Shown here piece after piece: positions 1-64,000 of a stretch of DNA of 64,000 nt. The notes below the pieces were generated by a model that was not told the DNA's origin, ran no database searches, and was given only the letters and a program-made list of their open reading frames with translations. How positions within the stretch are numbered: the stretch's first letter is position 1; the number at the start of each line of letters is the position of its first letter. The stretch spans positions 124,001 through 188,000 of the forward strand of contig NZ_BCTZ01000001.1 in NCBI RefSeq assembly GCF_001591025.1. The letters are read 5' to 3'. The DNA is from Sphingomonas soli NBRC 100801 (GTDB lineage: Bacteria > Pseudomonadota > Alphaproteobacteria > Sphingomonadales > Sphingomonadaceae). Both the position numbers and the translations under genes were made by a program.

Positions 1-1113
1 CTTGCCGAGAGCCTGGACGGTGGGCGCTGGCAGCTCGCCGGCGATCTCGAGGCGACGCTTCGGACGATGGGCGAGCGCGACGACATCATCCGGACCATGC
101 AGCGCGAGCTGACGGCGCGCAGGCTCGAACGGCCTTGGATCGGGCGAAGCCTGCTCGGTAGCGGAGATAACGAGCCTGTTATCGGGCGCGTCATCGCGCG
201 CGGCTTCGCCGACGAGCATCGAGATCGCCATTTCCTTCTGGTCGACGGCGTCGACGGCCATGCTCATTATGTCGATATCGGCCGCGGCGATGCGCTAGGT
301 CAGATCGCCGAAGGCGCGATCGTGCTGGTGAGCGCGCGCAGCCTCGAGGTTCGCGACGTCGACAGGGTCGTGGCCGAGGTCGCCGCCGCCAATGGTAGAC
401 GCTATTCGGTCGATCTCCATCTGCGGCACGATCCGACCGCGACCGAGGCGTTCGCGGAGAGCCATGTCCGGCGGCTCGAAGCTATGCGCCGGGCAGGTGC
501 CGGCGTCATACGCGAGCCTGACGGCAGTTGGACGATCCCGGCGGATCATCTCGACCGTGCGGCGGCCCATGCGGCGCGCTACTTCCGCGATCACCCGGTC
601 CAGGTCGAAACCCTCTCGGCCGTGCCGCTGGACCAGATGAAAGGCGCCGAGGCGGCAACCTGGCTCGACCGAGAACTTGCCGATGGGGCGCCGCATGCCG
701 TGCGCGATGCAGGGTTCGGGCGGGAACTGCGCGGTGCGCTGGCGGCGCGCAGGCAATGGCTGATCGAGCAGGAACTTGGCGGCGGGGAGGGCCGTCGCTT
801 CCGGCTGCGCGCCAATGCGCTGGCGATCCTCCAGCGGCGGGAATTGCTGCGGGTCGGGGAACGGCTAGCGGAAACTCTGGGCAAGGCATTTGTTGAGGCG
901 CAGACCGGTGCCGCGATCGACGGGCGCCTCGCGCGTCACGTCGATCTCGCCAGCGGGCGGTTCGCCGTGCTGGAGAAAAGCCGGGAGTTCACGCTGGTGC
1001 CTTGGCGCCCCGTACTTGAGCGGCAGCTGGGCAATCAGGTCGGCGGAATCATGCGGGCGGGCGGGGTTACCTGGCAGCTCGGGCGCGGACGGCTGGGGCC
1101 GGAGGTCAGCTAA
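1..1113 (+). CDS. Relaxase / mobilization protein, DUF3363 C-terminal part (5' truncated by window)
   Basis: The reading frame is open from base 1, so the first ATG at 67 is internal and the N-terminal VirD2-like nuclease domain lies outside the window. The visible 370 residues match the DUF3363 region of ICE relaxases, with a basic stretch ending in a TMQRELTARR-like segment, a winged-helix-like middle and a C-terminal WRPVLERQLG block. Relaxases nick oriT and pilot the strand into the recipient through the Trb channel. The catalytic tyrosine and the three-histidine site cannot be checked here. In related ICEs this gene lies upstream of traG; here 9.5 kb of cargo separates the two. Confidence 0.85.
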   Translation, partial: LAESLDGGRWQLAGDLEATLRTMGERDDIIRTMQRELTARRLERPWIGRSLLGSGDNEPVIGRVIARGFADEHRDRHFLLVDGVDGHAHYVDIGRGDALGQIAEGAIVLVSARSLEVRDVDRVVAEVAAANGRRYSVDLHLRHDPTATEAFAESHVRRLEAMRRAGAGVIREPDGSWTIPADHLDRAAAHAARYFRDHPVQVETLSAVPLDQMKGAEAATWLDRELADGAPHAVRDAGFGRELRGALAARRQWLIEQELGGGEGRRFRLRANALAILQRRELLRVGERLAETLGKAFVEAQTGAAIDGRLARHVDLASGRFAVLEKSREFTLVPWRPVLERQLGNQVGGIMRAGGVTWQLGRGRLGPEVS

Positions 1114-1251
1114 CTCTGATGGATCTGGCTGCTTTGCGCCCCAGTTTCGGCCGCTCAACGTCGATTGTGGCGACCCAAAAAGCAGCCGATGTCCGATATT
1201 GGCGAAGAGGCCTTCACCTGGCGGGCGGGCGTTATGGCAGGCGTGGCTCAC

Positions 1252-2139
1252 TTATTCCGATTGCCGCGCTCCCGCCACCGCCCACGTCACCAACGACTCT
1301 CCGCTAACCGGATTTTCGATTGTTACTTTGTCCAACGTCGTTGCGATCAGGCAGATTGGCCGCTGTTCCGGGCCGCCAGGCTGACGGCATGCTGTCGCGC
1401 CGCCGCCTGGGACAGCGGCGATATGGCCGGTCAACTGGACACGGAAACCCTGTTCCGGTCGGAAAGCCTCCGTCGCCACGCGCACAACTGCTGTATAGGG
1501 TCTCCCGTCGCGGCGGCGTTGGCGAGCACCTCCGGCAGCAAAGAACTGACCGATCGCCAGGGTCTGCCCGGGCAGTGTGACCGGGTCGGTAGCGTTCGGT
1601 GCGCCCGTGTCGCCTCCGGATGGGCATGACTCGCTCAGGGTCCAGGGCCGCGCGATCCAGAAGCCTTCGATCGCCTCGATATCGGAACGGGCAGCTTCCG
1701 GCCACCAATCGGTCGGCGCTAACGCCACGGGAGCGACATGAAAGCGGAGGGCTTCCGCCTCTTCGTCATACCGCCAGCGCATTGGAGCATTGCTCGACTC
1801 GCCGGCCGGGCCACCGCATCCAAACGGCAAGGCGATCGAGAAGCGCTTGCCGACTGCCTCGTCGAGTTCCGGTGGTCGTGCCGCGCCCTGTGCCGTCGCA
1901 TCGGCTGCAATCGACGCCAGCGCTATCAGGGCGGCGCGATCCAGGGTGCGGCTCGGCGGTTCGGCGGGAGTGGCGGTCGGCACCGGCGTAGCCAGAGGCG
2001 CTGGCGTGGGTGCTGGCACCTGATCCTTCGCCGCGCGTTGTCCGAACAGGAACCCGCCTCCACCGACCACGATCACGGCGGCCAATCCTGCGGCGAGGGC
2101 AAGACGGCTGGCGCGGGGACTTGGTTCATTCATGGACAT
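1252..2139 (-). CDS. Membrane-anchored protein of unknown function (295 aa)
   Basis: No family is recognised. The protein has an N-terminal signal anchor (about residues 12-32, Ala/Val/Gly-rich), a proline- and threonine-rich linker (about residues 38-62) and a periplasmic domain of about 230 residues with several cysteines. This suggests an anchored periplasmic or secreted protein. It starts at ATG 2139 or the in-frame ATG at 2133; no strong ribosome-binding site separates them. It is the first cargo gene after the relaxase and is transcribed against it, and it is divergent from the permease gene downstream. Confidence 0.7.
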   Translation of the reverse strand: MSMNEPSPRASRLALAAGLAAVIVVGGGGFLFGQRAAKDQVPAPTPAPLATPVPTATPAEPPSRTLDRAALIALASIAADATAQGAARPPELDEAVGKRFSIALPFGCGGPAGESSNAPMRWRYDEEAEALRFHVAPVALAPTDWWPEAARSDIEAIEGFWIARPWTLSESCPSGGDTGAPNATDPVTLPGQTLAIGQFFAAGGARQRRRDGRPYTAVVRVATEAFRPEQGFRVQLTGHIAAVPGGGATACRQPGGPEQRPICLIATTLDKVTIENPVSGESLVTWAVAGARQSE

Positions 2140-2255
2140 GGCATAGCAAATTTCGGCAATAGCTCCATCATGAAGCCGTCTTTTCTTGAGCCGGAGCGGG
2201 CCGGGCAGAGATGCTCGCTGCGCGCTCGCCCCTGTCGCAGCGCGAAGTTCAGCTT

Positions 2256-3557
2256 GTGAATATCGATCAGATCCTGACCTTGGTCGTGCTGGTCTGCGTC
2301 GTCGCGGCGCTGATCTGGGACAAGGTCCGCTCTGATGTCGTGGCCCTGAGCGGCGCGGCGGTATTGCTTATGACCGGCGTCGTCCGTCCAGTGGAAGTGC
2401 AGGGCGCGTTCGCCAGCCCCGCAATCCTCGCGCTCGCCTCTTTGTTCGTGATCGCCTACGCACTCGAACTGTCCGGACTGCTCGATCTGGCGATCGCGGC
2501 TGCGGTGAAGATGTGCAAGCGGATGGGCGCGGCTGGGCTTTGGATGCTGCTCGCCGCGATCGGCTGCTTTTCCTGCTTCCTCAACAGCACACCGATCGTG
2601 GTGTTGGGGGCACCCGTCGTTCGCGACGTGGCGAATGCCTTGAAGCTGTCGCCGAAGCGCTATCTGATGCCGCTTTCCTATATCACGGTGCTCACCGGCT
2701 GCTGCACGCTGATCGGCACCTCCACCAATCTGCTGGTGGACGACATGGCGCGCGTTGCGGGACAGCCCCGCTTCGGGATGTTCGAGATCACCCCCGTCGG
2801 CCTGCCGATCGCGCTGGTCGGCGGGTTATTCCTGTTCCTGTTCAGCGGCAGGCTGATGGGACGGGCGCTGACTGATGCGCCGATTGAGCCGCGCGCGGTG
2901 GATGTCCCGATGCGCGGCGCACAAGTCGGCGATGCCAGCCTGTTTGCCGAGCCGCGCCCCTTCCAGCCGGCCAAGGCAGCGGCGGCGGCGGCGATCTTCG
3001 TAGGGGCGATCGCAGTCGCAGCGCTGAACATCGCGCCGATCGCGGCATCGGCCTTTGCCGGTGCGGTACTGCTGATCCTGTTGCGCGTCATCACGGCGGA
3101 CCAGGCTTATGGCGGGCTCCGACCCCAGATTCTGATCCTGATCGCCGGCATGGTGGTGATCGGGATTGCGATGGAGGAAAGCGGGCTGGCCGGCGCGGCG
3201 ACCTCTGCGCTGGTGGGGTCGCTGCACGATTTCTCGCCCTTGGTTGCGTTGATCATCCTCTACGCGTTGACGATGATCCTGACCGAATTGCTGTCGAACG
3301 CGACCGTGGCTGTACTGGTGACGCCGATCGCGGTGGCGCTGGCCGAAAGTCTGGGCGTCAGTCCGCGTCCGTTTCTCGTCGCCGTGATGATGGCGGGGAG
3401 CGCGGCGTTCGCAACGCCCTTTGGATACCAGACGAACGTGATCGTCTATCAGATGGGCGGGTATCGCTACATGGACTTCTTGCGGGTCGGGCTGCCGCTC
3501 AATCTGGTGACGTTCGTGGTCGCCATCATTGCGATCGAGCGCTTTTTTCCCTTCTGA
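2256..3557 (+). CDS. SLC13/ArsB-NhaD superfamily permease
   Basis: This is a polytopic inner-membrane protein of about 433 residues with some ten to twelve hydrophobic helices. It carries the two repeated motifs typical of the ion transporter superfamily that includes CitM, DASS and ArsB: NSTPIVV and TSTNLL in the first half, and NATVAVLVTP with FATPFGYQTN in the second. These hairpins usually bind the anion substrate and sodium. It probably transports sulfate, phosphate or a dicarboxylate; the substrate cannot be read from sequence. GTG 2256 (VNIDQILTLVVL) is preferred because the in-frame ATG at 2211 would add a non-hydrophobic, Arg-rich tail. Next to a sulfide module, sulfate is a reasonable guess only. 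Confidence 0.82.
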   Translation: MNIDQILTLVVLVCVVAALIWDKVRSDVVALSGAAVLLMTGVVRPVEVQGAFASPAILALASLFVIAYALELSGLLDLAIAAAVKMCKRMGAAGLWMLLAAIGCFSCFLNSTPIVVLGAPVVRDVANALKLSPKRYLMPLSYITVLTGCCTLIGTSTNLLVDDMARVAGQPRFGMFEITPVGLPIALVGGLFLFLFSGRLMGRALTDAPIEPRAVDVPMRGAQVGDASLFAEPRPFQPAKAAAAAAIFVGAIAVAALNIAPIAASAFAGAVLLILLRVITADQAYGGLRPQILILIAGMVVIGIAMEESGLAGAATSALVGSLHDFSPLVALIILYALTMILTELLSNATVAVLVTPIAVALAESLGVSPRPFLVAVMMAGSAAFATPFGYQTNVIVYQMGGYRYMDFLRVGLPLNLVTFVVAIIAIERFFPF

Positions 3558-3606
3558 CAAGGCCGGGCACGGTTCGCATTGGGCCGTTTGCGGCTAAGGG
3601 TTGCCA

Positions 3607-4362
3607 ATGCCTTCCCCGTCTTTCCCCGAAGCGGTGCTCGCACCGCCGCCGCCGTTGATCCCGCTGCGACACACCCTGCTACTCGATTTCGACGGCACCC
3701 TGGTCGAACTGGCCGAACGCCCCGATGCCGTCGTCATCGATCGCCCGTTAAAGGCGCTGATCGGTCGATTGGCGGGAACCTTTCGGGGTCGCTTTGCCTT
3801 GGTAAGCGGTCGGTCGGTCGCACAGTTGGAGGGATTTCTGGGTGAAACGCTAGAAGGCGTGGCTCTGATCGGCAGCCACGGCGCCGAAATCCATATCGGG
3901 TCTAGCCGCGTGACGCCGGTGCGCCCGCCGGCATTGATCGAAGCGGAACATGCCATCCGGGCGATGTTCACAAATCGGGAGGGGATCGTCGTGGAGGTCA
4001 AAACGCTCGGCGTGGCGGTGCATTACCGCCTTGCCCCGGAAGCCGAGCCGGCCACGCGAGCGCTCGTCCAGAGCCTCGCGATCGATAACGGCCTGGCCGT
4101 GCAGGAAGGAAAGATGATGATCGAACTTCGCGCCGCGGGGCACGACAAGGGGAGCGGTATCGCCGCGCTGATGAGGCAGCCTCCCTTTGCGGGGACCGTG
4201 CCGGTGTTCGCCGGAGACGATGTGACCGACGAAGCGGGCTTCGTGGCGGTCGCTGTGCTGGGCGGACTCGGCGTGCTGGTCGGCCCCGAGCGAGAGACGT
4301 CCGCGCGCCATCGCCTCGACGATGTGTCGGCGGTCCGGGCCTGGCTCGAGCAGGCTGCATGA
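3607..4362 (+). CDS. otsB: Trehalose-6-phosphate phosphatase
   Basis: This is a HAD-superfamily phosphatase of 251 residues that removes phosphate from trehalose 6-phosphate in the cytoplasm, the second step of OtsAB trehalose synthesis. HAD motif I is LLDFDGTL, with nucleophile and acid Asp27 and Asp29. Motif IV is GDDVTDE near residue 203, and a SGR motif is near residue 62. ATG 3607 is chosen because TAAGGG lies a short distance upstream; an in-frame TTG at 3601 would add two residues. The stop overlaps the start of the GH15 gene by four bases (ATGA), showing translational coupling in an otsB-GH15-otsA operon. Confidence 0.93.
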   Translation: MPSPSFPEAVLAPPPPLIPLRHTLLLDFDGTLVELAERPDAVVIDRPLKALIGRLAGTFRGRFALVSGRSVAQLEGFLGETLEGVALIGSHGAEIHIGSSRVTPVRPPALIEAEHAIRAMFTNREGIVVEVKTLGVAVHYRLAPEAEPATRALVQSLAIDNGLAVQEGKMMIELRAAGHDKGSGIAALMRQPPFAGTVPVFAGDDVTDEAGFVAVAVLGGLGVLVGPERETSARHRLDDVSAVRAWLEQAA

Positions 4363-6155
4363 CGGCGACGCTCGATCTCTGGCCGATCGGGAATTGCCAG
4401 GTCTCCGCACTGGTCGATCGTGCGGGCCGCTTCGTCTGGGGATGCACGCCGCGCGTGGATGGCGACCCGGCCTTTTGCTCGTTGCTCGACGATGCCCCGC
4501 CAGCCGGGGATACTGCGTATGGATTCTGGGAAATCGATCTCGATGGCGTCGTGGAGACGACGCAATCCTATCTCCGCAACACACCGGTGCTCGTCACCCG
4601 GCATGTCGATGGCCAGGGCAATGCGATCGAAGTGATCGACTTCTGCCCGCGCTTCAAGCGCAACGGCCGGATGTACCGGCCCGTCGCCTTCGCCAGGATC
4701 GTCCGACCGGTGGCGGGCAGCCCGCGCATCCGCGTGCGGCTGCGCCCGGCGCGTCAATGGGGGTCATCGCAAGCGGCGACGACGCGCGGATCGAACCATA
4801 TCCGCTATCTGGTCGAAGACAGCGTGTTGCGCCTTTCGACCACGGCGGCGGTGGGCTGGATCGAGGATGAACGGCTGTTTCGCGTCGAACGGCCCCTCTA
4901 TTTCTTCCTCGGCCCCGATGAGAGCTTCTCGGATGAGATCGGTGTCGCGCTCGAATCCATGCTCGACCACACCATCGATGAGTGGCGCCATTGGGTGCGC
5001 GGGCTGGCGACCCCGTATGAGTGGCAGCAGGCGGTGATCCGGTCCGCGATCACGCTGAAGCTGTGCCAGCACGAGGAAACCGGTGCGATCGTCGCGGCGC
5101 TGACGACGTCGATCCCCGAACATTCCGGATCGGGCCGCAACTGGGACTATCGCTACTGCTGGGTGCGCGATGCATATTATACCGTGCAGGCGCTCAATCG
5201 GCTCGGCGCGCTCGACGTGCTCGAAGACTATCTCGAATATCTGCGCAACATCGTCGATAATGCGGCGCGGGGCCATATCCAGCCGCTCTACGGCGTCGGC
5301 GGCGAGGCAAGGCTGGTCGAGTGGGACGCGGCGGCGCTCAACGGCTATCGCGGCATGGGGCCGGTGCGCGTGGGCAACCAGGCATATGAGCAGGTCCAGC
5401 ATGATGCTTATGGCCAGATCATCCTGTCCAACGCCCAGGCATTTTTCGACCATCGCCTGTTGCGGATCGGCGGCGTCGAGGATTTCAAGGCGCTCGAGCC
5501 GATCGGCGAGCGGGCGTGGGAAAAGTTCGACCAGCCCGACGCCGGATTGTGGGAGCTGCGGACCAAGAGTCATGTCCACACCTATTCGGCTGCGATGTGC
5601 TGGGCGGCGTGCGATCGGCTGGCGAATGTCGCGGAGGTGCTGGGGCTTCCGGATCGCCAGGCATTCTGGCGCGACCGTGCGACGGCGATGCGGACGCGGA
5701 TCGAGGATGCAGCATGGCGCCCGGACAGCGGAAGCTTGTCGGCCACCTTCGCCGGCAATGACCTGGATGCCAGCCTGCTGCAATTGCTCGACCTGCGCTT
5801 CCTGGCACCGGGCGATCCCCGTTTCCTGGGGACGCTCGCGGCCGTCGAGGGCGGGCTCCGGCGCGGATCGCACATGCTGCGCTATGCGACCGAGGATGAT
5901 TTCGGCCTGCCGCACACGGCGTTCAACGTGTGCACCTTCTGGCTGATCGAGGCGCTGCACTTCACCGGGCGCAATGCGGACGCGCGCGCGTTGTTCGACG
6001 AGATGCTGTCGCGCTGCACCCCGGCCGGTTTGTTATCCGAAGATATCGATCCGGTAACCGGAGAATTATGGGGCAATTATCCGCAGACCTACTCGCTGGT
6101 CGGCATGATCAATTGCGCGGTGTTGCTGAGCAAGCCGTGGAGCGCGATCCGGTGA
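4359..6155 (+). CDS. Glycoside hydrolase family 15 protein (trehalase or glucoamylase-like)
   Basis: This 598-residue protein has the GH15 (alpha/alpha)6-barrel hallmarks: the substrate motif RNWDYRYCWVRDA near residue 260 and the second catalytic-acid region SEDIDPVTGELWGNYPQ near residue 560. Family members release glucose from alpha-glucosides, and a bacterial subgroup consists of cytoplasmic trehalases. It has no signal peptide. It sits between otsB and otsA, overlapping the first by four bases (ATGA) and the second by four bases (GTGA), so it is made with them. Hydrolysis of trehalose is therefore the likeliest role, which would give synthesis and breakdown from one transcript. The exact substrate is an inference. 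Confidence 0.9.
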   Translation: MTATLDLWPIGNCQVSALVDRAGRFVWGCTPRVDGDPAFCSLLDDAPPAGDTAYGFWEIDLDGVVETTQSYLRNTPVLVTRHVDGQGNAIEVIDFCPRFKRNGRMYRPVAFARIVRPVAGSPRIRVRLRPARQWGSSQAATTRGSNHIRYLVEDSVLRLSTTAAVGWIEDERLFRVERPLYFFLGPDESFSDEIGVALESMLDHTIDEWRHWVRGLATPYEWQQAVIRSAITLKLCQHEETGAIVAALTTSIPEHSGSGRNWDYRYCWVRDAYYTVQALNRLGALDVLEDYLEYLRNIVDNAARGHIQPLYGVGGEARLVEWDAAALNGYRGMGPVRVGNQAYEQVQHDAYGQIILSNAQAFFDHRLLRIGGVEDFKALEPIGERAWEKFDQPDAGLWELRTKSHVHTYSAAMCWAACDRLANVAEVLGLPDRQAFWRDRATAMRTRIEDAAWRPDSGSLSATFAGNDLDASLLQLLDLRFLAPGDPRFLGTLAAVEGGLRRGSHMLRYATEDDFGLPHTAFNVCTFWLIEALHFTGRNADARALFDEMLSRCTPAGLLSEDIDPVTGELWGNYPQTYSLVGMINCAVLLSKPWSAIR

Positions 6156-7519
6156 GCCGACTGATCGTGATTTCCAATCGGGTTTCGGTGCCCACCGCGG
6201 AGCAGCCCGGCGCGCAGGGTGGCCTGGCCGTCGCGCTGACCGCTGCGCTGCGCGAGGCCGATGGCATCTGGTTCGGTTGGTCCGGCGAGACCGGCGAAAC
6301 CGGCGACCTCAAATTCGAAACCTATGACGGCGTCACTTCCGCGACGATCGACCTGCCCGAACAGGACGTCGAGGAATATTATGACGGCTATGCCAATCGA
6401 ACGCTGTGGCCTTTGTTCCATTATCGCCTGGGCCTGACCGAGTTCGAACGCGATTTCCAGGGCGGATATGAGCGCGTCAATCGCGTGTTCGGCGAGGTCA
6501 TCGGGCCGCACATCCTGCCCGACGATCTGATCTGGGTGCACGACTATCACATGATCCCGCTGGGCTGGGTGTTGCGCCAGCGCGGGCTGACCAACCGGCT
6601 CGGCTTTTTCCTGCACATCCCCTGGCCACCCACGCGGCTGCTGACCGCTTTGCCGGAACATCGCCGCCTGGTGGAAGCGCTGTTCGCCTATGACGTTGTC
6701 GGTTTCCAGACCGACGAATGGCTGGAGACCTTTCACGATTATGTCGTCCGCGAAATGGGCGGTTCGATTGGCGAGGACGGACATATCACTGTCGGAGGGC
6801 GCACCATTCGTGCGATCGCCTGCCCGATCGGCATCGACGCGCAAGAGTTCATTGCCAGTGCCAGCAGTCCTGGGGCGATGGCGACGCATGCCCGGATGGT
6901 AGAAAGCTCCATCGGCCGCAGCCTGATCGTCGGCGTCGATCGCCTCGATTACTCCAAGGGGCTCGAAGAGCGCTTCAACGGCTATCAGCGCTATCTCGAG
7001 ACGCGGCCAGACGCCCATTCCAATGTCTATCTGCTGCAGGTCGCGCCGCCATCGCGCGGGACGGTCCAAAGCTATCAGGACATCCGTGCGCAGCTCGATG
7101 CCTTATCCGGGCGGATCAACGGCGCCTTTGCGGATATCGACTGGGTCCCGCTGCGCTACGTCAACCAGGGATTCCCGCGCGACGTGCTTGCTGGAGTCTA
7201 TCGGGCGGCCCGAATCGGCCTGGTGACTCCGCTGCGCGATGGCATGAACCTCGTCGCCAAGGAATATGTCGCTGCGCAGGATCCCGAGAACCCGGGTGTT
7301 CTGATTCTCTCGCAATTTGCCGGCGCTGCGGCCCAGCTCGACGGAGCGCTACTGGTCAACCCATATAGTCCCGATGACATCGCAGATGCTATCGAACGCG
7401 CGCTGCTCATGTCGCGCGAGGAACGGATCGCGCGGTGGAAGCCCATGTTCCAAAATGTCCGCGACCAGGACGTGGTCTGGTGGCGAAAACGCTTCACGGA
7501 CAGTCTGATGAACGCTTGA
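6152..7519 (+). CDS. otsA: Trehalose-6-phosphate synthase
   Basis: This GT20 glycosyltransferase of about 455 residues makes trehalose 6-phosphate from a nucleoside-diphosphate glucose and glucose 6-phosphate. Family motifs are clear: ISNRVSVP at the N terminus, FGWSGETGE, WVHDYHMIPLG, GVDRLDYSKGLEERF for the donor site, and LRDGMNLVAKEYVAAQ near residue 360. GTG 6152 is chosen because it places the conserved SRLIVISNRV at the N terminus and overlaps the GH15 stop by four bases. The open frame to 5930 only shadows the GH15 gene. As the last gene of the trehalose operon it supports osmotic or desiccation tolerance, carried here as ICE cargo. Confidence 0.94.
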   Translation: MSRLIVISNRVSVPTAEQPGAQGGLAVALTAALREADGIWFGWSGETGETGDLKFETYDGVTSATIDLPEQDVEEYYDGYANRTLWPLFHYRLGLTEFERDFQGGYERVNRVFGEVIGPHILPDDLIWVHDYHMIPLGWVLRQRGLTNRLGFFLHIPWPPTRLLTALPEHRRLVEALFAYDVVGFQTDEWLETFHDYVVREMGGSIGEDGHITVGGRTIRAIACPIGIDAQEFIASASSPGAMATHARMVESSIGRSLIVGVDRLDYSKGLEERFNGYQRYLETRPDAHSNVYLLQVAPPSRGTVQSYQDIRAQLDALSGRINGAFADIDWVPLRYVNQGFPRDVLAGVYRAARIGLVTPLRDGMNLVAKEYVAAQDPENPGVLILSQFAGAAAQLDGALLVNPYSPDDIADAIERALLMSREERIARWKPMFQNVRDQDVVWWRKRFTDSLMNA

Positions 7520-7803
7520 AGGCCGCAACCGGGGGATGCAGTGACCAGTGCCCTCGACTTGGCAAGTCCGTCGAACCGCCGCTACGCGAGCAACGCTGGC
7601 TCACCTCCCGCGGTAGCGATGCCGGAGCTTTGTAGTCCGGCCGCAGGTCCGCTTTAGCGGTCTCATCATCTGAGAGCCGACAGTCCGGAACCGGCCCAAG
7701 TGCGGCCAGACTGCTTCTGGCGAATCCCATCATTCAGCGATGTGCCCTATAATTGGTCGCTTGCGGTTTGGATCGGAACCCCCAAGGCTGCCGCTCAAAA
7801 TTG

Positions 7804-8589
7804 TCAGTAAGGTAAAGATGACAGCGAGACATAACTGCCAACCGCGATGACGATACCGGCAAAGCCGCGCTCGAGCAGACCTTTGCGGGCGCCAAGCCGA
7901 CGACCGAGAGCGATGCCCGCCATCGTGCCCGCAACACCGCCCGCGATCAGCAACGCCGTGAGCGGCCAGTTGACTAGGCCCGACAGGGCATAGGATAGCG
8001 CGGTCGTCGCGCCGAGCGCGCTCACCACCACCAGCGATGTGCCGATGGCGAAGTTGAGCGGCATGCGCGTCGCGAGCACCAGGCCCGGCACGATCAGGAA
8101 GCCGCCGCCAATCCCGAAAAAGCCAGCGGCAAATCCCACCGTCAGCCCGATCGGCACCAGCCGTGGCAACAGCACACCGGCACTTTCACGCGTCAGCCGA
8201 ACATCAGGCGCGGGCGCGGTGCGGCGGGGGCGCAGCATCGAGAGGCCCACGGCGATCATCAGCAGGCCGAACAGCAGCAACAGCCGCTGTCCATCGACCG
8301 ATTTGCCCAGTTCCGCACCCAGCGCCGCGCCGGCTATGCCGGCTATCGCGAACACCCCGGCGCAACGCCATTTGACGCGCCCGCCACGCGCATGGCCGAT
8401 CAGGCTTGCCAGCGCATTGGCGCTGACCGCGACTGCCGCCGTGCCGATAGCGGCATGGGTCGATCCCACGCCGACGAGATAGACGAGCAATGGGACGGCG
8501 AGGATCGATCCCCCGCCGCCGACCAGCCCCAGTACGAGTCCGATCAGCGCGCCCGCGCCCAGTGCCGCGCCGATGGTGGCCGCGTCCAT
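7804..8589 (-). CDS. TauE/SafE (TSUP) family permease
   Basis: This 261-residue integral membrane protein has about eight helices and the two Gly-rich repeats of the TSUP family, GLVLGLVGGGGSILAVPLLV near residue 20 and GFAAGFFGIGGGFLIVPGL near residue 155. Family members export sulfite, sulfoacetate or other sulfur anions or move thiosulfate. It is the third gene of a minus-strand operon starting with a BigR-like regulator and lies six bases after the rhodanese gene. This fits the BigR operon plan, in which the permease disposes of sulfite made from sulfide. The 284 bases between it and otsA (7520-7803) show no gene. Confidence 0.9.
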   Translation of the reverse strand: MDAATIGAALGAGALIGLVLGLVGGGGSILAVPLLVYLVGVGSTHAAIGTAAVAVSANALASLIGHARGGRVKWRCAGVFAIAGIAGAALGAELGKSVDGQRLLLLFGLLMIAVGLSMLRPRRTAPAPDVRLTRESAGVLLPRLVPIGLTVGFAAGFFGIGGGFLIVPGLVLATRMPLNFAIGTSLVVVSALGATTALSYALSGLVNWPLTALLIAGGVAGTMAGIALGRRLGARKGLLERGFAGIVIAVGSYVSLSSLPY

Positions 8590-8595
8590 GATGGG

Positions 8596-9114
8596 TCAGG
8601 CCGCTGCCCGGCGGTTCCACGGCATCACGCGCAGCAGCCGCGCCATGCCGCACCAGCCCGAAACGCCGGCAAAGATCAGGCCCGCGCCGACGAACGCTGC
8701 GAGCGCGAAGAACCCTGGCGCGACGAACAGGCCCAGCAGCACGCCGATCACCACCAGCGACCCGGCGGTGATCTGTACCTGGCGCATCACCTCGATCGGC
8801 TGCGAAGCGTCGGCGATGATCTGGTGACCGGCGCGGCGCCAGGCATCGATGCCGCCATCCAGGATATAGGCGTCGCAGTCGCACGCCGCCTGTTGGAGCT
8901 GCGCGGCATTGCCCGCGGTGCGCATGCCCGACCGGCAATGGAACACCACCGGACGGCCGTCATTGGCCAGCTCGCCAATCCGCTCGAGCGGGAGGTGAAT
9001 CGCGCCGGGAATGCGCTCACGCGCATGTTCGTCAGCACCGCGAATGTCGACCAGCTGCGCGCCGCCGTCGATGATGGCCTGTACTGCGCGCGGATCGAGA
9101 GTCTTGATCGCCAT
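8596..9114 (-). CDS. Rhodanese domain plus two-helix membrane domain (YgaP-like)
   Basis: The 172-residue protein joins an N-terminal rhodanese domain (about residues 1-100, active-site loop HCRSGMRT with Cys60) to a C-terminal membrane hairpin of the DUF2892 type (about residues 120-160). Single-domain rhodaneses carry persulfide sulfur on the loop cysteine and pass it to thiols, sulfite or cyanide. The membrane tail resembles E. coli YgaP. It starts four bases after the BigR-like gene and ends six bases before the TauE-like gene, so it acts in sulfide or persulfide handling at the inner face of the cytoplasmic membrane. Confidence 0.92.
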   Translation of the reverse strand: MAIKTLDPRAVQAIIDGGAQLVDIRGADEHARERIPGAIHLPLERIGELANDGRPVVFHCRSGMRTAGNAAQLQQAACDCDAYILDGGIDAWRRAGHQIIADASQPIEVMRQVQITAGSLVVIGVLLGLFVAPGFFALAAFVGAGLIFAGVSGWCGMARLLRVMPWNRRAAA

Positions 9115-9118
9115 CGTG

Positions 9119-9433
9119 TCAGTCCTTGCAATAGAGTTGGTAGAGTGTGGCTAGCAGGGCTTCGACGCGCGGATCGGCGATGCGATACCAGAGCGTCTGG
9201 CTCTCCCGGCGATAGGCAACCAGGCCCTCCTCCCGCATCCGTGCGAGATGCTGCGAGCAGGCCGATTGCGACAGCTGCGTTTCAGACGCGAGATCGCCGA
9301 CCGGCATCTCGCCATGCTCGACCAGTTTGCACAGCAGCATCAACCGCCGGGCATTGCCGATCGCCTTCAGTGTCGCGGCGACCGCTTCGGCCTTCGCCTC
9401 GAACGTCGCCAGATCCATCGGGGGCTTGATCAT
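9119..9433 (-). CDS. bigR: ArsR-family persulfide-sensing repressor (BigR/SqrR-like)
   Basis: This 104-residue winged-helix repressor has the recognition segment QLSQSACSQHLARMREEG (about residues 53-70). Cys35 in helix 2 and Cys102 near the C terminus fall where BigR and SqrR keep the two cysteines that form a polysulfide link and release DNA; Cys59 is extra, inside the DNA-binding helix. By family knowledge it represses its own operon and the divergent hydrolase until persulfide rises. A perfect palindrome lies in the short gap to the hydrolase gene. The symbol is given for similarity of sequence and context, not from direct proof. Confidence 0.88.
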   Translation of the reverse strand: MIKPPMDLATFEAKAEAVAATLKAIGNARRLMLLCKLVEHGEMPVGDLASETQLSQSACSQHLARMREEGLVAYRRESQTLWYRIADPRVEALLATLYQLYCKD

Positions 9434-9461
9434 CTCATCACTCCGTTAGCACTTGCTAATA

Positions 9462-9473
9462 TAGAATATTCTA
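9462..9473. promoter_or_regulatory. Candidate operator of the BigR-like repressor
   Basis: The 12-bp perfect palindrome TAGAATATTCTA sits in a very AT-rich stretch (9445-9485) between the divergent repressor and hydrolase genes, in a surrounding sequence that is strongly GC-rich. CTAATATA-type repeats flank it on both sides. BigR-type repressors bind AT-rich imperfect palindromes that cover the promoters of both transcripts, so this single site could control both directions. Binding is inferred from position and symmetry. Confidence 0.7.
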
Positions 9474-9505
9474 ATATATAGTCAAGTATCAGATTGGAGG
9501 CGAAC

Positions 9506-10375
9506 ATGACGACCCCGCAGATCGAGGCGTTCTTCGACGAACCGACCAACACGGTGAGCTATCTGGTCGCCGACCCGATTCAAGGCGTGGCTGCGGTGAT
9601 CGATCCCGTGCTGGATTTCGACCTGGCGAGCGGAGATGCGGATAACCGCTCGGCCGAGCGGATCCTGGCCCATGCCGAGGAACAGGGCTGGCGGATCGAA
9701 ATGGTGCTGGAAACCCATGCCCATGCCGACCACCTGTCTGCCGCGCCGTTCATCAAGGCGAAGACCGGCGCCTGGATCGGTATCGGCGCGCATATTCGCG
9801 ACGTTCAGCGCATCTTTCGCCCCGTCTTCGCGATGACCGATCTCAAGACGGACGGCTCCGATTTCGATCGGCTGTTCGAGGATGGAGAGCGGTTCGCGAT
9901 CGGCAATCTGTCGGTGGAGGTTATGCACGTGCCCGGCCACACCCCGGCTGACCTTGCTTATCGCATCGGCGACGCTGTGTTCGTCGGCGACACGTTGTTC
10001 ATGCCGGATTACGGCACAGCGCGCGCCGACTTTCCGGGCGGCGATGCGCGTACGCTCTATCGCTCGATCCACCGGCTGCTGACGCTGCCGGATGAGACCC
10101 GGCTGTTCATGTGCCACGATTACAAGGCGCCGGGCCGCGATGACTATCGCTGGCAATCGACCGTCGGGGAGCAGCGGCGCGCGAGCGTTCATGTCCATGA
10201 AGGCGTCAGCGAGGAGGATTTCGTCGCGATGCGCGAAGCGCGCGATGCCGGGCTCGCGGTACCCAAGCTGTTGCTGCCGTCGATCCAGGTGAACGTGCGC
10301 GCAGGCCGCTTCCCCGCAGCGGAAGCGAATGGCGTCAGCTATCTGCGAATTCCGGTGAAGTTGAGAACAGCCTGA
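9506..10375 (+). CDS. blh: MBL-fold hydrolase / persulfide dioxygenase-like (BLH)
   Basis: The 289-residue protein has the metallo-beta-lactamase metal motif THAHADHL (His71, His73, Asp75, His76), a later metal histidine in HVPGHTPAD, the bridging Asp in VGDTLF and a final His in CHDY. In BigR-regulated operons this enzyme, called BLH, oxidises glutathione persulfide to sulfite. ATG 9506 is preferred over an in-frame TTG at 9494 because GGAGG (9496-9500) is ideally spaced. It is divergent from the repressor and shares its operator region. Sulfite would then be exported by the TauE-like permease of the same module. Confidence 0.9.
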   Translation: MTTPQIEAFFDEPTNTVSYLVADPIQGVAAVIDPVLDFDLASGDADNRSAERILAHAEEQGWRIEMVLETHAHADHLSAAPFIKAKTGAWIGIGAHIRDVQRIFRPVFAMTDLKTDGSDFDRLFEDGERFAIGNLSVEVMHVPGHTPADLAYRIGDAVFVGDTLFMPDYGTARADFPGGDARTLYRSIHRLLTLPDETRLFMCHDYKAPGRDDYRWQSTVGEQRRASVHVHEGVSEEDFVAMREARDAGLAVPKLLLPSIQVNVRAGRFPAAEANGVSYLRIPVKLRTA

Positions 10376-10649
10376 CGCCTCTGGCGCGTCGCATTTCCAA
10401 CCTCCATGTCCATCATAGGCCTATCGCCAGCGGGCCGAACGCCGTGGAGAAAGCGCGACTTCGCAATTGAATGTTCGCACCAGGAATATTCTGCTCAAAA
10501 CCTGTCAGTCCGCAATCGGCCCAAAATCCGACGCCTAGCAACGTTGGCGAGGTCTGGCGTAGTCAGGCGCGATTGGGCCAATCCAAAGGAGAAGCTCAAT
10601 GTGAAATCTAGCTCTCGCCCGTGTCCAAGTGGCCGCGGGGGAGAGCACT
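10376..10649. other. 274-bp gap before traG with no clear gene
   Basis: No convincing gene, tRNA or terminator is seen. A purine-rich AAAGGAG (about 10585-10591) precedes a GTG at 10601, but the frame it opens overlaps traG with an Arg/Pro-rich product that looks like a shadow. This is the right edge of the cargo insertion, so decayed ICE sequence may lie here. Confidence 0.5.
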
Positions 10650-12677
10650 GTGACACCCACAAAACTCCTTATCGGCCAGATCTTTGTCGTCTTCGCGATC
10701 GTGCTCGGCGGAATCGGGCTGGCTACCCAGTGGGCGGCGGCCGAGCTGGCCTATCAGCCCGAGCTCGGCGCGCCATGGTTCCATGCCCTTGGCCGCCCAA
10801 TCTATCAGCCATGGGCGCTCTTTGTGTGGTGGTATCATTTCGACGCCTACGCGCCTCACGTGTTCGACCGCGCCGGCGGTGTCGCGGCCGCGAGCGGCTT
10901 TGCTGGATGTGGCGCCGCCGTGTTTGGCTCGATATGGCGTGCGCGCCAGCGCAACAACATCACCACCTATGGCTCGGCGCGCTGGGCCAGCGTTTCGGAG
11001 ATGCGCCGCGCGGGCCTTTTTGAGCAGCAGGGCGTGTTTCTCGGTCGCAGCGGCCGCGACTATCTGCGTCATGACGGCCCAGAGCATGTCATGGCCTTTG
11101 CGCCGACGCGTTCGGGCAAAGGCGTCGGCCTGGTCGTGCCGACCTTGCTCGGCTGGACCGGCTCGGCAGTCGTCCACGACATTAAAGGCGAGAATTGGCA
11201 GCTGACCGCCGGCTGGCGGGCGCGGTTCTCGCACTGCCTGCTGTTCAACCCGACCGACGCCCGTTCTGCTCGGTACAATCCCCTCCTTGAGGTCCGCCGC
11301 GGCGCCGAGGAAGTCCGCGACGTCCAGAACATCGCCGATATCCTGGTCGATCCCGAAGGGGCGCTCGAACGGCGCAGTCATTGGGAAAAGACCAGCCATT
11401 CGCTGCTGGTGGGGACGATTCTCCATATCCTCTACGCGGAGGAAGAGAAGACACTCGCGCGGGTCGCAACCTTTCTGTCCGACCCTCAGCGACCGTTCAA
11501 GACCACGCTGAACCGGATGATGACGACAAATCATCTGGGAACACCCGACGCACCGCGAGTCCACCCCGTTGTTGCGTCAGCTGCGCGCGAGGTCCTCAAC
11601 AAGTCCGAGAATGAGCGCTCGGGTGTGCTCTCGACCGCGATGTCATTCCTTGGTCTGTATCGCGACCCCACCGTCGCCGACGTTACGTCGCGGTCCGATT
11701 GGCGAATTGCCGACCTCGTCGAGGGCAAGTCACCGGTCTCGCTGTACCTAGTCGTGCCGCCGTCGGACATCAGTCGGACCAAACCGCTGGTTCGCCTCGT
11801 ACTCAACCAGATCGGCCGCCGGCTGACCGAGCATCTCCACGCCCAGAACCAGCCGGGCCGGCACAAGCTGCTGATGATGCTCGACGAGTTCCCGGCGCTG
11901 GGACGGCTCGACTTCTTCGAGACGAGCCTTGCTTTCATGGCAGGCTATGGCGTGCGCGCTTTCCTGATCGCCCAGAGCCTCAACCAGATCGAGAAGGCCT
12001 ATGGCGAGTACAATTCGATCCTCGACAACTGCCATGTCCGCATCGCCTTCGCGACCAATGACGAGCGGACCGCCAAGCGCATCTCGGATGCACTCGGGAC
12101 CGCAACCGAACAGCGTAGCATGCGCAACTATGCCGGACACCGGCTCGCGCCCTGGCTCGCCCATGTCATGGTCAGCCGCCAGGAGACCGCTCGCGCGCTG
12201 CTGACGCCAGGCGAAGTCATGCAGCTGCCGCCGACCGACGAGCTGGTGCTCGTCGCCGGGACCCCGCCGATCCGTGCGAAGAAGCTGCGCTATTTCGAGG
12301 ACGCGCGTTTCATGTCGCGCGTCCTGCCGCCGCCGCTGTTGATGGTTGGCGGCTATGTCGATCGACCCACGCCGCGCGATGACGACTGGGAAGGAGTTGT
12401 CCGCGGCGTCGATGCCCGGCTTGCCGAAAAGGATGATTCGGACGCAGTTGGCGAAGCCGGTGCTCTTGAGCAGGCCCGGCAACCCGAACTTGAACTTGAT
12501 CGGCCAGCGGCGCCCGCGCCCGAGGTCGCCGGCCCGCTCGGTCTGGGTGAAGACGAAGGCGACGAGGCGAGCGACAAGCGCGCGATGGATCAGGCGCGTG
12601 CGCTGGGCACCGCCCGCACCGTCTATGCGATCGAAGCGGGTAAGGGTGACGCTAACGATCTGCAGCTGGATCGGTGA
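10650..12677 (+). CDS. traG: Conjugal coupling protein TraG/VirD4
   Basis: This type IV coupling protein (about 675 residues) links the relaxosome to the Trb channel at the inner membrane. Two N-terminal membrane helices (about residues 5-30 and 65-90) are followed by a RecA-like ATPase with Walker A TRSGKGVGLVVPT near residue 153 and Walker B LLMMLDEFPALG near residue 410. GTG 10650 is chosen because GGGGGAG lies just upstream; an in-frame GTG at 10629 is possible. The C-terminal 130 residues are acidic and variable, as in related proteins. The stop overlaps the next start (GTGA), so the transfer operon begins here. Confidence 0.95.
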   Translation: MTPTKLLIGQIFVVFAIVLGGIGLATQWAAAELAYQPELGAPWFHALGRPIYQPWALFVWWYHFDAYAPHVFDRAGGVAAASGFAGCGAAVFGSIWRARQRNNITTYGSARWASVSEMRRAGLFEQQGVFLGRSGRDYLRHDGPEHVMAFAPTRSGKGVGLVVPTLLGWTGSAVVHDIKGENWQLTAGWRARFSHCLLFNPTDARSARYNPLLEVRRGAEEVRDVQNIADILVDPEGALERRSHWEKTSHSLLVGTILHILYAEEEKTLARVATFLSDPQRPFKTTLNRMMTTNHLGTPDAPRVHPVVASAAREVLNKSENERSGVLSTAMSFLGLYRDPTVADVTSRSDWRIADLVEGKSPVSLYLVVPPSDISRTKPLVRLVLNQIGRRLTEHLHAQNQPGRHKLLMMLDEFPALGRLDFFETSLAFMAGYGVRAFLIAQSLNQIEKAYGEYNSILDNCHVRIAFATNDERTAKRISDALGTATEQRSMRNYAGHRLAPWLAHVMVSRQETARALLTPGEVMQLPPTDELVLVAGTPPIRAKKLRYFEDARFMSRVLPPPLLMVGGYVDRPTPRDDDWEGVVRGVDARLAEKDDSDAVGEAGALEQARQPELELDRPAAPAPEVAGPLGLGEDEGDEASDKRAMDQARALGTARTVYAIEAGKGDANDLQLDR

Positions 12678-13081
12678 CCATGATCGAGAAGGTCCGCCAC
12701 CAGCTCTTCCTGCCGCGCCCCGTCAGCGACCGGCTTGAAGCAATCGCCGCCAAGCCAGGCGCATCCAAGTCCGCGATACTCGCCGACGCGGTCACCGCCT
12801 GGCTGGACCGGCGCGGCAAATCCGAGCTTGATGATCGGTTCGGCCTTCGGCTCGATCGCCTGACCGCGTCACTCGGTCGCACTGAACGGCACAACCATAT
12901 CGTGCTGGAAACCCTCGCGCTGTCGATCCGATACCAGCTTTCGATTCATGCACCACTGGCCGAGAATGACGTGGCTGGCCGCGCGAAAGCGCGCGAGCGC
13001 TTCGAAGCCTTTGTCGCTCAGGTTGGGCGTCAGATTGCAGCTGGCCGCCATACCTTTGGCGACGATGAGTCCGACCGATGA
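12674..13081 (+). CDS. Ribbon-helix-helix (CopG-like) protein of the transfer operon
   Basis: The 135-residue protein has an N-terminal ribbon-helix-helix pattern, a short basic strand (RHQLFLPRPVSDRLEAIA) followed by two helices (about residues 10-50), then a helical C terminus of unknown function. RHR proteins at this place between traG and trbB are common in these ICEs and may regulate transfer genes or help at oriT. GTG 12674 overlaps the traG stop by four bases; an in-frame ATG at 12680 is an alternative. Its stop overlaps the trbB start by four bases. Confidence 0.8.
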   Translation: MTMIEKVRHQLFLPRPVSDRLEAIAAKPGASKSAILADAVTAWLDRRGKSELDDRFGLRLDRLTASLGRTERHNHIVLETLALSIRYQLSIHAPLAENDVAGRAKARERFEAFVAQVGRQIAAGRHTFGDDESDR

Positions 13082-14064
13082 CTGGTACGGCTTCCGCCAA
13101 TCGTCGCCGAGCGATGCTGCGAACCGCGATGGGTCCCGACATCGCCGCAGCACTGGCCGATCCGCTCGTCGTCGAGATCATGGTCAACCCCGATGGCGCA
13201 CTGCGTCTCGACCGGCTGGGCCAGGGCCGAACCGATACCAGCATCCGCCTGGACCCGGCACAGGTGGAGCGGATCCTCCGGCTGGTCGCCAGCCATGCGC
13301 GTGCCGAGGTCCATGGCGAGGCACCGATCGTGTCGGCGGAGCTGCCGCCGCATATCGAGGGGCGGGCAGGGGAACGGTTCGAGGGCGTGCTGCCGCCGGT
13401 CGCGGTCGGGCCGTGCTTCTCGATCCGCAAGCCGGCCGAGCGCCTCTACAGCCTCGACGACTATGTGAGCGACGGCATTATGGGCCGGGCGGCGGCGGAC
13501 CGACTGAAGGCAGCCGTTGTCCAGCGCTTCAACATCCTGGTCGCGGGCGGCACAAGCTCGGGCAAGACGACACTCGCCAATGCGCTTCTGGCCGAGATGG
13601 CGTGGATCGATGAGCGAGTCATCCTGATCGAGGACACGCGCGAGTTGCAAAGTCCCGCACCCGACACGGTCGCGTTGCGGACCCGGCCAGGTATCGTGAC
13701 GATGGCCGATCTTGTGCGCTCGACGCTGCGGCTGCGGCCCGACCGCATCATCGTCGGCGAGGTTCGCGGTCCCGAGGCGCTGGACATGCTCAAGGCGTGG
13801 AATACCGGGCATCCGGGCGGCATCGCCACCGTCCACGCCAATAGCGCCGCATCGGCGCTCCACCGCATCGAGCAGCTCGTCCAGGAGGCCGTCGTCACGG
13901 TGCCGCGGCGCCTGATCGTCGAGGCGATCGACCTTATCGTCTTCATCTCGGGTCGCGGACTCGATCGCCGGATCGAGACGATCGCCCGCGTCGCCGGTCT
14001 CGACCCAGACGGAAATTACCGTCTCACCGACCTTCTCGACCCGTCCCACCAGCAAGGAGAGTGA
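13078..14064 (+). CDS. trbB: Conjugal transfer ATPase TrbB (VirB11 family)
   Basis: This 328-residue secretion ATPase has an N-terminal domain, Walker A ILVAGGTSSGKTTLAN near residue 155, an Asp box ILIEDTRELQ near residue 180, Walker B IIVGEVRGPEALDML near residue 222 and a His box TGHPGGIATVHANSA. VirB11-type hexamers at the inner-membrane base power assembly of the pilus and DNA transfer. It starts with ATGA overlapping the preceding gene, and its stop overlaps a GTG upstream of trbC. Length and motifs are complete. Confidence 0.96.
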   Translation: MTGTASANRRRAMLRTAMGPDIAAALADPLVVEIMVNPDGALRLDRLGQGRTDTSIRLDPAQVERILRLVASHARAEVHGEAPIVSAELPPHIEGRAGERFEGVLPPVAVGPCFSIRKPAERLYSLDDYVSDGIMGRAAADRLKAAVVQRFNILVAGGTSSGKTTLANALLAEMAWIDERVILIEDTRELQSPAPDTVALRTRPGIVTMADLVRSTLRLRPDRIIVGEVRGPEALDMLKAWNTGHPGGIATVHANSAASALHRIEQLVQEAVVTVPRRLIVEAIDLIVFISGRGLDRRIETIARVAGLDPDGNYRLTDLLDPSHQQGE

Positions 14065-14066
14065 AC

Positions 14067-14429
14067 ATGCATATCCTCATGCCGTCGAATTCCCGCACGC
14101 GGCGCAATCAGATCCGGCTCATGAAGATCGGCGCCGCATGCATTGGCTTGGGGCTGGCACTGGGCATCGCCGTGCAGGCACAGGCAGCCGGGTCAGGAAT
14201 GCCCTGGGAGCAACCGCTCCAGCAGGTGCTGGAATCGGTGCAGGGCCCCGTCGCGAAGATCGTGGCGGTGATCATCATCATCGTCACCGGCCTGACGCTT
14301 GCGTTCGGCGAGACCGCGGGCGGGTTCCGCAAGCTCATCCAGATCGTGTTCGGGCTTTCGATCGCCTTCGCCGCGTCGAGCTTCTTCCTGAGCTTCTTCA
14401 GCTTCGGCGGCGGAGCGCTGATCTCGTGA
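14067..14429 (+). CDS. trbC: Conjugal pilin TrbC (VirB2 family)
   Basis: This is a small protein (120 residues) with a signal peptide ending near AQAAGSG and two C-terminal hydrophobic helices (about residues 60-82 and 90-115), the form of VirB2/TrbC prepilins that are processed and may be cyclised to build the mating pilus. ATG 14067 has AAGGAGA (14054-14060) at good spacing; the GTG at 14061, overlapping the trbB stop, is the alternative. Its stop overlaps the trbD start (GTGA). Confidence 0.93.
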   Translation: MHILMPSNSRTRRNQIRLMKIGAACIGLGLALGIAVQAQAAGSGMPWEQPLQQVLESVQGPVAKIVAVIIIIVTGLTLAFGETAGGFRKLIQIVFGLSIAFAASSFFLSFFSFGGGALIS

Positions 14430-14698
14430 CCGGCAGCGGCGGGCATATCGAAGGCTTTGAGGCGCCGATCCATGCGAGCCTCGGCTCGCCGATCCTGCTC
14501 GGCGGCGCGCCGAGGGCAATCGCGATCGTCAACGGGACGATCGCAGCGGCGGTCGGACTGGGCCTCCAGCAGTGGATCACCGGCTTCGCCCTCTGTGCGG
14601 TCGGACACAGCCTCGCCGTCTTCGCTGCCCGCCGCGACCCTGATTTCGCGCCGGTCCTGCTCCGCCACCTCCGCCAGAAAGGCCATTTCGCGTGCTGA
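14426..14698 (+). CDS. trbD: Conjugal transfer protein TrbD (VirB3 family)
   Basis: The 90-residue protein has the TrbD N-terminal signature (EGFEAPIHASLGSPILLGGAP) and two adjacent membrane helices (about residues 32-70), as in VirB3/TrbD, a small inner-membrane partner of the VirB4/TrbE ATPase. GTG 14426 overlaps the trbC stop by four bases and puts the conserved motif at the N terminus; longer frames from 14138 only shadow trbC. Its end overlaps the trbE start by seven bases. Confidence 0.93.
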   Translation: MTGSGGHIEGFEAPIHASLGSPILLGGAPRAIAIVNGTIAAAVGLGLQQWITGFALCAVGHSLAVFAARRDPDFAPVLLRHLRQKGHFAC

Positions 14699-17130
14699 AC
14701 CTGTCCGAATATCGCAGCCGCGCCGACCGGCTCGCCGATCGCCTGCCCTGGGCGGCATTGGTCGCGCCGGGCGTGATCCTCAACAAGGACGGCAGCTTCC
14801 AGCGCACCCTCCGGTTCCGCGGTCCCGATCTGGAATCGGCGACCGAGGCCGAACTCGTCTCCGCTTGCGCGCGAGCCAATAATGTCCTCAAGCGATTCGG
14901 CACCGGCTGGGCGCTGTTCTTCGAAGCCGAGCGCCGCGAGGCCCTGGCCTATCCGGAAAGCAGCTTCCCCGACCCGGCGTCCTGGCTGGTGGATCAGGAA
15001 CGGCGTGCCGCCTTCCTGGCCGAAGGCGAGCATTATGAGAGCCGCTATCATCTGACCCTGGTCTGGTTGCCGCCCGCCGATGCGGCCGATGCCGCCGGGC
15101 GGTCGCTGGTTGAACGACCCGAGGCAGACCATGGTCGCGACTGGCGGGCCGCGCTTGCCGGGTTTGTCGCCGAGAGTGATCGCGCGCTCGACCTATTCGC
15201 CGGGTTCATGCCGGAGATCCGCGCGCTGGACGATGCCGAGACCCTGGCCTTTCTACACGGAACGATCTCGACGCGTCGGCACGCCATCACCGTGCCAGGA
15301 ACGCCCATGTATCTGGACGGACTGCTTGCAGACACGCCGCTGACCGGCGGGCTCGAGCCGATGCTCGGCAATCTTCATCTGCGCACCCTGACCGTGATGG
15401 GGTTCCCCAACCTCAGCCGTCCGGGGATCCTCGACGCGCTCAACCATCAGGATTTCGCCTATCGCTGGGTCACGCGCTTCATCGCGCTCGACAAAAGCGA
15501 CGCGACCAAGGTGCTGACCAAGCTGCGCCGGCAATGGTTCAACAAGCGCAAGTCGGTGACCGCGATGCTGCGCGAGGTCATCTACAATCAGCCCGTCCAA
15601 CTGCTCGACAATGATGCCGACAACAAGGTGGGCGACGCCGATCTCGCCTTGCAGGAGTTGGGCGGCGACCATGTCGCGTTCGGCTACCTGACAACCACGA
15701 TCACGGTATCGGACGAGGATCGGATCCGGGCCGAGGACAAGGTCCGGCAGGTCGAGCGGATCGTCAACGGGCTCGGCTTCACGACCATTCGCGAAGGCGT
15801 GAACGCAGTCGAGGCCTGGCTGTCGTCGCTGCCGGGACAGGTCTATGCCAATGTCCGCCAGCCGCTGGTGCATACGCTGAACCTTGCGCATCTGATGCCG
15901 CTCTCGTCGGTATGGGCGGGACCGGTGCGCAACGCGCATCTGGACGGGCCGCCGTTGCTCTTTGCGCAGACCGCGGGATCGACGCCGTTCCGGCTGGCGA
16001 CGCATGTCGGCGATGTCGGTCATATGCTGGTGGTTGGTCCGACCGGTGCAGGCAAGTCGGTGCTGCTGGCGCTGATCGCGTTGCAATTCCGGCGCTACGC
16101 ATATGCCCAGGTCTATATCTTCGACAAGGGTTTCTCCGCGCGCGCCGCGGTGCTGGCGATGGGCGGGGCACATCATGCGCTCGGGCTGGGCGCCGATGGT
16201 GGCGAGACGCTAGCCTTCCAGCCTCTCCGCCGCATCGACCATGCAACCGAGCGGAGCTGGGCAGCGGAGTGGATCGCGGCGTTGCTTGCGCACGAGAAGG
16301 TCGTCGTCACCCCCGAGATCAAGGACCAGCTCTGGTCTGCGCTGCTCAGCCTGGCCTCCGCACCGCCCGAGGAGCGGACGCTCACCGGCCTGGCGCTACT
16401 GCTCCAATCCAATGCACTTCGAACCGCGCTTGGGGCCTATACGCTCGATGGTCCCTACGGCCGGTTGCTCGACGCTGCCGAGCAGAACCTCGCCTTCGCC
16501 GATGTCCAGTGCTTCGAGACTGAAGCGCTTATGGGACAAGCGGGCGTGGTCGCGCCGGTGCTGACCTATCTGTTTCACCGGCTCGAGGAACGCTTCGACG
16601 GGCGACCGACATTGCTGGTGCTCGACGAGGCCTGGATCTTCCTCGACCACCCGCTCTTCGCCGCGCGGATCCGCGAATGGCTGAAGGTGCTTCGCAAGAA
16701 GAATGTCGCGGTGCTGTTCGCGACGCAGAGCCTGGCGGACATCGCGTCGAGTTCGATCGCCCCGGCAATCATCGAGAGCTGCCGGCAACGCATCCTGCTG
16801 CCCAACGACCGTGCGATCGAGCCGCAGGGGCGTGAAGCCTATGAGCGCTTCGGATTGAACGACCGGCAGATCGAGCTGGTCAGCCGGGCGACCCCGAAGC
16901 GCCAATATTATCTCCAGTCTGCGCGCGGCAACCGCCTGTTCGAGTTGGGGCTCGGACCGGTGGCGCTGGCGCTGTGCGGCGCATCCGATCCCGCAAGCCA
17001 GGCCCGGATCGATGCGCTGCTCGCCAAACATGGCGCCGCCGCTTTCGCCGAGAGCTTCCTTGCCGATGCCGGCCTCGACTGGGCGGCCGGCCTCCTCGCC
17101 GATTTTCCGTCCCCCCACGCACAGGAGTAA
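14692..17130 (+). CDS. trbE: Conjugal transfer ATPase TrbE (VirB4 family)
   Basis: This large ATPase (812 residues) has the VirB4/TrbE layout: an N-terminal half that binds the inner-membrane complex and a C-terminal motor domain with Walker A VVGPTGAGKSVLLALIA near residue 450 and Walker B TLLVLDEAWIFLD near residue 640, followed by ATQSLADIASSSIA. It energises pilus assembly and substrate transfer. GTG 14692 overlaps trbD. The product is full length with no frameshift. A gap of five bases and the AGGAG motif of trbJ follow. Confidence 0.96.
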   Translation: MLNLSEYRSRADRLADRLPWAALVAPGVILNKDGSFQRTLRFRGPDLESATEAELVSACARANNVLKRFGTGWALFFEAERREALAYPESSFPDPASWLVDQERRAAFLAEGEHYESRYHLTLVWLPPADAADAAGRSLVERPEADHGRDWRAALAGFVAESDRALDLFAGFMPEIRALDDAETLAFLHGTISTRRHAITVPGTPMYLDGLLADTPLTGGLEPMLGNLHLRTLTVMGFPNLSRPGILDALNHQDFAYRWVTRFIALDKSDATKVLTKLRRQWFNKRKSVTAMLREVIYNQPVQLLDNDADNKVGDADLALQELGGDHVAFGYLTTTITVSDEDRIRAEDKVRQVERIVNGLGFTTIREGVNAVEAWLSSLPGQVYANVRQPLVHTLNLAHLMPLSSVWAGPVRNAHLDGPPLLFAQTAGSTPFRLATHVGDVGHMLVVGPTGAGKSVLLALIALQFRRYAYAQVYIFDKGFSARAAVLAMGGAHHALGLGADGGETLAFQPLRRIDHATERSWAAEWIAALLAHEKVVVTPEIKDQLWSALLSLASAPPEERTLTGLALLLQSNALRTALGAYTLDGPYGRLLDAAEQNLAFADVQCFETEALMGQAGVVAPVLTYLFHRLEERFDGRPTLLVLDEAWIFLDHPLFAARIREWLKVLRKKNVAVLFATQSLADIASSSIAPAIIESCRQRILLPNDRAIEPQGREAYERFGLNDRQIELVSRATPKRQYYLQSARGNRLFELGLGPVALALCGASDPASQARIDALLAKHGAAAFAESFLADAGLDWAAGLLADFPSPHAQE

Positions 17131-17135
17131 GTTCA

Positions 17136-17879
17136 ATGCGTATTGCTGCCCGAAAATTGATCATCTCGACCGCGCTTGGCTTTGGCACCCTCGGTTCGCT
17201 CGCGATGAGCCTGATGATGGCAACGCCCGCCCATGCCCAGATCACGGTGTTCGATCCGGGCAACTATAGCCAGAATCTGCTGACGGCGGCGCGGACGCTC
17301 AGCCAGATCAACAACCAGATCCAGTCGCTCCAGAACGAAGCGGCGATGCTGATCAACCAGGCGAAGAACCTCTCCAGGATCGACTTCCCGCAATTGCAGG
17401 CGATCATGGCGAAGCTCCAGCAGATCGACCGGCTGATGGGTCAGGCGCAGGGGATCGGCTTCCGGGTCGACGGGATCGAGCAACAATATCGCAGGCTCTT
17501 CCCGGAGCAGTTCGACGCGGCGCTTAAGCGTGACGGTCAGGTCATGGCCGCACGAGCGCGGCTCGATGCCGCGATGGGGGCCTTCCGCCAGACGATGAGC
17601 GTCCAGTCCGAGGTGGTCGAGAATGTCCAGGAGGATGCGCAGACCTTGAGCGCGCTCGTCGCGCGAAGCCAGGGTGCCGAGGGCGCATTGCAGGTCGGCC
17701 AGGCGACCAACCAGCTCCTCGCACTCGCCGCCAAGCAGCAGTTCCAGATCCAGACGTTGATGGCTGCACAATACCGGGCGCAATCGATGGAGCAGGCGCG
17801 GCGCACCCAGGCCGAGATCGATGGGCGCGCTCGCACGCGGCGCTTCCTGGGCGCCGGCTCGGCCTACACCCAGCGCTGA
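17136..17879 (+). CDS. trbJ: Conjugal transfer protein TrbJ (VirB5 family)
   Basis: The 247-residue protein has a signal peptide ending at ATPAHAQ and a long Gln-rich helical body (SQINNQIQSLQNEAAMLINQ near residue 60), typical of TrbJ/VirB5 minor pilus components. ATG 17136 is preceded by ACAGGAGTAA. Longer frames upstream shadow the end of trbE. In many P-type operons trbJ is followed by trbK, a small entry-exclusion lipoprotein; no such gene is visible here and the 113-base gap to trbL instead holds two hairpins. Confidence 0.93.
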   Translation: MRIAARKLIISTALGFGTLGSLAMSLMMATPAHAQITVFDPGNYSQNLLTAARTLSQINNQIQSLQNEAAMLINQAKNLSRIDFPQLQAIMAKLQQIDRLMGQAQGIGFRVDGIEQQYRRLFPEQFDAALKRDGQVMAARARLDAAMGAFRQTMSVQSEVVENVQEDAQTLSALVARSQGAEGALQVGQATNQLLALAAKQQFQIQTLMAAQYRAQSMEQARRTQAEIDGRARTRRFLGAGSAYTQR

Positions 17880-17886
17880 CGAGACC

Positions 17887-17921
17887 GGGCGCGGACGGCA
17901 CGTCCCCGACCGTCCGTGCCC
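17887..17921 (+). promoter_or_regulatory. First hairpin between trbJ and trbL
   Basis: Arms 17887-17898 and 17910-17921 can form a 12-bp GC-rich stem with one mismatch and an 11-base loop. There is no T-tract, so it is not a classical terminator. It may stabilise upstream trb mRNA or dampen read-through. Confidence 0.55.
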
Positions 17922-17926
17922 GCAGC

Positions 17927-17968
17927 CCGCGGGGCTTCGGCACCGCTCCCCTCGCCGGAGCCCCGCGG
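17927..17968 (+). promoter_or_regulatory. Second, stronger hairpin between trbJ and trbL
   Basis: Arms 17927-17941 and 17954-17968 form a 15-bp stem (14 pairs, one mismatch) with a 12-base loop. It ends 24 bases before the trbL start, just ahead of its GAGGAC ribosome-binding site. No T-tract follows. It could set the ratio of trbL to upstream products by mRNA processing or translation control; this is inference. Confidence 0.55.
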
Positions 17969-17992
17969 CACCATTTTCATGAGGACAGATAC

Positions 17993-19303
17993 GTGAACGA
18001 TCTCGGTGTCATCGACCGCTTCATGCAGGCCTTTATCCGCTACATCGATAGCGGGTTCGGGCTGCTCGGTGGCGACGTCCATTTCCTGACCGCCACGCTG
18101 ATCGGCATCGACATCACCCTTGCCGGCCTGTTCTGGGCGATGGGCGGCGACGACAATGTCATCGGCCGCTTCCTCAAGAAGATCCTCTATATCGGTGCGT
18201 TCGCGTTCATCCTGAACAGCTTCCAGCTGCTCGCCGATATCATCTTCAAATCCTTCGCACAGGCTGGCCTGACCGCCGGTGGCGGGACGCTCAGCGCGGA
18301 TGACTTGCTGCGCCCGGGCAAGGTTGCCGAGACCGGTTTCTCCGCTGCCTGGCCTTTGCTCGATCAGGCCTCCGAGCTGATGGGGTTCGTCAGCTTCTTC
18401 GAGAATTTCCTGACGATCGTGGTGCTTCTCTTCGCCTGGCTGGTCGTCATCCTCTCTTTCTTCATCCTGTCGGTCCAGATGTTCGTGACGATCATCGAGT
18501 TCAAGCTGACGTCGCTCGCCGGCTTCATCCTGGTGCCGTTCGCGCTGTGGAACCGCACCAGCTTCCTCGCCGAGCGCGTGCTGGGCAACGTCGTCTCGTC
18601 CGGCATCAAGGTGATGGTGCTTGCCGTCATCGTCGGCATCGGCTCGAACTTCTTCGCCGAGTTCGTCACCTCGATGCAGGGACAGGAGCCGGACCTCGGC
18701 GCCGCGATGAGCCTCACCCTCGGGGCACTCTCGCTGTTCGGGCTGGGCATCTTCGGCCCCGGCATCGCCTCGGGTCTGGTCGCGGGTGCGCCGCAGCTTG
18801 GTGCCGGTGCGGCACTTGGCACCACGATCGGTGCGGCGGCCGTGCCGATGCTCGCAGGCGGTGCGGCCATGGGTGCGGCGCGCATGGCGGGTGGCGCCGC
18901 GATGGGTGCGGTTCGCGCAGGCACGTCGATGGGCTCGGCCGCTTCCACGGCCTACACGCTGGGCAAGGAGACTGCGGCGAAGCCGAGTGCCGCAGCGGGG
19001 ATCGGCGGCGTCGCGCAGGCCGCGGGCAATGCGATCAAGTCGCGCGCCTCCAACGCCCTTGGTCTCAAGGAGGCTTCCACCTCCGGCCGGCAGGGCGCGT
19101 GGAATGCGCTCAATCAGGCCGGCTCGACTGGTTCGGCGGCATCGTCGCCGTTGGGCGCCGAGAACGGCGCCCCCGCCTGGGCGCAGGCGATGCGCTCCCA
19201 GCAGAACGCCCGGCACCACCGCCAGATGGCCGCGCATACGCTCAGCCAAGGCGATCGCGGCGGCGCCTCCGCACATCCTGACATCAAGGAAAGGGACGAG
19301 TGA
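17993..19303 (+). CDS. trbL: Conjugal transfer protein TrbL (VirB6 family)
   Basis: This is a polytopic inner-membrane channel component (436 residues) with five to seven hydrophobic segments between residues 25 and 290, followed by a soluble Ala/Gly/Ser-rich tail of about 150 residues, the usual TrbL pattern. It lines the DNA path through the inner membrane. GTG 17993 has GAGGAC upstream. Its stop overlaps a GTG just before the trbF ATG. Confidence 0.93.
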   Translation: MNDLGVIDRFMQAFIRYIDSGFGLLGGDVHFLTATLIGIDITLAGLFWAMGGDDNVIGRFLKKILYIGAFAFILNSFQLLADIIFKSFAQAGLTAGGGTLSADDLLRPGKVAETGFSAAWPLLDQASELMGFVSFFENFLTIVVLLFAWLVVILSFFILSVQMFVTIIEFKLTSLAGFILVPFALWNRTSFLAERVLGNVVSSGIKVMVLAVIVGIGSNFFAEFVTSMQGQEPDLGAAMSLTLGALSLFGLGIFGPGIASGLVAGAPQLGAGAALGTTIGAAAVPMLAGGAAMGAARMAGGAAMGAVRAGTSMGSAASTAYTLGKETAAKPSAAAGIGGVAQAAGNAIKSRASNALGLKEASTSGRQGAWNALNQAGSTGSAASSPLGAENGAPAWAQAMRSQQNARHHRQMAAHTLSQGDRGGASAHPDIKERDE

Positions 19304-20100
19304 TGATTTTCAAACGTGCCGTCCAGCGCTACGGACGAACCCCCGAACCCGAGACGCCCTATCAACGCGCGGGCCAGCTTTGGGATGAGCGGATTGGCTC
19401 TGCTCGAGTGCAGGCGCGCAACTGGCGGCTGATGGCATTCGGCAGCCTGATGATCGCGGGCGGTCTCGGCGGCGGCGTGCTCTGGCAATCGCTTCAGAGC
19501 CGGGTCGTGCCCTATGTGGTCGAAGTCGATCGGCTCGGCGAGGCGCGGGCGGTGACCGAGGCCGAGGCCGGGTTCCGGCCGACCGATCCCCAGGTCGCGT
19601 GGCATCTCTCGCGCTTCATCCGCAATGTGCGCACGGTCTCGCTCGATCCAGTCGTGATGCGACAGGACTGGCTGGACGCCTATGCCTTCGCCACGCAGCG
19701 GGGGGCGCAATTCCTGGGCGACTATGCCCGCACCGCCAACCCCTTCGCCCGGATCGGCGAACGGACCGTGTCGGTGCAGGTGACGAGCATCGTCCGCGCA
19801 TCGGACAAATCGTTCCAGCTCAAATGGACGGAAACCACGTTCGAGCGCGGGTCGTTCGCGGGCCGGTCGAACTGGACCGCGATCCTGACCGTCGCGACCA
19901 AGGCGCCGGCCAATGCCGAGGTGCTGCGCAGGAACCCGCTCGGCATCTATGTCGATGCGATCGACTGGAGCCGCGAACTCGATGTTCCCGCGCCGCCCGC
20001 ACCCAAGCCGGTGCCTGACGCCATTCCTAGCGGCTCGCCGCTCGACCCCAGTCTCGCGGCCGAACCGGCTGCTCCGATCAGCCAGGAGAATCAGCAATGA
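19303..20100 (+). CDS. trbF: Conjugal transfer protein TrbF (VirB8 family)
   Basis: This bitopic protein (265 residues) has a short cytoplasmic tail, one membrane helix (about residues 42-62) and a periplasmic NTF2-like domain, as in VirB8/TrbF assembly factors. YQRAGQLWDERIGSARVQA is a family-like N-terminal segment. ATG 19303 is preferred (AAGGGA upstream) over the GTG at 19300. A Pro-rich C terminus follows. It overlaps trbG by four bases (ATGA). Confidence 0.93.
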   Translation: MIFKRAVQRYGRTPEPETPYQRAGQLWDERIGSARVQARNWRLMAFGSLMIAGGLGGGVLWQSLQSRVVPYVVEVDRLGEARAVTEAEAGFRPTDPQVAWHLSRFIRNVRTVSLDPVVMRQDWLDAYAFATQRGAQFLGDYARTANPFARIGERTVSVQVTSIVRASDKSFQLKWTETTFERGSFAGRSNWTAILTVATKAPANAEVLRRNPLGIYVDAIDWSRELDVPAPPAPKPVPDAIPSGSPLDPSLAAEPAAPISQENQQ

Positions 20101-21041
20101 ACCTATGGAAACTCATGCCGTTTGGCGTGCTGCCGCTGCTTGCGCTCTGCGCGCCGGCCTATGGCCAGGCGGTGCCGGGTAAGCCGTCCGCAGCGCCGGT
20201 CGTGGTTGCCAAGCCTTCGGCCGCTCCCCCGCAGAGAGCGTCCGCGCATCGCAAGAAACACGTGCGACGCCCGTCCCGCGCCGAGGCCGATGTGGCGATC
20301 GCGAACCGGGCCGCGACCCGCAAGCCGGTGGTGGGAGGATTCGTCAATGCAGTGCAGGTCTATCCCTATGCCGAGGGCACACTCTATCAGGTCTATGCCG
20401 CTCCCGAGCGCGTGACCGACATCGCGCTTCAGCCGGGCGAGGGGCTGATCTCGGTTGCTTCGGGCGACACGGCGCGCTGGGTCATCGGCGACACAGTGAG
20501 CGGCAGCGGCGCTGACAAACGGACCCATGTGCTGGTCAAGCCGTTCGCGGCGGGGCTATCGACCAATCTGGTTATCGCCACCGATCGGCGCAGCTATCAT
20601 CTGGCGCTGACGAGTACCGGCGGGACTGCGATGGTCGCATTGTCCTGGACCTATCCGCGGGACGCGCTGCTCGCGCTCAAGCGGGTAAGCGAGGAGCGGG
20701 AGGCAGCGGTCCCTGTCGCTTCCGGCTTCGCCCCGGATCGGCTCCGCTTCAACTATGCCGTGACTGGCGACAAGCCGGCCTGGCGCCCGCTGCGCGCGTT
20801 CGATGACGGCCGCCAGACCTATATTGAATTCCCGGAAAGCCTTGCCGTGGGCGAGGCGCCGCCGCTCTTCCTTGTCGATCGCAAGGGCGAGGTGAGCCTC
20901 GTCAATTACCGGCTGCAGGGCCGTTTCTATGTTGTCGACCGGATCTTCGATGCCGCTGAGCTTCGGCTCGGGCTGAAGCGCCAGGACGTGGTTCGGATCA
21001 CGCGCACCATCGAAACGCCGGCCAAGGGGAGGAAGTCGTGA
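20097..21041 (+). CDS. trbG: Conjugal transfer protein TrbG (VirB9 family)
   Basis: This secreted protein (314 residues) has a signal peptide ending near APAYGQA and the VirB9/TrbG beta-domain; VYPYAEGTLYQVYAAPERVTD near residue 90 is typical. TrbG is part of the outer-membrane core complex with TrbI. It starts with ATGA overlapping trbF and ends with GTGA overlapping trbI, so both joints are translationally coupled. Confidence 0.93.
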   Translation: MNLWKLMPFGVLPLLALCAPAYGQAVPGKPSAAPVVVAKPSAAPPQRASAHRKKHVRRPSRAEADVAIANRAATRKPVVGGFVNAVQVYPYAEGTLYQVYAAPERVTDIALQPGEGLISVASGDTARWVIGDTVSGSGADKRTHVLVKPFAAGLSTNLVIATDRRSYHLALTSTGGTAMVALSWTYPRDALLALKRVSEEREAAVPVASGFAPDRLRFNYAVTGDKPAWRPLRAFDDGRQTYIEFPESLAVGEAPPLFLVDRKGEVSLVNYRLQGRFYVVDRIFDAAELRLGLKRQDVVRITRTIETPAKGRKS

Positions 21042-22252
21042 ACCAGGCCGGTCTCGACGCCATCGCGCCCAAGGTCGATCCCGAGACACTGGCGATCCGC
21101 GCGCGTCCGCGCCGACCCATCCGATTCCGGCGCGGTGTTATCATCGCGATCTCCGCGGTCGGTTCGGTCAGCCTGATCGCCGTTACCTGGATGGCCCTCA
21201 GCCCGAAGGTGTTCAACCAACTGGCGCGGGAGGAGGCGCTGTCGCAGCCGAGCGGGAAGGGGGCGGCGGATGCGCTGAGCGGCCTGCCGACCGGCTACGG
21301 CGACGTCCCCAAGCTGGGCCCGCCGCTTCCCGGCGATCTCGGGCGGCCGATCCTCGAGCATCAGCGCCAGCTCGCCGCGGAAGATCATGCGCCGATGGCG
21401 ACCGAGGCCGGTCCGGATCAAGCGGCTGCGGCGGAGCGCGAAAGGCTGCTTGCCGAACGCAAGGCGGCGCGGGAATCCGGGCTGCTGGTCTCGCGGTCGC
21501 AGGGCGCGGCACCGGGGGCTGAACCACCCGCAACTGTCGCGACGGTCGCCTCGCCGACACCGAGTGCCAAGCCTCCTCTCGACCAGGCCAACGATCCCAA
21601 TGCGCAGCAGCGCAAGCTGGACTTCGTGGCAACGGTCGATCCCAAGGGCGACGTGAATCCGCACGTACTGGTTGCCGCGCCTTCGCCCTATGTCCTGACT
21701 GCGGGCAGCGTGATCTCGGCCAGCCTGATCACCGGGCTCCGCTCAGATCTGCCGGGCCTGGTCATCGCGCAGGTAACCGAACGGGTTTATGACAGCCCTA
21801 CCGGCCGCACCTTGCTCATACCTCAGGGCGCTCGGCTGATCGGCAGCTACGATAGTGTGGTCGCGTTCGGTCAGAAGCGTGCGCTCATCGTGTGGCAGCG
21901 GATCGTGATGCCGGATGATAGCTCGCTGCGGATCGACAATGTTCCGGCGACCGACCCTTCCGGCTATGCGGGCCTGGAGGACAAGGTCGACATGCATAGC
22001 TGGCAGCTGCTCAAGGGCGTCACGCTGTCGACTGTGCTCGGCGTCGGGTCCGAGCTGGCGTTCACAGGTGACGGCGATCTGGTCGAGGCGATGCGGCGAT
22101 CGACACAGGGAAATGTCTCCCGCGCGGGCGACCAGATCACCCAGCGCAATCTCAATATCCAGCCGACGATCACGATCCGGCCGGGCGCGCCGGTGCGGCT
22201 GGTCGTGCACAAGGATCTCGTTCTGGCGCCTCAGCTTGGGGGAGGGCACTGA
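21038..22252 (+). CDS. trbI: Conjugal transfer protein TrbI (VirB10 family)
   Basis: This 404-residue protein has a short cytoplasmic tail, one membrane helix (about residues 30-55), a Pro/Ala-rich periplasmic linker and the conserved VirB10 C-terminal domain with SPYVLTAGSVISASLITGL near residue 208 and LIPQGARLIGSYDS near residue 262. It spans the envelope and gates the channel. It ends by overlapping the next start (TGATG), closing the trb set proper. Confidence 0.95.
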   Translation: MNQAGLDAIAPKVDPETLAIRARPRRPIRFRRGVIIAISAVGSVSLIAVTWMALSPKVFNQLAREEALSQPSGKGAADALSGLPTGYGDVPKLGPPLPGDLGRPILEHQRQLAAEDHAPMATEAGPDQAAAAERERLLAERKAARESGLLVSRSQGAAPGAEPPATVATVASPTPSAKPPLDQANDPNAQQRKLDFVATVDPKGDVNPHVLVAAPSPYVLTAGSVISASLITGLRSDLPGLVIAQVTERVYDSPTGRTLLIPQGARLIGSYDSVVAFGQKRALIVWQRIVMPDDSSLRIDNVPATDPSGYAGLEDKVDMHSWQLLKGVTLSTVLGVGSELAFTGDGDLVEAMRRSTQGNVSRAGDQITQRNLNIQPTITIRPGAPVRLVVHKDLVLAPQLGGGH

Positions 22253-22461
22253 TGGCCGATCTCAAGCTCGCGAAGCTTCCGGATCGGACGCCGGTGAAGC
22301 TGTCGATCAACGTGATGCCCGAGCTCAATGAGCGGCTGGTTGCCTATGCGGCCGCCTATGCCGAGGCTTACGGTCAGCAGGAGCCGGTCACCGAACTGAT
22401 CCCGGCGATGCTTGCAGCGTTTCTCGACAGCGACCGTGAGTTCGTGCGTCGGCGGCGGTGA
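22252..22461 (+). CDS. DUF2274 family protein
   Basis: The 69-residue protein matches the DUF2274 proteins that follow trbI in many alphaproteobacterial ICEs: LKLAKLPDRTPVKLSI at the N terminus and an RHR-like helical part (INVMPELNERLVAYAAAYAE). Its function is unknown; a small regulator or accessory transfer factor is possible. The start overlaps the trbI stop by one base and its stop overlaps the next start. Confidence 0.88.
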   Translation: MADLKLAKLPDRTPVKLSINVMPELNERLVAYAAAYAEAYGQQEPVTELIPAMLAAFLDSDREFVRRRR

Positions 22462-22718
22462 TGGCCGGGAATCGCGGCTCTGACCGTCCGGGCGGCCCGG
22501 CAAGCGTGAACCGCGAGCTTCCCCGGTTCATCACGCCGGACGAATTTGCCGAGATCGCGCGCCTGTCGCGGCGGCAGATCGATCGGCTCCGCGTCTCGCG
22601 CCCCGCGGGTTTCCCGCGCGAATATGAGTTGGGGAGCGGCCGCGCCAAGCACGGCCACTGCCCACGTTTCAAGCTCGAAGATGTGCTCGCGTGGATGGAA
22701 AGCCGCGCGCTTTGGTAA
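22461..22718 (+). CDS. AlpA-like helix-turn-helix regulator, candidate excisionase
   Basis: The 85-residue protein has a MerR/AlpA-type winged helix (FITPDEFAEIARLSRRQIDR) followed by a wing (PREYELGSGRAKHGHCPRFK) and a final helix. AlpA-like proteins activate integrase genes or act as recombination directionality factors. Its position as the last gene of the transfer operon, facing the integrase region, fits control of excision. ATG 22461 is used; the GTG at 22458 would add one residue. Confidence 0.82.
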   Translation: MAGNRGSDRPGGPASVNRELPRFITPDEFAEIARLSRRQIDRLRVSRPAGFPREYELGSGRAKHGHCPRFKLEDVLAWMESRALW

Positions 22719-22734
22719 CTGCCAAGCGCGATTG

Positions 22735-23475
22735 TCACCCGCGCTTGAGATTGCCGATCTCGGCGAGCACGTCCGAAAGCGAGAGATGCTCCGTCAGTGC
22801 TTGCTTATAACTCTCGGCGGACTCCTTGAGTGCGGCCAGGCGCTCAAAGGGCTTTTCGACCTCGAAATAGCGTTCGAGCTCGACCATGAACGCTGTTCCG
22901 TCGGAGGCATGGACGTCGATGATGTCCTTTTCAGTGCCGTTGACGGGGTGGAGATATCGGCGCTCCTCGTCCCGGTCTTTGTCCGGCTCGAGCGGGCCAA
23001 GCCAGAGCGTCCGGTAGACCAGCCCATCTCCGTCCATCCACGGGACCGGGTGGTCCTCACCAATCGGCAACCGTGCTTGCCAAAGCAGATATTGTGCATC
23101 GAATAGAATGCCGAATTTGCCGGGAAACATCGCGCGGTAATTGGCTTCGAACGAGGGATCGAGCAGCCGAATCTCCGCATAGAGGTCTCGCAGCAGGCGG
23201 TCGAGTTTCTCTAGATTATCGGCTTGGCGCCTGAGCAGGTTCGCTGTCCAATGCGCATTCACACTGATGATGTGGCGATCGCCGTCCTTGCGATAGCTCT
23301 TCAACGCGGCATTGAGGATATCGAGCAGGGTCTCCTGGACATCAACAATTTCGTAGGCTGCAATCAAGGCCAGATGAAGTCGAGCGGCTACTTTGCGGTT
23401 GTTCCGGCCCCGCTGAAGCTCAGCGATCTTGACGAAATCGATGTGCTCGAAGAGCCATTTGAGAAGGGCCAGCAT
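22735..23475 (-). CDS. Unknown ICE cargo protein (246 aa)
   Basis: No family is recognised. The protein is soluble with no signal peptide. The N-terminal half is mainly helical (residues 1-110, with a Leu-rich amphipathic part LEKLDRLLRDLYAEIRLLD). The middle is rich in Trp, Tyr and Pro, and the C-terminal half has acidic coiled-coil tendency (VEKPFERLAALKESAESYKQ). It is transcribed against the trb operon, in the spot between transfer genes and integrase where ICEs often keep defence or stabilisation genes. A role in defence, exclusion or regulation is possible but nothing in the sequence proves it. The 216 bases between it and the tRNA gene show no gene. Confidence 0.7.
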   Translation of the reverse strand: MLALLKWLFEHIDFVKIAELQRGRNNRKVAARLHLALIAAYEIVDVQETLLDILNAALKSYRKDGDRHIISVNAHWTANLLRRQADNLEKLDRLLRDLYAEIRLLDPSFEANYRAMFPGKFGILFDAQYLLWQARLPIGEDHPVPWMDGDGLVYRTLWLGPLEPDKDRDEERRYLHPVNGTEKDIIDVHASDGTAFMVELERYFEVEKPFERLAALKESAESYKQALTEHLSLSDVLAEIGNLKRG

Positions 23476-23691
23476 GCCAAATGAATAGCGTGCTGGCCGT
23501 CTCGCGTCACGCCGCCCAGACCTCGTTTAGGATCTTCGCTGCCAGCGCGACTTATCCTGCGGCAAGAACCGGCCATAATGTTTTGGCGACCAGCTCGCGT
23601 GCCTTGGATCGCATATGCGAGCCATCGCACCATAAGCGCTGCGGCGTTCCATCACGCTATCTTCAGGTGTGACGACCGGTGGGGTGGCTGG

Positions 23692-23763
23692 TGCCCGTTG
23701 TAGGATTTGAACCCACGACCTCCGCTTTACAAAAGCATTGCTCTACCACTGAGCTAAACGGGC
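23692..23763 (-). tRNA. tRNA-Thr(UGU) carried by the ICE
   Basis: Read on the minus strand, 23763 to 23692 folds as a complete cloverleaf. It has a 7-bp acceptor GCCCGTT/AACGGGC, a D arm with GG in the loop, anticodon loop TTTGTAA (anticodon TGT), a 5-base variable loop and a T arm with TTCAAAT. The discriminator is A and CCA is not encoded. G1-C72 and C2-G71 agree with threonyl-tRNA identity. The anticodon stem has a weak first pair (A27/G43) and a T28-G42 wobble. It lies 54 bases downstream of int on the same strand. Its body differs from the broken host tRNA at 25321-25358, so it is a diverged copy and not a duplication. Confidence 0.93.
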
Positions 23764-23817
23764 GTTGGGGTGCTCATAGCTGTTGAGACGGCGCAGGCCA
23801 AGGCGATACAAGCACTC

Positions 23818-25101
23818 TTATTGGTGGGTATCGGGCGGCTCAGCGCTTACGACAACCTCAAGCGCGTCGCCAACGCCGGCAGCAATTGCCATTGCCCCCA
23901 ATGCCTGATCCCACGCCAAGAAGCCTGCCGCCATCGCTCTCGCGCGTTTGTTGCGATTGTAAATCTCGGCCAGGCCGGTGAGCTTGTGATTGATCATTCG
24001 CTCGGCGAGGGCCTCGTCGATCCCATGATCCTCGATATGGCTACGCATCGTCCGTCGAAGATCATGCGGCGTGAAATGCGCGATTTGCCGTTCGCCGATC
24101 TCGGCCATGCGCGCGCGCACCCGTTCGATCACTTTCGGCCATCCGGAGAGCATCGGCTGCGTCGATTTCTTGGGAGAGGTTATGATCCATGCCTCGTTGG
24201 TTTGGATGAGCTTCGCCGTCCAAGGCGCGAGTGCGATCGGATGCTCTTCGCCGTTCTTGGTGCGCTCGCCCGGGATGATCCACCGGCCTTCGCGGAGTTC
24301 GGTCGAAGGCGCCTCGAGTAACTCGGATTTGCGGACGCCGGTCAGAACGAGAAGTAACAGGCAGCGGCGATGGAGCCGCTCAGGTTCCAGCGCGACAGCC
24401 TGGAGAAAGAGCGGAAGTTCGTCGTGATCGAGCCAGCGCTTGCGAACGGTCTGGGGGTTCCACAATTCGCCGATCCGTGCCGCGGGGTTGATCGTCATTC
24501 TGATACCGGCAGCTTCACCCCGGCGACTGCACGCCCAGGTAAAGAAAACGCGCATCTCGGCGCCGAGTCTGTTGGCCTGGGTCACGGCGCCCCGCCGCGT
24601 CATCCCGAGGACAATCGCATCGATTTCCTTTTCCGTAACACTATCGATTGGGTTGGTACCGAGGACTTTGCGAACGTTCCGATCATACAGGTCTATCTTC
24701 TCGGAGATCGTGCGAGGTTTGACTGGTTTGGCATGCTTCGTCCGCTTGGTCCGGTGCTGATTGAGCCGTACCGCTTCCATGTAGAGCCCGTGGCAAAAGT
24801 CGACGGTGAACTTTGCGCGCGCCTCGGCTTCGGCTTCCAACGCGCGGGGGTCTAGGCCGCCCTCAATCTGTTTGTTGATTGCTTCGGCCCAAGCTCTGGC
24901 GTCGGCGATGCTGAACTTCGGAAACCGTCCCAAGGTGCGCTTGAGCGACTCACCGCTGCCTACGATGCGGCGTCGATATCGCCAAACTCGACTTCCCTTC
25001 GCGCTTGCCACGATCAGCAAACCGGGGGTTCTGGGATCTAGTAGAATGCCCTCCTTCAGCGCGTCGATCGCTGCTGGCGTGAACGTAATTTTCTTAGACA
25101 C
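23818..25101 (-). CDS. int: P4-type tyrosine integrase of the ICE
   Basis: This 427-residue tyrosine recombinase has an N-terminal DUF4102-like arm-binding domain (about residues 1-90), a core-binding domain (about 125-200) and a catalytic domain with Arg257 (TGVRKSE), Lys282, His346 and Arg349 (HDLRR), His372 (NHKLTG) and nucleophile Tyr381. P4-family integrases act on tRNA genes. It reads away from the att core at 25321-25328, with the int start about 220 bases from it, as is usual for int next to attP-derived DNA. The short acidic tail after residue 400 is not conserved. Direct repeats upstream may be its arm sites. Confidence 0.95.
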   Translation of the reverse strand: MSKKITFTPAAIDALKEGILLDPRTPGLLIVASAKGSRVWRYRRRIVGSGESLKRTLGRFPKFSIADARAWAEAINKQIEGGLDPRALEAEAEARAKFTVDFCHGLYMEAVRLNQHRTKRTKHAKPVKPRTISEKIDLYDRNVRKVLGTNPIDSVTEKEIDAIVLGMTRRGAVTQANRLGAEMRVFFTWACSRRGEAAGIRMTINPAARIGELWNPQTVRKRWLDHDELPLFLQAVALEPERLHRRCLLLLVLTGVRKSELLEAPSTELREGRWIIPGERTKNGEEHPIALAPWTAKLIQTNEAWIITSPKKSTQPMLSGWPKVIERVRARMAEIGERQIAHFTPHDLRRTMRSHIEDHGIDEALAERMINHKLTGLAEIYNRNKRARAMAAGFLAWDQALGAMAIAAGVGDALEVVVSAEPPDTHQ

Positions 25102-25169
25102 GATCCGACTCCTGGCCGGCTCAGCACCTCAGAAATTCGGCAAGCCATGCTCGTCAGAGCACACTTAAA

Positions 25170-25192
25170 CTTGGGCACAATCTTGGGCACAA
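25170..25192. repeat. Tandem 11-bp repeats CTTGGGCACAA, candidate arm-type site
   Basis: Two exact copies (25170-25180 and 25182-25192) lie 12 bp apart start to start, about one helical turn, between int and the att core. Arm-type integrase sites or excisionase sites commonly show this arrangement. Confidence 0.6.
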
Positions 25193-25213
25193 GGGCTGTC
25201 TAAACCGGTCTAA

Positions 25214-25247
25214 TTGATGCGAAATCAGACTAAGATTTGATGCGAAA
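25214..25247. repeat. Direct repeats TTGATGCGAAA, candidate arm-type site
   Basis: Two exact 11-bp copies (25214-25224 and 25237-25247) are spaced 23 bp start to start, about two helical turns, between the first repeat pair and the att core. Binding by Int or the AlpA-like protein is inferred from position only. Confidence 0.6.
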
Positions 25248-25320
25248 AACTTGCCAAAAATCTTTGAAATCAAGCCGTAACTACATGAATTCGGCTGAAA
25301 TTATGGATCGTTGGACAGCC

Positions 25321-25328
25321 TTACAAAA
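25321..25328. other. Probable right attachment-site core (attR)
   Basis: TTACAAAA is the reverse complement of the anticodon loop TTTTGTAA, where similarity to tRNA-Thr stops abruptly. The sequence to its left (25320 downwards) has no tRNA character. The same 8 bases occur in the ICE-borne tRNA. The matching attL should lie at the left ICE end, outside the window. Confidence 0.75.
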
Positions 25329-25358
25329 CCGCTGCTCTACCAGCTGAGCTAAACCGGC
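25321..25358 (-). pseudogene. 5' fragment (38 nt) of the host tRNA-Thr(UGU)
   Basis: On the minus strand, 25358 to 25321 reads as a tRNA 5' half: acceptor GCCGGTT, full D arm (GCTC/GAGC with a GCTGGTA loop), the 5' anticodon stem and the loop TTTTGTAA with anticodon TGT. The 3' half, with T arm and the complementary AACCGGC acceptor strand, is missing, and what follows does not fold. It is best read as a host tRNA gene split by ICE integration. It should become whole again if the ICE excises. Confidence 0.88.
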
Positions 25359-25376
25359 ACACGGCTCCCCCTAGCT

Positions 25377-26240
25377 TCAAGCGACGCCGAACGTCCAGCC
25401 CTCGGTTGCGGCGAGCTGGGGCGTGAGGGCAGAGGGGCTCCACAGCTCGGGTTGGCTGGTGGCGGTGCGGAGCCAGGCGGCGCTGAGTATCGCATCGGTG
25501 GCGTGGTCGTCATAGCGGGCAAGGAGTAAGTGTGGGTCGGACCCGAAGGCGGCGAGCATGGTGTCTAGCGTCTGGGCGTCGCGGATCTTGGATATGCCCT
25601 TGCGCATGCCGGCGAGGCGCGCGGCGAGGCTCGTGTAGATTTCGACAAGCAGCGGGCCGGTTTCGGGGATGGGGTCGAACGGCCACATGCCGATCCGGGC
25701 GCGCAGCCGGTGAAGCACGCGCATGCCGGTTAGGCTTGATTTGCCGACCTGCGACGCTCCGACAAGGTTGAAGCAGCTATAGGGCGAGAGCCGCATCGCT
25801 TCCTGGCCATGCTCGCAGATCCGGAAGCGGCCGCGCCCGGGCGGGAACAGATCGCCGCAGTCGCGCTGCTGGCGGAAATGGCGGCGGGCATGCGGGTGGC
25901 TGACGAAGCCGGTGGCAGCGAGGTGCGGATCATCGGCGCTGAGCTGATCCACCAATGCCCAGAGCGATTTGGCGTCGGGCGGCGACTGCTCCCAGCCGGG
26001 GAAATAGGCACCTTCGTCGTGGAAGGGGAAAGCGGGGGACAGATCGAGGCCAATCAGCGCGCGGGTGCCAGTGGTGGCGAGATCGCCGAGGTAATCGAGG
26101 ATGTCGACGCGCGACCAGCGGCGGTGAATTAGCTCGGGCGCGGCGGTGCCAGCCGTGCAGCAGGCGACCGCGAGGCCCTTCGGTCGCTCGACCGCCTGGC
26201 CGGACCAGTCGATCGCAATGAAGGTGGTGAAGGGCTGCAC
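25377..26240 (-). CDS. Uncharacterised protein, possibly RNase H-like fold (DUF429-like)
   Basis: The 287-residue soluble protein starts with a strand-Asp pattern (TFIAIDWSG) and has a second strand with Asp (RALIGLDLSPAFPF near residue 63). Together with a later acidic LARYDDHATDAILSAAWL helix (about residue 245), this resembles the DUF429/RNase H-like layout. That assignment is tentative and no activity can be named. It is the first chromosomal gene beyond the ICE; its stop is 18 bases from the tRNA 5' end, so the tRNA promoter must overlap its 3' part. Confidence 0.65.
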   Translation of the reverse strand: MQPFTTFIAIDWSGQAVERPKGLAVACCTAGTAAPELIHRRWSRVDILDYLGDLATTGTRALIGLDLSPAFPFHDEGAYFPGWEQSPPDAKSLWALVDQLSADDPHLAATGFVSHPHARRHFRQQRDCGDLFPPGRGRFRICEHGQEAMRLSPYSCFNLVGASQVGKSSLTGMRVLHRLRARIGMWPFDPIPETGPLLVEIYTSLAARLAGMRKGISKIRDAQTLDTMLAAFGSDPHLLLARYDDHATDAILSAAWLRTATSQPELWSPSALTPQLAATEGWTFGVA

Positions 26241-26244
26241 CTAG

Positions 26245-26366
26245 ATCCTCTCCCGGAGGGGGGGCGCCGAAGGCGGAGGGGTAGTCGCCACAGGAGAGGA
26301 GCCATTGCCAGTGGGGAAACCCTCTCCACCAGCTGCGCTGGTCCCCCTCTCCCTCCGGGGGAGGAT
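26245..26366. repeat. 122-bp palindromic intergenic element
   Basis: Inverted arms 26245-26260 and 26351-26366 match at 15 of 16 bases, and an inner hairpin ACCAGC-TGC-GCTGGT lies near 26328-26342. Such GC-rich CTCCC/GGGAG elements are frequent between genes in sphingomonads. It fills the gap between two minus-strand genes and may form a transcript hairpin. Confidence 0.7.
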
Positions 26367-26374
26367 GTGCCGGA

Positions 26375-26722
26375 TCACGGCCGCTCTTCCATCCCCGCTT
26401 CCACGCGCTGGGGCTTTTTCGCGCGGTCCCACCAGGCGCGCTGAATGTAGAGTTCGATGCGCTCGCGGCTCCCCGTGCCGTAGCGGACGAGGAGCATCGG
26501 GTAATTGGCGTAATGCGCGGTTTGCCAGAAGGTGTCGGGATCGGTTTCGAACAGCAGTTCCTTTTCCGGCTGGGTGACCATCAGGCCGAAACTGCCCGGC
26601 TCACGGCCGGGGGACATCAGGCCCTTGCCGTTAATCTTGGGACAGGGTGAGCCCCACCAGCTTTCCATCGCCACGCCGGGGAGGGTGAGGGCAAAAGCGC
26701 AGGCATCGTCCCAATCACCCAT
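26375..26722 (-). CDS. MmcQ/YjbR-like protein
   Basis: The 115-residue protein has the MmcQ/YjbR fold pattern: an N-terminal helix with LPGV, SWWGSPCPKINGK, the core LMVTQPEKELLFETDPDTFWQT, and a final RIELYIQRAWWDRA segment. The family has a DNA-binding-like fold but no settled function. ATG 26722 is used because it gives the normal family length; it overlaps the rarA stop by eight bases, so the two are coupled. Longer upstream frames lie inside rarA. Confidence 0.85.
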   Translation of the reverse strand: MGDWDDACAFALTLPGVAMESWWGSPCPKINGKGLMSPGREPGSFGLMVTQPEKELLFETDPDTFWQTAHYANYPMLLVRYGTGSRERIELYIQRAWWDRAKKPQRVEAGMEERP

Positions 26723-28034
26723 CGCGCAATTTCTTCCGCATCTCGTCCCACCACGCCATGCGCTCGGCGATGCGCTTTTCCACGCCGCGATCGGTGGGCG
26801 TGTAGAAGGTCTGGGGGGCCATCTCGTCGGGCCAGTAATTGTCGCCGGAAAAGCCGTGTTCGGTGTCCGGATCATATTGGTAGCCCTTGCCGTAGCCGAT
26901 CTCCTTCATCAGCTTGGTGGGGGCGTTGAGGATGTTTTGCGGCGGCATCAGGCTGCCGGTTTCCTTCGCCGATTTCCACGCGGCCTTCTGCGCCTTGTAG
27001 GCGGAAACCGATTTGGGCGCGGTGGCGAGGTAGAGGCAGGCCTGCACGATCGCGAGCTCGCCTTCGGGGCTGCCGAGGAACTCATAGGTGTCCTTGGCGG
27101 CGATGCACTGGACCAGCGCATTGGGATCGGCGAGGCCGATATCCTCGACCGCCATGCGGACGAGGCGGCGGAGCACATAAAGCGGCTCCTCGCCAGCGGT
27201 GAGCATGCGGGCGAGATAATAGAGCGCCGCCTGGGGATCGCTGCCGCGCACCGATTTATGGAGCGCGGAGATGATGTTGTAATGCCCCTCGCGATCCTTG
27301 TCGTACACGGCGACGCGGCGCTGGAGGAAGCCGCCGAGCGATGCCGGATCGAGCGGCGCATCGAACTGCACCGAGAAGAGCGTCTCGGCCTGATTGAGCA
27401 GGAAACGCCCGTCGCCGTCCGCACTGGCGACAAAGGCGTCGCGCGCTTCGGGCGTGAGGGGGAGGGGCTTGCCCTCCAGTTCCTCGGCGCGATCGAGCAG
27501 CTTGCACAGCGCCTTGTGATCGAGCCGGTGAAGGATCAGCACCTGCGCGCGGCTGAGCAACGCGGCGTTGAGCTCAAAGCTGGGATTTTCGGTGGTCGCG
27601 CCGACGAGCGTGACGGTGCCGTCCTCGACGAAGGGGAGGAAGCCATCCTGCTGGGCGCGATTGAAGCGGTGGATTTCGTCCACGAACAATAGCGTCTTGC
27701 GGCCGGTGCGGGCGAATTCGCGCGCTTCGGCGAACACCTTCTTGAGATCGGCGACGCCCGAGAAGACCGCGCTGATCGAAACGAATCGCAGGCCCACCGC
27801 ATCGGCGAGCAGGCGCGAGATCGTGGTCTTGCCGGTGCCGGGCGGCCCCCAAAAGATGATCGAGCTGAGCTTGCCCGCCGCGACCATGCGGCCAATCGCG
27901 CCTTCGGGGCCGGTCAGATGCTCCTGTCCGACAACCTGATCGAGAGATTGCGGGCGCAGGCGATCGGCGAGGGGGCCGCCCAGTGCTTCCTCGACAAGCG
28001 GTTCCTGTTCCTGGGGTCCGAAAAGATCAGCCAT
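26715..28034 (-). CDS. rarA: Replication-associated recombination protein A (RarA/MgsA)
   Basis: This AAA+ clamp-loader-like ATPase of 439 residues acts at stalled replication forks with SSB and RecA. It has an N-terminal QEHLTG segment, Walker A FWGPPGTGKTTIS (residues 62-74), Walker B LLFVDEIHRFNRAQQD near residue 118, sensor 1 TLVGATTENPSFE and the C-terminal tetramerisation domain with IGYGKGYQYDPD. ATG 28034 is chosen because homologous sequence begins there (MADLFGP); upstream frame extensions are not conserved in character. It is the upstream gene of a pair with the MmcQ-like gene. Confidence 0.95.
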   Translation of the reverse strand: MADLFGPQEQEPLVEEALGGPLADRLRPQSLDQVVGQEHLTGPEGAIGRMVAAGKLSSIIFWGPPGTGKTTISRLLADAVGLRFVSISAVFSGVADLKKVFAEAREFARTGRKTLLFVDEIHRFNRAQQDGFLPFVEDGTVTLVGATTENPSFELNAALLSRAQVLILHRLDHKALCKLLDRAEELEGKPLPLTPEARDAFVASADGDGRFLLNQAETLFSVQFDAPLDPASLGGFLQRRVAVYDKDREGHYNIISALHKSVRGSDPQAALYYLARMLTAGEEPLYVLRRLVRMAVEDIGLADPNALVQCIAAKDTYEFLGSPEGELAIVQACLYLATAPKSVSAYKAQKAAWKSAKETGSLMPPQNILNAPTKLMKEIGYGKGYQYDPDTEHGFSGDNYWPDEMAPQTFYTPTDRGVEKRIAERMAWWDEMRKKLRDG

Positions 28035-28253
28035 GTGGTGGCCAAGATAGGCGCTCGCCGCGCGTTCGTCATCCCGCGAAGGGGGCTTCAACGGTTGCGA
28101 CGCTCTTTGCGCGGCTGGCGCATCTCGCAAAGCATCAGGTGTGCACCGCTGGCGTGGCCCCGATCGTCGATAAGGCGGCACAGAAGATCGAATGGCTCTG
28201 AAACGGAGACGGGCGGCGGTGCGTTGCGGCTGCCTGATACGGAAGGAACGACA

Positions 28254-28571
28254 ATGAGGACGGTGACCGCAAGCACGTTGGTGCCCACCGGAAGCGCGAG
28301 CCGGTATCTCCAGCAATTGTGCAAACATTGGAGCCATAATCTGCAGGTCGACTTCAACGCGGACCACGGCACCGTCGTCTTCCCCCGGGATGCGCGCGGG
28401 GCCGATTGGCCGGGCGATGCCGTGGTGACGTTCAATGTCGCCGGGGCGGGGCTGGAGGTGCGGATCGACGCGTCGAGCGAAGGGCAGTTGGAGGGATTGA
28501 AGGGCGCGGTAGCCCGCCATCTCGATCGCTTTGCCTTTCGCGAGGCGCCCCTGAAGTTCGACTGGGCTTGA
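28254..28571 (+). CDS. DUF2218 family protein
   Basis: The 105-residue protein matches DUF2218, small proteins with a GSASRYLQQLCKHWSHN helix and an FPRD-type strand, in several bacteria found near metal-transport genes. Its function is unknown. ATG 28254 follows GGAAGGA. It converges with chrA, whose stop lies four bases away, with no terminator between. Confidence 0.85.
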   Translation: MRTVTASTLVPTGSASRYLQQLCKHWSHNLQVDFNADHGTVVFPRDARGADWPGDAVVTFNVAGAGLEVRIDASSEGQLEGLKGAVARHLDRFAFREAPLKFDWA

Positions 28572-28575
28572 ATCG

Positions 28576-29760
28576 TTAGCCGAAGGCAAGCCAGCCCGCG
28601 ACCCCACCGGACAGGACAAGTGCCGGGGCGGCGTACTGGTTCTTCCAGCCAAGCGCGATCGCGAGCGCTACGGCGAAGAGCAGGGTCGCCAGGAACATCT
28701 GCTCGGTGCGCGCGGCCAGCGCGACGCCGAGATCGATGCACGTGGCCGCGATGATCCCCACCACTACCGCCGCGACACCGTCGAGGAGGCGGTGCAGCGA
28801 AGGATTGTCGATGACCCATTCGAGGCGCTCGAAGAAGAGCAGCGAGAATGCGAAGGCGGGGAGGAACATGCCCGTGGTGACGGCAAGCGCGCCGGGCAGA
28901 CCGCCCGCCAGATAGCCCGCGAAGGTTCCGAAGATCACCAGCGGCGTTGGCAGCATTCCTGCGAGCGCGACGCCGTCGAGGAACGCGCCGTCCGAAAGCC
29001 AGCCTCGCCCGACGGTATCCGCGCGGACATAGGGTATCGCGGTATAGGCTCCGCCAAAGGTCAGCAGCCCGCCCTTGAGCCCCGCGAGGAACAGGAGGAT
29101 CAACTGGACATCCCCGGCCGGCTGGGCTGCGATGTGGGCGGGCGTTCCGCTTTGCGCGAGATATCCGATCGCGGCGCAAGCGCCGACCGCAGCCGCTGCG
29201 ATCACCGGGCGTGCCAACAGGGCGTAAGCCGCGCCGCCCGCCGCGAGCAGCACCCAGAAGGGTATCCCGGCAAGCGTCCCCGCAGCACCGGCCAGCGCGA
29301 GCACGATCAGGAAGATGTTGGGAAGCGCGTGGCGCGCGATGCGCCGGACCGCGCCCACGATGATCGCGATCACGAAGATCTGGATGCCGAGCAATATGCC
29401 GTCAAACCCGCTCTGCCCGGCAATGAAGCGCGTATAGGCGGCCGCGCAGGCGAGCATCAGCGCGAGGCCGGGGAGCATGAAGCCCAGTCCCGCGAGAAGG
29501 CCGCCGATCCGCCCCCGCGCGATCATCCCGAAATGCACGCATAATTCGTGCGCTTCGGGGCCGGGCAGGATCTGCATCACCGCGAGCAGCCGGTTGAACC
29601 GTGCGGGCGTCACCCATTTTTCTTCGTCAACCAGCGCCTGACGGATCATCGCGATCTGCGCGACAGGTCCACCGAAGGCCAGGCAGCCGAAGCGCAGGAA
29701 TTTGAGGAACAGCGTCCACAGGCTCAGCACTGGAGGTCCGTTGGGACTTTCGGTTTCCAT
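28576..29760 (-). CDS. chrA: Chromate transporter, two-domain ChrA
   Basis: This long-chain CHR protein (394 residues) has two homologous membrane halves. The first carries FGGPVAQIAMIRQ and LPGPEAHELCVHFG, and the second FGGAYTAIPYVR and PTPLVIFGTFAGYLAGG. Bidomain ChrA proteins export chromate by proton exchange; others of the family may move related anions. It has about twelve membrane helices. It faces the DUF2218 gene and has its own upstream gap of about 100 bases. Confidence 0.93.
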   Translation of the reverse strand: METESPNGPPVLSLWTLFLKFLRFGCLAFGGPVAQIAMIRQALVDEEKWVTPARFNRLLAVMQILPGPEAHELCVHFGMIARGRIGGLLAGLGFMLPGLALMLACAAAYTRFIAGQSGFDGILLGIQIFVIAIIVGAVRRIARHALPNIFLIVLALAGAAGTLAGIPFWVLLAAGGAAYALLARPVIAAAAVGACAAIGYLAQSGTPAHIAAQPAGDVQLILLFLAGLKGGLLTFGGAYTAIPYVRADTVGRGWLSDGAFLDGVALAGMLPTPLVIFGTFAGYLAGGLPGALAVTTGMFLPAFAFSLLFFERLEWVIDNPSLHRLLDGVAAVVVGIIAATCIDLGVALAARTEQMFLATLLFAVALAIALGWKNQYAAPALVLSGGVAGWLAFG

Positions 29761-29862
29761 CGGCCGACTCCCTCCTCGCGTCGGGGAATATTGCCAGCTT
29801 GTTTCGGCTGAAACTGGAAAAGCTATGTGCTGGTAGCCGGGCTTTTCCGAGGCTGAGGGTGC

Positions 29863-31014
29863 TTATTCGCCCCGGCGCGCCATCACTTCGAGATAAGTAT
29901 CGAGCACGGACTGGTTGATCGTGTCCCACACATAGGCCTTGGCCTTTTCATGGCCCGCATTGGATTGGGCGCGGTGGAGATCGCGATCATTGGCCAATCG
30001 GGCGATGGCCCCCGCATAGGCATCCACATCGCGCGCGCCGACCAGGAAGCCGGTGACGCCATCGTCGATCAGGTCCATCGCGCCGGTTGCATTGGCGGCG
30101 ACCACGGGCACGCCGGCGGCCATGGATTCGAGCGTAACGTTGCCGAAGGTCTCAGTGACCGATGGATTGAACAGAACATCCATCGATGCGACGGCGCGGC
30201 CCAGATCGTCACCGCGCTGGAAACCGGCGAACACCGCCTTGGGTACGCGTTCGGCGAACCAATCGCGCGCGGGGCCGTCGCCGATCACGAGAACCCGGTG
30301 CTTCACCCCGTCCGCCTCCAGCTTGCGGCAAACATCGGCAAAGATATCGAGGCCCTTCTCAAGGACGAGGCGTCCGAGAAAGCCCACCGCGAATTCATCA
30401 TCGGCGATGCCTAGTGAGCGTCGCCATTCGTTGCTGCGGCGATCGGGATTGAAGCGATCATGGTTCACGCCGCGCGCCCAGATGCGGATCGGCGTCTTCA
30501 CGCCCCATTCGCGCAGGATATTTGCGGTGGAGTTGCCGGGTGTCACCACCTGCTCGACGCGATTGTAGAAGCGGGTGAGGAGCTTGATCAGCAGCGGGAC
30601 CGTGAAGCCCAGATTGTAATAGGCCGGATAGGTCTCGAACCGGGTGTGGAGCGAGGCGACGCTGGCGATGCCGCGATCGCGCGCCCAGCTGACCGCGCGG
30701 TGCCCGAGCACTTCCGGTGCGGATACGTGGACGATATTGGGCTTGTACGCCTCCAGATCCGCTCGCGTTTCCGGCGGCAGGCGCCATGCAAAGCGATATT
30801 CGCCGCGCCCGCCCGGGATCGATGCCGAGGGCACGCTGACCAGATCGCCCGCCGGTTCGAAAGCGGGCGTATCGGTGGTGGGCGAGTAGATGCGAACCGT
30901 GACGCCTTGTCGCAGCAGGAACTCGACGAGCATGTTCAGCGCCTGGTTCGCGCCGTCACGGACATAATTATAGTTGCCGCTGAAAAGCGCGACGCGGAGG
31001 TCCGTGGGCTTCAT
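29863..31014 (-). CDS. Glycosyltransferase family 4, GDP-mannose mannosyltransferase-like
   Basis: This GT-B protein of 383 residues has an N-terminal Rossmann domain (VALFSGNYNYVRDGANQALN) and a C-terminal donor domain with FLGRLVLEKGLDIFADVC near residue 210 and PSVTETFGNVTLESMAAGVPVVA near residue 295, the E-x7-E signature. The closest character is PimB/MgtA/SqdX-type transferases that add mannose or a related sugar to glycerolipids at the inner leaflet. ATG 31014 is used because the frame upstream has no conserved residues and overlaps the divergent radA promoter. The acceptor is unknown. Confidence 0.88.
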   Translation of the reverse strand: MKPTDLRVALFSGNYNYVRDGANQALNMLVEFLLRQGVTVRIYSPTTDTPAFEPAGDLVSVPSASIPGGRGEYRFAWRLPPETRADLEAYKPNIVHVSAPEVLGHRAVSWARDRGIASVASLHTRFETYPAYYNLGFTVPLLIKLLTRFYNRVEQVVTPGNSTANILREWGVKTPIRIWARGVNHDRFNPDRRSNEWRRSLGIADDEFAVGFLGRLVLEKGLDIFADVCRKLEADGVKHRVLVIGDGPARDWFAERVPKAVFAGFQRGDDLGRAVASMDVLFNPSVTETFGNVTLESMAAGVPVVAANATGAMDLIDDGVTGFLVGARDVDAYAGAIARLANDRDLHRAQSNAGHEKAKAYVWDTINQSVLDTYLEVMARRGE

Positions 31015-31098
31015 GGACAGCGGCGATACCGCGAGGGCCGGGGCGCGTCCACACAAGTAGCACTTGTTCCCGGCTTGTTCCTGTATTAGCGCTGGGGA

Positions 31099-32466
31099 AT
31101 GGCGAAACCCCGCAAGCGATATGTGTGTCAGGCGTGTGGCTCGGTAACCGCGCAATGGGCCGGGCAATGCGGCGATTGCGGCGATTGGAACACGCTGGTG
31201 GAGGAAGCAGGCGCAAACGTCACGCCGTTCCAGGCGAAGCATAACCTCCAATCCGGCGGGCGGGCGATCCAGCTTACCGGGCTGAACACCGATATCGCGC
31301 TGCCGGAGCGGATGGCGACCGGCATCGCCGAGCTGGATCGCGCGCTGGGCGGCGGTTTCGTGGAGGGATCGGCCACGCTGATCGGCGGCGATCCCGGAAT
31401 CGGCAAATCAACCCTGCTGCTCCAGGCCGCGGCAAAGGTCGCGAACCGGGGCCTCAGGGTCGTCTATGTCTCGGGCGAAGAGGCGGGCGATCAGGTGCGG
31501 CTGCGTGCGCGCCGGCTTGGGCTGGGGCAGGCACCCGTCATGTTCGCGGCGGCGACTTCGGTGCGCGATATCCTGACCACGATGGGCGAAGGCGCTGCGC
31601 CCGCATTGCTCGTGATCGATTCGATCCAGACCATGCACAGCGACCTGATCGAAGGCGCGCCGGGCACGGTGAGCCAGGTGCGGGCGTCTGCGGGCGAGCT
31701 GATCCGCTTCGCCAAGGAGCGCGGCACCGCGGTGGTGCTCGTCGGGCATGTCACCAAGGACGGGAATATCGCGGGCCCGCGCGTGCTCGAGCACATGGTC
31801 GATACCGTGCTGGCGTTCGAAGGCGAGCGCAGCCATCAGTATCGCATCCTGCGCGCAGTGAAGAACCGCTTTGGCGGCACCGATGAGATCGGCGTGTTTG
31901 CGATGGAGAGCGAGGGGCTGAGCGAAGTCGCAAACCCTTCGTCGCTTTTCCTCACCCAGCGCGACGAAAGCGTGACGGGTACGGTTGTGTTTCCCGCACT
32001 CGAAGGCACGCGCCCGGTGCTGGTGGAGGTGCAGGCGCTGGTCGTGCGGCTGGCGAGTGGCGCGACGCCGCGGCGCGCGGTGGTCGGCTGGGATTCGTCG
32101 CGGCTTTCGATGATCCTCGCGGTGCTCGAAGCGCGGTGCGGGCTCAGCTTCTCCACCTGCGAAGTCTATCTGAACATCGCGGGCGGGTATCGGGTGCAGG
32201 ATCCTGCGGCCGATCTTGCGGTGGCGGCGGCGCTGGTATCGGCACTGTCGGAGCGGCCGCTGGCCGCAGACGCGGTGGCATTCGGCGAGATCGCCTTGTC
32301 GGGCGAAGTGCGGCCAGTGGCGCATGGCGCGCTCCGCTGTCGCGAGGCGGGCAAGCTGGGCTTCGCCAAGGCGCTCGCCCCTGCAGCACAGGCGGACAAG
32401 GGCGGGCTGGCGCTGACGGGGTTCAAGAATCTCGGGGCGTTCGTGGATCATTTGTTGGGCCGGTAG
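31099..32466 (+). CDS. radA: DNA repair protein RadA
   Basis: This 455-residue RecA-related helicase aids recombination intermediates. A zinc finger (Cys10, Cys13, Cys24, Cys27) is followed by a RecA core with Walker A IGGDPGIGKSTLLLQAA near residue 95, the RadA-specific KNRFGGTDEIGVF near residue 255, and a C-terminal Lon-like domain. It is complete and of normal length. It is divergent from the glycosyltransferase gene. Confidence 0.96.
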   Translation: MAKPRKRYVCQACGSVTAQWAGQCGDCGDWNTLVEEAGANVTPFQAKHNLQSGGRAIQLTGLNTDIALPERMATGIAELDRALGGGFVEGSATLIGGDPGIGKSTLLLQAAAKVANRGLRVVYVSGEEAGDQVRLRARRLGLGQAPVMFAAATSVRDILTTMGEGAAPALLVIDSIQTMHSDLIEGAPGTVSQVRASAGELIRFAKERGTAVVLVGHVTKDGNIAGPRVLEHMVDTVLAFEGERSHQYRILRAVKNRFGGTDEIGVFAMESEGLSEVANPSSLFLTQRDESVTGTVVFPALEGTRPVLVEVQALVVRLASGATPRRAVVGWDSSRLSMILAVLEARCGLSFSTCEVYLNIAGGYRVQDPAADLAVAAALVSALSERPLAADAVAFGEIALSGEVRPVAHGALRCREAGKLGFAKALAPAAQADKGGLALTGFKNLGAFVDHLLGR

Positions 32467-32575
32467 TGCGTGCCGGACCTGTTCGTGGGGGAACGGTGCC
32501 GCGCGGGCTTCTCGACCGCAGAATTGTCACGAGCGGACTGTCGGCTAGCGACTCCCTTCCTGACCTTGAATCTCT

Positions 32576-32682
32576 GTCACCCCGGACTTGTTCCGGGGTC
32601 CACGAAGCCGCGAATTTTTTAGGCTGGAACCTCTTGTCCATCGAGTGCCGCCCTGTGGATCCCGGAACAAGTCCGGGATGAC
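32576..32682. repeat. 107-bp palindromic element, family A copy 1
   Basis: Arms 32576-32601 and 32657-32682 match at 24 of 26 bases (ends GTCACCCCGGA and TCCGGGATGAC). The arms could fold into a long hairpin around a 55-base centre. The element lies in the gap 32467-32789 between radA and the lipocalin gene; nothing else is recognised in that gap. A related copy is at 44267-44386. Confidence 0.82.
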
Positions 32683-32789
32683 GGGTGTGAACGTGGGGAA
32701 TGTCGCCGGTCGCCGCTCGGCGGCCCCCGGCGTAAGGCGGGGTGGCAGGGAGCATTGCAGTTCCTCGCCCGCCAACGCAAAGTGCCCAC

Positions 32790-33347
32790 ATGAAGCAATC
32801 GACCGTTTTGAAAATTCTTGGCGGCGTCACCGTCGCAGCCATTGGTGGCGCGTTTGCTTATTCGCGGGCCACGCGCCCTCCGATGATCAATGCCAAAGTG
32901 CCTGAGCCAGCCAAGCCGGTGGAGATCGAGCGCTATCTGGGGAAATGGTATGAACTGGCGCGGCACGAAAACCGGTTCGAGAAGGGGCTGGACGCGGTGA
33001 CCGCCGAATATGCAACGGGGCCGGGCGGCAAGATCCAGATCACCAATGGCGGCTCGCAGGGCGGGCCGAAAGGCGAGCGCAGCTTTGTTGAGGGCAAGGC
33101 GATCATCGTCGACGACGAGACCAACGCCAAGCTCAAGGTCTCGTTCTTCGGACCCTTTTACACCGGCGATTACTGGGTGCTCGACCATGCCGATGATTAT
33201 AGCTGGTCGATCGTCGGTGAGCCGGGCGGGCGCTATCTGTGGGTCCTCGCGCGTGAGGCGCATCCTGCCAATGCCGAAGCGATCATGAAACGGGTGGAGG
33301 AACTCGGCTATGATCGCTGGGCGCTAAGGGTGACGCGGCACGCCTGA
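32790..33347 (+). CDS. Lipocalin family protein (Blc-like)
   Basis: The 185-residue protein has the lipocalin signature YLGKWYELAR near residue 50 and the bacterial Blc-type motif YTGDYWVLDHADDYSWSIVG, ending in ALRVTRHA. Blc proteins bind fatty acids or lysophospholipids. Unlike E. coli Blc there is no lipobox cysteine; a hydrophobic N-terminal helix (about residues 8-24) suggests a membrane anchor or signal peptide. ATG 32790 is preferred over a GTG-type extension from 32742 because the hydrophobic segment then sits at the N terminus. Confidence 0.92.
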   Translation: MKQSTVLKILGGVTVAAIGGAFAYSRATRPPMINAKVPEPAKPVEIERYLGKWYELARHENRFEKGLDAVTAEYATGPGGKIQITNGGSQGGPKGERSFVEGKAIIVDDETNAKLKVSFFGPFYTGDYWVLDHADDYSWSIVGEPGGRYLWVLAREAHPANAEAIMKRVEELGYDRWALRVTRHA

Positions 33348-33380
33348 CGCGGTATCACCGCGTCGGGAGGGCCCTTTGTC

Positions 33381-33947
33381 ATGACGCTTACCGGAATGGA
33401 CATCATCGTGCTGCTCGCGATCGGCGGGGCGGGGGTGCTCGGCTTCCTGCGCGGCTTTGTCACCGAAGTGTTGGCGTTGCTCGCATGGGTGCTGGTGGTG
33501 CTGGCGATCAAGCTGTTCCATGCGCCACTGGCGGAGATGCTCGCAGACTTGGTGGGCACGGTTCAGGGCGCATCAGTGCTGGCCTTCGCGATCCTGGCGG
33601 GCGCGACCTATTTCGGCGGACGGCTGATCGCCAATTCGGTGGGATCGCGAACGCGGGACAGCTTCCTTGGACCGATCGACCGCGCGCTTGGGCTCGGCTT
33701 CGGCGCGCTAAAGGGGCTAATTCTGGTCAGCATGGCGTTCCTGCTGCTGGCGTTGATCTTCGATACGATGCGGGGCGGCCCGGCCAAACGGCCCGAATGG
33801 ATCACGACCTCCATGACCTATCCGCTGCTCAACGCGACCAGCGCGGGCATCGCCGATGTGGTCGATCGTCGCCGCAAGGGACTTCCGGTGTTCGGCGAGG
33901 AAGAGGGCAACAAGGTGGGCAACGCCGCGGCGGGCAACTCCAACTAA
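33381..33947 (+). CDS. cvpA: CvpA family membrane protein
   Basis: The 188-residue protein has four hydrophobic helices within residues 1-125 and the CvpA pattern (GFLRGFVTEVLALLAW near residue 18; RALGLGFGALKGLILV near residue 98). CvpA is needed for colicin V production in E. coli, and its general role in the envelope is not settled. A polar tail of about 50 residues follows. It is the first of several closely spaced plus-strand genes. Confidence 0.88.
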   Translation: MTLTGMDIIVLLAIGGAGVLGFLRGFVTEVLALLAWVLVVLAIKLFHAPLAEMLADLVGTVQGASVLAFAILAGATYFGGRLIANSVGSRTRDSFLGPIDRALGLGFGALKGLILVSMAFLLLALIFDTMRGGPAKRPEWITTSMTYPLLNATSAGIADVVDRRRKGLPVFGEEEGNKVGNAAAGNSN

Positions 33948-34014
33948 GGTGTGGCCGTCTCGGTGGGGATTAGGGGATGCGCTTTCGCCGCTGATTCCCT
34001 AGATCGGAGGGGCA

Positions 34015-34434
34015 ATGAACGCGCCGCTCTATAATGTGGAAATCCTGCGGCTGGCCGCGAGCCTGCCGTTTCAGGAGCGGCTGGCCGAGCCGATGGGCAC
34101 GTCCGAGAAGCGCTCTGCGGTGTGTGGCAGCCGGGTGACGATCGATGTGAATTTGGCGGATGGACGGGTTAGCCAGCTAGGGCTGCTCGTTCGCGCCTGT
34201 GCGCTGGGCCAGGCCTCGGCGGGGATTCTGGCGGCGAATATCATCGGCCGCACGCCCGGTGAGATCGCGCAAGCCCGGGATGCGCTGACGGCGTGGCTGG
34301 CGGGTGAAGCGCCTGCGCCGGAATGGCCCGGGCTCGAAGTCTTTGCGCCCGCGCTGCCGCATCGGGGCCGTCATCCTTCGATCCGACTGGCGTTCGAGGC
34401 TGCTGCGGACGCCGCTGCACAGGCGGCGCGCTGA
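34015..34434 (+). CDS. NifU-like iron-sulfur scaffold protein, two-cysteine variant
   Basis: The 139-residue protein has the NifU-N/IscU-like fold with Cys37 (AVCGSR) and Cys62 (RACALGQASAG). The third conserved cysteine of IscU is replaced in the segment ALPHRGRHPSIRLAF near residue 118, as in a recognised alphaproteobacterial subfamily. A complete IscU-type scaffold needs three cysteines, so cluster building may differ. ATG 34015 follows GGAGGGG. Its stop shares a base with the kef start (TGATG), so the two are translationally coupled. Confidence 0.85.
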   Translation: MNAPLYNVEILRLAASLPFQERLAEPMGTSEKRSAVCGSRVTIDVNLADGRVSQLGLLVRACALGQASAGILAANIIGRTPGEIAQARDALTAWLAGEAPAPEWPGLEVFAPALPHRGRHPSIRLAFEAAADAAAQAAR

Positions 34435-36227
34435 TGGATCATAGCGAAGTCTCGCTGGTCCAGGACGCGGTTCCGCTGCTCGGCTTCGCTCTCCTTTTCG
34501 TACTGATCTTTCGCAAACTGGGGCTGGGCGCGACGCTGGGCTTCCTCGTCGCGGGCGCTTTGGTGGGGCCACAGGTTCTGGGGCTGGTAGGCGGTGCGGA
34601 AAGCAAAATGGGGATCGCCGAACTAGGCATTGCCCTGTTGCTGTTCCTCGTCGGATTGGAACTGAGCCCCGGCCGTTTGTGGCGAATGCGGCGCGACATT
34701 TTCGGACTGGGCCTGCTCCAGGTGGTTTTGTGTGGCGTAGCCGTGGCGGGAATCGTTTGGTTCGTGACGGGATCGACGCTGGCGGCGGCGCTGTCCCTGG
34801 GACTGCCGCTGGCGCTGTCATCGACCGCGCAGGTGCTTCCGATGCTGCAATCGGCGGGGCGCCTGCGGACGCCGTTTGGCGAGCGGGCCTTTGCAATCCT
34901 GTTATTCCAGGACCTTTCCATCGTCCCGCTGATCACGATCATCGCGGCGCTCTCGCGTAACCCGGCGGATATGAGCGGCCCGCCCGGCTGGCTGCTGGGG
35001 CTTTATACGTTCGGCGCGATTGTCGGCCTGATCCTGGCTGGGCGCTATCTGTTGCGGCCGTTGTTCAGGGTGATCGGCAATCTGGGCGAGCGCGAGATGT
35101 TCGTCTTCGCCGGACTGTTTACCGTGATTGCCGCTGCGGCGCTGATGGAGTCGCTGGGGCTGTCGCCAGCGCTAGGGGCATTCATCGCCGGCGTGATGCT
35201 GGCGGATTCGCCCTACCGGCACGAGCTCGAGGCCGATGTCGAGCCGTTCCGCACGATATTGCTCGGCCTGTTCTTCCTCGCAGTGGGCATGACGCTCGAT
35301 CTCCATGCCATTGCGGATAGGCCCTTTTTCGTGGCGGGCATGGCGATCGCGCTGATCGTCACCAAGATGGCGATCATCATGGGGCTCGCGATGCTCTTCG
35401 GCGTGAAGCCCCGCCGCGCCTTTGCGCTGGGGCTCCTGCTGAGCCAGGGAGGCGAGTTCGGCTTCGTCCTGTTCGCCCAGGCGCAGAAGGCGCTCCTGAT
35501 CGAAGCGGAAGCCGCGAGCGTGTTCGGTGCGATCATCACGCTTTCCATGGCGACGACGCCGTTCCTGATGATGATCACCCAGAAGTTGCGCGCTGAACCC
35601 GAGCGCAGCGCGGAAGGGCTGCAAGGGCCGCAGCACGATGGATCGAATGCGATCGTCGTGGGCTATGGCCGCTTTGGGCAGACCGTGGCGCAGATGCTGA
35701 TCGGGCAGAACATCCCCGTCACGCTGATCGATACCGATGTCGAGATGATCGAGACTGCGGGCAGCTTCGGCATGAAGGTCTATTATGGCGACGGCACGCG
35801 AACCGACCTGCTTCGCCAGGCGGGGGCGGCGGATGCTGAGCTGATCCTGTTCTGTCAGGATGGTGACGGGCTCGATACCGAGATATTGGAAGGCATCCAT
35901 CATGCGTTTCCCAACGCCAGCATCTTCGTGCGTGCGTATGACCGCCGATCGGTCATGAAGATGAAGGGCGCGCCGGTTGCGGGGATCGTTCGCGAGATGC
36001 TGGAAAGCGCAGTGCGCATGGCGCGTGAGGCAATGGAGGCGGTCGGCGTCGACGGCCAGGAGATCGACCGGACCGAAGCCGAGTATCGCAAGCGCGATTC
36101 GGCGCGGCTGAAGGAGCAGAAGGAAAGCGGCGACCTTCGCGCCGGGATCACGCGCATGTTCAGTCAGGACGCGCAGGCCAAGGCTGCCGCGAAGGCGGAT
36201 GCCGAAGCGCAGGTCGTGAAGGAATGA
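34434..36227 (+). CDS. Monovalent cation:proton antiporter, CPA2 (Kef-type)
   Basis: The 597-residue protein has about twelve membrane helices (residues 10-390), the CPA2 pattern ALSSTAQVLPMLQSAGRL near residue 125 and FLAVGMTLDLHAIADRP near residue 283, followed by an RCK/TrkA-N domain with IVVGYGRFGQTVAQML near residue 406. Kef systems export potassium under ligand control of the RCK domain. ATG 34434 is chosen because the upstream open frame lies inside the NifU-like gene. It overlaps the DUF423 gene by four bases (ATGA). Confidence 0.93.
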   Translation: MDHSEVSLVQDAVPLLGFALLFVLIFRKLGLGATLGFLVAGALVGPQVLGLVGGAESKMGIAELGIALLLFLVGLELSPGRLWRMRRDIFGLGLLQVVLCGVAVAGIVWFVTGSTLAAALSLGLPLALSSTAQVLPMLQSAGRLRTPFGERAFAILLFQDLSIVPLITIIAALSRNPADMSGPPGWLLGLYTFGAIVGLILAGRYLLRPLFRVIGNLGEREMFVFAGLFTVIAAAALMESLGLSPALGAFIAGVMLADSPYRHELEADVEPFRTILLGLFFLAVGMTLDLHAIADRPFFVAGMAIALIVTKMAIIMGLAMLFGVKPRRAFALGLLLSQGGEFGFVLFAQAQKALLIEAEAASVFGAIITLSMATTPFLMMITQKLRAEPERSAEGLQGPQHDGSNAIVVGYGRFGQTVAQMLIGQNIPVTLIDTDVEMIETAGSFGMKVYYGDGTRTDLLRQAGAADAELILFCQDGDGLDTEILEGIHHAFPNASIFVRAYDRRSVMKMKGAPVAGIVREMLESAVRMAREAMEAVGVDGQEIDRTEAEYRKRDSARLKEQKESGDLRAGITRMFSQDAQAKAAAKADAEAQVVKE

Positions 36228-36562
36228 GGCTGGTGACCGCGCTCGCCGCGCTATCGGGCGCGCTTGCAGTCGCGGCCGGGGCATTCGGCGCGCATGGCGC
36301 CGAGGGACAGGCGGTGGAGTGGCTCAAGACCGGCGGGCAATATCAGCTGGTTCATGCTGTCGCGGCGTTGATTGCGATCCGGATGGGCCAGCGCATCTCG
36401 CCCTGGCTATTCGTGGGCGGCGGCGGGGTGTTCGCAGGCACGCTCTATCTGATGGCGCTGGGGTTACCGCGTTGGCTGGGGGCGATCACACCGATCGGCG
36501 GGATAATGCTGATCGTGGGCTGGCTGTATCTGGCGATCGGTGCCGCGCGCGCTCGCGACTGA
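36224..36562 (+). CDS. DUF423 family membrane protein (YgdD-like)
   Basis: The 112-residue protein has four hydrophobic segments and the DUF423 signature AGAFGAHG near residue 18, plus QLVHAVAAL. Its function is unknown. ATGA overlaps the antiporter stop. It converges with the M1 peptidase gene, whose stop lies four bases away. Confidence 0.9.
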   Translation: MRLVTALAALSGALAVAAGAFGAHGAEGQAVEWLKTGGQYQLVHAVAALIAIRMGQRISPWLFVGGGGVFAGTLYLMALGLPRWLGAITPIGGIMLIVGWLYLAIGAARARD

Positions 36563-36566
36563 GCCG

Positions 36567-38441
36567 CTATTTCGCCACCAATTTCTCCACCCGGCCCGCG
36601 ACATAGGGGTGATAGGTCGCTTTGGACTTGGCAAACAGGCGGATGGCGATCGGTTTGCCCCAATCGCCCTGCGCGATCAGCCCTTCATAGATCGGGAAGA
36701 TCAGCAGCCCGCGCCCGACCGTGCCGGCGAACTTTTCGATCCCCGGAAGCGCGGGCTCATAGCGGTTGGCGATCGCCAGCACGGCCCAGGCAGAGCGGAC
36801 ATAGGCGTTGGTGGAAACCGACAGGCCAAGCGTCTCGTCCAGTTCCTTCAGGCGCTCAGGGCTTTGCTGGCGCGGCAGGCCGTTCAGGAAGCGGAGCCAT
36901 TGCTGTGTGTTCCAACCCTTCGGGTTCACCGTCGAGACGGGCGCACCCTTGCTGATCGCGGCGAGCTTGGCATCGACCTGCGCCAGCGTCGCCGACTTCA
37001 CATGCACCGCGTTGGCGGGCAGGCCGGGTTCATAGACCCAGCGGTCGAGCTGGAGCTTCGCCTCCAATGCCTTGTCGCCCTTGATCAGCCGCTTGCGGAT
37101 GTCGGCGAGGAAGCCAGCGCTGGTCTGCGGCTGGAAGGCGTGGCGATCGAAATAAGAGCGCAGATAGGCATCGAAACGCTTGCGGCCGACCGCCACTTCG
37201 ATCGTGCGCAGCATCGTCGAACCCTTGAAATAATCGAGTTGCCCCGCCGTCGCACCGGGATCGCCGTGAAGCCGCGTGGTGGGTCCATTATTCTCGGCCT
37301 TCAGATCGCGCTGAAGCCCATCCCAGTCGAGATCGGTGTAAAGCGCGGCGCGCTCCTTGCCATAGACCGCTTCCATGATGCGGCTCTCGAAATAGGTGGT
37401 GAAACCTTCGTTGAGCCACGAATCCGACCAGGTCGCGTTGGTGACCAGATTGCCCGACCAGCTATGCGCCAGCTCATGTGCGACGACATCGGTGTTCGAG
37501 CGATCACCGGTCACGATCGTGGGCGTCAGGAAGGTGAGGGTGGGGTTTTCCATTCCGCCATAAGGGAAGCTGGGGGGCAGGACGAGCATGTCGTACCGGC
37601 CCCAGCGATATGGGCCGTACAGCGCCTGCGCCGCGTCGATCATCTTCTCCACATCGCCCACTTCATGCGCGGCGGCATCGAGCATCGAGGGTTCGGACCA
37701 GACGCCCGAACGCGGCCCCGTCGCCTTGAAGGCGAGATCGCCCACCGCCAGCGCGATCAGATAGGGCGGCACCGGACGGTCCATCCGGAAGCGATAGGTG
37801 CGGCTGCCATCGGCGTTCGCCTGGCCTTTTTCGCCATCCAGCCGATCGCCGCTCATCACCGCGACCAGATCGCCCGGCACGGTAAGGGTGGCCGACCAGA
37901 TCTGGCGGATGCCGGGCGAATCCTGCGTGGGGATCCAGCTGCGATTGTTGATCGGCTGGCCCTGGCTGAACAGATAGGGCTTGGCTTTGCCCGCGGTCTG
38001 CTCGGGCGCGAGCCACTGAAGCGCGCTCGCATCCGGCTTGGTGTTGTAGAGGATGCGGATGCGCTTCGTGCCGGGATTGAGCTGGATCGTCAGCGCGGAG
38101 CCAAGGCCCTGCTCGGTCTCGCGCGGGCCGATCTGGTACGCAAGGGCGGGGCCATCCAGTTCGGAGACCGTCTGCACGTCGATATTGTCCACATCGAGCA
38201 CGATCTCGCTGGCGCCCGGCGCGGCGAGCACATCGAGCACCGCGCTGCCCGCCAGCGTCTGGCTGGCGAAATCGACGCGGAGATCGAGCGCGACATGGGT
38301 CACGCGGGCGATCTCCGGGCGGGCGTGGGTCCACACGTCCTTCGCCTCGGGCGTGGTGAGGATCGGGGCGATGCCGGGCGCGGTCTGAGCGAGGGCAGGA
38401 GTGGCGACGAACGCGGCGAGCGCGATAGCAAGGATACGCAT
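36567..38441 (-). CDS. M1 family metallopeptidase (leukotriene A4 hydrolase-like)
   Basis: This secreted aminopeptidase of 624 residues has a signal peptide (residues 1-19, ending PALAQ), a beta-rich N-terminal domain, the substrate motif YGGMENPT, zinc motif HELAHSW (His322, Glu323, His326) with the third ligand Glu in WLNEGFTTYFE, and a C-terminal helical repeat domain of leukotriene-A4-hydrolase type. It probably trims peptides in the periplasm. ATG 38441 is chosen because it begins a clean signal peptide; the upstream frame to 38624 is not conserved in character. Confidence 0.93.
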   Translation of the reverse strand: MRILAIALAAFVATPALAQTAPGIAPILTTPEAKDVWTHARPEIARVTHVALDLRVDFASQTLAGSAVLDVLAAPGASEIVLDVDNIDVQTVSELDGPALAYQIGPRETEQGLGSALTIQLNPGTKRIRILYNTKPDASALQWLAPEQTAGKAKPYLFSQGQPINNRSWIPTQDSPGIRQIWSATLTVPGDLVAVMSGDRLDGEKGQANADGSRTYRFRMDRPVPPYLIALAVGDLAFKATGPRSGVWSEPSMLDAAAHEVGDVEKMIDAAQALYGPYRWGRYDMLVLPPSFPYGGMENPTLTFLTPTIVTGDRSNTDVVAHELAHSWSGNLVTNATWSDSWLNEGFTTYFESRIMEAVYGKERAALYTDLDWDGLQRDLKAENNGPTTRLHGDPGATAGQLDYFKGSTMLRTIEVAVGRKRFDAYLRSYFDRHAFQPQTSAGFLADIRKRLIKGDKALEAKLQLDRWVYEPGLPANAVHVKSATLAQVDAKLAAISKGAPVSTVNPKGWNTQQWLRFLNGLPRQQSPERLKELDETLGLSVSTNAYVRSAWAVLAIANRYEPALPGIEKFAGTVGRGLLIFPIYEGLIAQGDWGKPIAIRLFAKSKATYHPYVAGRVEKLVAK

Positions 38442-38692
38442 GGCGACTGGCCTATGACGATTGGCGATGAACGGCAACTGACGGACGGACCGGCCCAAAG
38501 GTGACACTAAGGTGACACCAAGAACGCGCTTCCCGGCCGCGAATGTTCCCAATGTTCGCAGTGACGAGGGGGTTCCGGCCAGCGATTTCAAAGAGCTGCC
38601 GACAATGCCGACCGGCTGAGCCAAGCAGGTGAAATCCTACATTGCAAGCGCGAATCTGGTGGGCGCGACGAAGCTGTGCCGGGGTAAGGCGC

Positions 38693-39793
38693 TCAGCGCG
38701 GCTGGGCGTCGAGGAAAGCGGTGACGTCGGCGAGATCGACGGTCTTGTCGAGGAAGGTCTGGCCGATTCCCCGCGTGAGCAGGAAGGGCAGGGTGCCGCC
38801 TGCCATCTTCTTGTCGTGCAGCATGTGCTCGACCAGCGTAGCGCCGCTGGCGGTGATGCCCGCTGCTTTCAGTCCATCGGGCAGGCCAACGGCGCGGAGA
38901 TGCGCCGCGACGCGCTCCGCATCCTGGGTCGGGCACAGGCCGAGCCGTGCCGAATAGGCATAGGCCAGCGCCATGCCGGCGGCGACGCCTTCGCCGTGGA
39001 GCAGCTTGTCTGAAAAGCCGGTTTCGGCCTCAAGCGCATGGCCGAAGGTGTGGCCCAGATTGAGCAGCGCGCGCTTGCCCGTCGTCTCGCGCTCGTCCTG
39101 GCCGACGATGCGGGCCTTGGCAGCGACCGAGTGCGCGATGGCGTGTTCGCGTGCCTGCGGGTCGCCTGCCAGAAGCGCCCCGGCATTCGCCTCGCACCAT
39201 TCGAAAAAGGCGAAGTCGTCGATCAGGCCGTATTTCACGACCTCCGCATAGCCCGCGCGCACCTCGCGCCGGGGCAGCGTATCGAGCAGTGCGGGATCGA
39301 TCAGGACCAGCGCGGGCTGATAGAAAGCGCCGACGAGGTTCTTGCCCGCTGCCGAATTGATCGCCGTCTTGCCGCCGACCGAACTATCGACCTGGCTGAG
39401 CAAGGTGGTGGGGAACTGGACGAAGTTGCAGCCGCGCTTGAGGATGCTGGCGGCGAAGCCGGTGAGATCGCCGATCACGCCGCCGCCAAAGGCGATGATA
39501 TGATCGCTGCGTTCGACCCCCAGCGCGATCAGCCAATCGGTGACGCGCTCGAGATTGGCCCAGTTCTTGGTCGCTTCGCCCGCGGGCAGCACAAGCGCCT
39601 CGCTGGCAATGCCGACGGCGCGCAGGCTCGCCTGCAGCACCGGCAGATGCGGCTTGAGATTCTGATCGGTGACGATCGGCATCGGCCGGCCATTGGCGAG
39701 ATGCGCCAGCGCGGGCCCGGCACGTTCGAGCAGATTGGCCTCGATGCGGATGTCATAGCTGCGATCGCCCAGCGCGACGGGTACGATAGTCAC
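38693..39793 (-). CDS. aroB: 3-Dehydroquinate synthase
   Basis: The 366-residue enzyme converts DAHP to 3-dehydroquinate, the second shikimate step. The NAD-binding GGGVIGDLTGFAASILKRG (about residue 100), TTLLSQVDSSVGGKTAIN (about 130) and zinc-site NLGHTFGHALE (about 247) are all present. Its start overlaps the aroK stop by four bases (ATGA), the common aroK-aroB operon. The 251-base gap to the M1 peptidase start (38442-38692) shows no gene. Confidence 0.96.
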   Translation of the reverse strand: MTIVPVALGDRSYDIRIEANLLERAGPALAHLANGRPMPIVTDQNLKPHLPVLQASLRAVGIASEALVLPAGEATKNWANLERVTDWLIALGVERSDHIIAFGGGVIGDLTGFAASILKRGCNFVQFPTTLLSQVDSSVGGKTAINSAAGKNLVGAFYQPALVLIDPALLDTLPRREVRAGYAEVVKYGLIDDFAFFEWCEANAGALLAGDPQAREHAIAHSVAAKARIVGQDERETTGKRALLNLGHTFGHALEAETGFSDKLLHGEGVAAGMALAYAYSARLGLCPTQDAERVAAHLRAVGLPDGLKAAGITASGATLVEHMLHDKKMAGGTLPFLLTRGIGQTFLDKTVDLADVTAFLDAQPR

Positions 39794-40329
39794 TGGTGTA
39801 ATGCTTCCAGAATGGCATCGACGGTGGCGTCATGCGGGGCGGCAATGCTTTCGACGCGGATCGGTGCGAGCGCGTAGAACGGGTTACGGATCTGTGCGAG
39901 CTCGGTGAGCACCTCCAGCGGGTCGCGGTCTCGCAGCAGGGGACGCGTGTCGCGGCGGCGGACGCGATCGGCGAGCACTTCGGGCTCGGCGTCGAGCCAG
40001 ATGGTGATCGCCTGATCGAGGATCAGCGCGCGGGTCGCCTCGTTGATGAACGCGCCGCCGCCGGTTGCGATCACCTTGGGCGTGCCATCGACAAGCCGGG
40101 CGATGACGCGGCGCTCGCCATCTCGGAAATAGGGCTCGCCGAAGCGCTCGAAGATATCGGCCACCGTCATGCCCGCAGCCGCTTCGATCTCGTGATCGGC
40201 ATCGACGAAAGGCAGCCGCATGCGCTGCGCAAGGCGGCGGCCCACGGTCGTCTTGCCCGCGCCCATCAGCCCTACGAGGACGATTGGCTTCCCGCCCCAG
40301 CGGTGTCTACGTTCGCTTGTTTGCAGCAT
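39790..40329 (-). CDS. aroK: Shikimate kinase
   Basis: This 179-residue P-loop kinase phosphorylates shikimate with ATP. Walker A is LVGLMGAGKTTVGRRLA near residue 17, DADHEIE is the shikimate/magnesium site, GGGAFI is near residue 85 and the LID segment is RRRDTRPLL. Start ATG 40329 is chosen by normal family length; an in-frame ATG at 40398 would add 23 Cys/Pro-rich residues. It is the first gene of the aroK-aroB operon and divergent from the small membrane gene at 40416. Confidence 0.94.
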   Translation of the reverse strand: MLQTSERRHRWGGKPIVLVGLMGAGKTTVGRRLAQRMRLPFVDADHEIEAAAGMTVADIFERFGEPYFRDGERRVIARLVDGTPKVIATGGGAFINEATRALILDQAITIWLDAEPEVLADRVRRRDTRPLLRDRDPLEVLTELAQIRNPFYALAPIRVESIAAPHDATVDAILEALHQ

Positions 40330-40415
40330 CGTTGCGGGGGCTATACAGCTTGGGGGGCAGTCGGGCAAAAGGCTCGGGCATTGATTTTCCGCATTCACTT
40401 TTGACAGGCCTTTTC

Positions 40416-40553
40416 ATGTCGCGTTCGCTGATAGCGTTGATCGTCGTTCTCGTGGTGCTGGTGGGTGGCTTGTTCCTCCTCGCCGGGCGCAGCTCGGTCA
40501 AGGAGCCGACGCGGATGGAGAAGGTGGTTCCGCTTGATAACCTCGCCAAGTAA
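40416..40553 (+). CDS. Small single-pass membrane protein (45 aa)
   Basis: The protein is one strongly hydrophobic helix (residues 5-25, IALIVVLVVLVGGLFLLAG) with a short basic/acidic tail. No family is recognised. It ends inside the start of the next gene, so the two are probably translated together. It is divergent from aroK. Confidence 0.7.
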   Translation: MSRSLIALIVVLVVLVGGLFLLAGRSSVKEPTRMEKVVPLDNLAK

Positions 40554-42345
40554 GCGTTCGCGAATCCTGCTGGGGGCAGTGCTGCTGGCCGGCGCGGGGG
40601 TTCCCGCGCTGGTGCAGGGCCAGTCGCAATCGCAGTCCCGGTCGCAGGATGCGCCCGAATCGCTGCTACCGCCGGGTTTTGACGATCCGGCGCCAGCGCC
40701 TGCGCCGGCCCCCGTGGCAACGCGCGCGGCCGATCCGGCGCGCCCCGCCGACACCGCCGCAACGCCGCTCGCCGTGGATCCGCTGGGCAATGAGAGCATC
40801 GCGGCGGTGCCCGAGACGCTGGGGCCGGTCGATCTCACGCGATACGAGTTGCCCGAATACGCCAAGCATTCGCTCAACAAGGTTGGCGTTGTCGCCTGGG
40901 GCAACGCGCCCTTCCCAGCGAAGGGGATGGGCAGTGCGGACGGGCGCTACCTGGATACGCTGCTCAAGCGGCTGAACGCGCCGGTTGCGTCGCGATGGGT
41001 CTCGATCGCGCTGCGGCGCGCGCTGATGTCGCCGCTTGCCACGCCCAAGAATATCAACGGTGCCGATTTCGCCGCGAGCCGCGCCTGGGTGCTGCTGCGA
41101 ATGGGCGAGGCGAATGCCGCGCGCGCGGTGATCAACGATGTCGATGCCGCGAATTACACCACCTCGCTCTATCAGGTGGCGATGCAATCGTCGCTGGCGA
41201 GCGGCGATCCGGCGGGCATGTGCGGCATCGCCGACGGCGGCGCGAAGGTTATAAAAGACCGAAGCTGGGCGCTGGCCAAGGCGATGTGCGCCGGGCTGGC
41301 GGGGAAGCCCAACGAAGCCGGACAACTGCTTTCGCAGGCCCGCCGCGGCACGAGCGCGAGCGATATCGACAATCTGCTGGCCGAAAAGGTGCTCGGTTCG
41401 GGCGCGCAGGGGCGGCGCGCGGTTACGCTGGAATGGCAGGGGGTGAACGCGCTGACCGCCTGGCGCTTCGGCCTTGCGACCGCGATGGGCGAGCAGGTGC
41501 CTGGGGCGCTTTATGCCACGGCGGGGCCGCAGGTTCGCTACTGGCAGGCGTTGTCGCCTTCGCTTCCGCCGGCGTCGCGCGCAGCCGCAGCCGAGCTGGC
41601 GGCGAGCGCAGGCGTGTTTTCAAGCGCCGGGCTGATCGACCTTTATTCGGAAATCGCACAGGATCCCGACGCGAGCGGCACCGCCGAAGAGGCGATCGCG
41701 CGCGATCTGCGCACCGCTTATATCGACGGCGACGTCGCCGATCGCGTGGCGGCGATCCACAAGCTCTGGGATCAGGCCAGGACGCCGCGCACCGCTTACG
41801 CCCGGCTGATCCTGACCGCGCGGGCCGCATCGTGGATTCCGGTTTCGAGCAATGTCGATGCGCCCGAGAAGCTGATCGCTTCGATGCTGAGCGCGGGTAT
41901 GGAAGGCCCGGCGCTCGAATGGCGCAACGCGGTCAAGCGCGGGAGCGAAGGCTGGGCGTTGCTGACGCTCGCCGATACCAGCGAGGCCAGCGTCTCCTAT
42001 GGCGATTTCGATGTGTTCAGCGATGTGGCGGGACGGCGCAAGGGGCAGTTGATGCTTGCCGGGCTGGCCGGACTGGGCCGTCTGGAAGCGGCGGACGCGC
42101 GGCGTGGGGCGGCGGCGCTCGACGTGCCGATCGGCGCGGTCAACAGCTGGACGAAGGCGATCGACGCGGCGGGACAACGCGGCGATTCGGCGCTGGTCGC
42201 GCTGCTGGCGGCCGTGGGCATGCAATCGCGTAGCTGGGATTATGTGACACCTGAGGCGCTGTTTCACATCGTCGCGGCGATGAAGGCCGCAGGCATGGGC
42301 AATTATGCGCGGATGATCGCCATCGAGGCGATCAGCCGGGCTTGA
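40534..42345 (+). CDS. Secreted helical-repeat protein of unknown function (603 aa)
   Basis: TTG 40534 is proposed because it places a signal peptide (about residues 8-28) at the N terminus and follows GGAGAAGG; the frame runs further upstream but would bury the signal. After a Gln/Ser-rich and Pro/Ala-rich linker, the rest is a long alpha-helical solenoid, with repeated Ala-rich helices like TPR or Sel1 units. No catalytic motif is seen. It overlaps the small membrane gene and, through TTGA, xerD. Conserved linkage to xerD is plausible in sphingomonads but its role is unknown. Confidence 0.72.
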   Translation: MITSPSKRSRILLGAVLLAGAGVPALVQGQSQSQSRSQDAPESLLPPGFDDPAPAPAPAPVATRAADPARPADTAATPLAVDPLGNESIAAVPETLGPVDLTRYELPEYAKHSLNKVGVVAWGNAPFPAKGMGSADGRYLDTLLKRLNAPVASRWVSIALRRALMSPLATPKNINGADFAASRAWVLLRMGEANAARAVINDVDAANYTTSLYQVAMQSSLASGDPAGMCGIADGGAKVIKDRSWALAKAMCAGLAGKPNEAGQLLSQARRGTSASDIDNLLAEKVLGSGAQGRRAVTLEWQGVNALTAWRFGLATAMGEQVPGALYATAGPQVRYWQALSPSLPPASRAAAAELAASAGVFSSAGLIDLYSEIAQDPDASGTAEEAIARDLRTAYIDGDVADRVAAIHKLWDQARTPRTAYARLILTARAASWIPVSSNVDAPEKLIASMLSAGMEGPALEWRNAVKRGSEGWALLTLADTSEASVSYGDFDVFSDVAGRRKGQLMLAGLAGLGRLEAADARRGAAALDVPIGAVNSWTKAIDAAGQRGDSALVALLAAVGMQSRSWDYVTPEALFHIVAAMKAAGMGNYARMIAIEAISRA

Positions 42346-43259
42346 GCCGGGCCAGCGACCAGGCGCTGATCGAGCGCTTCCTGGAGATGATGCAGGCCGA
42401 AGCAGGCGCGGCGGGCAACACCATTGCCGCGTACGGCACGGATTTGCGGATGGCATCCGAGGCGCTGGACGGCGGCCTGGGAGATGCGGGGCGGGCCGAG
42501 CTGGAGAGACTGGCCGGCGAATGGCAGGCGCTCGCCCGGGCAAGCGTCGCGCGCAAATCTGCGGCGCTCAGGCGCTTCTTCGCGTTCCTGGCCGATGAGG
42601 GTCTGCGTCGCGATGATCCCGCTGGCGCCTTGCCCCGGCCCGGATCGGGGCGGTCGCTGCCCAAGGTGCTGAGCGCGGACGATGTCGAGCGGATGTTTGC
42701 GGCGATCACCGCGCGCATCGCTCGTGAACCCAAGGATCCCAACGACTTGCGTCTCTCCGCGCTGGTGGAATTGCTCTACGGTTCGGGGTTGCGGGCGACC
42801 GAGCTGGTTTCGCTGCCGCGAAACGCCGTCGCGCCGGATCGGCCTTATCTGATCCTCAGGGGCAAGGGCGGCAAGGAACGGCTCGTGCCGATCTCCGACC
42901 GGGCCCGTGCGGCGGTGGCGGCGTGGCGCGAACATGTGAGCAGCGACCGGGCATGGCTCTTCCCCTCGGGCAAGGGGCACCTCTCGCGCGTGCGGCTGTA
43001 CCAGCTCGTCAAGGCGCTGGCGGCGGAAGCGGGAATCCCGCCCGATCGGGTGAGCCCGCACGTGCTGCGCCACGCCTTCGCCACCCACTTGCTGGAAGGC
43101 GGCGCAGACCTGCGCGCGCTGCAGGCGATGCTGGGCCATGCCGATATCGCGACGACCGAGATCTACACCCATGTCGACAGCAAAAGGCTGGTCGATCTGG
43201 TCAATGAGCGCCACCCTTTGGGCGAAGCGCTCGTTGACGTTACGAAGCGGCGGGACTAG
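42342..43259 (+). CDS. xerD: Site-specific tyrosine recombinase XerD
   Basis: The 305-residue protein has an N-terminal SAM-like core-binding domain and a catalytic domain with Arg151 (GSGLRATEL), Lys175, His240 and Arg243 (HVLRHAF), His266 (LGHADI) and Tyr275 (TEIYTH). XerCD resolves chromosome dimers at dif. TTG 42342 overlaps the previous stop (TTGA) and gives the normal N terminus. No integration-element genes are around it, which supports the housekeeping role. Confidence 0.93.
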   Translation: MSRASDQALIERFLEMMQAEAGAAGNTIAAYGTDLRMASEALDGGLGDAGRAELERLAGEWQALARASVARKSAALRRFFAFLADEGLRRDDPAGALPRPGSGRSLPKVLSADDVERMFAAITARIAREPKDPNDLRLSALVELLYGSGLRATELVSLPRNAVAPDRPYLILRGKGGKERLVPISDRARAAVAAWREHVSSDRAWLFPSGKGHLSRVRLYQLVKALAAEAGIPPDRVSPHVLRHAFATHLLEGGADLRALQAMLGHADIATTEIYTHVDSKRLVDLVNERHPLGEALVDVTKRRD

Positions 43260-43270
43260 CTCGCACAGCG

Positions 43271-44218
43271 ATGACCACTTTCCTCGATTTCGAAAAGCCG
43301 ATCGCCGAGCTGCAGAGCCGTATCGACGAGCTTCGCCAGACCGCCGAGGGCGGTGAGGTCGACATTGATGCCGAGATCGGGCCGCTTCAGGCAAAGTCCG
43401 ACAAGCTGCTGCGCGACACCTATGCGAAGCTGACGCCGTGGCAGAAGACCCAGGTCGCGCGGCATCCCGAGCGCCCGCATTTCAAGCATTATGTCGCGGC
43501 GCTGATCGAAGACTTCATGCCGCTGGGCGGCGACCGCGCATTCGCCGACGATTCGGCGATCATCGGCGGGCTGGGTCGCTTTCGCGGACGCCGCGTAATG
43601 GTGATCGGCCACGAAAAGGGCGACGATACCGCCAGCCGGCTCAAGCATAATTTCGGCATGGGCAAGCCTGAAGGCTATCGCAAGGCGATCCGCCTGATGC
43701 AGCTTGCCGACAAATTCGGCATTCCAGTGATCACTTTGGTCGATACGTCGGGTGCATTTCCCGGTGTGCAGGCCGAAGAGCGCGGCCAGGCGGAAGCAAT
43801 CGCGCGCTCGACCGAGCAGTGCCTCAATCTGGGTGTGCCGCTAGTCGCGGCGATCCTGGGCGAAGGCGGTTCCGGCGGCGCTGTGGCGCTGGCCGCTGGC
43901 AACGTCGTGCTGATGATGGAGCATGCGGTCTATTCGGTGATCTCGCCCGAAGGCTGCGCGTCGATCCTGTGGCGCACGGCGGACAAGGCAGCCGACGCAG
44001 CCGAAGCGATGAAGGTGACCGCGCAGCATCAGAAGGATCTGGGCGTGATCGACGAGATCGTGAGCGAGCCGCTGGGCGGGGCGCATCGCGAGCCGGGTGC
44101 GGCGATCGGCGCACTGGGCGATGCGATCGAGCGCGCGCTTGCCGATATGGACAGCCTCTCGCCGCAGGAACTGCGTCAGGCGCGCCGGGCGAAATTCCTG
44201 GCGATGGGCCGGGTCTAA
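43271..44218 (+). CDS. accA: Acetyl-CoA carboxylase carboxyltransferase subunit alpha
   Basis: The 315-residue subunit moves the carboxyl group from biotin to acetyl-CoA in fatty-acid synthesis, together with AccD. It has the helical N-terminal PIAELQSRIDELR, then crotonase-like motifs RPHFKHYVAALIEDF, IGHEKGDDTASRLKHNFGM, TLVDTSGAFPGVQAEERGQ and ILGEGGSGGAVALAAGN with VYSVISPEGCASILWR. It is complete and follows xerD by 11 bases. Confidence 0.97.
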   Translation: MTTFLDFEKPIAELQSRIDELRQTAEGGEVDIDAEIGPLQAKSDKLLRDTYAKLTPWQKTQVARHPERPHFKHYVAALIEDFMPLGGDRAFADDSAIIGGLGRFRGRRVMVIGHEKGDDTASRLKHNFGMGKPEGYRKAIRLMQLADKFGIPVITLVDTSGAFPGVQAEERGQAEAIARSTEQCLNLGVPLVAAILGEGGSGGAVALAAGNVVLMMEHAVYSVISPEGCASILWRTADKAADAAEAMKVTAQHQKDLGVIDEIVSEPLGGAHREPGAAIGALGDAIERALADMDSLSPQELRQARRAKFLAMGRV

Positions 44219-44266
44219 TCCGGGTAGCCGGCGGTGGCTGGTTGTGAACGAACCGATCCCGTACCT

Positions 44267-44386
44267 GTCACCCCGGGCTCGCCCCGGGGTCCCGCTTCTT
44301 TCCCGCCGGCCGGTAAGGCTTTCGGCACTCTGGACAAGCCAAGCCCCGCAAGAATTAGCGGGACCCCGGGTCAAGCCCGGGGTGAC
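44267..44386. repeat. 120-bp palindromic element, family A copy 2
   Basis: Arms 44267-44295 and 44358-44386 match at 27 of 29 bases, with outer ends GTCACCCCGG and CCGGGGTGAC like the copy at 32576-32682. The centre differs from that copy. It lies just after accA, in the gap before the pilin terminator, and may act as a transcript 3'-end hairpin. Confidence 0.82.
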
Positions 44387-44456
44387 GAAGAAAAATCATC
44401 GTATCTTCTGCTTGCCGACCGACGGTCTACGCGCGCCTGCTGCACCCGAGCGGGCA

Positions 44457-44493
44457 CGAAAAAGGGCGGCGAAACCGAGGTTTCGCCGCCCTT
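44457..44493 (-). terminator. Rho-independent terminator of the Flp pilin gene
   Basis: Arms 44462-44476 and 44479-44493 are perfectly complementary (14-bp stem, CGAG tetraloop), and on the minus strand the stem is followed by a T run (the A run at 44458-44463 on the plus strand). It lies just after the pilin stop at 44516. This is the clearest intrinsic terminator in the window. Confidence 0.92.
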
Positions 44494-44515
44494 CCTTCGT
44501 TCGTTTCGTAAAGGC

Positions 44516-44683
44516 TTACGAAGCCTTCATGTTCGACGACACGTTGCCGAAGGTCTTGTTGAGCTGGTTGCCCAGACCCTGCATCGCGGCGATGGCGGCG
44601 ACGGCGATCAGCGCGGCGATGAGGCCGTACTCGATTGCGGTGGCGCCCTTGGAATTCTTCAGGAAGTTACGAATCTTCTGCAT
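44516..44683 (-). CDS. Flp family type IVb pilin
   Basis: This 55-residue prepilin has a short leader, the class III cleavage motif KG|ATAIEYGL and one hydrophobic helix (about residues 16-38). Flp pilins form thin tight-adherence pili after cleavage by a CpaA-type peptidase. ATG 44683 follows GGAGACC. No cpa/tad assembly genes are in the window, so the machinery must be elsewhere. A second, diverged pilin gene lies 131 bases upstream. Confidence 0.93.
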   Translation of the reverse strand: MQKIRNFLKNSKGATAIEYGLIAALIAVAAIAAMQGLGNQLNKTFGNVSSNMKAS

Positions 44684-44814
44684 TACCGGTCTCCAACGTT
44701 TGTCGTGTGCTTCATTCCCGACCGCGCCGGAAAACCGTTGCGGCACGTTGGAAGCTAATCCCCGTAAGTAAATAAACGGCTAAAGCGGACCATTACGAAG
44801 CCGTTACGACGAGA

Positions 44815-44997
44815 TTATCGTGCGGCCTGGACCTTGGTGCTGAGATTGCCCCAGAGCGAGGATGTGCTTCCGCTGAGCTCGTTCAGCCCGACCATCAGCG
44901 CCATCACGACCAATGCGAGGATAAGACCATATTCCACCGCGGTTGCGGCGCGGCGGTCGGCTATCACCCTAATGATCATTTGTGCCAGGGCTCGCAT
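44815..44997 (-). CDS. Second Flp-like pilin, diverged
   Basis: The 60-residue protein has a basic leader (RVIADRRA), the motif A|ATAVEYGL and one hydrophobic helix. The residue before the cut is Ala instead of Gly, which processing may or may not tolerate. The C terminus shares no clear identity with the neighbouring pilin. ATG 44997 is used because longer frames run into mutT. It is divergent from mutT. Confidence 0.87.
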   Translation of the reverse strand: MRALAQMIIRVIADRRAATAVEYGLILALVVMALMVGLNELSGSTSSLWGNLSTKVQAAR

Positions 44998-45064
44998 GGC
45001 CGACACTTCTCCCCGAAGATGTTCGCAGTAATACAGAAAGATCCTTAACCGAGTGCTTAAGAAC

Positions 45065-45466
45065 ATGTCTGACTTGTTGCTGGTGGTGGCGGCGGCCCTG
45101 ATCGACGGCGACGGACGCGTTCTCGTCCAGCAGCGCCCGCCCGGCAAGCCGATGGCGGGGCTGTGGGAATTCCCCGGCGGCAAGGTGGAGCCTGACGAGG
45201 TTCCGGAGGCCGCTCTGGTGCGTGAACTGGAAGAGGAACTCGGTATTTTCTTTGACGGGCAAGCGCTGACCCCGCTCACCTTTGCGAGCGAATCGCTGGG
45301 CGATCGGCATCTGATCCTGATGCTTTACACGCTGCGCGGCTGGGAGGGCGTGCCCGAGCCGCGGCATGCGACTGCTTTGCGCTGGGTACGGCCCGCCGAA
45401 TTGCGGGCGTTGGCAATGCCGCCCGCCGATCAGCCCTTTATTGCGGTTCTTGAGGCTTTGACTTGA
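45065..45466 (+). CDS. mutT: 8-oxo-dGTP diphosphatase MutT
   Basis: This 133-residue Nudix hydrolase has a complete box (GGKVEPDEVPEAALVRELEE followed by ELGI, about residues 38-61) and FPGG before it. MutT removes oxidised dGTP from the nucleotide pool. ATG 45065 is preferred over a GTG at 45053. Its 3' end overlaps the convergent methyltransferase gene by 29 bases. Confidence 0.93.
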   Translation: MSDLLLVVAAALIDGDGRVLVQQRPPGKPMAGLWEFPGGKVEPDEVPEAALVRELEEELGIFFDGQALTPLTFASESLGDRHLILMLYTLRGWEGVPEPRHATALRWVRPAELRALAMPPADQPFIAVLEALT

Positions 45467-46283
45467 GCGCTTCGGCCAGCGACGTCGTAGCGCTGCCGCG
45501 TTTTGCGGGTTTGGGCTGCGATGCGTCGGGCGCCCAGCCGGTGAGATAGACGATCTCGAAACGCTCGGCGGTGCGGCCATCTCTATCGGCGCGCGCGGCG
45601 AACTCCTGCGCAGCGCGCGCCAGGGTTTCGCGGGTGAGCGGGGGCGTGCCCGGCAGCAGGTTGGTCGCCGCCATGCCGCGCAGATCGCGGAACAGGCCGA
45701 AGATGCTGGCATAGCGCACCGTCAGCGTCTCCACGTCCGAGACGGGGAGTGCGAAGCCCGCGCGCGAGAGAAGGTCTCCCGCCGCACGTACATCGATCTG
45801 GGGGTGGAAACGTGCGGCGGGGCGGTCGGCTTCCGCAGCCATGAAACAGGCGCGCAGCGTGGCGAGCGTTCCCGCGCCCAGGAAGGCGCCCAGAAACAGG
45901 CCATCGGGCTTGAGCGCGCGGCGGGCGAGGGCGAGCGCGCCGGGCACGTCGTTCACCGAATCGAGCACCCCGGCGGAGACGATCAGGTCGAAGCGTGCGT
46001 CGGGGAAATGGGGAAGGTCCTCCTCGCCCTGCACGCCGCCCGATGACCAGACACGCCCTGCATCCAGCCGCGTGATCTCTGCCCCGGGCAGTTCGAAGCC
46101 TCCGCCGAAGCTGCCGAGATCGAGCACCTGGCGGAATTGCCGGTTCACGCCCTCCAGCCGTTCCACAATCCCTTCGAGCATATGATCGCGGACGAAGCTC
46201 TCATAGCTTCGCGCCGCGCGATCGCGCCGCTTGCGGCGGAGCGCGCGGTCAAAGATCTCTGCGGGCGATTCGGGCTCGGGCAT
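45438..46283 (-). CDS. SAM-dependent methyltransferase-like protein (BioC/NDUFAF5-like)
   Basis: The 281-residue protein has a class I methyltransferase core: motif I VLDLGSFGGGF near residue 52, FDLIVSAGVLDSVNDVPGAL near residue 98, and LKPDGLFLGAFLG. The N-terminal AEIFDRALRRKRRDRAA resembles the NDUFAF5/BioC-like group. The first motif has S instead of the common C or G after DLG. It could be a methyltransferase or, like NDUFAF5, a hydroxylase for complex I assembly. It is divergent from comF. Confidence 0.85.
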   Translation of the reverse strand: MPEPESPAEIFDRALRRKRRDRAARSYESFVRDHMLEGIVERLEGVNRQFRQVLDLGSFGGGFELPGAEITRLDAGRVWSSGGVQGEEDLPHFPDARFDLIVSAGVLDSVNDVPGALALARRALKPDGLFLGAFLGAGTLATLRACFMAAEADRPAARFHPQIDVRAAGDLLSRAGFALPVSDVETLTVRYASIFGLFRDLRGMAATNLLPGTPPLTRETLARAAQEFAARADRDGRTAERFEIVYLTGWAPDASQPKPAKRGSATTSLAEALKSKPQEPQ

Positions 46284-46333
46284 CCGCCGCGCTTGTGCAG
46301 CGCGCGCGGGCGGGGGACAAGGGAGCCGTGCTG

Positions 46334-47053
46334 ATGACTCCGTTCGCCCGGCTCGCCGATCTCGCGCTACCGCCCCGTTGCCCGGGATGCGGCGAAATCA
46401 CGCAGCACGATCATCGCTTCTGCACGCGCTGCTGGAGCAGCCTGCGCTTTCTCGGGCCGCCCTGGTGTGCGCTTTGCCACGCGCCGTTCGAGTATGATCG
46501 GGGGGAAGGTGCCGCATGCGGCGAGTGCATGGCGAATCCGCCGGTGCATTCGGGCGTTCGCGCGGCGGTGGCCTATGGCGAGGTTGCGCGCGCCGTGGCG
46601 CTCAAGCTCAAATATTCGGGGCGGCTGGCCTGTGCGGAGACGATGGCGGGCGCGATGGCGCGGCTGATGCCCGAAGGAGCCGATCTGCTGGTCCCGGTGC
46701 CCTTGCATCGCTGGCGGATATGGAGGCGCGGTTTCAATCAGGCGGCGCTGATCGCGAAGTCATTGTCAAAGATGCACGATGTGCCCGTCGATGCCGAACT
46801 GTTGCGGCGCGTGAAGGCGACGCCGGTCTTGCGCGGGCTGGGACATAATGGTCGGGCCAAGGCGGTGGCCGGTGCCTTTGCGCTGCGGGGGGACGCGGAA
46901 AGCCTGAGGGGCAAGACGATCGTGCTGGTAGATGATGTGCATACCAGCGGCGCGACGGCAAATGCCTGCACCCGCGTGCTCAAGCGCGGCGGTGCGGAAA
47001 AAGTGGTCCTTCTGTGCTGGGCGCGCGTTCTGGGGGATGCGCCACTGGATTGA
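46334..47053 (+). CDS. comF: ComF family phosphoribosyltransferase-like protein
   Basis: The 239-residue protein has an N-terminal zinc region with four CxxC pairs (Cys16/19, 30/33, 45/48, 62/65) and a C-terminal phosphoribosyltransferase fold with PVPLHRWRIWRRGFNQA and the PRPP motif IVLVDDVHTSGAT near residue 193. ComF proteins act in DNA uptake or recombination in competent bacteria. ATG 46334 is used; a GTG at 46328 is the alternative. The order methyltransferase/comF/grxC is common in this group. Confidence 0.93.
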   Translation: MTPFARLADLALPPRCPGCGEITQHDHRFCTRCWSSLRFLGPPWCALCHAPFEYDRGEGAACGECMANPPVHSGVRAAVAYGEVARAVALKLKYSGRLACAETMAGAMARLMPEGADLLVPVPLHRWRIWRRGFNQAALIAKSLSKMHDVPVDAELLRRVKATPVLRGLGHNGRAKAVAGAFALRGDAESLRGKTIVLVDDVHTSGATANACTRVLKRGGAEKVVLLCWARVLGDAPLD

Positions 47054-47087
47054 CAAGCAGCGGCACGCACCACAATTCGAGGACCTT

Positions 47088-47345
47088 ATGGCCAAGATCG
47101 AAATCTACACCAAAGCGTTTTGCCCCTATTGCTCGCGCGCCACGGCGCTGCTCAGCAGCAAGGGTGCCGAATTTGAGGAAATCGACCTCACGATGGGCGG
47201 CCCACGGCGCGCCGAGATGATCCAGCGCGCGGGCGGCCGCACCACGGTTCCGCAGATCTTTATCGACGGCAAGCATATCGGCGGATCGGACGATCTCGCC
47301 GCGCTGGAGCGCGAGGGCGGGCTGGACCCATTGCTCGCCGCATGA
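47088..47345 (+). CDS. grxC: Glutaredoxin 3
   Basis: The 85-residue dithiol glutaredoxin has the active site Cys12-Pro-Tyr-Cys15 and the glutathione-binding TTVPQIFIDGKHIGGSDD. It reduces protein disulfides with glutathione. Its stop overlaps the nitrilase-family start by four bases (ATGA). Confidence 0.96.
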   Translation: MAKIEIYTKAFCPYCSRATALLSSKGAEFEEIDLTMGGPRRAEMIQRAGGRTTVPQIFIDGKHIGGSDDLAALEREGGLDPLLAA

Positions 47346-48166
47346 CGCGCGCGGCTTTGCTCCAGATGACGAGCGGGATCGATCCCGCTGCCAACGCCCG
47401 CACGTTGGTGCAGGGCGTGGAGCAAGCGGCCGCGGGTGGCGCGGCGATGCTCTTCACGCCGGAAATGTCCGGGCTGATCGATCGCGACAGGAACCGCGCG
47501 GCGGCTTCGCTGGCGCATGAAGGCGATGACCGCGTGCTCGCGGCGGTGCGAGAGGCGGCGGCGAAGGCGGGCATCTGGCTGCATCTGGGCAGCCTCGCGA
47601 TCCTTCGCGACGACGGCAAGCTGGCCAACCGGGGCTATGTGATCGACGGCACCGGCGCGATCCGCGCCCGATATGACAAGATGCACCTGTTCGATGTCGA
47701 CCTGCCGACCGGCGAGAGTTGGCGCGAATCGAACAGCTATGCGCGCGGCGAACGCGCAGTGACGGTGCAGACGCCGCTGGGCGTGCTGGGGCTCGCCATC
47801 TGCTACGACCTGCGTTTCCCCGATCTGTTTCGCGCGCTCAGCGATGCGGGAGCGACGTTGCTGTCGATCCCGGCCGCCTTCACCCGGCCAACCGGCGCGG
47901 CGCATTGGCATGTGCTGATGCGCGCTCGCGCGATCGAGGCGGGGGCGTTCGTGATCGCAGCGGCGCAGACGGGCGTGCATGAGGATGGCCGCGCCACCTA
48001 TGGCCATTCGCTGGTGAGCGATCCGTGGGGGGAAATCGTGCTCGACATGGGTGAACCTGCCGGGCTGGCCTTTGCCGAGATCGATCAGGCACGGGTGGAG
48101 GATGCGCGCGCGCGCATACCGGTGCTCCAGCATCGTCGGGCCATCCCAGAGGTGGAAGCGCTGTGA
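47342..48166 (+). CDS. Carbon-nitrogen hydrolase (Nit1-like)
   Basis: The 274-residue nitrilase-superfamily protein has the Glu-Lys-Cys triad: Glu in LFTPEMSGL near residue 41, Lys in RYDKMHLFDVD near residue 110 and Cys in LAICYDLRFPDLF near residue 147. The Nit1-like branch hydrolyses deaminated glutathione, which fits its coupling to grxC. It overlaps the DUF1178 gene by four bases (GTGA). Confidence 0.92.
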   Translation: MTRAALLQMTSGIDPAANARTLVQGVEQAAAGGAAMLFTPEMSGLIDRDRNRAAASLAHEGDDRVLAAVREAAAKAGIWLHLGSLAILRDDGKLANRGYVIDGTGAIRARYDKMHLFDVDLPTGESWRESNSYARGERAVTVQTPLGVLGLAICYDLRFPDLFRALSDAGATLLSIPAAFTRPTGAAHWHVLMRARAIEAGAFVIAAAQTGVHEDGRATYGHSLVSDPWGEIVLDMGEPAGLAFAEIDQARVEDARARIPVLQHRRAIPEVEAL

Positions 48167-48591
48167 TCGTCTTCGACCTTCGTTGTGCGCGACATCACGT
48201 GTTTGAGGCGTGGTTCGGATCGAGCGTTGCCTATGAGGAGCAGAATGCAGCCGGACTGGTCGTCTGCCCGATCTGCGGCAATGCCGAGATCGAGAAAGCC
48301 GTGATGGCGCCCAACGTGGGCGCGAAGGGAAATCAGGGCCCAGCGGTTCCCGCCGAGGCACTGAAGGCCGCAATCTCCGCGCTTGCCGCCGCGCAGAGCA
48401 AGGCGCTGGAAAACTCCACCTGGGTGGGCACCGCTTTCGCCGACACGGCGCGCTCGATGCATCTGGGCGAGGCGCCGGTTATGCCGATTCACGGCCAGGC
48501 CACCGCCGATGAGGCCAAGGCGCTGGTTGATGAAGGCGTGCCCGTCGCGCCCTTGCCGCTTCCGGTAGTTCCGCCCGAGACGTGCAATTGA
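48163..48591 (+). CDS. DUF1178 family protein
   Basis: The 142-residue protein begins MIVFDLRCARHHVFEAWFGS and has a CPICG knuckle near residue 39, as in DUF1178 proteins. Cys and His residues could bind zinc. Function is unknown. It is the last gene of the grxC-nitrilase-DUF1178 run and is followed by tRNA-Arg. Confidence 0.9.
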   Translation: MIVFDLRCARHHVFEAWFGSSVAYEEQNAAGLVVCPICGNAEIEKAVMAPNVGAKGNQGPAVPAEALKAAISALAAAQSKALENSTWVGTAFADTARSMHLGEAPVMPIHGQATADEAKALVDEGVPVAPLPLPVVPPETCN

Positions 48592-48626
48592 CCCTGTCAG
48601 CGCCGCTCATTACGAGCGGCAGCGGC

Positions 48627-48703
48627 GGCCCCGTAGCTCAGCAGGATAGAGCAAGCGATTCCTAATCGAGAGGTCGGAGGTTCGAATCCTCTCGGGGCCA
48701 CCA
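48627..48703 (+). tRNA. tRNA-Arg(CCU)
   Basis: The cloverleaf has acceptor GGCCCCG/CGGGGCC, D arm GCTC/GAGC, anticodon loop TTCCTAA (anticodon CCT), variable loop AGGTC, T arm GGAGG-TTCGAAT-CCTCT, discriminator A and an encoded CCA. The outer anticodon-stem pairs are weak. It reads the rare AGG codon. Confidence 0.95.
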
Positions 48704-48739
48704 ATCTCCCTTCGCCAGCCCGCAGCAGCGCTGCGACGT

Positions 48740-49729
48740 TCAGAAGGCCTTGCGGCCCACAGTCCAGGCCGGATCCTTGCACAGGCGGCAATCGGCCCCG
48801 CCGAACCATTTTGCCGCCTCTTCGTCGCCCTTAAGCTGCCAGTTCAGCCACCATGCGCCGACACGGCCCCATTCGCCGCCGTTCGTGTCCGCCCAGAACG
48901 TGCCGGTATGCCCTACCGGCAGCTCGCCAAAGAATACCGGCACGTGCTTGATCCGCTCGGCATTGTCGGCGGCGGGCAGGTGGCCGACATCGCCGGGGCC
49001 GCCAGCGAAATAGGCGATCGGCCCGCGGATCTTCTGCAACGCCTCTTTCTTCAGCGCGATCTTGCGCTCCGGGCGTGGTCCGTCGCGCTCAAGCACGCCT
49101 GCGTTGAACGAGACGGTGGTCTTGACGCGCGGGTCTGCCGAGGTGGCGATCGCCTGAACCGCGCCGCAGCTATGCCCCATCACCGCGATCCGGCTGGTAT
49201 CGATGCGCTGGTGGAACGCGCTTCCCTCGCGCGCCGTCTCGCGGGTCGCCCAGTCTATGGCGTCCAGCATCTCGGTATATTCGGTCTCGTCATTGCCGGG
49301 CATATAGCCTGGCCGCGGGCCGGCATCGGGACTTGTCGGGCCGCGCACGCCCATTTCCGTACCGGGGCGTCCCAGCGCGATGACGAAATAGCCGTGCGAC
49401 GCGATCTCGCGCAGGAACATCGCGTAGCGCAGCCCGTGGTTCCGGCACCCGCCATTGCCCCAGATAACCAGCGGCATGGCTTCTGCGGGCAGGCGTTCCG
49501 GGCGATAGAGCGTGTGCGTCTCAAGCGAAGCATCGAGCTGCGCAATCGCGGGCCATTTGCCCGTACCGGATGCCGAGCCGATCGGCCCCGGCGCCTGCGC
49601 GGTGGGTGCCGCTTGGGCGGTCGCTTCCTGGGCAAGCGCCGACCCCGCCAGCATCGACACCGCCGCCGCCAGCCCGGCCATCGCGAAGCGCATCGACGTA
49701 TGGCGCGAGTGCACGGTCCGGCGGTTCAT
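48740..49729 (-). CDS. Secreted alpha/beta hydrolase (dienelactone hydrolase/lipase-like)
   Basis: The 329-residue protein has an N-terminal signal peptide (about residues 12-34, ending ALAQE), the nucleophile elbow GHSCGA near residue 168 and an early oxyanion segment WGNGGCRNHG near residue 90. Ser and His of a triad are likely. The substrate is unknown; an ester linked to the aromatic-uptake operon is possible. It starts 11 bases after the OmpA-like gene, so it is the last gene of the five-gene operon running from 56228. Confidence 0.82.
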   Translation of the reverse strand: MNRRTVHSRHTSMRFAMAGLAAAVSMLAGSALAQEATAQAAPTAQAPGPIGSASGTGKWPAIAQLDASLETHTLYRPERLPAEAMPLVIWGNGGCRNHGLRYAMFLREIASHGYFVIALGRPGTEMGVRGPTSPDAGPRPGYMPGNDETEYTEMLDAIDWATRETAREGSAFHQRIDTSRIAVMGHSCGAVQAIATSADPRVKTTVSFNAGVLERDGPRPERKIALKKEALQKIRGPIAYFAGGPGDVGHLPAADNAERIKHVPVFFGELPVGHTGTFWADTNGGEWGRVGAWWLNWQLKGDEEAAKWFGGADCRLCKDPAWTVGRKAF

Positions 49730-49740
49730 GGCGCTAGCTC

Positions 49741-50505
49741 CTAGGGTGTTACGGTGATCACCGCGCGACGGCGTGAAGGATCGTCGATTCCGTTCGCGGG
49801 CATCGGGGTTTCGGAGGCCAGGTGCTCGATACGCTCGCGATCCGCGCCGAGATCGACCAGGATTTCAACGATCCGCTCGGCACGGTCCGTTGCGATGGCA
49901 TCGCGTTCGACGATCGTCGTGCCGTCGGAGAGCAGCGACGCGCCGCGTGTGGTTTCAATGCGAATGCGCCCGTTGCTCGCGCGTGCGTAGCGCAACGCTT
50001 CCTCCAGCCGATTGGTGTTGCGCCGCGCCAGGAAGATGCTGTCGAACTCAAATCCGAGCACGAACTGCTTCTCCACAAAGGGAGCCTGCGGTTCGGGGGG
50101 GCGCGGTGCCGGCGCGTGCGGGCGCACCGCCGGGCCCGGCCCGCGTGGAGAGACGGGGGACTCGTACTCCCCGGCCGGAAGGATCGTGCTACAGGACAGG
50201 TCGATCTCGGGCATCACCGAAACGCTCAGATTCTCGAGCGGTACGCCGCCGCAGACGCGCGGGCCTTTGCCCACCGTCGCTTCGATCAGCGCGCGATGCT
50301 TGAGCTGCGGCGAATAGAAGCTCGCCGCGCTGTCTCCCTGCGGGCCCAGATAATAGGTCTCCCCATTCCAATCCGCGAGCCAGCAGGGAAGGTGGGTGTC
50401 GCGCAGCACCGGGCAGGCAACGAAGCTCACACGTTTCGCAGACTGGGCATAAGCGGCCTGCGAAACAGACAGCGCGGCAAGCAACACGGCCCTACCCCAG
50501 CGCAT
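49741..50505 (-). CDS. OmpA-like periplasmic protein
   Basis: This 254-residue secreted protein has a signal peptide ending AYAQS, a Cys-containing N-terminal domain (Cys pairs in VACPVLRDTHLPCW and RVCGG), a Pro-rich linker, and a C-terminal domain with an OmpA/MotB-like outline (FEFDSIFLARRNTNRLEEAL, later RAERIVEILVDLGADRERIE and RRRAVITV). OmpA-like domains bind peptidoglycan. Its ATG overlaps the stop of the cytochrome gene (TGATG), showing translational coupling. Confidence 0.72.
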   Translation of the reverse strand: MRWGRAVLLAALSVSQAAYAQSAKRVSFVACPVLRDTHLPCWLADWNGETYYLGPQGDSAASFYSPQLKHRALIEATVGKGPRVCGGVPLENLSVSVMPEIDLSCSTILPAGEYESPVSPRGPGPAVRPHAPAPRPPEPQAPFVEKQFVLGFEFDSIFLARRNTNRLEEALRYARASNGRIRIETTRGASLLSDGTTIVERDAIATDRAERIVEILVDLGADRERIEHLASETPMPANGIDDPSRRRAVITVTP

Positions 50506-52016
50506 CACAATGCCCCCATGAAATTGGTGAGATCCTCTTTTTCCTGCTCCGTAAGCTTCATTTCGAAGCGGCGATCGTAGAAATCGACGACCGCACGCAG
50601 ATCGCGGGCGGAACCGTTGGCGAAATAGGGCGCGCGTGCCGCAAGTCCGCGCATCTGTTGCAGCGTGATCGCCCCGACATCGACGCACTTGCCGGTGATC
50701 AGCGCGCGGCCCGGATCGGTCGTGTGGATAACCCGGCCGAGATACGGATGCGGCGCTGCCTTGGGCGAACACGTTACCTTGAACAGCGGCAGATCGTCGG
50801 TGCGCTCGGCCCAGGGCAGGGTGTTGGTGCCCAGATCCATCCAGCCGGGAGCGCCATCGATCCCGACATGCTGCATGTTGTGGCACGTGGCGCACGTGCG
50901 CTTGATCGGATTGCCCATGCCGATGATCGTGTTCAGATGCGTCACGTCACGAATGTAGAACGGGCGCATCATGAAGATCTCTTCGCCGCGCGCGACCGAG
51001 GCGCGGAACGCCTTTTCCTGCTTCGTGCCTTCGGGCGATTTCCACGCCTCGAAATAGGGGAAGACGCGCCGCTCGATAAAGTCACCGAGCAGCGGCTTGC
51101 CCTCCAGGATCGACTGCACGCCTGCGGTTGCACCTGCCGCGTCCAACCTGCCGACGCGACGATTTTCCGTCGCCGCCATGTAGAGGCCGCTGGTGAACTC
51201 TTCGATTTGACCCAGTTGCGCCTGAGTCATCTTGCGCGTGGCACCGAGATGGACCGACGCGGCATCCTCTGCCTGGCTCTTCAGGGTAAGCAGCCGTGCG
51301 TCGGACATCAGGTTCATGCTGGTGCGCTTCCCCGAAGCAGCATCGAGCGTGACCGGATAGCCGGTCTTGATATTGAACAGGTTGGGGACTGTCAGAATAT
51401 AGCGGAGGTTGGCGACGGGCCGGGGACGGCGGAAGACCGAGATCGTCGGCGACGCGCTGTTCATCCCATAGGTCTTGTCGAGATTGCATCCCGTCGGGTC
51501 GCGGACGACCTCGATCTTGATCTCCGGCTCGCCCTTGATGCTCTTCGATGGCCAGGGGAGGGGAATCCGGATCAGGCCGCGTTCCAGCAGCAGCGAGTGC
51601 GAACGCGGATCTTCGGGCTTCAGGTTCGCGCAATTGGCACCGTCCGTCATCGCGAACAGCGGATCCTTGCCGCCGGTTGCCGCCCATTGACGCTGCGCGG
51701 TAGCGGCCGACAGGCTCATGCCGTCGGCAGGCTGGTGGCAAGTGACGCATGCCCGGCCATTCTCGCCGAGCGGCTGGAAAAACGGGTGTGTGCCGACGTC
51801 GATGGGCTTCGACGTCCGCAGGATCGATACTACCGAGGTATCGTTGGGATAGGAGAGCAGTTCGGGCCATTCCCGCTGCTCGCCCGGACTCCACCAGCGA
51901 TCCGGCGTGGGCGCGGCCTGCCGGGCGCCGGCGGAGAACAGGGTTCCGCTGAAGACAAATGCCGACCCGAGAAGCAGCAACGCTCCACCGCGGCCTCTCG
52001 GGTCGAACATTCTCAT
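50505..52016 (-). CDS. Di-haem cytochrome c peroxidase-like protein
   Basis: The 503-residue secreted protein has an N-terminal signal anchor and two haem c motifs, CVTCH (Cys90, Cys93, His94) and CATCH (Cys375, Cys378, His379). Size and layout fit the cytochrome c peroxidase/MauG superfamily; it is longer than typical CcpA (about 330 residues). It could reduce peroxide or oxidise an organic substrate in the periplasm. The start overlaps the TonB-receptor stop (TGATG), and its stop overlaps the next start in the same way. An in-frame ATG two codons downstream is also possible. Confidence 0.87.
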   Translation of the reverse strand: MRMFDPRGRGGALLLLGSAFVFSGTLFSAGARQAAPTPDRWWSPGEQREWPELLSYPNDTSVVSILRTSKPIDVGTHPFFQPLGENGRACVTCHQPADGMSLSAATAQRQWAATGGKDPLFAMTDGANCANLKPEDPRSHSLLLERGLIRIPLPWPSKSIKGEPEIKIEVVRDPTGCNLDKTYGMNSASPTISVFRRPRPVANLRYILTVPNLFNIKTGYPVTLDAASGKRTSMNLMSDARLLTLKSQAEDAASVHLGATRKMTQAQLGQIEEFTSGLYMAATENRRVGRLDAAGATAGVQSILEGKPLLGDFIERRVFPYFEAWKSPEGTKQEKAFRASVARGEEIFMMRPFYIRDVTHLNTIIGMGNPIKRTCATCHNMQHVGIDGAPGWMDLGTNTLPWAERTDDLPLFKVTCSPKAAPHPYLGRVIHTTDPGRALITGKCVDVGAITLQQMRGLAARAPYFANGSARDLRAVVDFYDRRFEMKLTEQEKEDLTNFMGAL

Positions 52017-54721
52017 CAGAACTTGATGCGTGCGCCGACCTGGATCAGGCGGCCGACAAGGCTGGCCTTTTCCGGATCGAAAGCGAGCGTGCCGTTGAAC
52101 ACAACCGGCGGCGCACTGTCGAAAACGTTGCTGGCGTCAACCATCAAGGTCAGGCCCTTGACCAGCGCGCTCGCGTCATAGCGAAGCGCAAGGTCGAAGG
52201 TCGCGTAAGCCGGGATCTTCTGAACCGGAGCAACCGAATCGTTGGTGTAGCTGCTCACGAAGTTCGCAACGCCGGTGGCGCTGAAGCCGCCGCTTGCCCA
52301 GCCAGCTTCCGCCCGGCCCTGGAACTTGACCGGATAGTTGATCCGACCCGAGAAATCGACGAGCGGGTCGGTTCGCGTGAACTTCTGCTTGTAGTTGAAG
52401 GTGTACACAGCGCTTCCGGCGATGTGCCAGTTGGTGTTGGTGCCCCAGCCATAGCGAGCGTTGAATTCCAGGCCGTCGGTCTGCAGCTGTCCGATATTCT
52501 TCGGACGGCCATCGACGATCGCGAGGATGTTGGCCGGGTTTTCCTGCACGCCCGTATATTCGGGGCGGCTGAGGTACGACGTGACCAACGCTGCCGAAGG
52601 ATTGCGGATGATATAGTCGGTGAGCAACGCAGCCTTGGTGAGCGGCGAGGTATCGTTGCCCGGGGCGGCGATACGATCGCGATAGTCCACGTTGAAATAG
52701 GTGACCGACAGTTCGGAGCCCGGCAGCCACGACGGCTTCAGATCGAAACCGGCCGACCAGGTCGTTGCGGTTTCAGGACGCAGGCCCTCTTGGCCGCTAC
52801 GAACCCACAAGGTGCGGGTCGTGCCCGTCGGAGACGTGGGATCGACGAAGTTCTGGAGGCTGATCGAAAGGACATTCACCGCCGGAATCGGCGCCGGAGC
52901 CTTGAACGACGTGCCATAGCTGCCGCGGATCTTCAGATCGTCGGTGGGCTTCCAGACAATGCCGAACTTGGGGTTCGTGGTGGAGCCGACATCGCTGTAG
53001 GAATCATGCCGTGCGGCGAGCGAGAGGCTCAGTTCGCGCAGGCCGGGCATCGAATTGCCCGCGCCGAACACGGGAACATACAATTCTGCATAGCCCGATT
53101 TGATCGAACGGGTGGGGACGATCACCGTTTCCTGGAACAGCGTGTTGTTCGCGGTACCGGTATTGGGACGGTTGGCCGAATAAAGCTCAACGTGCTGATA
53201 ATCGGCACCGACCGCGATCTTCACCGGGCCCGCAGGGAGGTGGAACAGCGATCCGCTCAGCGATGCGCCGGCATTCTTGTGCGTGAACTGACGCACGAAG
53301 TCCGTGCGCGCAGCGATCTTGTCGAGCGTCGCGCGGGGCGTGAACGACCCGTCGCCAAAAGGATTGAACGCGGTGGCCGGGTTGGGGTCGGCGAGTGCTG
53401 CGGCCAACTGGGCCGAATTGATTGCGTTGGTAAGCGTACGCTCACGATCGCGGCCATAGCTGGCATAGACCGACCCTGACCAGTCACCCCACAGATCCGC
53501 ATCGATGCTGGCCACGCCGAAGCCGGCGGTGACGCGACCGTCGCGGACAACGGGGCCGTAATCGGCGCTGAAATCATAGAGGACCGAAACGTTCGCAGCA
53601 GCGGGATTGGTCGGGTGTACGAAGAACGCATTGGTGCGCGGCACGGTCAGGTTGACAGCGAAGGCGGCGACGCCCTGGGCGCGGATCGCGCGACGGTTCG
53701 AATAGAAGCCCTGGAAGTTGAACCGGACGCCATCGGCGATGTCCTGGTTGAAATTGATTGCGGCGGCGCGGCGGCGCTGTTCGGGCAGGATGTCCGCGCC
53801 TTCGTTCACGCCGGTCTTGTTGGTCGTGCCGGCGATGAGGCGCGCGGCAGTGAGGCCGACGCCATTCTGGCCGGTGGGGATCGCATAGAATACGTTGCCC
53901 ACCTGGATGGTGCCGGGGTTCGAGTTGTTGATCCGCCGGTCAACGCCGCCATAGAGCGCGAAATTGTCGGTGAACTGGGCGCGCTTGGACGCTTCAAGAT
54001 TGTCGCGCAGGCTGACGTCGAAGGCGAACATGATGCCGCCCGTGTCCCAGGTCTTGCCGAGCGCGCCGGTCACGGTCTTCTGATCGAAGCCGTCGGCAAA
54101 GCCGTAGCGTGCGGAGAATTCCGCGCCGTCGAACGGATTGCGCAGGAACATGTTGACGACGCCGCCCACGGCTTCCGAACCGTAGATGGCCGAACCGCCA
54201 TCCGGCATCACTTCGGCGCTGCCGATGGCGGCCGTGGGGATGACCGTCGGATCGAAGCCGCCCGAGCCCGAGGTGGCGCCGACATTGTTGGCGATCGGCA
54301 GGCGGCGGCCGTTCAGCAGCACCAGCGTCGCGTCGGTGCCCAGGCCGCGCAGGTTGATGGCGGAACCCGAGCTGATGTTGCCGTTGGCGCCCTGATTGGT
54401 GTTCAGGCGGCTGTCGTCAGCGCCCAGGTTGAAGACCTGCGGCAACTGGCGCAGCACTTCGGTGGCGTTGGTTGCGCCGGTGGCCTGAATCGCTTCTTGG
54501 CCGATGCTGATGATCGGCGAGCCAGCCGGAGCGACGCCCTTGATGCGCGTACCGGTGACCAGGATTTCGCCCGAATCAAGTGCGGGTTCTTCCTGCTCGG
54601 CTGCGCTTGGTGCCGCTACTGCATCCGCATCCGCGGTCTGCGCCCAGGCGGCGGACGAGAAAACGAGCGATGTGGCCATCGCCAGGCAGCTTGCGCTGCG
54701 CGTCAGAGTGAAGGTCTTCAT
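52016..54721 (-). CDS. TonB-dependent outer-membrane receptor
   Basis: The 901-residue receptor has a signal peptide ending AAWAQ, a plug domain (EILVTGTRIKG, LRGLGTDATLVLLNGRR, GSAIYGSEAVGGVVN) and a 22-strand-type barrel ending in the aromatic VGARIKF, which is needed for outer-membrane insertion. It imports a ligand with TonB energy. A strong ribosome-binding site GGGAGGA lies eight bases upstream of ATG 54721. The substrate is unknown; its operon partners suggest an aromatic or stilbene-like compound. It lies 28 bases after the carotenoid-oxygenase gene. Confidence 0.95.
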   Translation of the reverse strand: MKTFTLTRSASCLAMATSLVFSSAAWAQTADADAVAAPSAAEQEEPALDSGEILVTGTRIKGVAPAGSPIISIGQEAIQATGATNATEVLRQLPQVFNLGADDSRLNTNQGANGNISSGSAINLRGLGTDATLVLLNGRRLPIANNVGATSGSGGFDPTVIPTAAIGSAEVMPDGGSAIYGSEAVGGVVNMFLRNPFDGAEFSARYGFADGFDQKTVTGALGKTWDTGGIMFAFDVSLRDNLEASKRAQFTDNFALYGGVDRRINNSNPGTIQVGNVFYAIPTGQNGVGLTAARLIAGTTNKTGVNEGADILPEQRRRAAAINFNQDIADGVRFNFQGFYSNRRAIRAQGVAAFAVNLTVPRTNAFFVHPTNPAAANVSVLYDFSADYGPVVRDGRVTAGFGVASIDADLWGDWSGSVYASYGRDRERTLTNAINSAQLAAALADPNPATAFNPFGDGSFTPRATLDKIAARTDFVRQFTHKNAGASLSGSLFHLPAGPVKIAVGADYQHVELYSANRPNTGTANNTLFQETVIVPTRSIKSGYAELYVPVFGAGNSMPGLRELSLSLAARHDSYSDVGSTTNPKFGIVWKPTDDLKIRGSYGTSFKAPAPIPAVNVLSISLQNFVDPTSPTGTTRTLWVRSGQEGLRPETATTWSAGFDLKPSWLPGSELSVTYFNVDYRDRIAAPGNDTSPLTKAALLTDYIIRNPSAALVTSYLSRPEYTGVQENPANILAIVDGRPKNIGQLQTDGLEFNARYGWGTNTNWHIAGSAVYTFNYKQKFTRTDPLVDFSGRINYPVKFQGRAEAGWASGGFSATGVANFVSSYTNDSVAPVQKIPAYATFDLALRYDASALVKGLTLMVDASNVFDSAPPVVFNGTLAFDPEKASLVGRLIQVGARIKF

Positions 54722-54749
54722 TTTTTTCCTCCCGTAATATTCTTGTTTT

Positions 54750-56228
54750 TCACGCCCCGGCGGGCAGTTCGTTCATCGGCACCCAGTTGCCGTGGATCGC
54801 GGCGGCCGAACGGATCGGCAGTCGGGCGATCCCGATCGGGCCCTCGTGCAGCTTTTCAGCATCGAGCACCGCGACTTCGGAGCGGCCTTCCTTGAGCAGG
54901 TTGACCACGGAGATCAGATAGCCTTCGCCTTCGCGGGCATCGGCGGATTTGGGGACGAACACCGGCTCCTGCGGCACCACGCCATCGGGCGGCATCCAGC
55001 GCGACACGACCTCGCCGGTCTCGACGTCGATGCGGCCCAGCGCCGCGCGCCACGGCCAGGTGGTCGCGGTCGTCTTGTCGTCGTCGAGCCCGATCTGCGG
55101 CTCGCCGCTTTCCGAATAGACAAAGAAGCCAACGCGGTAGCGCTTGCCTGCCAGACGGTCGTCAATGCGCGGCATCTCGCCAGGTGCGGGATTGATCACG
55201 CGCTCCTGGACTTCGTCCGAACTGCTCGTGAGGTCGCAAGTCCAGCGCGTGAGCGGCGATTTCGCGAGTTCCGGATCGTATGGCTTGCCGTTGATGTCCG
55301 GGAAGAAGGGGAAGGTCTGAATGCGGGCGACGCAGCAGTCCATATGGACCTTGCCGTCCTCGCTATAGGCATTCATCACGTGATACATCCACCGCGCCGG
55401 GCCCTTGAACCAGCGCACGTCCTCCGCGCTGCCATCGCGCGGCATCACGCCCAGATACATTGGTAGCGATCCGTCCCACGCCCAGATCGGGCCGCCGGCC
55501 TTCATGCGATCGAGATCGCCGGTCGTCGGCATCACGGCGAAGATCACATGCTCCTTCGTCACCGCGAAATCATGCATCATGCTGGCGTAGGGCGGCTTGA
55601 GCCAAACTTCCTTGGTCACCACGCCATTCTTGTCGGCAATATAGAAAGCCAGATCGTCGGTGGTTTCGCCGGTGGCGTTCGCGCCGAAGAACAGCAGCTC
55701 GCCCGTGTCCGGATCGATCTTCGGATGCGCGGTCACGGTCTTGCTGGTGACGCGGCCGTCATAGTCCCAGCGGCCGGTGGTTTCGAGCGTGATCGGGTTC
55801 AGCGCGACCGGCAGGCTCTGCTCCTTCAGCGCGAGCAGCTTGCCGCCATGCCAGATGACGTTGGTGTTCGCGGTGCCGCGATCCTTGCCCGCGACGCTGG
55901 GATCATCGGTGAAGGGGTTGCGATATGCACCGAACAGTGCGCGACGGGCTTCGCGCTCCAGCTTGAACTTCTCGGTCCGCACATAGCGAATCTTGTAGTC
56001 CACATAGCCGTTCTGGAAGCGCAGCATGCTGACCATGCCGTCGCCGTTGATATAGATGTCGTCGCCCAGCAGCGGGGGATATTGATGCTCGGGCCCGCAG
56101 CGGAAGAAGCAGCCGTTGAGCGCGGCGGGAATCTCGCCTTCGATTTCCAGATCGTAAATGTCGCACTCGACACGTTGCGGCCGCTGAAAGCCGCTGAAGC
56201 TGAACGTATCCGGAAATGGCTTGGTCAA
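54750..56228 (-). CDS. Carotenoid oxygenase family, lignostilbene dioxygenase-like
   Basis: This 492-residue beta-propeller non-haem iron enzyme has Fe ligands His168 (TAHPKID), His219 (MMHDFAV), His283 (MYHVMNA) and His479 (AIHGNWVP). Tyr102 and Lys135, 33 residues apart, fall where LsdA/NOV1-type lignostilbene dioxygenases have Tyr101 and Lys134, the residues that activate the phenolic substrate. The enzyme thus likely cleaves a hydroxystilbene double bond into two aromatic aldehydes. TTG 56228 is chosen because GGGGAGG lies three bases upstream; the frame open to 56345 is Arg-rich shadow. No signal peptide is seen. Confidence 0.9.
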   Translation of the reverse strand: MTKPFPDTFSFSGFQRPQRVECDIYDLEIEGEIPAALNGCFFRCGPEHQYPPLLGDDIYINGDGMVSMLRFQNGYVDYKIRYVRTEKFKLEREARRALFGAYRNPFTDDPSVAGKDRGTANTNVIWHGGKLLALKEQSLPVALNPITLETTGRWDYDGRVTSKTVTAHPKIDPDTGELLFFGANATGETTDDLAFYIADKNGVVTKEVWLKPPYASMMHDFAVTKEHVIFAVMPTTGDLDRMKAGGPIWAWDGSLPMYLGVMPRDGSAEDVRWFKGPARWMYHVMNAYSEDGKVHMDCCVARIQTFPFFPDINGKPYDPELAKSPLTRWTCDLTSSSDEVQERVINPAPGEMPRIDDRLAGKRYRVGFFVYSESGEPQIGLDDDKTTATTWPWRAALGRIDVETGEVVSRWMPPDGVVPQEPVFVPKSADAREGEGYLISVVNLLKEGRSEVAVLDAEKLHEGPIGIARLPIRSAAAIHGNWVPMNELPAGA

Positions 56229-56443
56229 GCTATCCTCCCCTTGGCGCGCCGCGCGGGGCGACGGGCTCAACACCCCGCGGACGAGCGCCGTTCGCGGGAC
56301 ATTTCGTTTGCAATGCGTCGGCATTTGAGAGCCGATCTGATGCAAATCGCTTTACCGCTATTCGACATAGCAATGCAACACTTTTAATTGCGTTCGATCG
56401 AATCATAGCATAATCGGCCCGTCGATAGATTTGAGGGGGATGG
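56229..56443. promoter_or_regulatory. Divergent promoter region with palindrome
   Basis: The 215-base gap drives the lignostilbene operon to the left and the dehydratase-family operon to the right. Its right half (56340-56425) is AT-rich for this genome. A perfect palindrome TTCGATCGAA lies at 56393-56402 and overlaps GAATCA (56400-56405), the half-site sequence known for E. coli PaaX; a partial match TATTCG is at 56359-56364. Control by the PaaX-like regulator of the same operon is possible, and both sites need testing. Confidence 0.5.
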
Positions 56444-57601
56444 ATGCCGATTGACAGTGTCGCAGCGGCGATGGAGCGGCTGCAGAGTCATTATTCGCTG
56501 CGAATCGATCCGCGCAGCCTGGTGCCGAATGGCGTTATCGGATGTCTTGGATTCGATGTTCCCCGGGAGCTAATTCTGGCATGCGGGCTGCGGCCTGTGC
56601 GGCTGGCGGGAAATCCGGCCCGACCGACGCCGCATACGGACAAGGTGATGGGCGGGATGGGCGATGGCGAGACGCGCTCGCGCATGGAGCATCTGCTCTC
56701 CGGCGAGTTCGGCGCGCTTTCCGGATTGGTCATTAGCCATGACGTAGAGGATCAAGTCAGAATGTTTTATGCGCTGCAGGAGTTGCGGCGTGTAGGGGAC
56801 CCGCTGGCCGCATCCTTGCCGCAGATTCACTTCTTCGACTTGCTGCACATGAAGTACCGCACCACCTGGCTGTACAATCGCGATCGCATCGCGAGGCTGG
56901 CTGATTGGCTGGGCGGGATCGGCACGCCGTTCAGCGACGAATCGCTGGCGCATGCCATTGTCGAGTGCAATCGCAGCAGGACACTGCTTCACCGCTTGCG
57001 CGCGTATCGCGGTCCGGCGGAGACCCGTATCCTGGGCAGCGATGCACTCGCCGCGATCGGGGCGTCGTTCAGCATGCCTCCGGTAGCGTATAACCAGACG
57101 CTGGAGGCCCTTCTTGAGGGACTAGAGACCGCGCCGGCAATTCCCGGGCCGCGCATCTTCATCACCGGAAGCATCAACGACAGCCCGCTCGTCTATGAAA
57201 TGATCGAGCACGCCGAGGGGGTAGTGGTGGGGGAGGACCACGACTGGGGTGACCGGGGCTATGACCGGTTGGTCGGCGAAGGGGAGGAGGATCCGCTGGG
57301 GGCGCTGGTCGATGCGTACCAGTTCGCGCCGCCGGCATCGGCGAAATTCTCCACCGTGGCGCGCGCCGCATATACCGCGAGCCATGCCAAGGCGACGGGC
57401 GCCGAGGCCGTTATCGCAGTGATTCGCCGCAGCGACGACGCCCCCCGCTGGGACATTCCGGCCCAACGCGAGGTGCTGGCGAAGGCCGGCATTCCGCTGC
57501 TGCTCGTCGAAGTGGACGGGTATCACGAGGACCAGCAGCGAGCGGCGCAGCCCGCCATCGCCGAGTTCATCGGACAAATTCGAGCAGGAGGCGCACGATG
57601 A
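56444..57601 (+). CDS. 2-Hydroxyacyl-CoA dehydratase / benzoyl-CoA reductase family, HgdB/BcrC-like, cysteine-poor
   Basis: The 385-residue protein has the HgdB/BcrC outline: GCLGFDVPRELILACGLRPV near residue 33, RIFITGSINDSPLV near residue 237, VVVGEDHDWGDRGYD near residue 260 and KAGIPLLLVEVDGYHEDQQ near the end. The three usual [4Fe-4S] cysteines are not seen: the first region reads GETRSRMEHLL (about residues 75-85), the second ISHD with His99, and the last RRSDDAP (about 328-334). Remaining cysteines (34, 47, 175) lie elsewhere. So the classic radical dehydratase or reductase chemistry is unlikely. ATG 56444 follows GAGGGGG. It overlaps the next gene by four bases (ATGA). Confidence 0.88.
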   Translation: MPIDSVAAAMERLQSHYSLRIDPRSLVPNGVIGCLGFDVPRELILACGLRPVRLAGNPARPTPHTDKVMGGMGDGETRSRMEHLLSGEFGALSGLVISHDVEDQVRMFYALQELRRVGDPLAASLPQIHFFDLLHMKYRTTWLYNRDRIARLADWLGGIGTPFSDESLAHAIVECNRSRTLLHRLRAYRGPAETRILGSDALAAIGASFSMPPVAYNQTLEALLEGLETAPAIPGPRIFITGSINDSPLVYEMIEHAEGVVVGEDHDWGDRGYDRLVGEGEEDPLGALVDAYQFAPPASAKFSTVARAAYTASHAKATGAEAVIAVIRRSDDAPRWDIPAQREVLAKAGIPLLLVEVDGYHEDQQRAAQPAIAEFIGQIRAGGAR

Positions 57602-58896
57602 GCGCGCAGAACACCAGCGCCGCGAACCGCCGCCGCATCAAACTGCCGACCGCAGGCAAAGCCAAGGCCTATCACCGCCAATGGTTCGATTCGCTGCGCG
57701 AACAGGTGGGGGAGGGCGGTCCCTTCGCGCTGGCCAGCATCGAGACGCCGTTCGAAATCCTGCGCGCCATGGATATCCCGTTCGTGCCGATCCAGTGGTG
57801 GTCGTCGATCGTGTCGGTGAAGCAGAAGGCCCCGGAGTATCTCAATCGCCTGCGCGCCGAGGGATATCCCGACGACCGCGCGCAATATTTCGGGCTGGGC
57901 CTGGCTTCGTCTTATGACGAAGATCCCGCGAGCATCCCCTGGGGCGGCTTCCCCAAGCCGACGCTGGTGATGGGCGATCCGCGCGACGACAATCTCGGCA
58001 AAATCTACGAGATCTGGGCACGGCGCTATGGCGCAACCTATTTCGAGCGCGAGATGGCGATCTTCGACCCCGAGCCGCGCGCCTGGTGGGACGAAGGGCA
58101 GCGTGACTGGGAAGGGCTGTATCCGCCCGAGATCGTCGACATTCTGCTGGAGGAATCCAAGGGGCTGATCCGCCACCTGGAGATGACCACGGGCAAGACG
58201 TTCAGCGAGACGCGCTTCCGCCGCGTGCTCGACCTGATCAACGAGCAGGAGGAACATAACCGCCAGGCGCGCGACCTGATCGCGCACTCGGTTCCGGCCC
58301 CGATCAGCGTATCCGACAGCTTCACCAGCGTCATGCTGCCGCAATGGCATCGCGGGACCGAGTGGGCGCGTGACGCAGCAGCCGAATTCCACAACGAGAT
58401 CCGCACTCGCATCGATGATGGCGAGGCGGTGTGCCCGGACGAAGAAATCCGGCTCGGCTGGATCGGCGCCGGCCTGTGGTTCAACGTCGATTTCTACGAC
58501 GCGTTCATCGATCGCTACAAAGCGGTGTTCGTCTGGTCGATGTATCTGGGGCTGGCCGCCGACGGGTACGCGAAATATGGCAGCGATCCGCTGCGGACGC
58601 TCTCTGCCCGCTATGCCGCGTTCAACCAGCATCTGACGATGGAGCCCTGGGGCTCGTCATGGCTGGTCAAGGAAGCGCGGCACAACCAGCTCGACGCGAT
58701 GATCGGCCTGGGCAGCGGCAATTATTTCGTGGAGCGCGCCTTCCGGGATGCGGGCATCCCGATCCTGTTCATACCCGCCCACAACGTGGACAACCGCAAG
58801 TGGGATGGCGAACGGATGCTCGATTATGTGAGCGCCTTTATCGAGAATGAAGTCCGGCCGCGTGCAGAGGCGCGCCGTGCAAGCATGAAGGGTTGA
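57598..58896 (+). CDS. 2-Hydroxyacyl-CoA dehydratase / benzoyl-CoA reductase family, HgdA/BcrB-like, cysteine-poor
   Basis: The 432-residue protein has the HgdA/BcrB outline: TPFEILRAMDIPFVPIQWW near residue 50, LNRLRAEGYPDDRAQY near residue 83, KIYEIWARRYGATYF near residue 135 and AGIPILFIPAHNVDNRKWD near residue 390. Only one cysteine (Cys279) is present. Where the family binds [4Fe-4S], this protein has DRAQY (Ala95), PRDDN and LGSGNYF. It is the size-matched partner of the preceding gene, so the two probably form a heterodimer. No ATPase activator (HgdC/BcrD type) is in the window. The reaction is unknown. Confidence 0.87.
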   Translation: MSAQNTSAANRRRIKLPTAGKAKAYHRQWFDSLREQVGEGGPFALASIETPFEILRAMDIPFVPIQWWSSIVSVKQKAPEYLNRLRAEGYPDDRAQYFGLGLASSYDEDPASIPWGGFPKPTLVMGDPRDDNLGKIYEIWARRYGATYFEREMAIFDPEPRAWWDEGQRDWEGLYPPEIVDILLEESKGLIRHLEMTTGKTFSETRFRRVLDLINEQEEHNRQARDLIAHSVPAPISVSDSFTSVMLPQWHRGTEWARDAAAEFHNEIRTRIDDGEAVCPDEEIRLGWIGAGLWFNVDFYDAFIDRYKAVFVWSMYLGLAADGYAKYGSDPLRTLSARYAAFNQHLTMEPWGSSWLVKEARHNQLDAMIGLGSGNYFVERAFRDAGIPILFIPAHNVDNRKWDGERMLDYVSAFIENEVRPRAEARRASMKG

Positions 58897-58901
58897 GTGA
58901 A

Positions 58902-60107
58902 GTGACGATCAAGCCGCTCAGCGGGATCAAGGTTCTCGATTGCACGCAGGTGTTCGCGGGTCCGTTCGCGACGTACCAATTGGCACTGCTGGGTGCGGAG
59001 ATCATCAAGGTCGAACCGATCGGCCGGGGCGATACCCTGCGCGGCTATTACCACGGGAGCGGCGCGGGCAATCAGATGAGCGGCTCCTTCGTAGCGATCA
59101 ATTCGGGCAAGCGCTCGATCGCGCTCGACATCAAATCGGAAGAGGGCAAGCGCATCTTCCGCGCGCTGGTGGCGGCAAGCGACGTGCTGGTCGAGAATTT
59201 CCGGTCCGGCGTGATGGAGCGGCTGGGCTTTGGCTGGGACGATTGCCGCAGCATCAACCCGAAGCTGATCTATGCAAGCCTGTCAGGCTATGGCGCGACG
59301 GGGCCGAACGCTTCGCATCCGGCGCTCGATCATATCATCCAGGCCGCTTCGGGCATGATGTCGCTCAACGGGCAGGCCGATGCCGATCCGGTGAAGGTGG
59401 GCTTCCCGGTGATCGACAGCTTTGCGGGCTATGTCGCTGCGTTCGGCGTGATGGCGGCGCTGCTGCAGCGTGGCCATACCGGCGAAGGGCAGCGCGTGGA
59501 CGTTGGCATGCTCGACGTCGCGATGGTGCTGATGACATCGATGGTGGTGCCGTACCACAACGCGGGCACCGAACCCCCACGGCTGGGCAATCGCGGCTAT
59601 AGCGGCAGCCCGACCTCAGACCTGTTCCGCACCGGAGATGGAAATATCTCGATCGGTGCGAACGGGCCGGGGCATTTCGAGAAATTGTGCGACGCTATCG
59701 GCGCATCGCACATTTATGGCGATCCGCGCTTCGCGACGCCGGCCGCGCGGATCGAGAACACCCCTGCGCTCCGTGCCGAGATCGAAAGCGCGCTTGCCGC
59801 CCGCAGCGCGGAAGAATGGGAGCCGGTGATCGCCGCGGCCGGGGTGCCGGCAGCGAAGCTCCGCACGGTATCCGAAGCGCTCGGCAACCCGCAGCTCAAG
59901 AGTCGCAGCCTGGTCCAGACCGTGCCGCTGGCGGCGGGCAAGGCCGACCCGGTGACCGTGCTGAACCTGGGCTTCGAGGCAAGCTGGGAGAGTGGGGCGA
60001 AGGAGCCTTCGCCGCTGCTGGGCGAGCATAGCGACGCGATCCTCGAGTCGCTTGGCTACGACGCTTCGGCAATTGCGCAATTGCGTACGCTTGGCGTAAT
60101 CGGTTGA
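58902..60107 (+). CDS. Class III CoA transferase (CaiB/BaiF family)
   Basis: The 401-residue enzyme has the family N-terminal LSGIKVLDCTQVFAGPF, SGKRSIALDIKS, and the catalytic Asp in HPALDHIIQAASG (Asp143). Such enzymes form an aspartyl-CoA thioester and move CoA between carboxylic acids. GTG 58902 is preferred because GAAGGG lies nine bases upstream; a TTG at 58893 overlapping the previous stop would add three residues. Placed after the two dehydratase-family genes, it likely activates their substrate or recycles CoA from the product, as in hydroxyacyl-CoA dehydratase pathways. Confidence 0.93.
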   Translation: MTIKPLSGIKVLDCTQVFAGPFATYQLALLGAEIIKVEPIGRGDTLRGYYHGSGAGNQMSGSFVAINSGKRSIALDIKSEEGKRIFRALVAASDVLVENFRSGVMERLGFGWDDCRSINPKLIYASLSGYGATGPNASHPALDHIIQAASGMMSLNGQADADPVKVGFPVIDSFAGYVAAFGVMAALLQRGHTGEGQRVDVGMLDVAMVLMTSMVVPYHNAGTEPPRLGNRGYSGSPTSDLFRTGDGNISIGANGPGHFEKLCDAIGASHIYGDPRFATPAARIENTPALRAEIESALAARSAEEWEPVIAAAGVPAAKLRTVSEALGNPQLKSRSLVQTVPLAAGKADPVTVLNLGFEASWESGAKEPSPLLGEHSDAILESLGYDASAIAQLRTLGVIG

Positions 60108-60144
60108 GAGCTGCCCCGCGCGACAACCCCAGCATGAGTATAAA

Positions 60145-61104
60145 ATGCCATCGATCGACATGCCGCGCCCACAGACGGGAAGTCAGCCGCAACGGCTGAT
60201 CATGACGCTGCTCAGCCATTACTGGGATGATTCGGAAGAATTCATCCCGCCGGCTGCGATCATCAGGCTGTTGGAAGATTTCGATATCACCGCGCTGAGC
60301 ACGCGCGCGGCATTACGGCGGCTGGTGCAGCGGGGCGCGCTGGAAAACGCGCCGTCCGGGCGGCGGCGCGGGGTGCGGCTGCCCGAGCATTACAAGAAAA
60401 GCATGGCAAGGACCCGTGAGCGGCTGCGGCTGCTGGGCCCGGGCGCGCCCCCTTGGGACGGGCTGTGGACGGTGGCGATGTTCTCGCTGCCCGAGGCTGA
60501 TCGCGACGTTCGCCATGCCGCGAAGTCGCGGCTTCAGTGGATCGGCCTGGCGCCCCTGTTCGACGGATTCTGGGTCACGTCGCTCGACCTGGCCGACGCA
60601 GTGAAGGGGATATTCGAGGATCTGGGCATCACCGAATTCCTGGTGATGCGCGCGAGCGCGATCCCGGGGGGACGGCAACCGGCCAGTGCATGGAATTTCG
60701 ACGACGCGCGCAACAATTACCTGCGCTTCATCGACCAGTTCGCGCCGCTGCGCGAGCGGGTCCGCTCGGGATCGGTAGGCGCGCAGGAAGCGCTGCTGGA
60801 GCGCACCAACCTGATGAACGAATGGCGCATCGTGCGGCATTCCGACCCGTTGCTTCCGGCCGAATTGCTTCCGGCCGACTGGCCCCGCAACGAAGCGCTG
60901 GCCCTACTCGAAGAGCTTCACGATTCGCTGGCTCCGCTGGCGATCATCCGTTTCCGCCAGGTGCTGGAGGAAACGGCGGCCGATCTGGTGCAGCAGGCGA
61001 CGTTCCGCACCTTCCGCTCTAATCCTGCCGGGAAGGCTGATCCGGCAGATCGTAAAGCGCCACAGTCGAGCGAAACGGTGCGCGTGCGAAGCCGAGCAAG
61101 GTAA
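60145..61104 (+). CDS. PaaX-like transcriptional regulator
   Basis: The 319-residue protein has the PaaX layout: an N-terminal winged helix (LIMTLLSHYW then STRAALRRLVQRGALE, about residues 18-70), a central ferredoxin-like domain (WDGLWTVAMFSLPEADRDVR near residue 109) and a C-terminal domain with LLPAELLPADWPRNEAL. PaaX represses phenylacetate genes and responds to phenylacetyl-CoA; relatives sense other aryl-CoA esters. It follows the CoA transferase by 37 bases, so it probably controls this operon. Its 3' end overlaps the MFS gene tail-to-tail by 86 bases. Confidence 0.9.
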   Translation: MPSIDMPRPQTGSQPQRLIMTLLSHYWDDSEEFIPPAAIIRLLEDFDITALSTRAALRRLVQRGALENAPSGRRRGVRLPEHYKKSMARTRERLRLLGPGAPPWDGLWTVAMFSLPEADRDVRHAAKSRLQWIGLAPLFDGFWVTSLDLADAVKGIFEDLGITEFLVMRASAIPGGRQPASAWNFDDARNNYLRFIDQFAPLRERVRSGSVGAQEALLERTNLMNEWRIVRHSDPLLPAELLPADWPRNEALALLEELHDSLAPLAIIRFRQVLEETAADLVQQATFRTFRSNPAGKADPADRKAPQSSETVRVRSRAR

Positions 61105-62365
61105 TCGCCGCGACGAAGGCGGTGCCCGAGACGAGAGCGATGGATTTGCCGACCGCCGCGTCGTCCGCGAACACATATTGCGTTGCCGACGCCACCACGA
61201 GCGGACCGAAGATGCCGGCGGTCAATTGGACCGCCAGCATATAGGTGGCGGCATATTGCGCGCGGATCTGATTGGGCAGCATGCGCGCATGGGCGACGGA
61301 AATTGCCAGGATGCCGGTGTTTGCGAACATCACCACGAACACGCCCGCAAAGGCGCTTTGCTGCGACCACCAGAAGGGAAGCATGAGCACGCCGGCCAGC
61401 CCGATCATCGCGTAAGCACGCGAGAGGCGCAGTGGCGCATCGAGGCGGCCGGCATGCAGCCCGCGATCGATCCACCATGAATTGAAGGCCATGGTGCAGA
61501 GCGCGATGATAATCTGCGCCGAGCCCAGCGTTACGCCGACCGTGCCGGGCGAAACCTGGTGCGTGCGGATCAGGTAGGAGGGATTCCAAGCGTTGAACCC
61601 CAGCGCCGCGAAGGCATAGCAGATATAGCCGCCGGCCGTGCAGATGACGGTCATGCGCTGATCGCGGATGAAGCGCAGCACGCGGCCATAGGAAACCTTT
61701 TCCGGCACCCCGTCGGCGTCGCGCATCAGGCGCTGACGCTCGGGATCGCGCACGGTGAAGAACAAGAGCGGCCCGATCAGCAGCCCGGGAAGGCCGGCAA
61801 GGATGAAGACGAGCTGCCAGGCACGCAGCTCACCCAGAAGCGGGACGCTGACGTTGCCCGTATCCCCGCCCCAGGCGAGGATCAGGCCCCCGCCGGCAAG
61901 CGCTCCGGCGCTGCCGAGCAAGCCGCCCAGCGAAACCACGGCCAGCGCCTTTGACAGGTTACGGCGGGCGAAAAGATCCGCCACCATCGACGTGCCGCCC
62001 GGTGCCTCCACCGCCTCGCCGATCCCGACGAAGATGCGGGCGGCGAGAAGGTGCATGAACGTCCGCGCGAAGCCGGAAAGCATGGTCGCCAGGCTCCAGA
62101 CGAGCACGGCGAGGCCGAGGATCTTCGGACGTGACTTCTGATCGACAAGCCGCGCGAGCGGGATGCCGAACAAGGCGAAGCACATGGAGAATGCAAAGCC
62201 GCTGAGCAGGCTGAACTGGACATCGGTGATGCCCAGATCGCCCCGTATGTCATCGACAAGGATCGACAGAACGTGGCGGTCCGTCGCTGCCAGCACCGAC
62301 ACCAGGAACAGGATCCCGAGCGTGTAATAGGCCGACCGGTTCCCGGTGCTGTTGCCAGAAGTCAT
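61019..62365 (-). CDS. MFS transporter
   Basis: The 448-residue protein has twelve predicted membrane helices and MFS motif A-like GIPLARLVDQKSRPK near residue 67. The N-terminal AATDRHVLSILVDDIRGDLG resembles the spinster/aromatic-acid or organic-acid branch. It probably moves the substrate or a product of the island across the inner membrane. ATG 62365 follows AAGGGGA and lies 22 bases after the glycyl radical enzyme stop, so the two are in one operon. Confidence 0.92.
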   Translation of the reverse strand: MTSGNSTGNRSAYYTLGILFLVSVLAATDRHVLSILVDDIRGDLGITDVQFSLLSGFAFSMCFALFGIPLARLVDQKSRPKILGLAVLVWSLATMLSGFARTFMHLLAARIFVGIGEAVEAPGGTSMVADLFARRNLSKALAVVSLGGLLGSAGALAGGGLILAWGGDTGNVSVPLLGELRAWQLVFILAGLPGLLIGPLLFFTVRDPERQRLMRDADGVPEKVSYGRVLRFIRDQRMTVICTAGGYICYAFAALGFNAWNPSYLIRTHQVSPGTVGVTLGSAQIIIALCTMAFNSWWIDRGLHAGRLDAPLRLSRAYAMIGLAGVLMLPFWWSQQSAFAGVFVVMFANTGILAISVAHARMLPNQIRAQYAATYMLAVQLTAGIFGPLVVASATQYVFADDAAVGKSIALVSGTAFVAAITLLGFARAPFRSTVALYDLPDQPSRQD

Positions 62366-62387
62366 GACATTCCCCTTGTGCGCCGGT

Positions 62388-64000
62388 TCAGTCGAAGCTG
62401 GTGAATTGGGTACGACGGATCAGTTCTTCCTGCACGTGCGGTTCGAGCATCGTGAAATAGACGCTGCACCCGCCGACGCGGACCAGGAGCTCCTTATAGG
62501 CTTCCGGATCGGCCTGGGCCGCGCGCATCACCGCATTGTCGATGACGTTGATCTGCAGATGCTTGCCGCCCGCGCGGAAATAATCGCGGATCATCTTCGA
62601 TCCGGCAGCAAGCCCTTCCTCGCTGTCCATCATCGACGGATGGAGCTTCACGTCCAGCGACGTTGCCTGATAGGCCGACTGATCGATCTTCGCGGCGCTG
62701 CGCAGCATGGCCGAGAGCCCGGAGCGATCGAATTCGCGCATCGGCGTCATCGATTCATCGGCCAGGCACTCGCCGGCGCGGCGGCCGTCCGGCGTGGCAC
62801 CTACCTGCGCGCCGCCGGGCCATTGCGCGGTGCCGATCGAGATCGCCCCGGGGATGCACTTGCCACCATAGGTGGTGCCCAGTTCGGCGGCGCGCTCTGC
62901 CCAGAAGCGATAGATCGAGACGGCCTGCTCATCGGCATAATCGTCGTCATTGCCATATTTGGGAGCGGCGAGCGCGAGCTGGTGAATTTCCTGGCCGCGC
63001 GGGCCGGCCCAGTCGCTGTTCAACGCCTCGAGCAGCTCCCCGGCGGTGACGACCTTATCGTCGAACACGAGCTTGCGGATCGCGGTGAGCGAATCCGCGA
63101 CGTTGATCATGCCGATCGGATTGAGAACGTTGCCGTTCTCGAAGGGCAGGGTGCGGTTCAGGATATCACGATCGGCCTGGAGTCCGCCTTCCATCAGCGC
63201 GGATTCGAACGGCTGGGGATAGGTTTCGGCGAAGGCGCGCATCGTGATGTTGTTGAACTCGGCCTGCAGGCCGATGAAATGCGCGAGCTGTGTATCGAAT
63301 GCGGCGCGGAATTCCTCCCACGTCTTGAAATCGGTGAACTTGCCGGTCTTCGGACCCGCCTGCTTGCCGGTGCGCGTGTCGAAACCGTCGTTCAGCGCGA
63401 ACTGGAGCACCAGCGGGGCGACGAACATCGGATGGGCGACGCTGCGCGACTTGCCCGGCACGTTGATCGCCAGACAGCCGGCGACCGCATAGTTGCGCGC
63501 ATCCTCGATGCTGACGTCGTGCTGCTGGAGGAAGCCGATGCACGATTCGTCGCTGAGGAAGGCGGGGAGGCCGGTGCCGGCCTGGATCAGCTCCAGCGCC
63601 TTGCGCATCAGCGGCTCGGGGGTGCCCTCATGCACGCGCATCGTGAGCGTGTGGTGCGGAACGGGGCAATCGCGGATCGCTTCGAGCACCAGGTAGCTCA
63701 GCTCGTTGGTGGCGTCGCTGCCGTCGGCGTTCTGGCCGCCGATCACGCAGTTATGCCACTTGGCCATGCCGCCATATTTGTTGCGATGGGTCTGCGGGGT
63801 GGCCGCGACCATCTGCATATCCTTAATGCGCAGCCATTCGAAGATCTCGACGACTTCCTCGTCGGTGATCCGCCCGGCATCGCGATCGGCGCGGTAATAG
63901 GGGTAGAGCGTCTGATCTATCCGGCCGAGCGACAGGATGCCTGAAGGCAGGACGAGCAGCAGCAGGAACCAGAGCGACTGGACCGCTTCGCGGAAGGTGC
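62388..64000 (-). CDS. Glycyl radical enzyme (pyruvate formate-lyase family), 5' end beyond window
   Basis: The frame is open to base 64000, so at least 537 C-terminal residues are visible and the start is missing. The PFL-family core is clear: SLGRIDQTLYPYYRADRDAG, GATPDGRRAGECLADESM, LQINVIDNAVMRAAQADP. The thiyl-radical cysteine is in VAGCLAINVPGKS (codon 63474-63476). The radical glycine is in LLVRVGGCSVYF (codon 62469-62471). Dehydratase and lyase members have Glu two residues after the cysteine and Tyr after the radical glycine; here they are Ala and Cys. The reaction is unknown. Such enzymes are oxygen-sensitive and need a radical-SAM activase, which is not in view. Confidence 0.9.
   Translation of the reverse strand, partial: TFREAVQSLWFLLLLVLPSGILSLGRIDQTLYPYYRADRDAGRITDEEVVEIFEWLRIKDMQMVAATPQTHRNKYGGMAKWHNCVIGGQNADGSDATNELSYLVLEAIRDCPVPHHTLTMRVHEGTPEPLMRKALELIQAGTGLPAFLSDESCIGFLQQHDVSIEDARNYAVAGCLAINVPGKSRSVAHPMFVAPLVLQFALNDGFDTRTGKQAGPKTGKFTDFKTWEEFRAAFDTQLAHFIGLQAEFNNITMRAFAETYPQPFESALMEGGLQADRDILNRTLPFENGNVLNPIGMINVADSLTAIRKLVFDDKVVTAGELLEALNSDWAGPRGQEIHQLALAAPKYGNDDDYADEQAVSIYRFWAERAAELGTTYGGKCIPGAISIGTAQWPGGAQVGATPDGRRAGECLADESMTPMREFDRSGLSAMLRSAAKIDQSAYQATSLDVKLHPSMMDSEEGLAAGSKMIRDYFRAGGKHLQINVIDNAVMRAAQADPEAYKELLVRVGGCSVYFTMLEPHVQEELIRRTQFTSFD

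Follow-up and report, generated by a model that had tools for sequence, protein, structure and literature searches.

A pair of overlapping genes in Sphingomonas soli encodes two HGD-D proteins that keep the fold of their family and carry no cysteine at any of the nine columns that hold the cluster cysteines of BzdNO. The enzymes of the 2-hydroxyacyl-CoA dehydratase / benzoyl-CoA reductase (HAD/BCR) fold are a textbook example of a chemistry that depends on iron-sulfur clusters and on electrons driven by ATP. We consider it rather probable that the S. soli pair is instead a HAD/BCR-descended alpha/beta heterodimer lacking ATP-driven ketyl-radical chemistry, that is, a non-redox, activator-independent enzyme acting on a CoA ester. 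In the proposed mechanism, an adjoining type III CoA-transferase would make the CoA ester, which the alpha subunit would bind by gripping the thioester carbonyl via Tyr97 and Tyr316. A non-redox reaction would follow, for which an elimination, addition or lyase step of acid-base type beside the thioester is the likeliest candidate, and it would proceed without electron input and without an activator. A CoA ester of the pathway would probably be sensed by a PaaX-like repressor.

Gene organization and subunit roles

The window, that is, the whole stretch of DNA analysed, spans 64,000 nucleotides, and all features given here with coordinates lie on its forward (+) strand. ORF1 (56444..57601) encodes a beta-type HGD-D subunit of 385 residues, and ORF2 (57598..58896) an alpha-type, substrate-binding subunit of 432 residues. 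Both score above the gathering cut-off (28.4 bits) of the Pfam HGD-D model PF06050, with 131.7 bits for ORF1 (E 6.3e-38) and 105.4 bits for ORF2 (E 6e-30). No curated NCBIfam subfamily (HadB, HadC, BzdN, BzdO, BcrC, double-cubane) scores over its cut-off, the best values being 65.7 against 350 bits for beta and 31.9 against 448.6 bits for alpha. The type III (CaiB/BaiF) CoA-transferase gene follows with a TTG start (58893..60107; Pfam CoA_transf_3, E 5.8e-118), and both the beta/alpha and the alpha/CaiB junctions are 4-base overlaps. A gene for a PaaX-like transcriptional regulator (60145..61104; Pfam PaaX, PaaX_M and PaaX_C) begins 37 bases past the CoA-transferase gene. A crude scan of the interval between the dioxygenase gene and ORF1 found no exact palindrome of at least 6 bases.

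AF2 models of both subunits are confident, with pLDDT values of 92.5 (ORF1) and 88.1 (ORF2). The ORF1 model matches BzdN (8s02_B) with a VIA Z of 42.5 (rmsd 2.3, 366 residues aligned), the highest Z among BzdO/HadB-type chains being 30.0. The ORF2 model matches HadB (3o3m_C) with a Z of 38.2 (rmsd 2.4, 385 aligned), whereas HadC-type chains give at most 30.4. These values agree with the original reading that both proteins keep the landmarks of this fold. Because the best structural match of each model is its own counterpart, ORF1 is assigned by modelled fold as the beta-type and ORF2 as the alpha-type subunit. Natural beta-alpha fusions, found in a second HGD-D pair of the S. soli genome (contig C17) and in related loci (L013, L097, L100 and L109-L111), fit the expectation for a dimer.

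Former cluster columns of the beta subunit

PMC11971306 gives the cluster cysteines as residues 36, 73, 100, 263, 293 and 327 of BzdN and 95, 128 and 380 of BzdO. We mapped these columns onto the pair by eye via HMMER alignments, in which the pairing of Cys293 with Ala298 and the third alpha site are gap-dependent. The mapping bears out the claim, made from the DNA alone, that the expected cluster positions lack cysteine, and the accompanying readings of ISHD at the CD-type site and DRAQY at the CSY-type site were correct.

In the beta subunit, Gly36 (56549..56551) occupies the Cys36 column, with cysteine in 0/81 family rows that have a residue there. Asp74 (56663..56665) stands at the Cys73 column, or site 1 (Asp 67/81, Cys 0/81), and Asp331 (57434..57436) at the Cys327 column, or site 3 (Asp 79/83, Glu 3/83, Cys 0/83). 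The Cys263 column holds Asp267 (57242..57244; Cys 0/86), which adjoins His266, and the Cys293 column Ala298 (57335..57337; Cys 0/85). Five of the six BzdN columns thus have cysteine in no family row. Site 2, the Cys100 column, is Val101 in S. soli (56744..56746) and retains a cysteine in 58 of 82 rows, which counts against the preferred explanation. As a positive control, the R. leguminosarum pair that adjoins annotated activases has cysteine at beta columns 74, 101 and 331.

The four cysteines of the pair (34, 47 and 175 in ORF1; 279 in ORF2, the single one noted for the second protein) were considered as ligands and rejected, none of them falling on a BzdNO cluster column in the alignments. 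C34 lies two residues ahead of the Cys36 column, and C279 is a conserved cysteine (69/106 rows) off the cluster columns. A low cysteine count alone means little; its loss at nine defined positions, common to relatives, exceeds chance in these alignments, and the beta residues that replace the cluster cysteines are conserved rather than random.

This conservation bears on an alternative of fairly low probability, in which the old cluster sites now hold another divalent metal as a Lewis acid. The ligands would be beta Asp74, Asp331, the Glu264-Asp265-His266-Asp267 run and, in most relatives, Cys101. Acidic residues and histidine are indeed conserved on or near the old columns (Asp/Glu331 82/83, His266 83/87, Glu264 78/86, Asp265 77/86, Asp267 57/86), as is Trp336 (83/83). 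On the other side, the grouping of these residues into a site is a prediction, site 2 is valine in S. soli, and the acidic residues may instead have a structural role or take part in protonation. Aconitase uses its own cluster in a Lewis-acid-like manner, and by extension the alpha cluster of relatives with three cysteines may act similarly. Their retention of the cluster cysteines without the alpha Glu and His, five of them beside beta subunits lacking cluster cysteines (see below), also speaks for such a site. The alternative is partly compatible with the preferred non-redox enzyme, in which Asp74, Asp331 and His266 may likewise play some role.

Acid/base and thioester columns of the alpha subunit

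The acid/base residues of BzdO have no counterpart in the alpha subunit. The Glu65 column is Gln66 (57793..57795), with Gln in 95, Thr in 1, Ala in 1 and Glu in 0 of 97 rows, and the His131 column is Leu133 (57994..57996; His 0/97). Among the cluster columns, Cys95 corresponds to Ala95 (57880..57882; Glu 71/97, Cys 18/97) and Cys128 to Asp130 (57985..57987; Gly 64/97, Cys 18/97), and the segment of the third cysteine, Cys380, is deleted at residues 373-374 (58714..58719) in a gap-dependent alignment. Both tyrosines that contact the thioester oxygen are retained in 97/97 rows, namely Tyr97 (57886..57888; BzdO Tyr97) and Tyr316 (58543..58545; BzdO Tyr298). The column of the third thioester contact, BzdO Gln274, is alanine in S. 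soli, which counts against the preferred explanation.

Thioester tyrosines kept while catalytic residues are gone would also suit a non-catalytic CoA-ester binding complex, which would sequester or present the ester made by the transferase, or tune PaaX or the transferase. The tight coupling of the pair to the CoA-transferase and PaaX genes is in line with this. We regard such a complex as somewhat less probable than a metal site, given that E53, W67, W250, R252, W294 and R338 of alpha are also invariant (97/97 rows), seemingly beyond the need of simple binding, and that beta accompanies alpha in 79 of 80 loci.

Related loci and genomic neighbourhood

The pair is not unique to the S. soli genome, a possibility rejected when a scan found 385 related stretches, from which 80 loci, mostly of Actinomycetes, were kept and analysed. 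Neighbour genes were counted by comparing query proteins with all ORFs of at least 150 residues in these loci. A type III CoA-transferase homologue occurs in 79, a CapA-like gene in 68 and a PaaX-like gene in 55, counts that stand without a random-locus control and come from rows that share descent. Transporters vary by lineage, with amino-acid ABC systems in 50/80 loci, TRAP in 8/80 and CitMHS in 3/80. The alignments indicate that the clusterless pair is a conserved family and not a single decayed pair. The activator-independent HGD-D family is defined here by three features of the locus, namely a beta-alpha pair, a type III CoA-transferase gene and the lack of an activator match, and it includes the S. 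soli pair.

That the pair is a relic of a HAD/BCR enzyme in decay is very improbable, and this reading was rejected. S. soli alpha does lie on a long branch (1.08) and has lost key residues; against decay stand the intact overlapping ORFs, the retained family-invariant residues, identities to aligned relatives that reach 44% for beta and 52% for alpha, the confident fold models and the presence of another, fused pair in the S. soli genome. The long branch also counts against the preferred explanation, as do the departures of S. soli alpha from the family consensus at A95 (not E), D130 (not G) and I48 (not A).

Activator search

No activator-family match occurs beside the S. soli pair or in any of the 80 related loci, and the expectation that none adjoins the pair held. 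The S. soli genome has a single PF01869 match (112.7 bits, contig C25), which looks like a sugar kinase and lies among genes that we take to be an amino-sugar cluster. It was rejected as the activator of the pair, its score being far under the best of activator-bearing genomes and its neighbours amino-sugar-like. The draft genome (35 contigs, completeness 100, with an assembly gap possible) thus yielded no ATP-dependent activator for the pair. Twelve sphingomonad genomes match alpha strongly (E<1e-80); nine of them have no PF01869 match at E<=0.001, and the best matches in the other three reach 97-113 bits. In three actinomycete genomes bearing the pair, the top scores are 20.5, 83.6 and 91.8 bits. 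The top matches of genome G010 and of the five genomes that carry loci L053, L089, L096, L107 and L119 score 200-278 bits. In Youngiibacter (L119), the contig that bears the pair also carries the nearest activator, some 17 kb away and next to an HGD-D pair and CoA-transferase of its own.

An Fe-S enzyme after all, with its cluster on non-cysteine ligands or a partner, is likewise highly unlikely: such ligands occur in general, according to PMC11574389, but here the cluster columns are free of cysteine, the third alpha site is deleted, the acid/base residues are lost, no activator adjoins the pair, and the genome's one PF01869 match is sugar-kinase-like.

Probable order of losses

Six members of the family (from clostridia, deltaproteobacteria and one Chloroflexi) retain three alpha cysteines and lack the alpha Glu and His, and the five beta subunits that accompany three-cysteine alphas have no cysteine at the six cluster columns. 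A further 12 rows of Novosphingobium/Croceicoccus type retain two of the three alpha cluster cysteines. The three- and two-cysteine alphas imply that some members of the family may still assemble a cluster, and the five alpha-cysteine members tested have activator genes in their genomes, so that an activator may act there in trans; both points weigh against the preferred explanation.

Because three-cysteine alphas pair with betas lacking cluster cysteines, the beta loss looks older than the alpha loss, which appears to have come later and at least twice. The alpha history was read from a quick tree with long-branch warnings, and the change is taken as a loss since the outgroup has cysteine. 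It seems that the chemistry changed before the move to air, as clostridial and deltaproteobacterial three-cysteine members already lack the beta ligands and the alpha Glu and His. For the same reason, the original prediction stands in part. Loss of ketyl-radical chemistry agrees with the disappearance of the cluster cysteines, the Glu65 and His131 equivalents and the activator, whereas a single branch that dropped everything to work in air does not fit.

Glycyl-radical neighbours

In two glycyl-radical-enzyme homologues near the pair, radical features have been lost in parallel, and no activase was found for them. In Youngiibacter and Geosporobacter (L096), the locus of the HGD-D pair also contains a glycyl radical enzyme together with its activase. 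A tentative, less likely reading is that two unrelated anaerobic radical enzyme classes in one locus of a presumably aerobic sphingomonad were made radical-free and shed their activators, the oxygen-sensitive module being rebuilt for air as the same folds exchanged radical chemistry for acid-base or metal chemistry.

Implications and comparison with known systems

If the fold and the grip on the thioester do persist without the clusters in a widespread sister family, the scaffold would be shown to serve another purpose. The mixed forms, with cysteines in alpha and none in beta, suggest a stepwise retirement of the radical enzyme. Automatic naming calls for caution: three annotated plasmid homologues are named 2-hydroxyacyl-CoA dehydratase, yet the Glu and His columns of the clade do not support that reaction. 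The recurring CoA-transferase, CapA and PaaX neighbourhood offers a practical route to substrate discovery.

Among the open-licence PubMed Central papers listed by literature searches, judged by title and start of abstract, none describes a clusterless HGD-D pair. The (R)-2-hydroxyisocaproyl-CoA dehydratase HadBC (PDB 3o3m; with the CoA-transferase HadA and the activator HadI) has in common with the S. soli pair the subunit folds, the alpha/beta split, the size pair and an adjoining type III CoA-transferase, as in the HadA/FldA layout. Unlike HadBC, the S. soli pair has cysteine-free cluster columns, glutamine at the catalytic Glu column and no adjoining activator gene. The plasmalogen synthase PlsA/PlsR belongs to the HAD family, and its Lactococcus cremoris representative is functional in aerobically grown recombinant E. 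coli; it differs from the S. soli pair in its conserved cysteines and inferred [4Fe-4S] cluster, as presented in PMC12838417. The double-cubane cluster protein DCCP (6eno, 7yyl) shares the HGD-D fold, and among NCBIfam models its NF040772 scores highest for beta, although beta falls far below the cut-off and the six BzdN-type columns are cysteine-free in S. soli. The nearest PDB relatives by sequence are the class I benzoyl-CoA reductase BzdNO (8s02) and the 3-methylbenzoyl-CoA reductase MbdON (9g87), with BzdN matching beta at E 4.9e-13 and MbdO matching alpha at E 7.7e-14. Unlike them, the S. soli pair has lost the nine BzdNO cluster cysteines, Glu65 and His131 and comes without ATPase subunits, while the thioester tyrosines are shared.

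Fold and cluster columns of the pair

Both proteins of the pair, ORF1 (56444-57601, plus strand) and ORF2 (57598-58896, plus strand), are assigned to HGD-D by Pfam and fall far below each NCBIfam subfamily cut-off that they touch. Their sequence relatives in the PDB are BzdN, HadC, MbdO, BzdO, HadB, and DCCP. Confident AlphaFold2 models (mean pLDDT 92.5 for ORF1 and 88.1 for ORF2) were compared with known structures by VIA-align, and Foldseek was also run. As the best VIA-align Z scores were 42.5 for ORF1 to BzdN and 38.2 for ORF2 to HadB, ORF1 is considered beta-like and ORF2 alpha-like. The retained fold claimed in the original prediction is thereby supported.

Cluster ligands and active-site residues of the class I benzoyl-CoA reductase BzdNO are named in PMC11971306. 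These positions were transferred to the pair through HMMER alignments, and the residues were then checked. BzdN Cys36, 73, 100, 263, 293, and 327 correspond to ORF1 G36, D74, V101, D267, A298, and D331, with a gap-dependent mapping for Cys293. BzdO Cys95 and 128 correspond to ORF2 A95 and D130, and Cys380 falls in a deletion, this third mapping again being gap-dependent. Hence, none of the nine cluster columns holds a cysteine, as the original prediction had stated. The cysteines that might have contradicted it, namely ORF1 C34, C47, and C175 and the sole ORF2 cysteine, C279, all lie off these columns. In a positive control, the HGD-D pair of R. leguminosarum that sits beside annotated activases carries cysteine at beta columns 74, 101, and 331.

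The acid/base pair is also replaced, with BzdO Glu65 and His131 aligning to ORF2 Q66 and L133. According to PMC11971306, BzdO Tyr97 and Tyr298 hold the thioester oxygen and Gln274 is a third contact. Both tyrosines are kept (ORF2 Y97 and Y316), and the third contact reads A291.

Family distribution and proposed order of cysteine loss

An alpha match occurs in 21 of 296 genomes of the order, 12 of them strong (E < 1e-80). The alpha site stretches of same-family genomes match Novosphingobium and Croceicoccus plasmids, one identically. A GTDB contig scan gave 385 confirmed stretches, from which 80 loci were kept, mainly from Actinomycetes and also from Chloroflexi, deltaproteobacteria, clostridia, and sphingomonads. 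A beta row is present in 79 of these, five as fusions to alpha; unlike the others, L089 yielded none. The alignment comprised 106 alpha and 89 beta rows, window included, and leaving out nine loci with canonical HGD-D proteins (L024-L031, L041) reduced it to 97 and 88. These rows are kin to each other and unthinned, so column counts do not represent independent events.

Alpha site 1 (n = 97) holds Glu in 71 rows, Cys in 18, Asp in 4, Pro in 2, and Ala and Arg in one each; site 2 (n = 97) holds Gly in 64, Cys in 18, Ser in 10, Thr in 4, and Asp in one. Cysteine is found at neither site in 79 of 97 rows. All three alpha cysteines occur in six rows, from a Chloroflexi member (L043), two deltaproteobacteria (L053, L089), and three clostridia (L096, L107, L119). 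Two of three occur in 12 rows, all of Novosphingobium/Croceicoccus type (L014-L022, L037-L039), which have no cysteine at the third site, contain extra cysteines as well (CKYC, TCDC), and look like an intermediate state. Gln66 is present in 95 of 97 rows, whereas Tyr97, Tyr316, E53, W67, W250, R252, G253, W294, and R338 are each invariant (97/97).

In the beta family, site 1 is Asp in 67 of 81 rows, site 2 Cys in 58 of 82, and site 3 Asp in 79 and Glu in 3 of 83. His266 is kept in 83 of 87 rows and Trp336 in 83 of 83. As a less favored alternative, the acidic and histidine positions conserved here, which sit on the former ligand columns or close to them, might form a metal site. Outside site 2, cysteine is absent from the remaining five BzdN cluster columns in every family row, and the five beta proteins that accompany alpha-Cys members have it at none of the six.

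A rapidly built maximum-likelihood tree of 53 alpha rows, for which the tool issued a long-branch warning that includes the window's branch, requires at least two changes between cysteine and cysteine-free states; change counts alone do not distinguish gain from loss. One cysteine-free clade, supported at 97% and sister to L043, brings together the alpha protein from the window, those of Actinomycetes, and the fused forms from sphingomonads, and a second group consists of L040 and L023. Because the outgroup has cysteine, the alpha change is read as loss. From these sequence comparisons, the beta ligands and the alpha Glu/His would have been lost first, and the alpha cysteines later, more than once.

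Gene neighborhood

The host genome is a draft (3.5 Mb, 35 contigs, completeness 100). ORF1 overlaps ORF2 by four bases, as does ORF2 a type III CoA-transferase gene (58893-60107, plus strand, TTG start; Pfam). A PaaX-like regulator gene (Pfam) begins 37 bases further on, followed by an MFS transporter and a glycyl-radical-enzyme homolog that extends past the window end. Divergent from ORF1, a lignostilbene-dioxygenase-like gene (54750-56345, minus strand; 604 bits, below the family cut-off of 800) has no homolog in the 80 related loci and is probably a local addition. The cluster is flanked by two CxxCH-bearing proteins (50505-52016 and L008 5605-7197, both minus strand) with only sub-threshold di-haem peroxidase matches. 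In both cases the next ORF scores below threshold for OmpA (13.2 and 24.6 bits versus 27.2).

Another clusterless HGD-D protein, 780 aa long with beta and alpha fused, is encoded on contig C17 (L009 7897-10239, minus strand), where several type III CoA-transferase genes and a TRAP transporter gene form a run with it.

As raw counts without a random-locus control, in 80 loci of which some are short, homologs were found of CoA-transferase (79), CapA/PGA_cap (68), PaaX-like (55), amino-acid ABC binding protein (50), CocE-type hydrolase (19), TRAP (8), MmgE/PrpD (6), glycyl radical enzyme (3), and its activase (2). Members of the CapA family, usually tied to poly-gamma-glutamate capsules, are a repeated neighbor of this CoA-ester gene set (e.g., L096 12536-13672). 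The sole CapA gene of the host lies on C17, with the fused pair and away from the window pair. A citrate-type transporter on one side and two CapA genes on the other enclose a plus-strand gene of Clostridium sp. chh4-2 (L107 13909-14997), whose 362-aa product has no Pfam match at E 1e-5.

Adjacent glycyl-radical-enzyme homologs

Two homologs, 56% identical, lie next door: GRE1 (C1:186388-188805, minus strand; window 62388-64000 onward; L008 2389-4806) and GRE2 (C1:191384-193870, plus strand; L008 7385-9871). GRE1 relatives share a locus with an HGD-D pair in L053, L096, and L119 (48, 43, and 42% identical). The link is not strict, since G010 and G017, of the same order, have two such enzymes each (48-49%) and no alpha match. 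These seven comparison enzymes have the radical loop R[VI]AGYSAYF and an Asp two residues past the catalytic Cys (GC.D); where two enzymes stand in tandem, the first one's loop likewise ends in YF. A loop-motif scan of 17 loci gave no match in eight with more distant enzymes. The window enzymes read RVGGCSVYF and RIGGCSAYF, with GCLA and GCLG lacking the acid.

An activase was not found in the host genome, either with TIGR02494 (best 21.7 bits, cut-off 174.35) or with the activase of L119 used as a probe (best E 0.042). Among ten other GRE-bearing genomes of the order, all seven tested have a TIGR02494 match beside the enzyme, four over the cut-off. A loss of radical chemistry parallel to that of the pair is only suggested, because the catalytic Cys and radical Gly persist in both enzymes.

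Proposed function and comparison with canonical systems

The near-constant CoA-transferase and the conserved thioester tyrosines point to a CoA ester as the putative substrate of the pair. E. coli PaaX responds to phenylacetyl-CoA, so the occurrence of a PaaX-like regulator gene in 55 of the 80 loci is consistent with a pathway of CoA esters. Absence of the cluster ligands, the acid/base pair, and an activator argues against ketyl chemistry. We therefore favor a reaction on an acyl-CoA that involves no redox chemistry, its type being a guess, in a host assumed to be aerobic.

With an R. leguminosarum plasmid protein as query, no activator homolog was detected in the 80 loci. PF01869 was searched in each of the 12 genomes of the order that have a strong alpha match, and nine gave no match at E ≤ 0.001. 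Best matches reached 97-113 bits in the host, G213, and G179, and 83.6, 20.5, and 91.8 bits in the actinomycete genomes of L056, L058, and L060. Values of 200-278 bits were obtained in G010 and in the genomes of L053, L089, L096, L107, and L119; on this basis, genomes of these five alpha-Cys members carry activators. In Youngiibacter, the contig of the activator-less pair also carries an activator, roughly 17 kb away, and this activator might act in trans on that alpha-Cys pair. It adjoins its own HGD-D genes and a CoA-transferase (the latter read by eye) in a canonical-looking run (L163 5490-9937, G296 C53). Canonical-looking and activator-less HGD-D sets thus occur together in one organism and on one contig.
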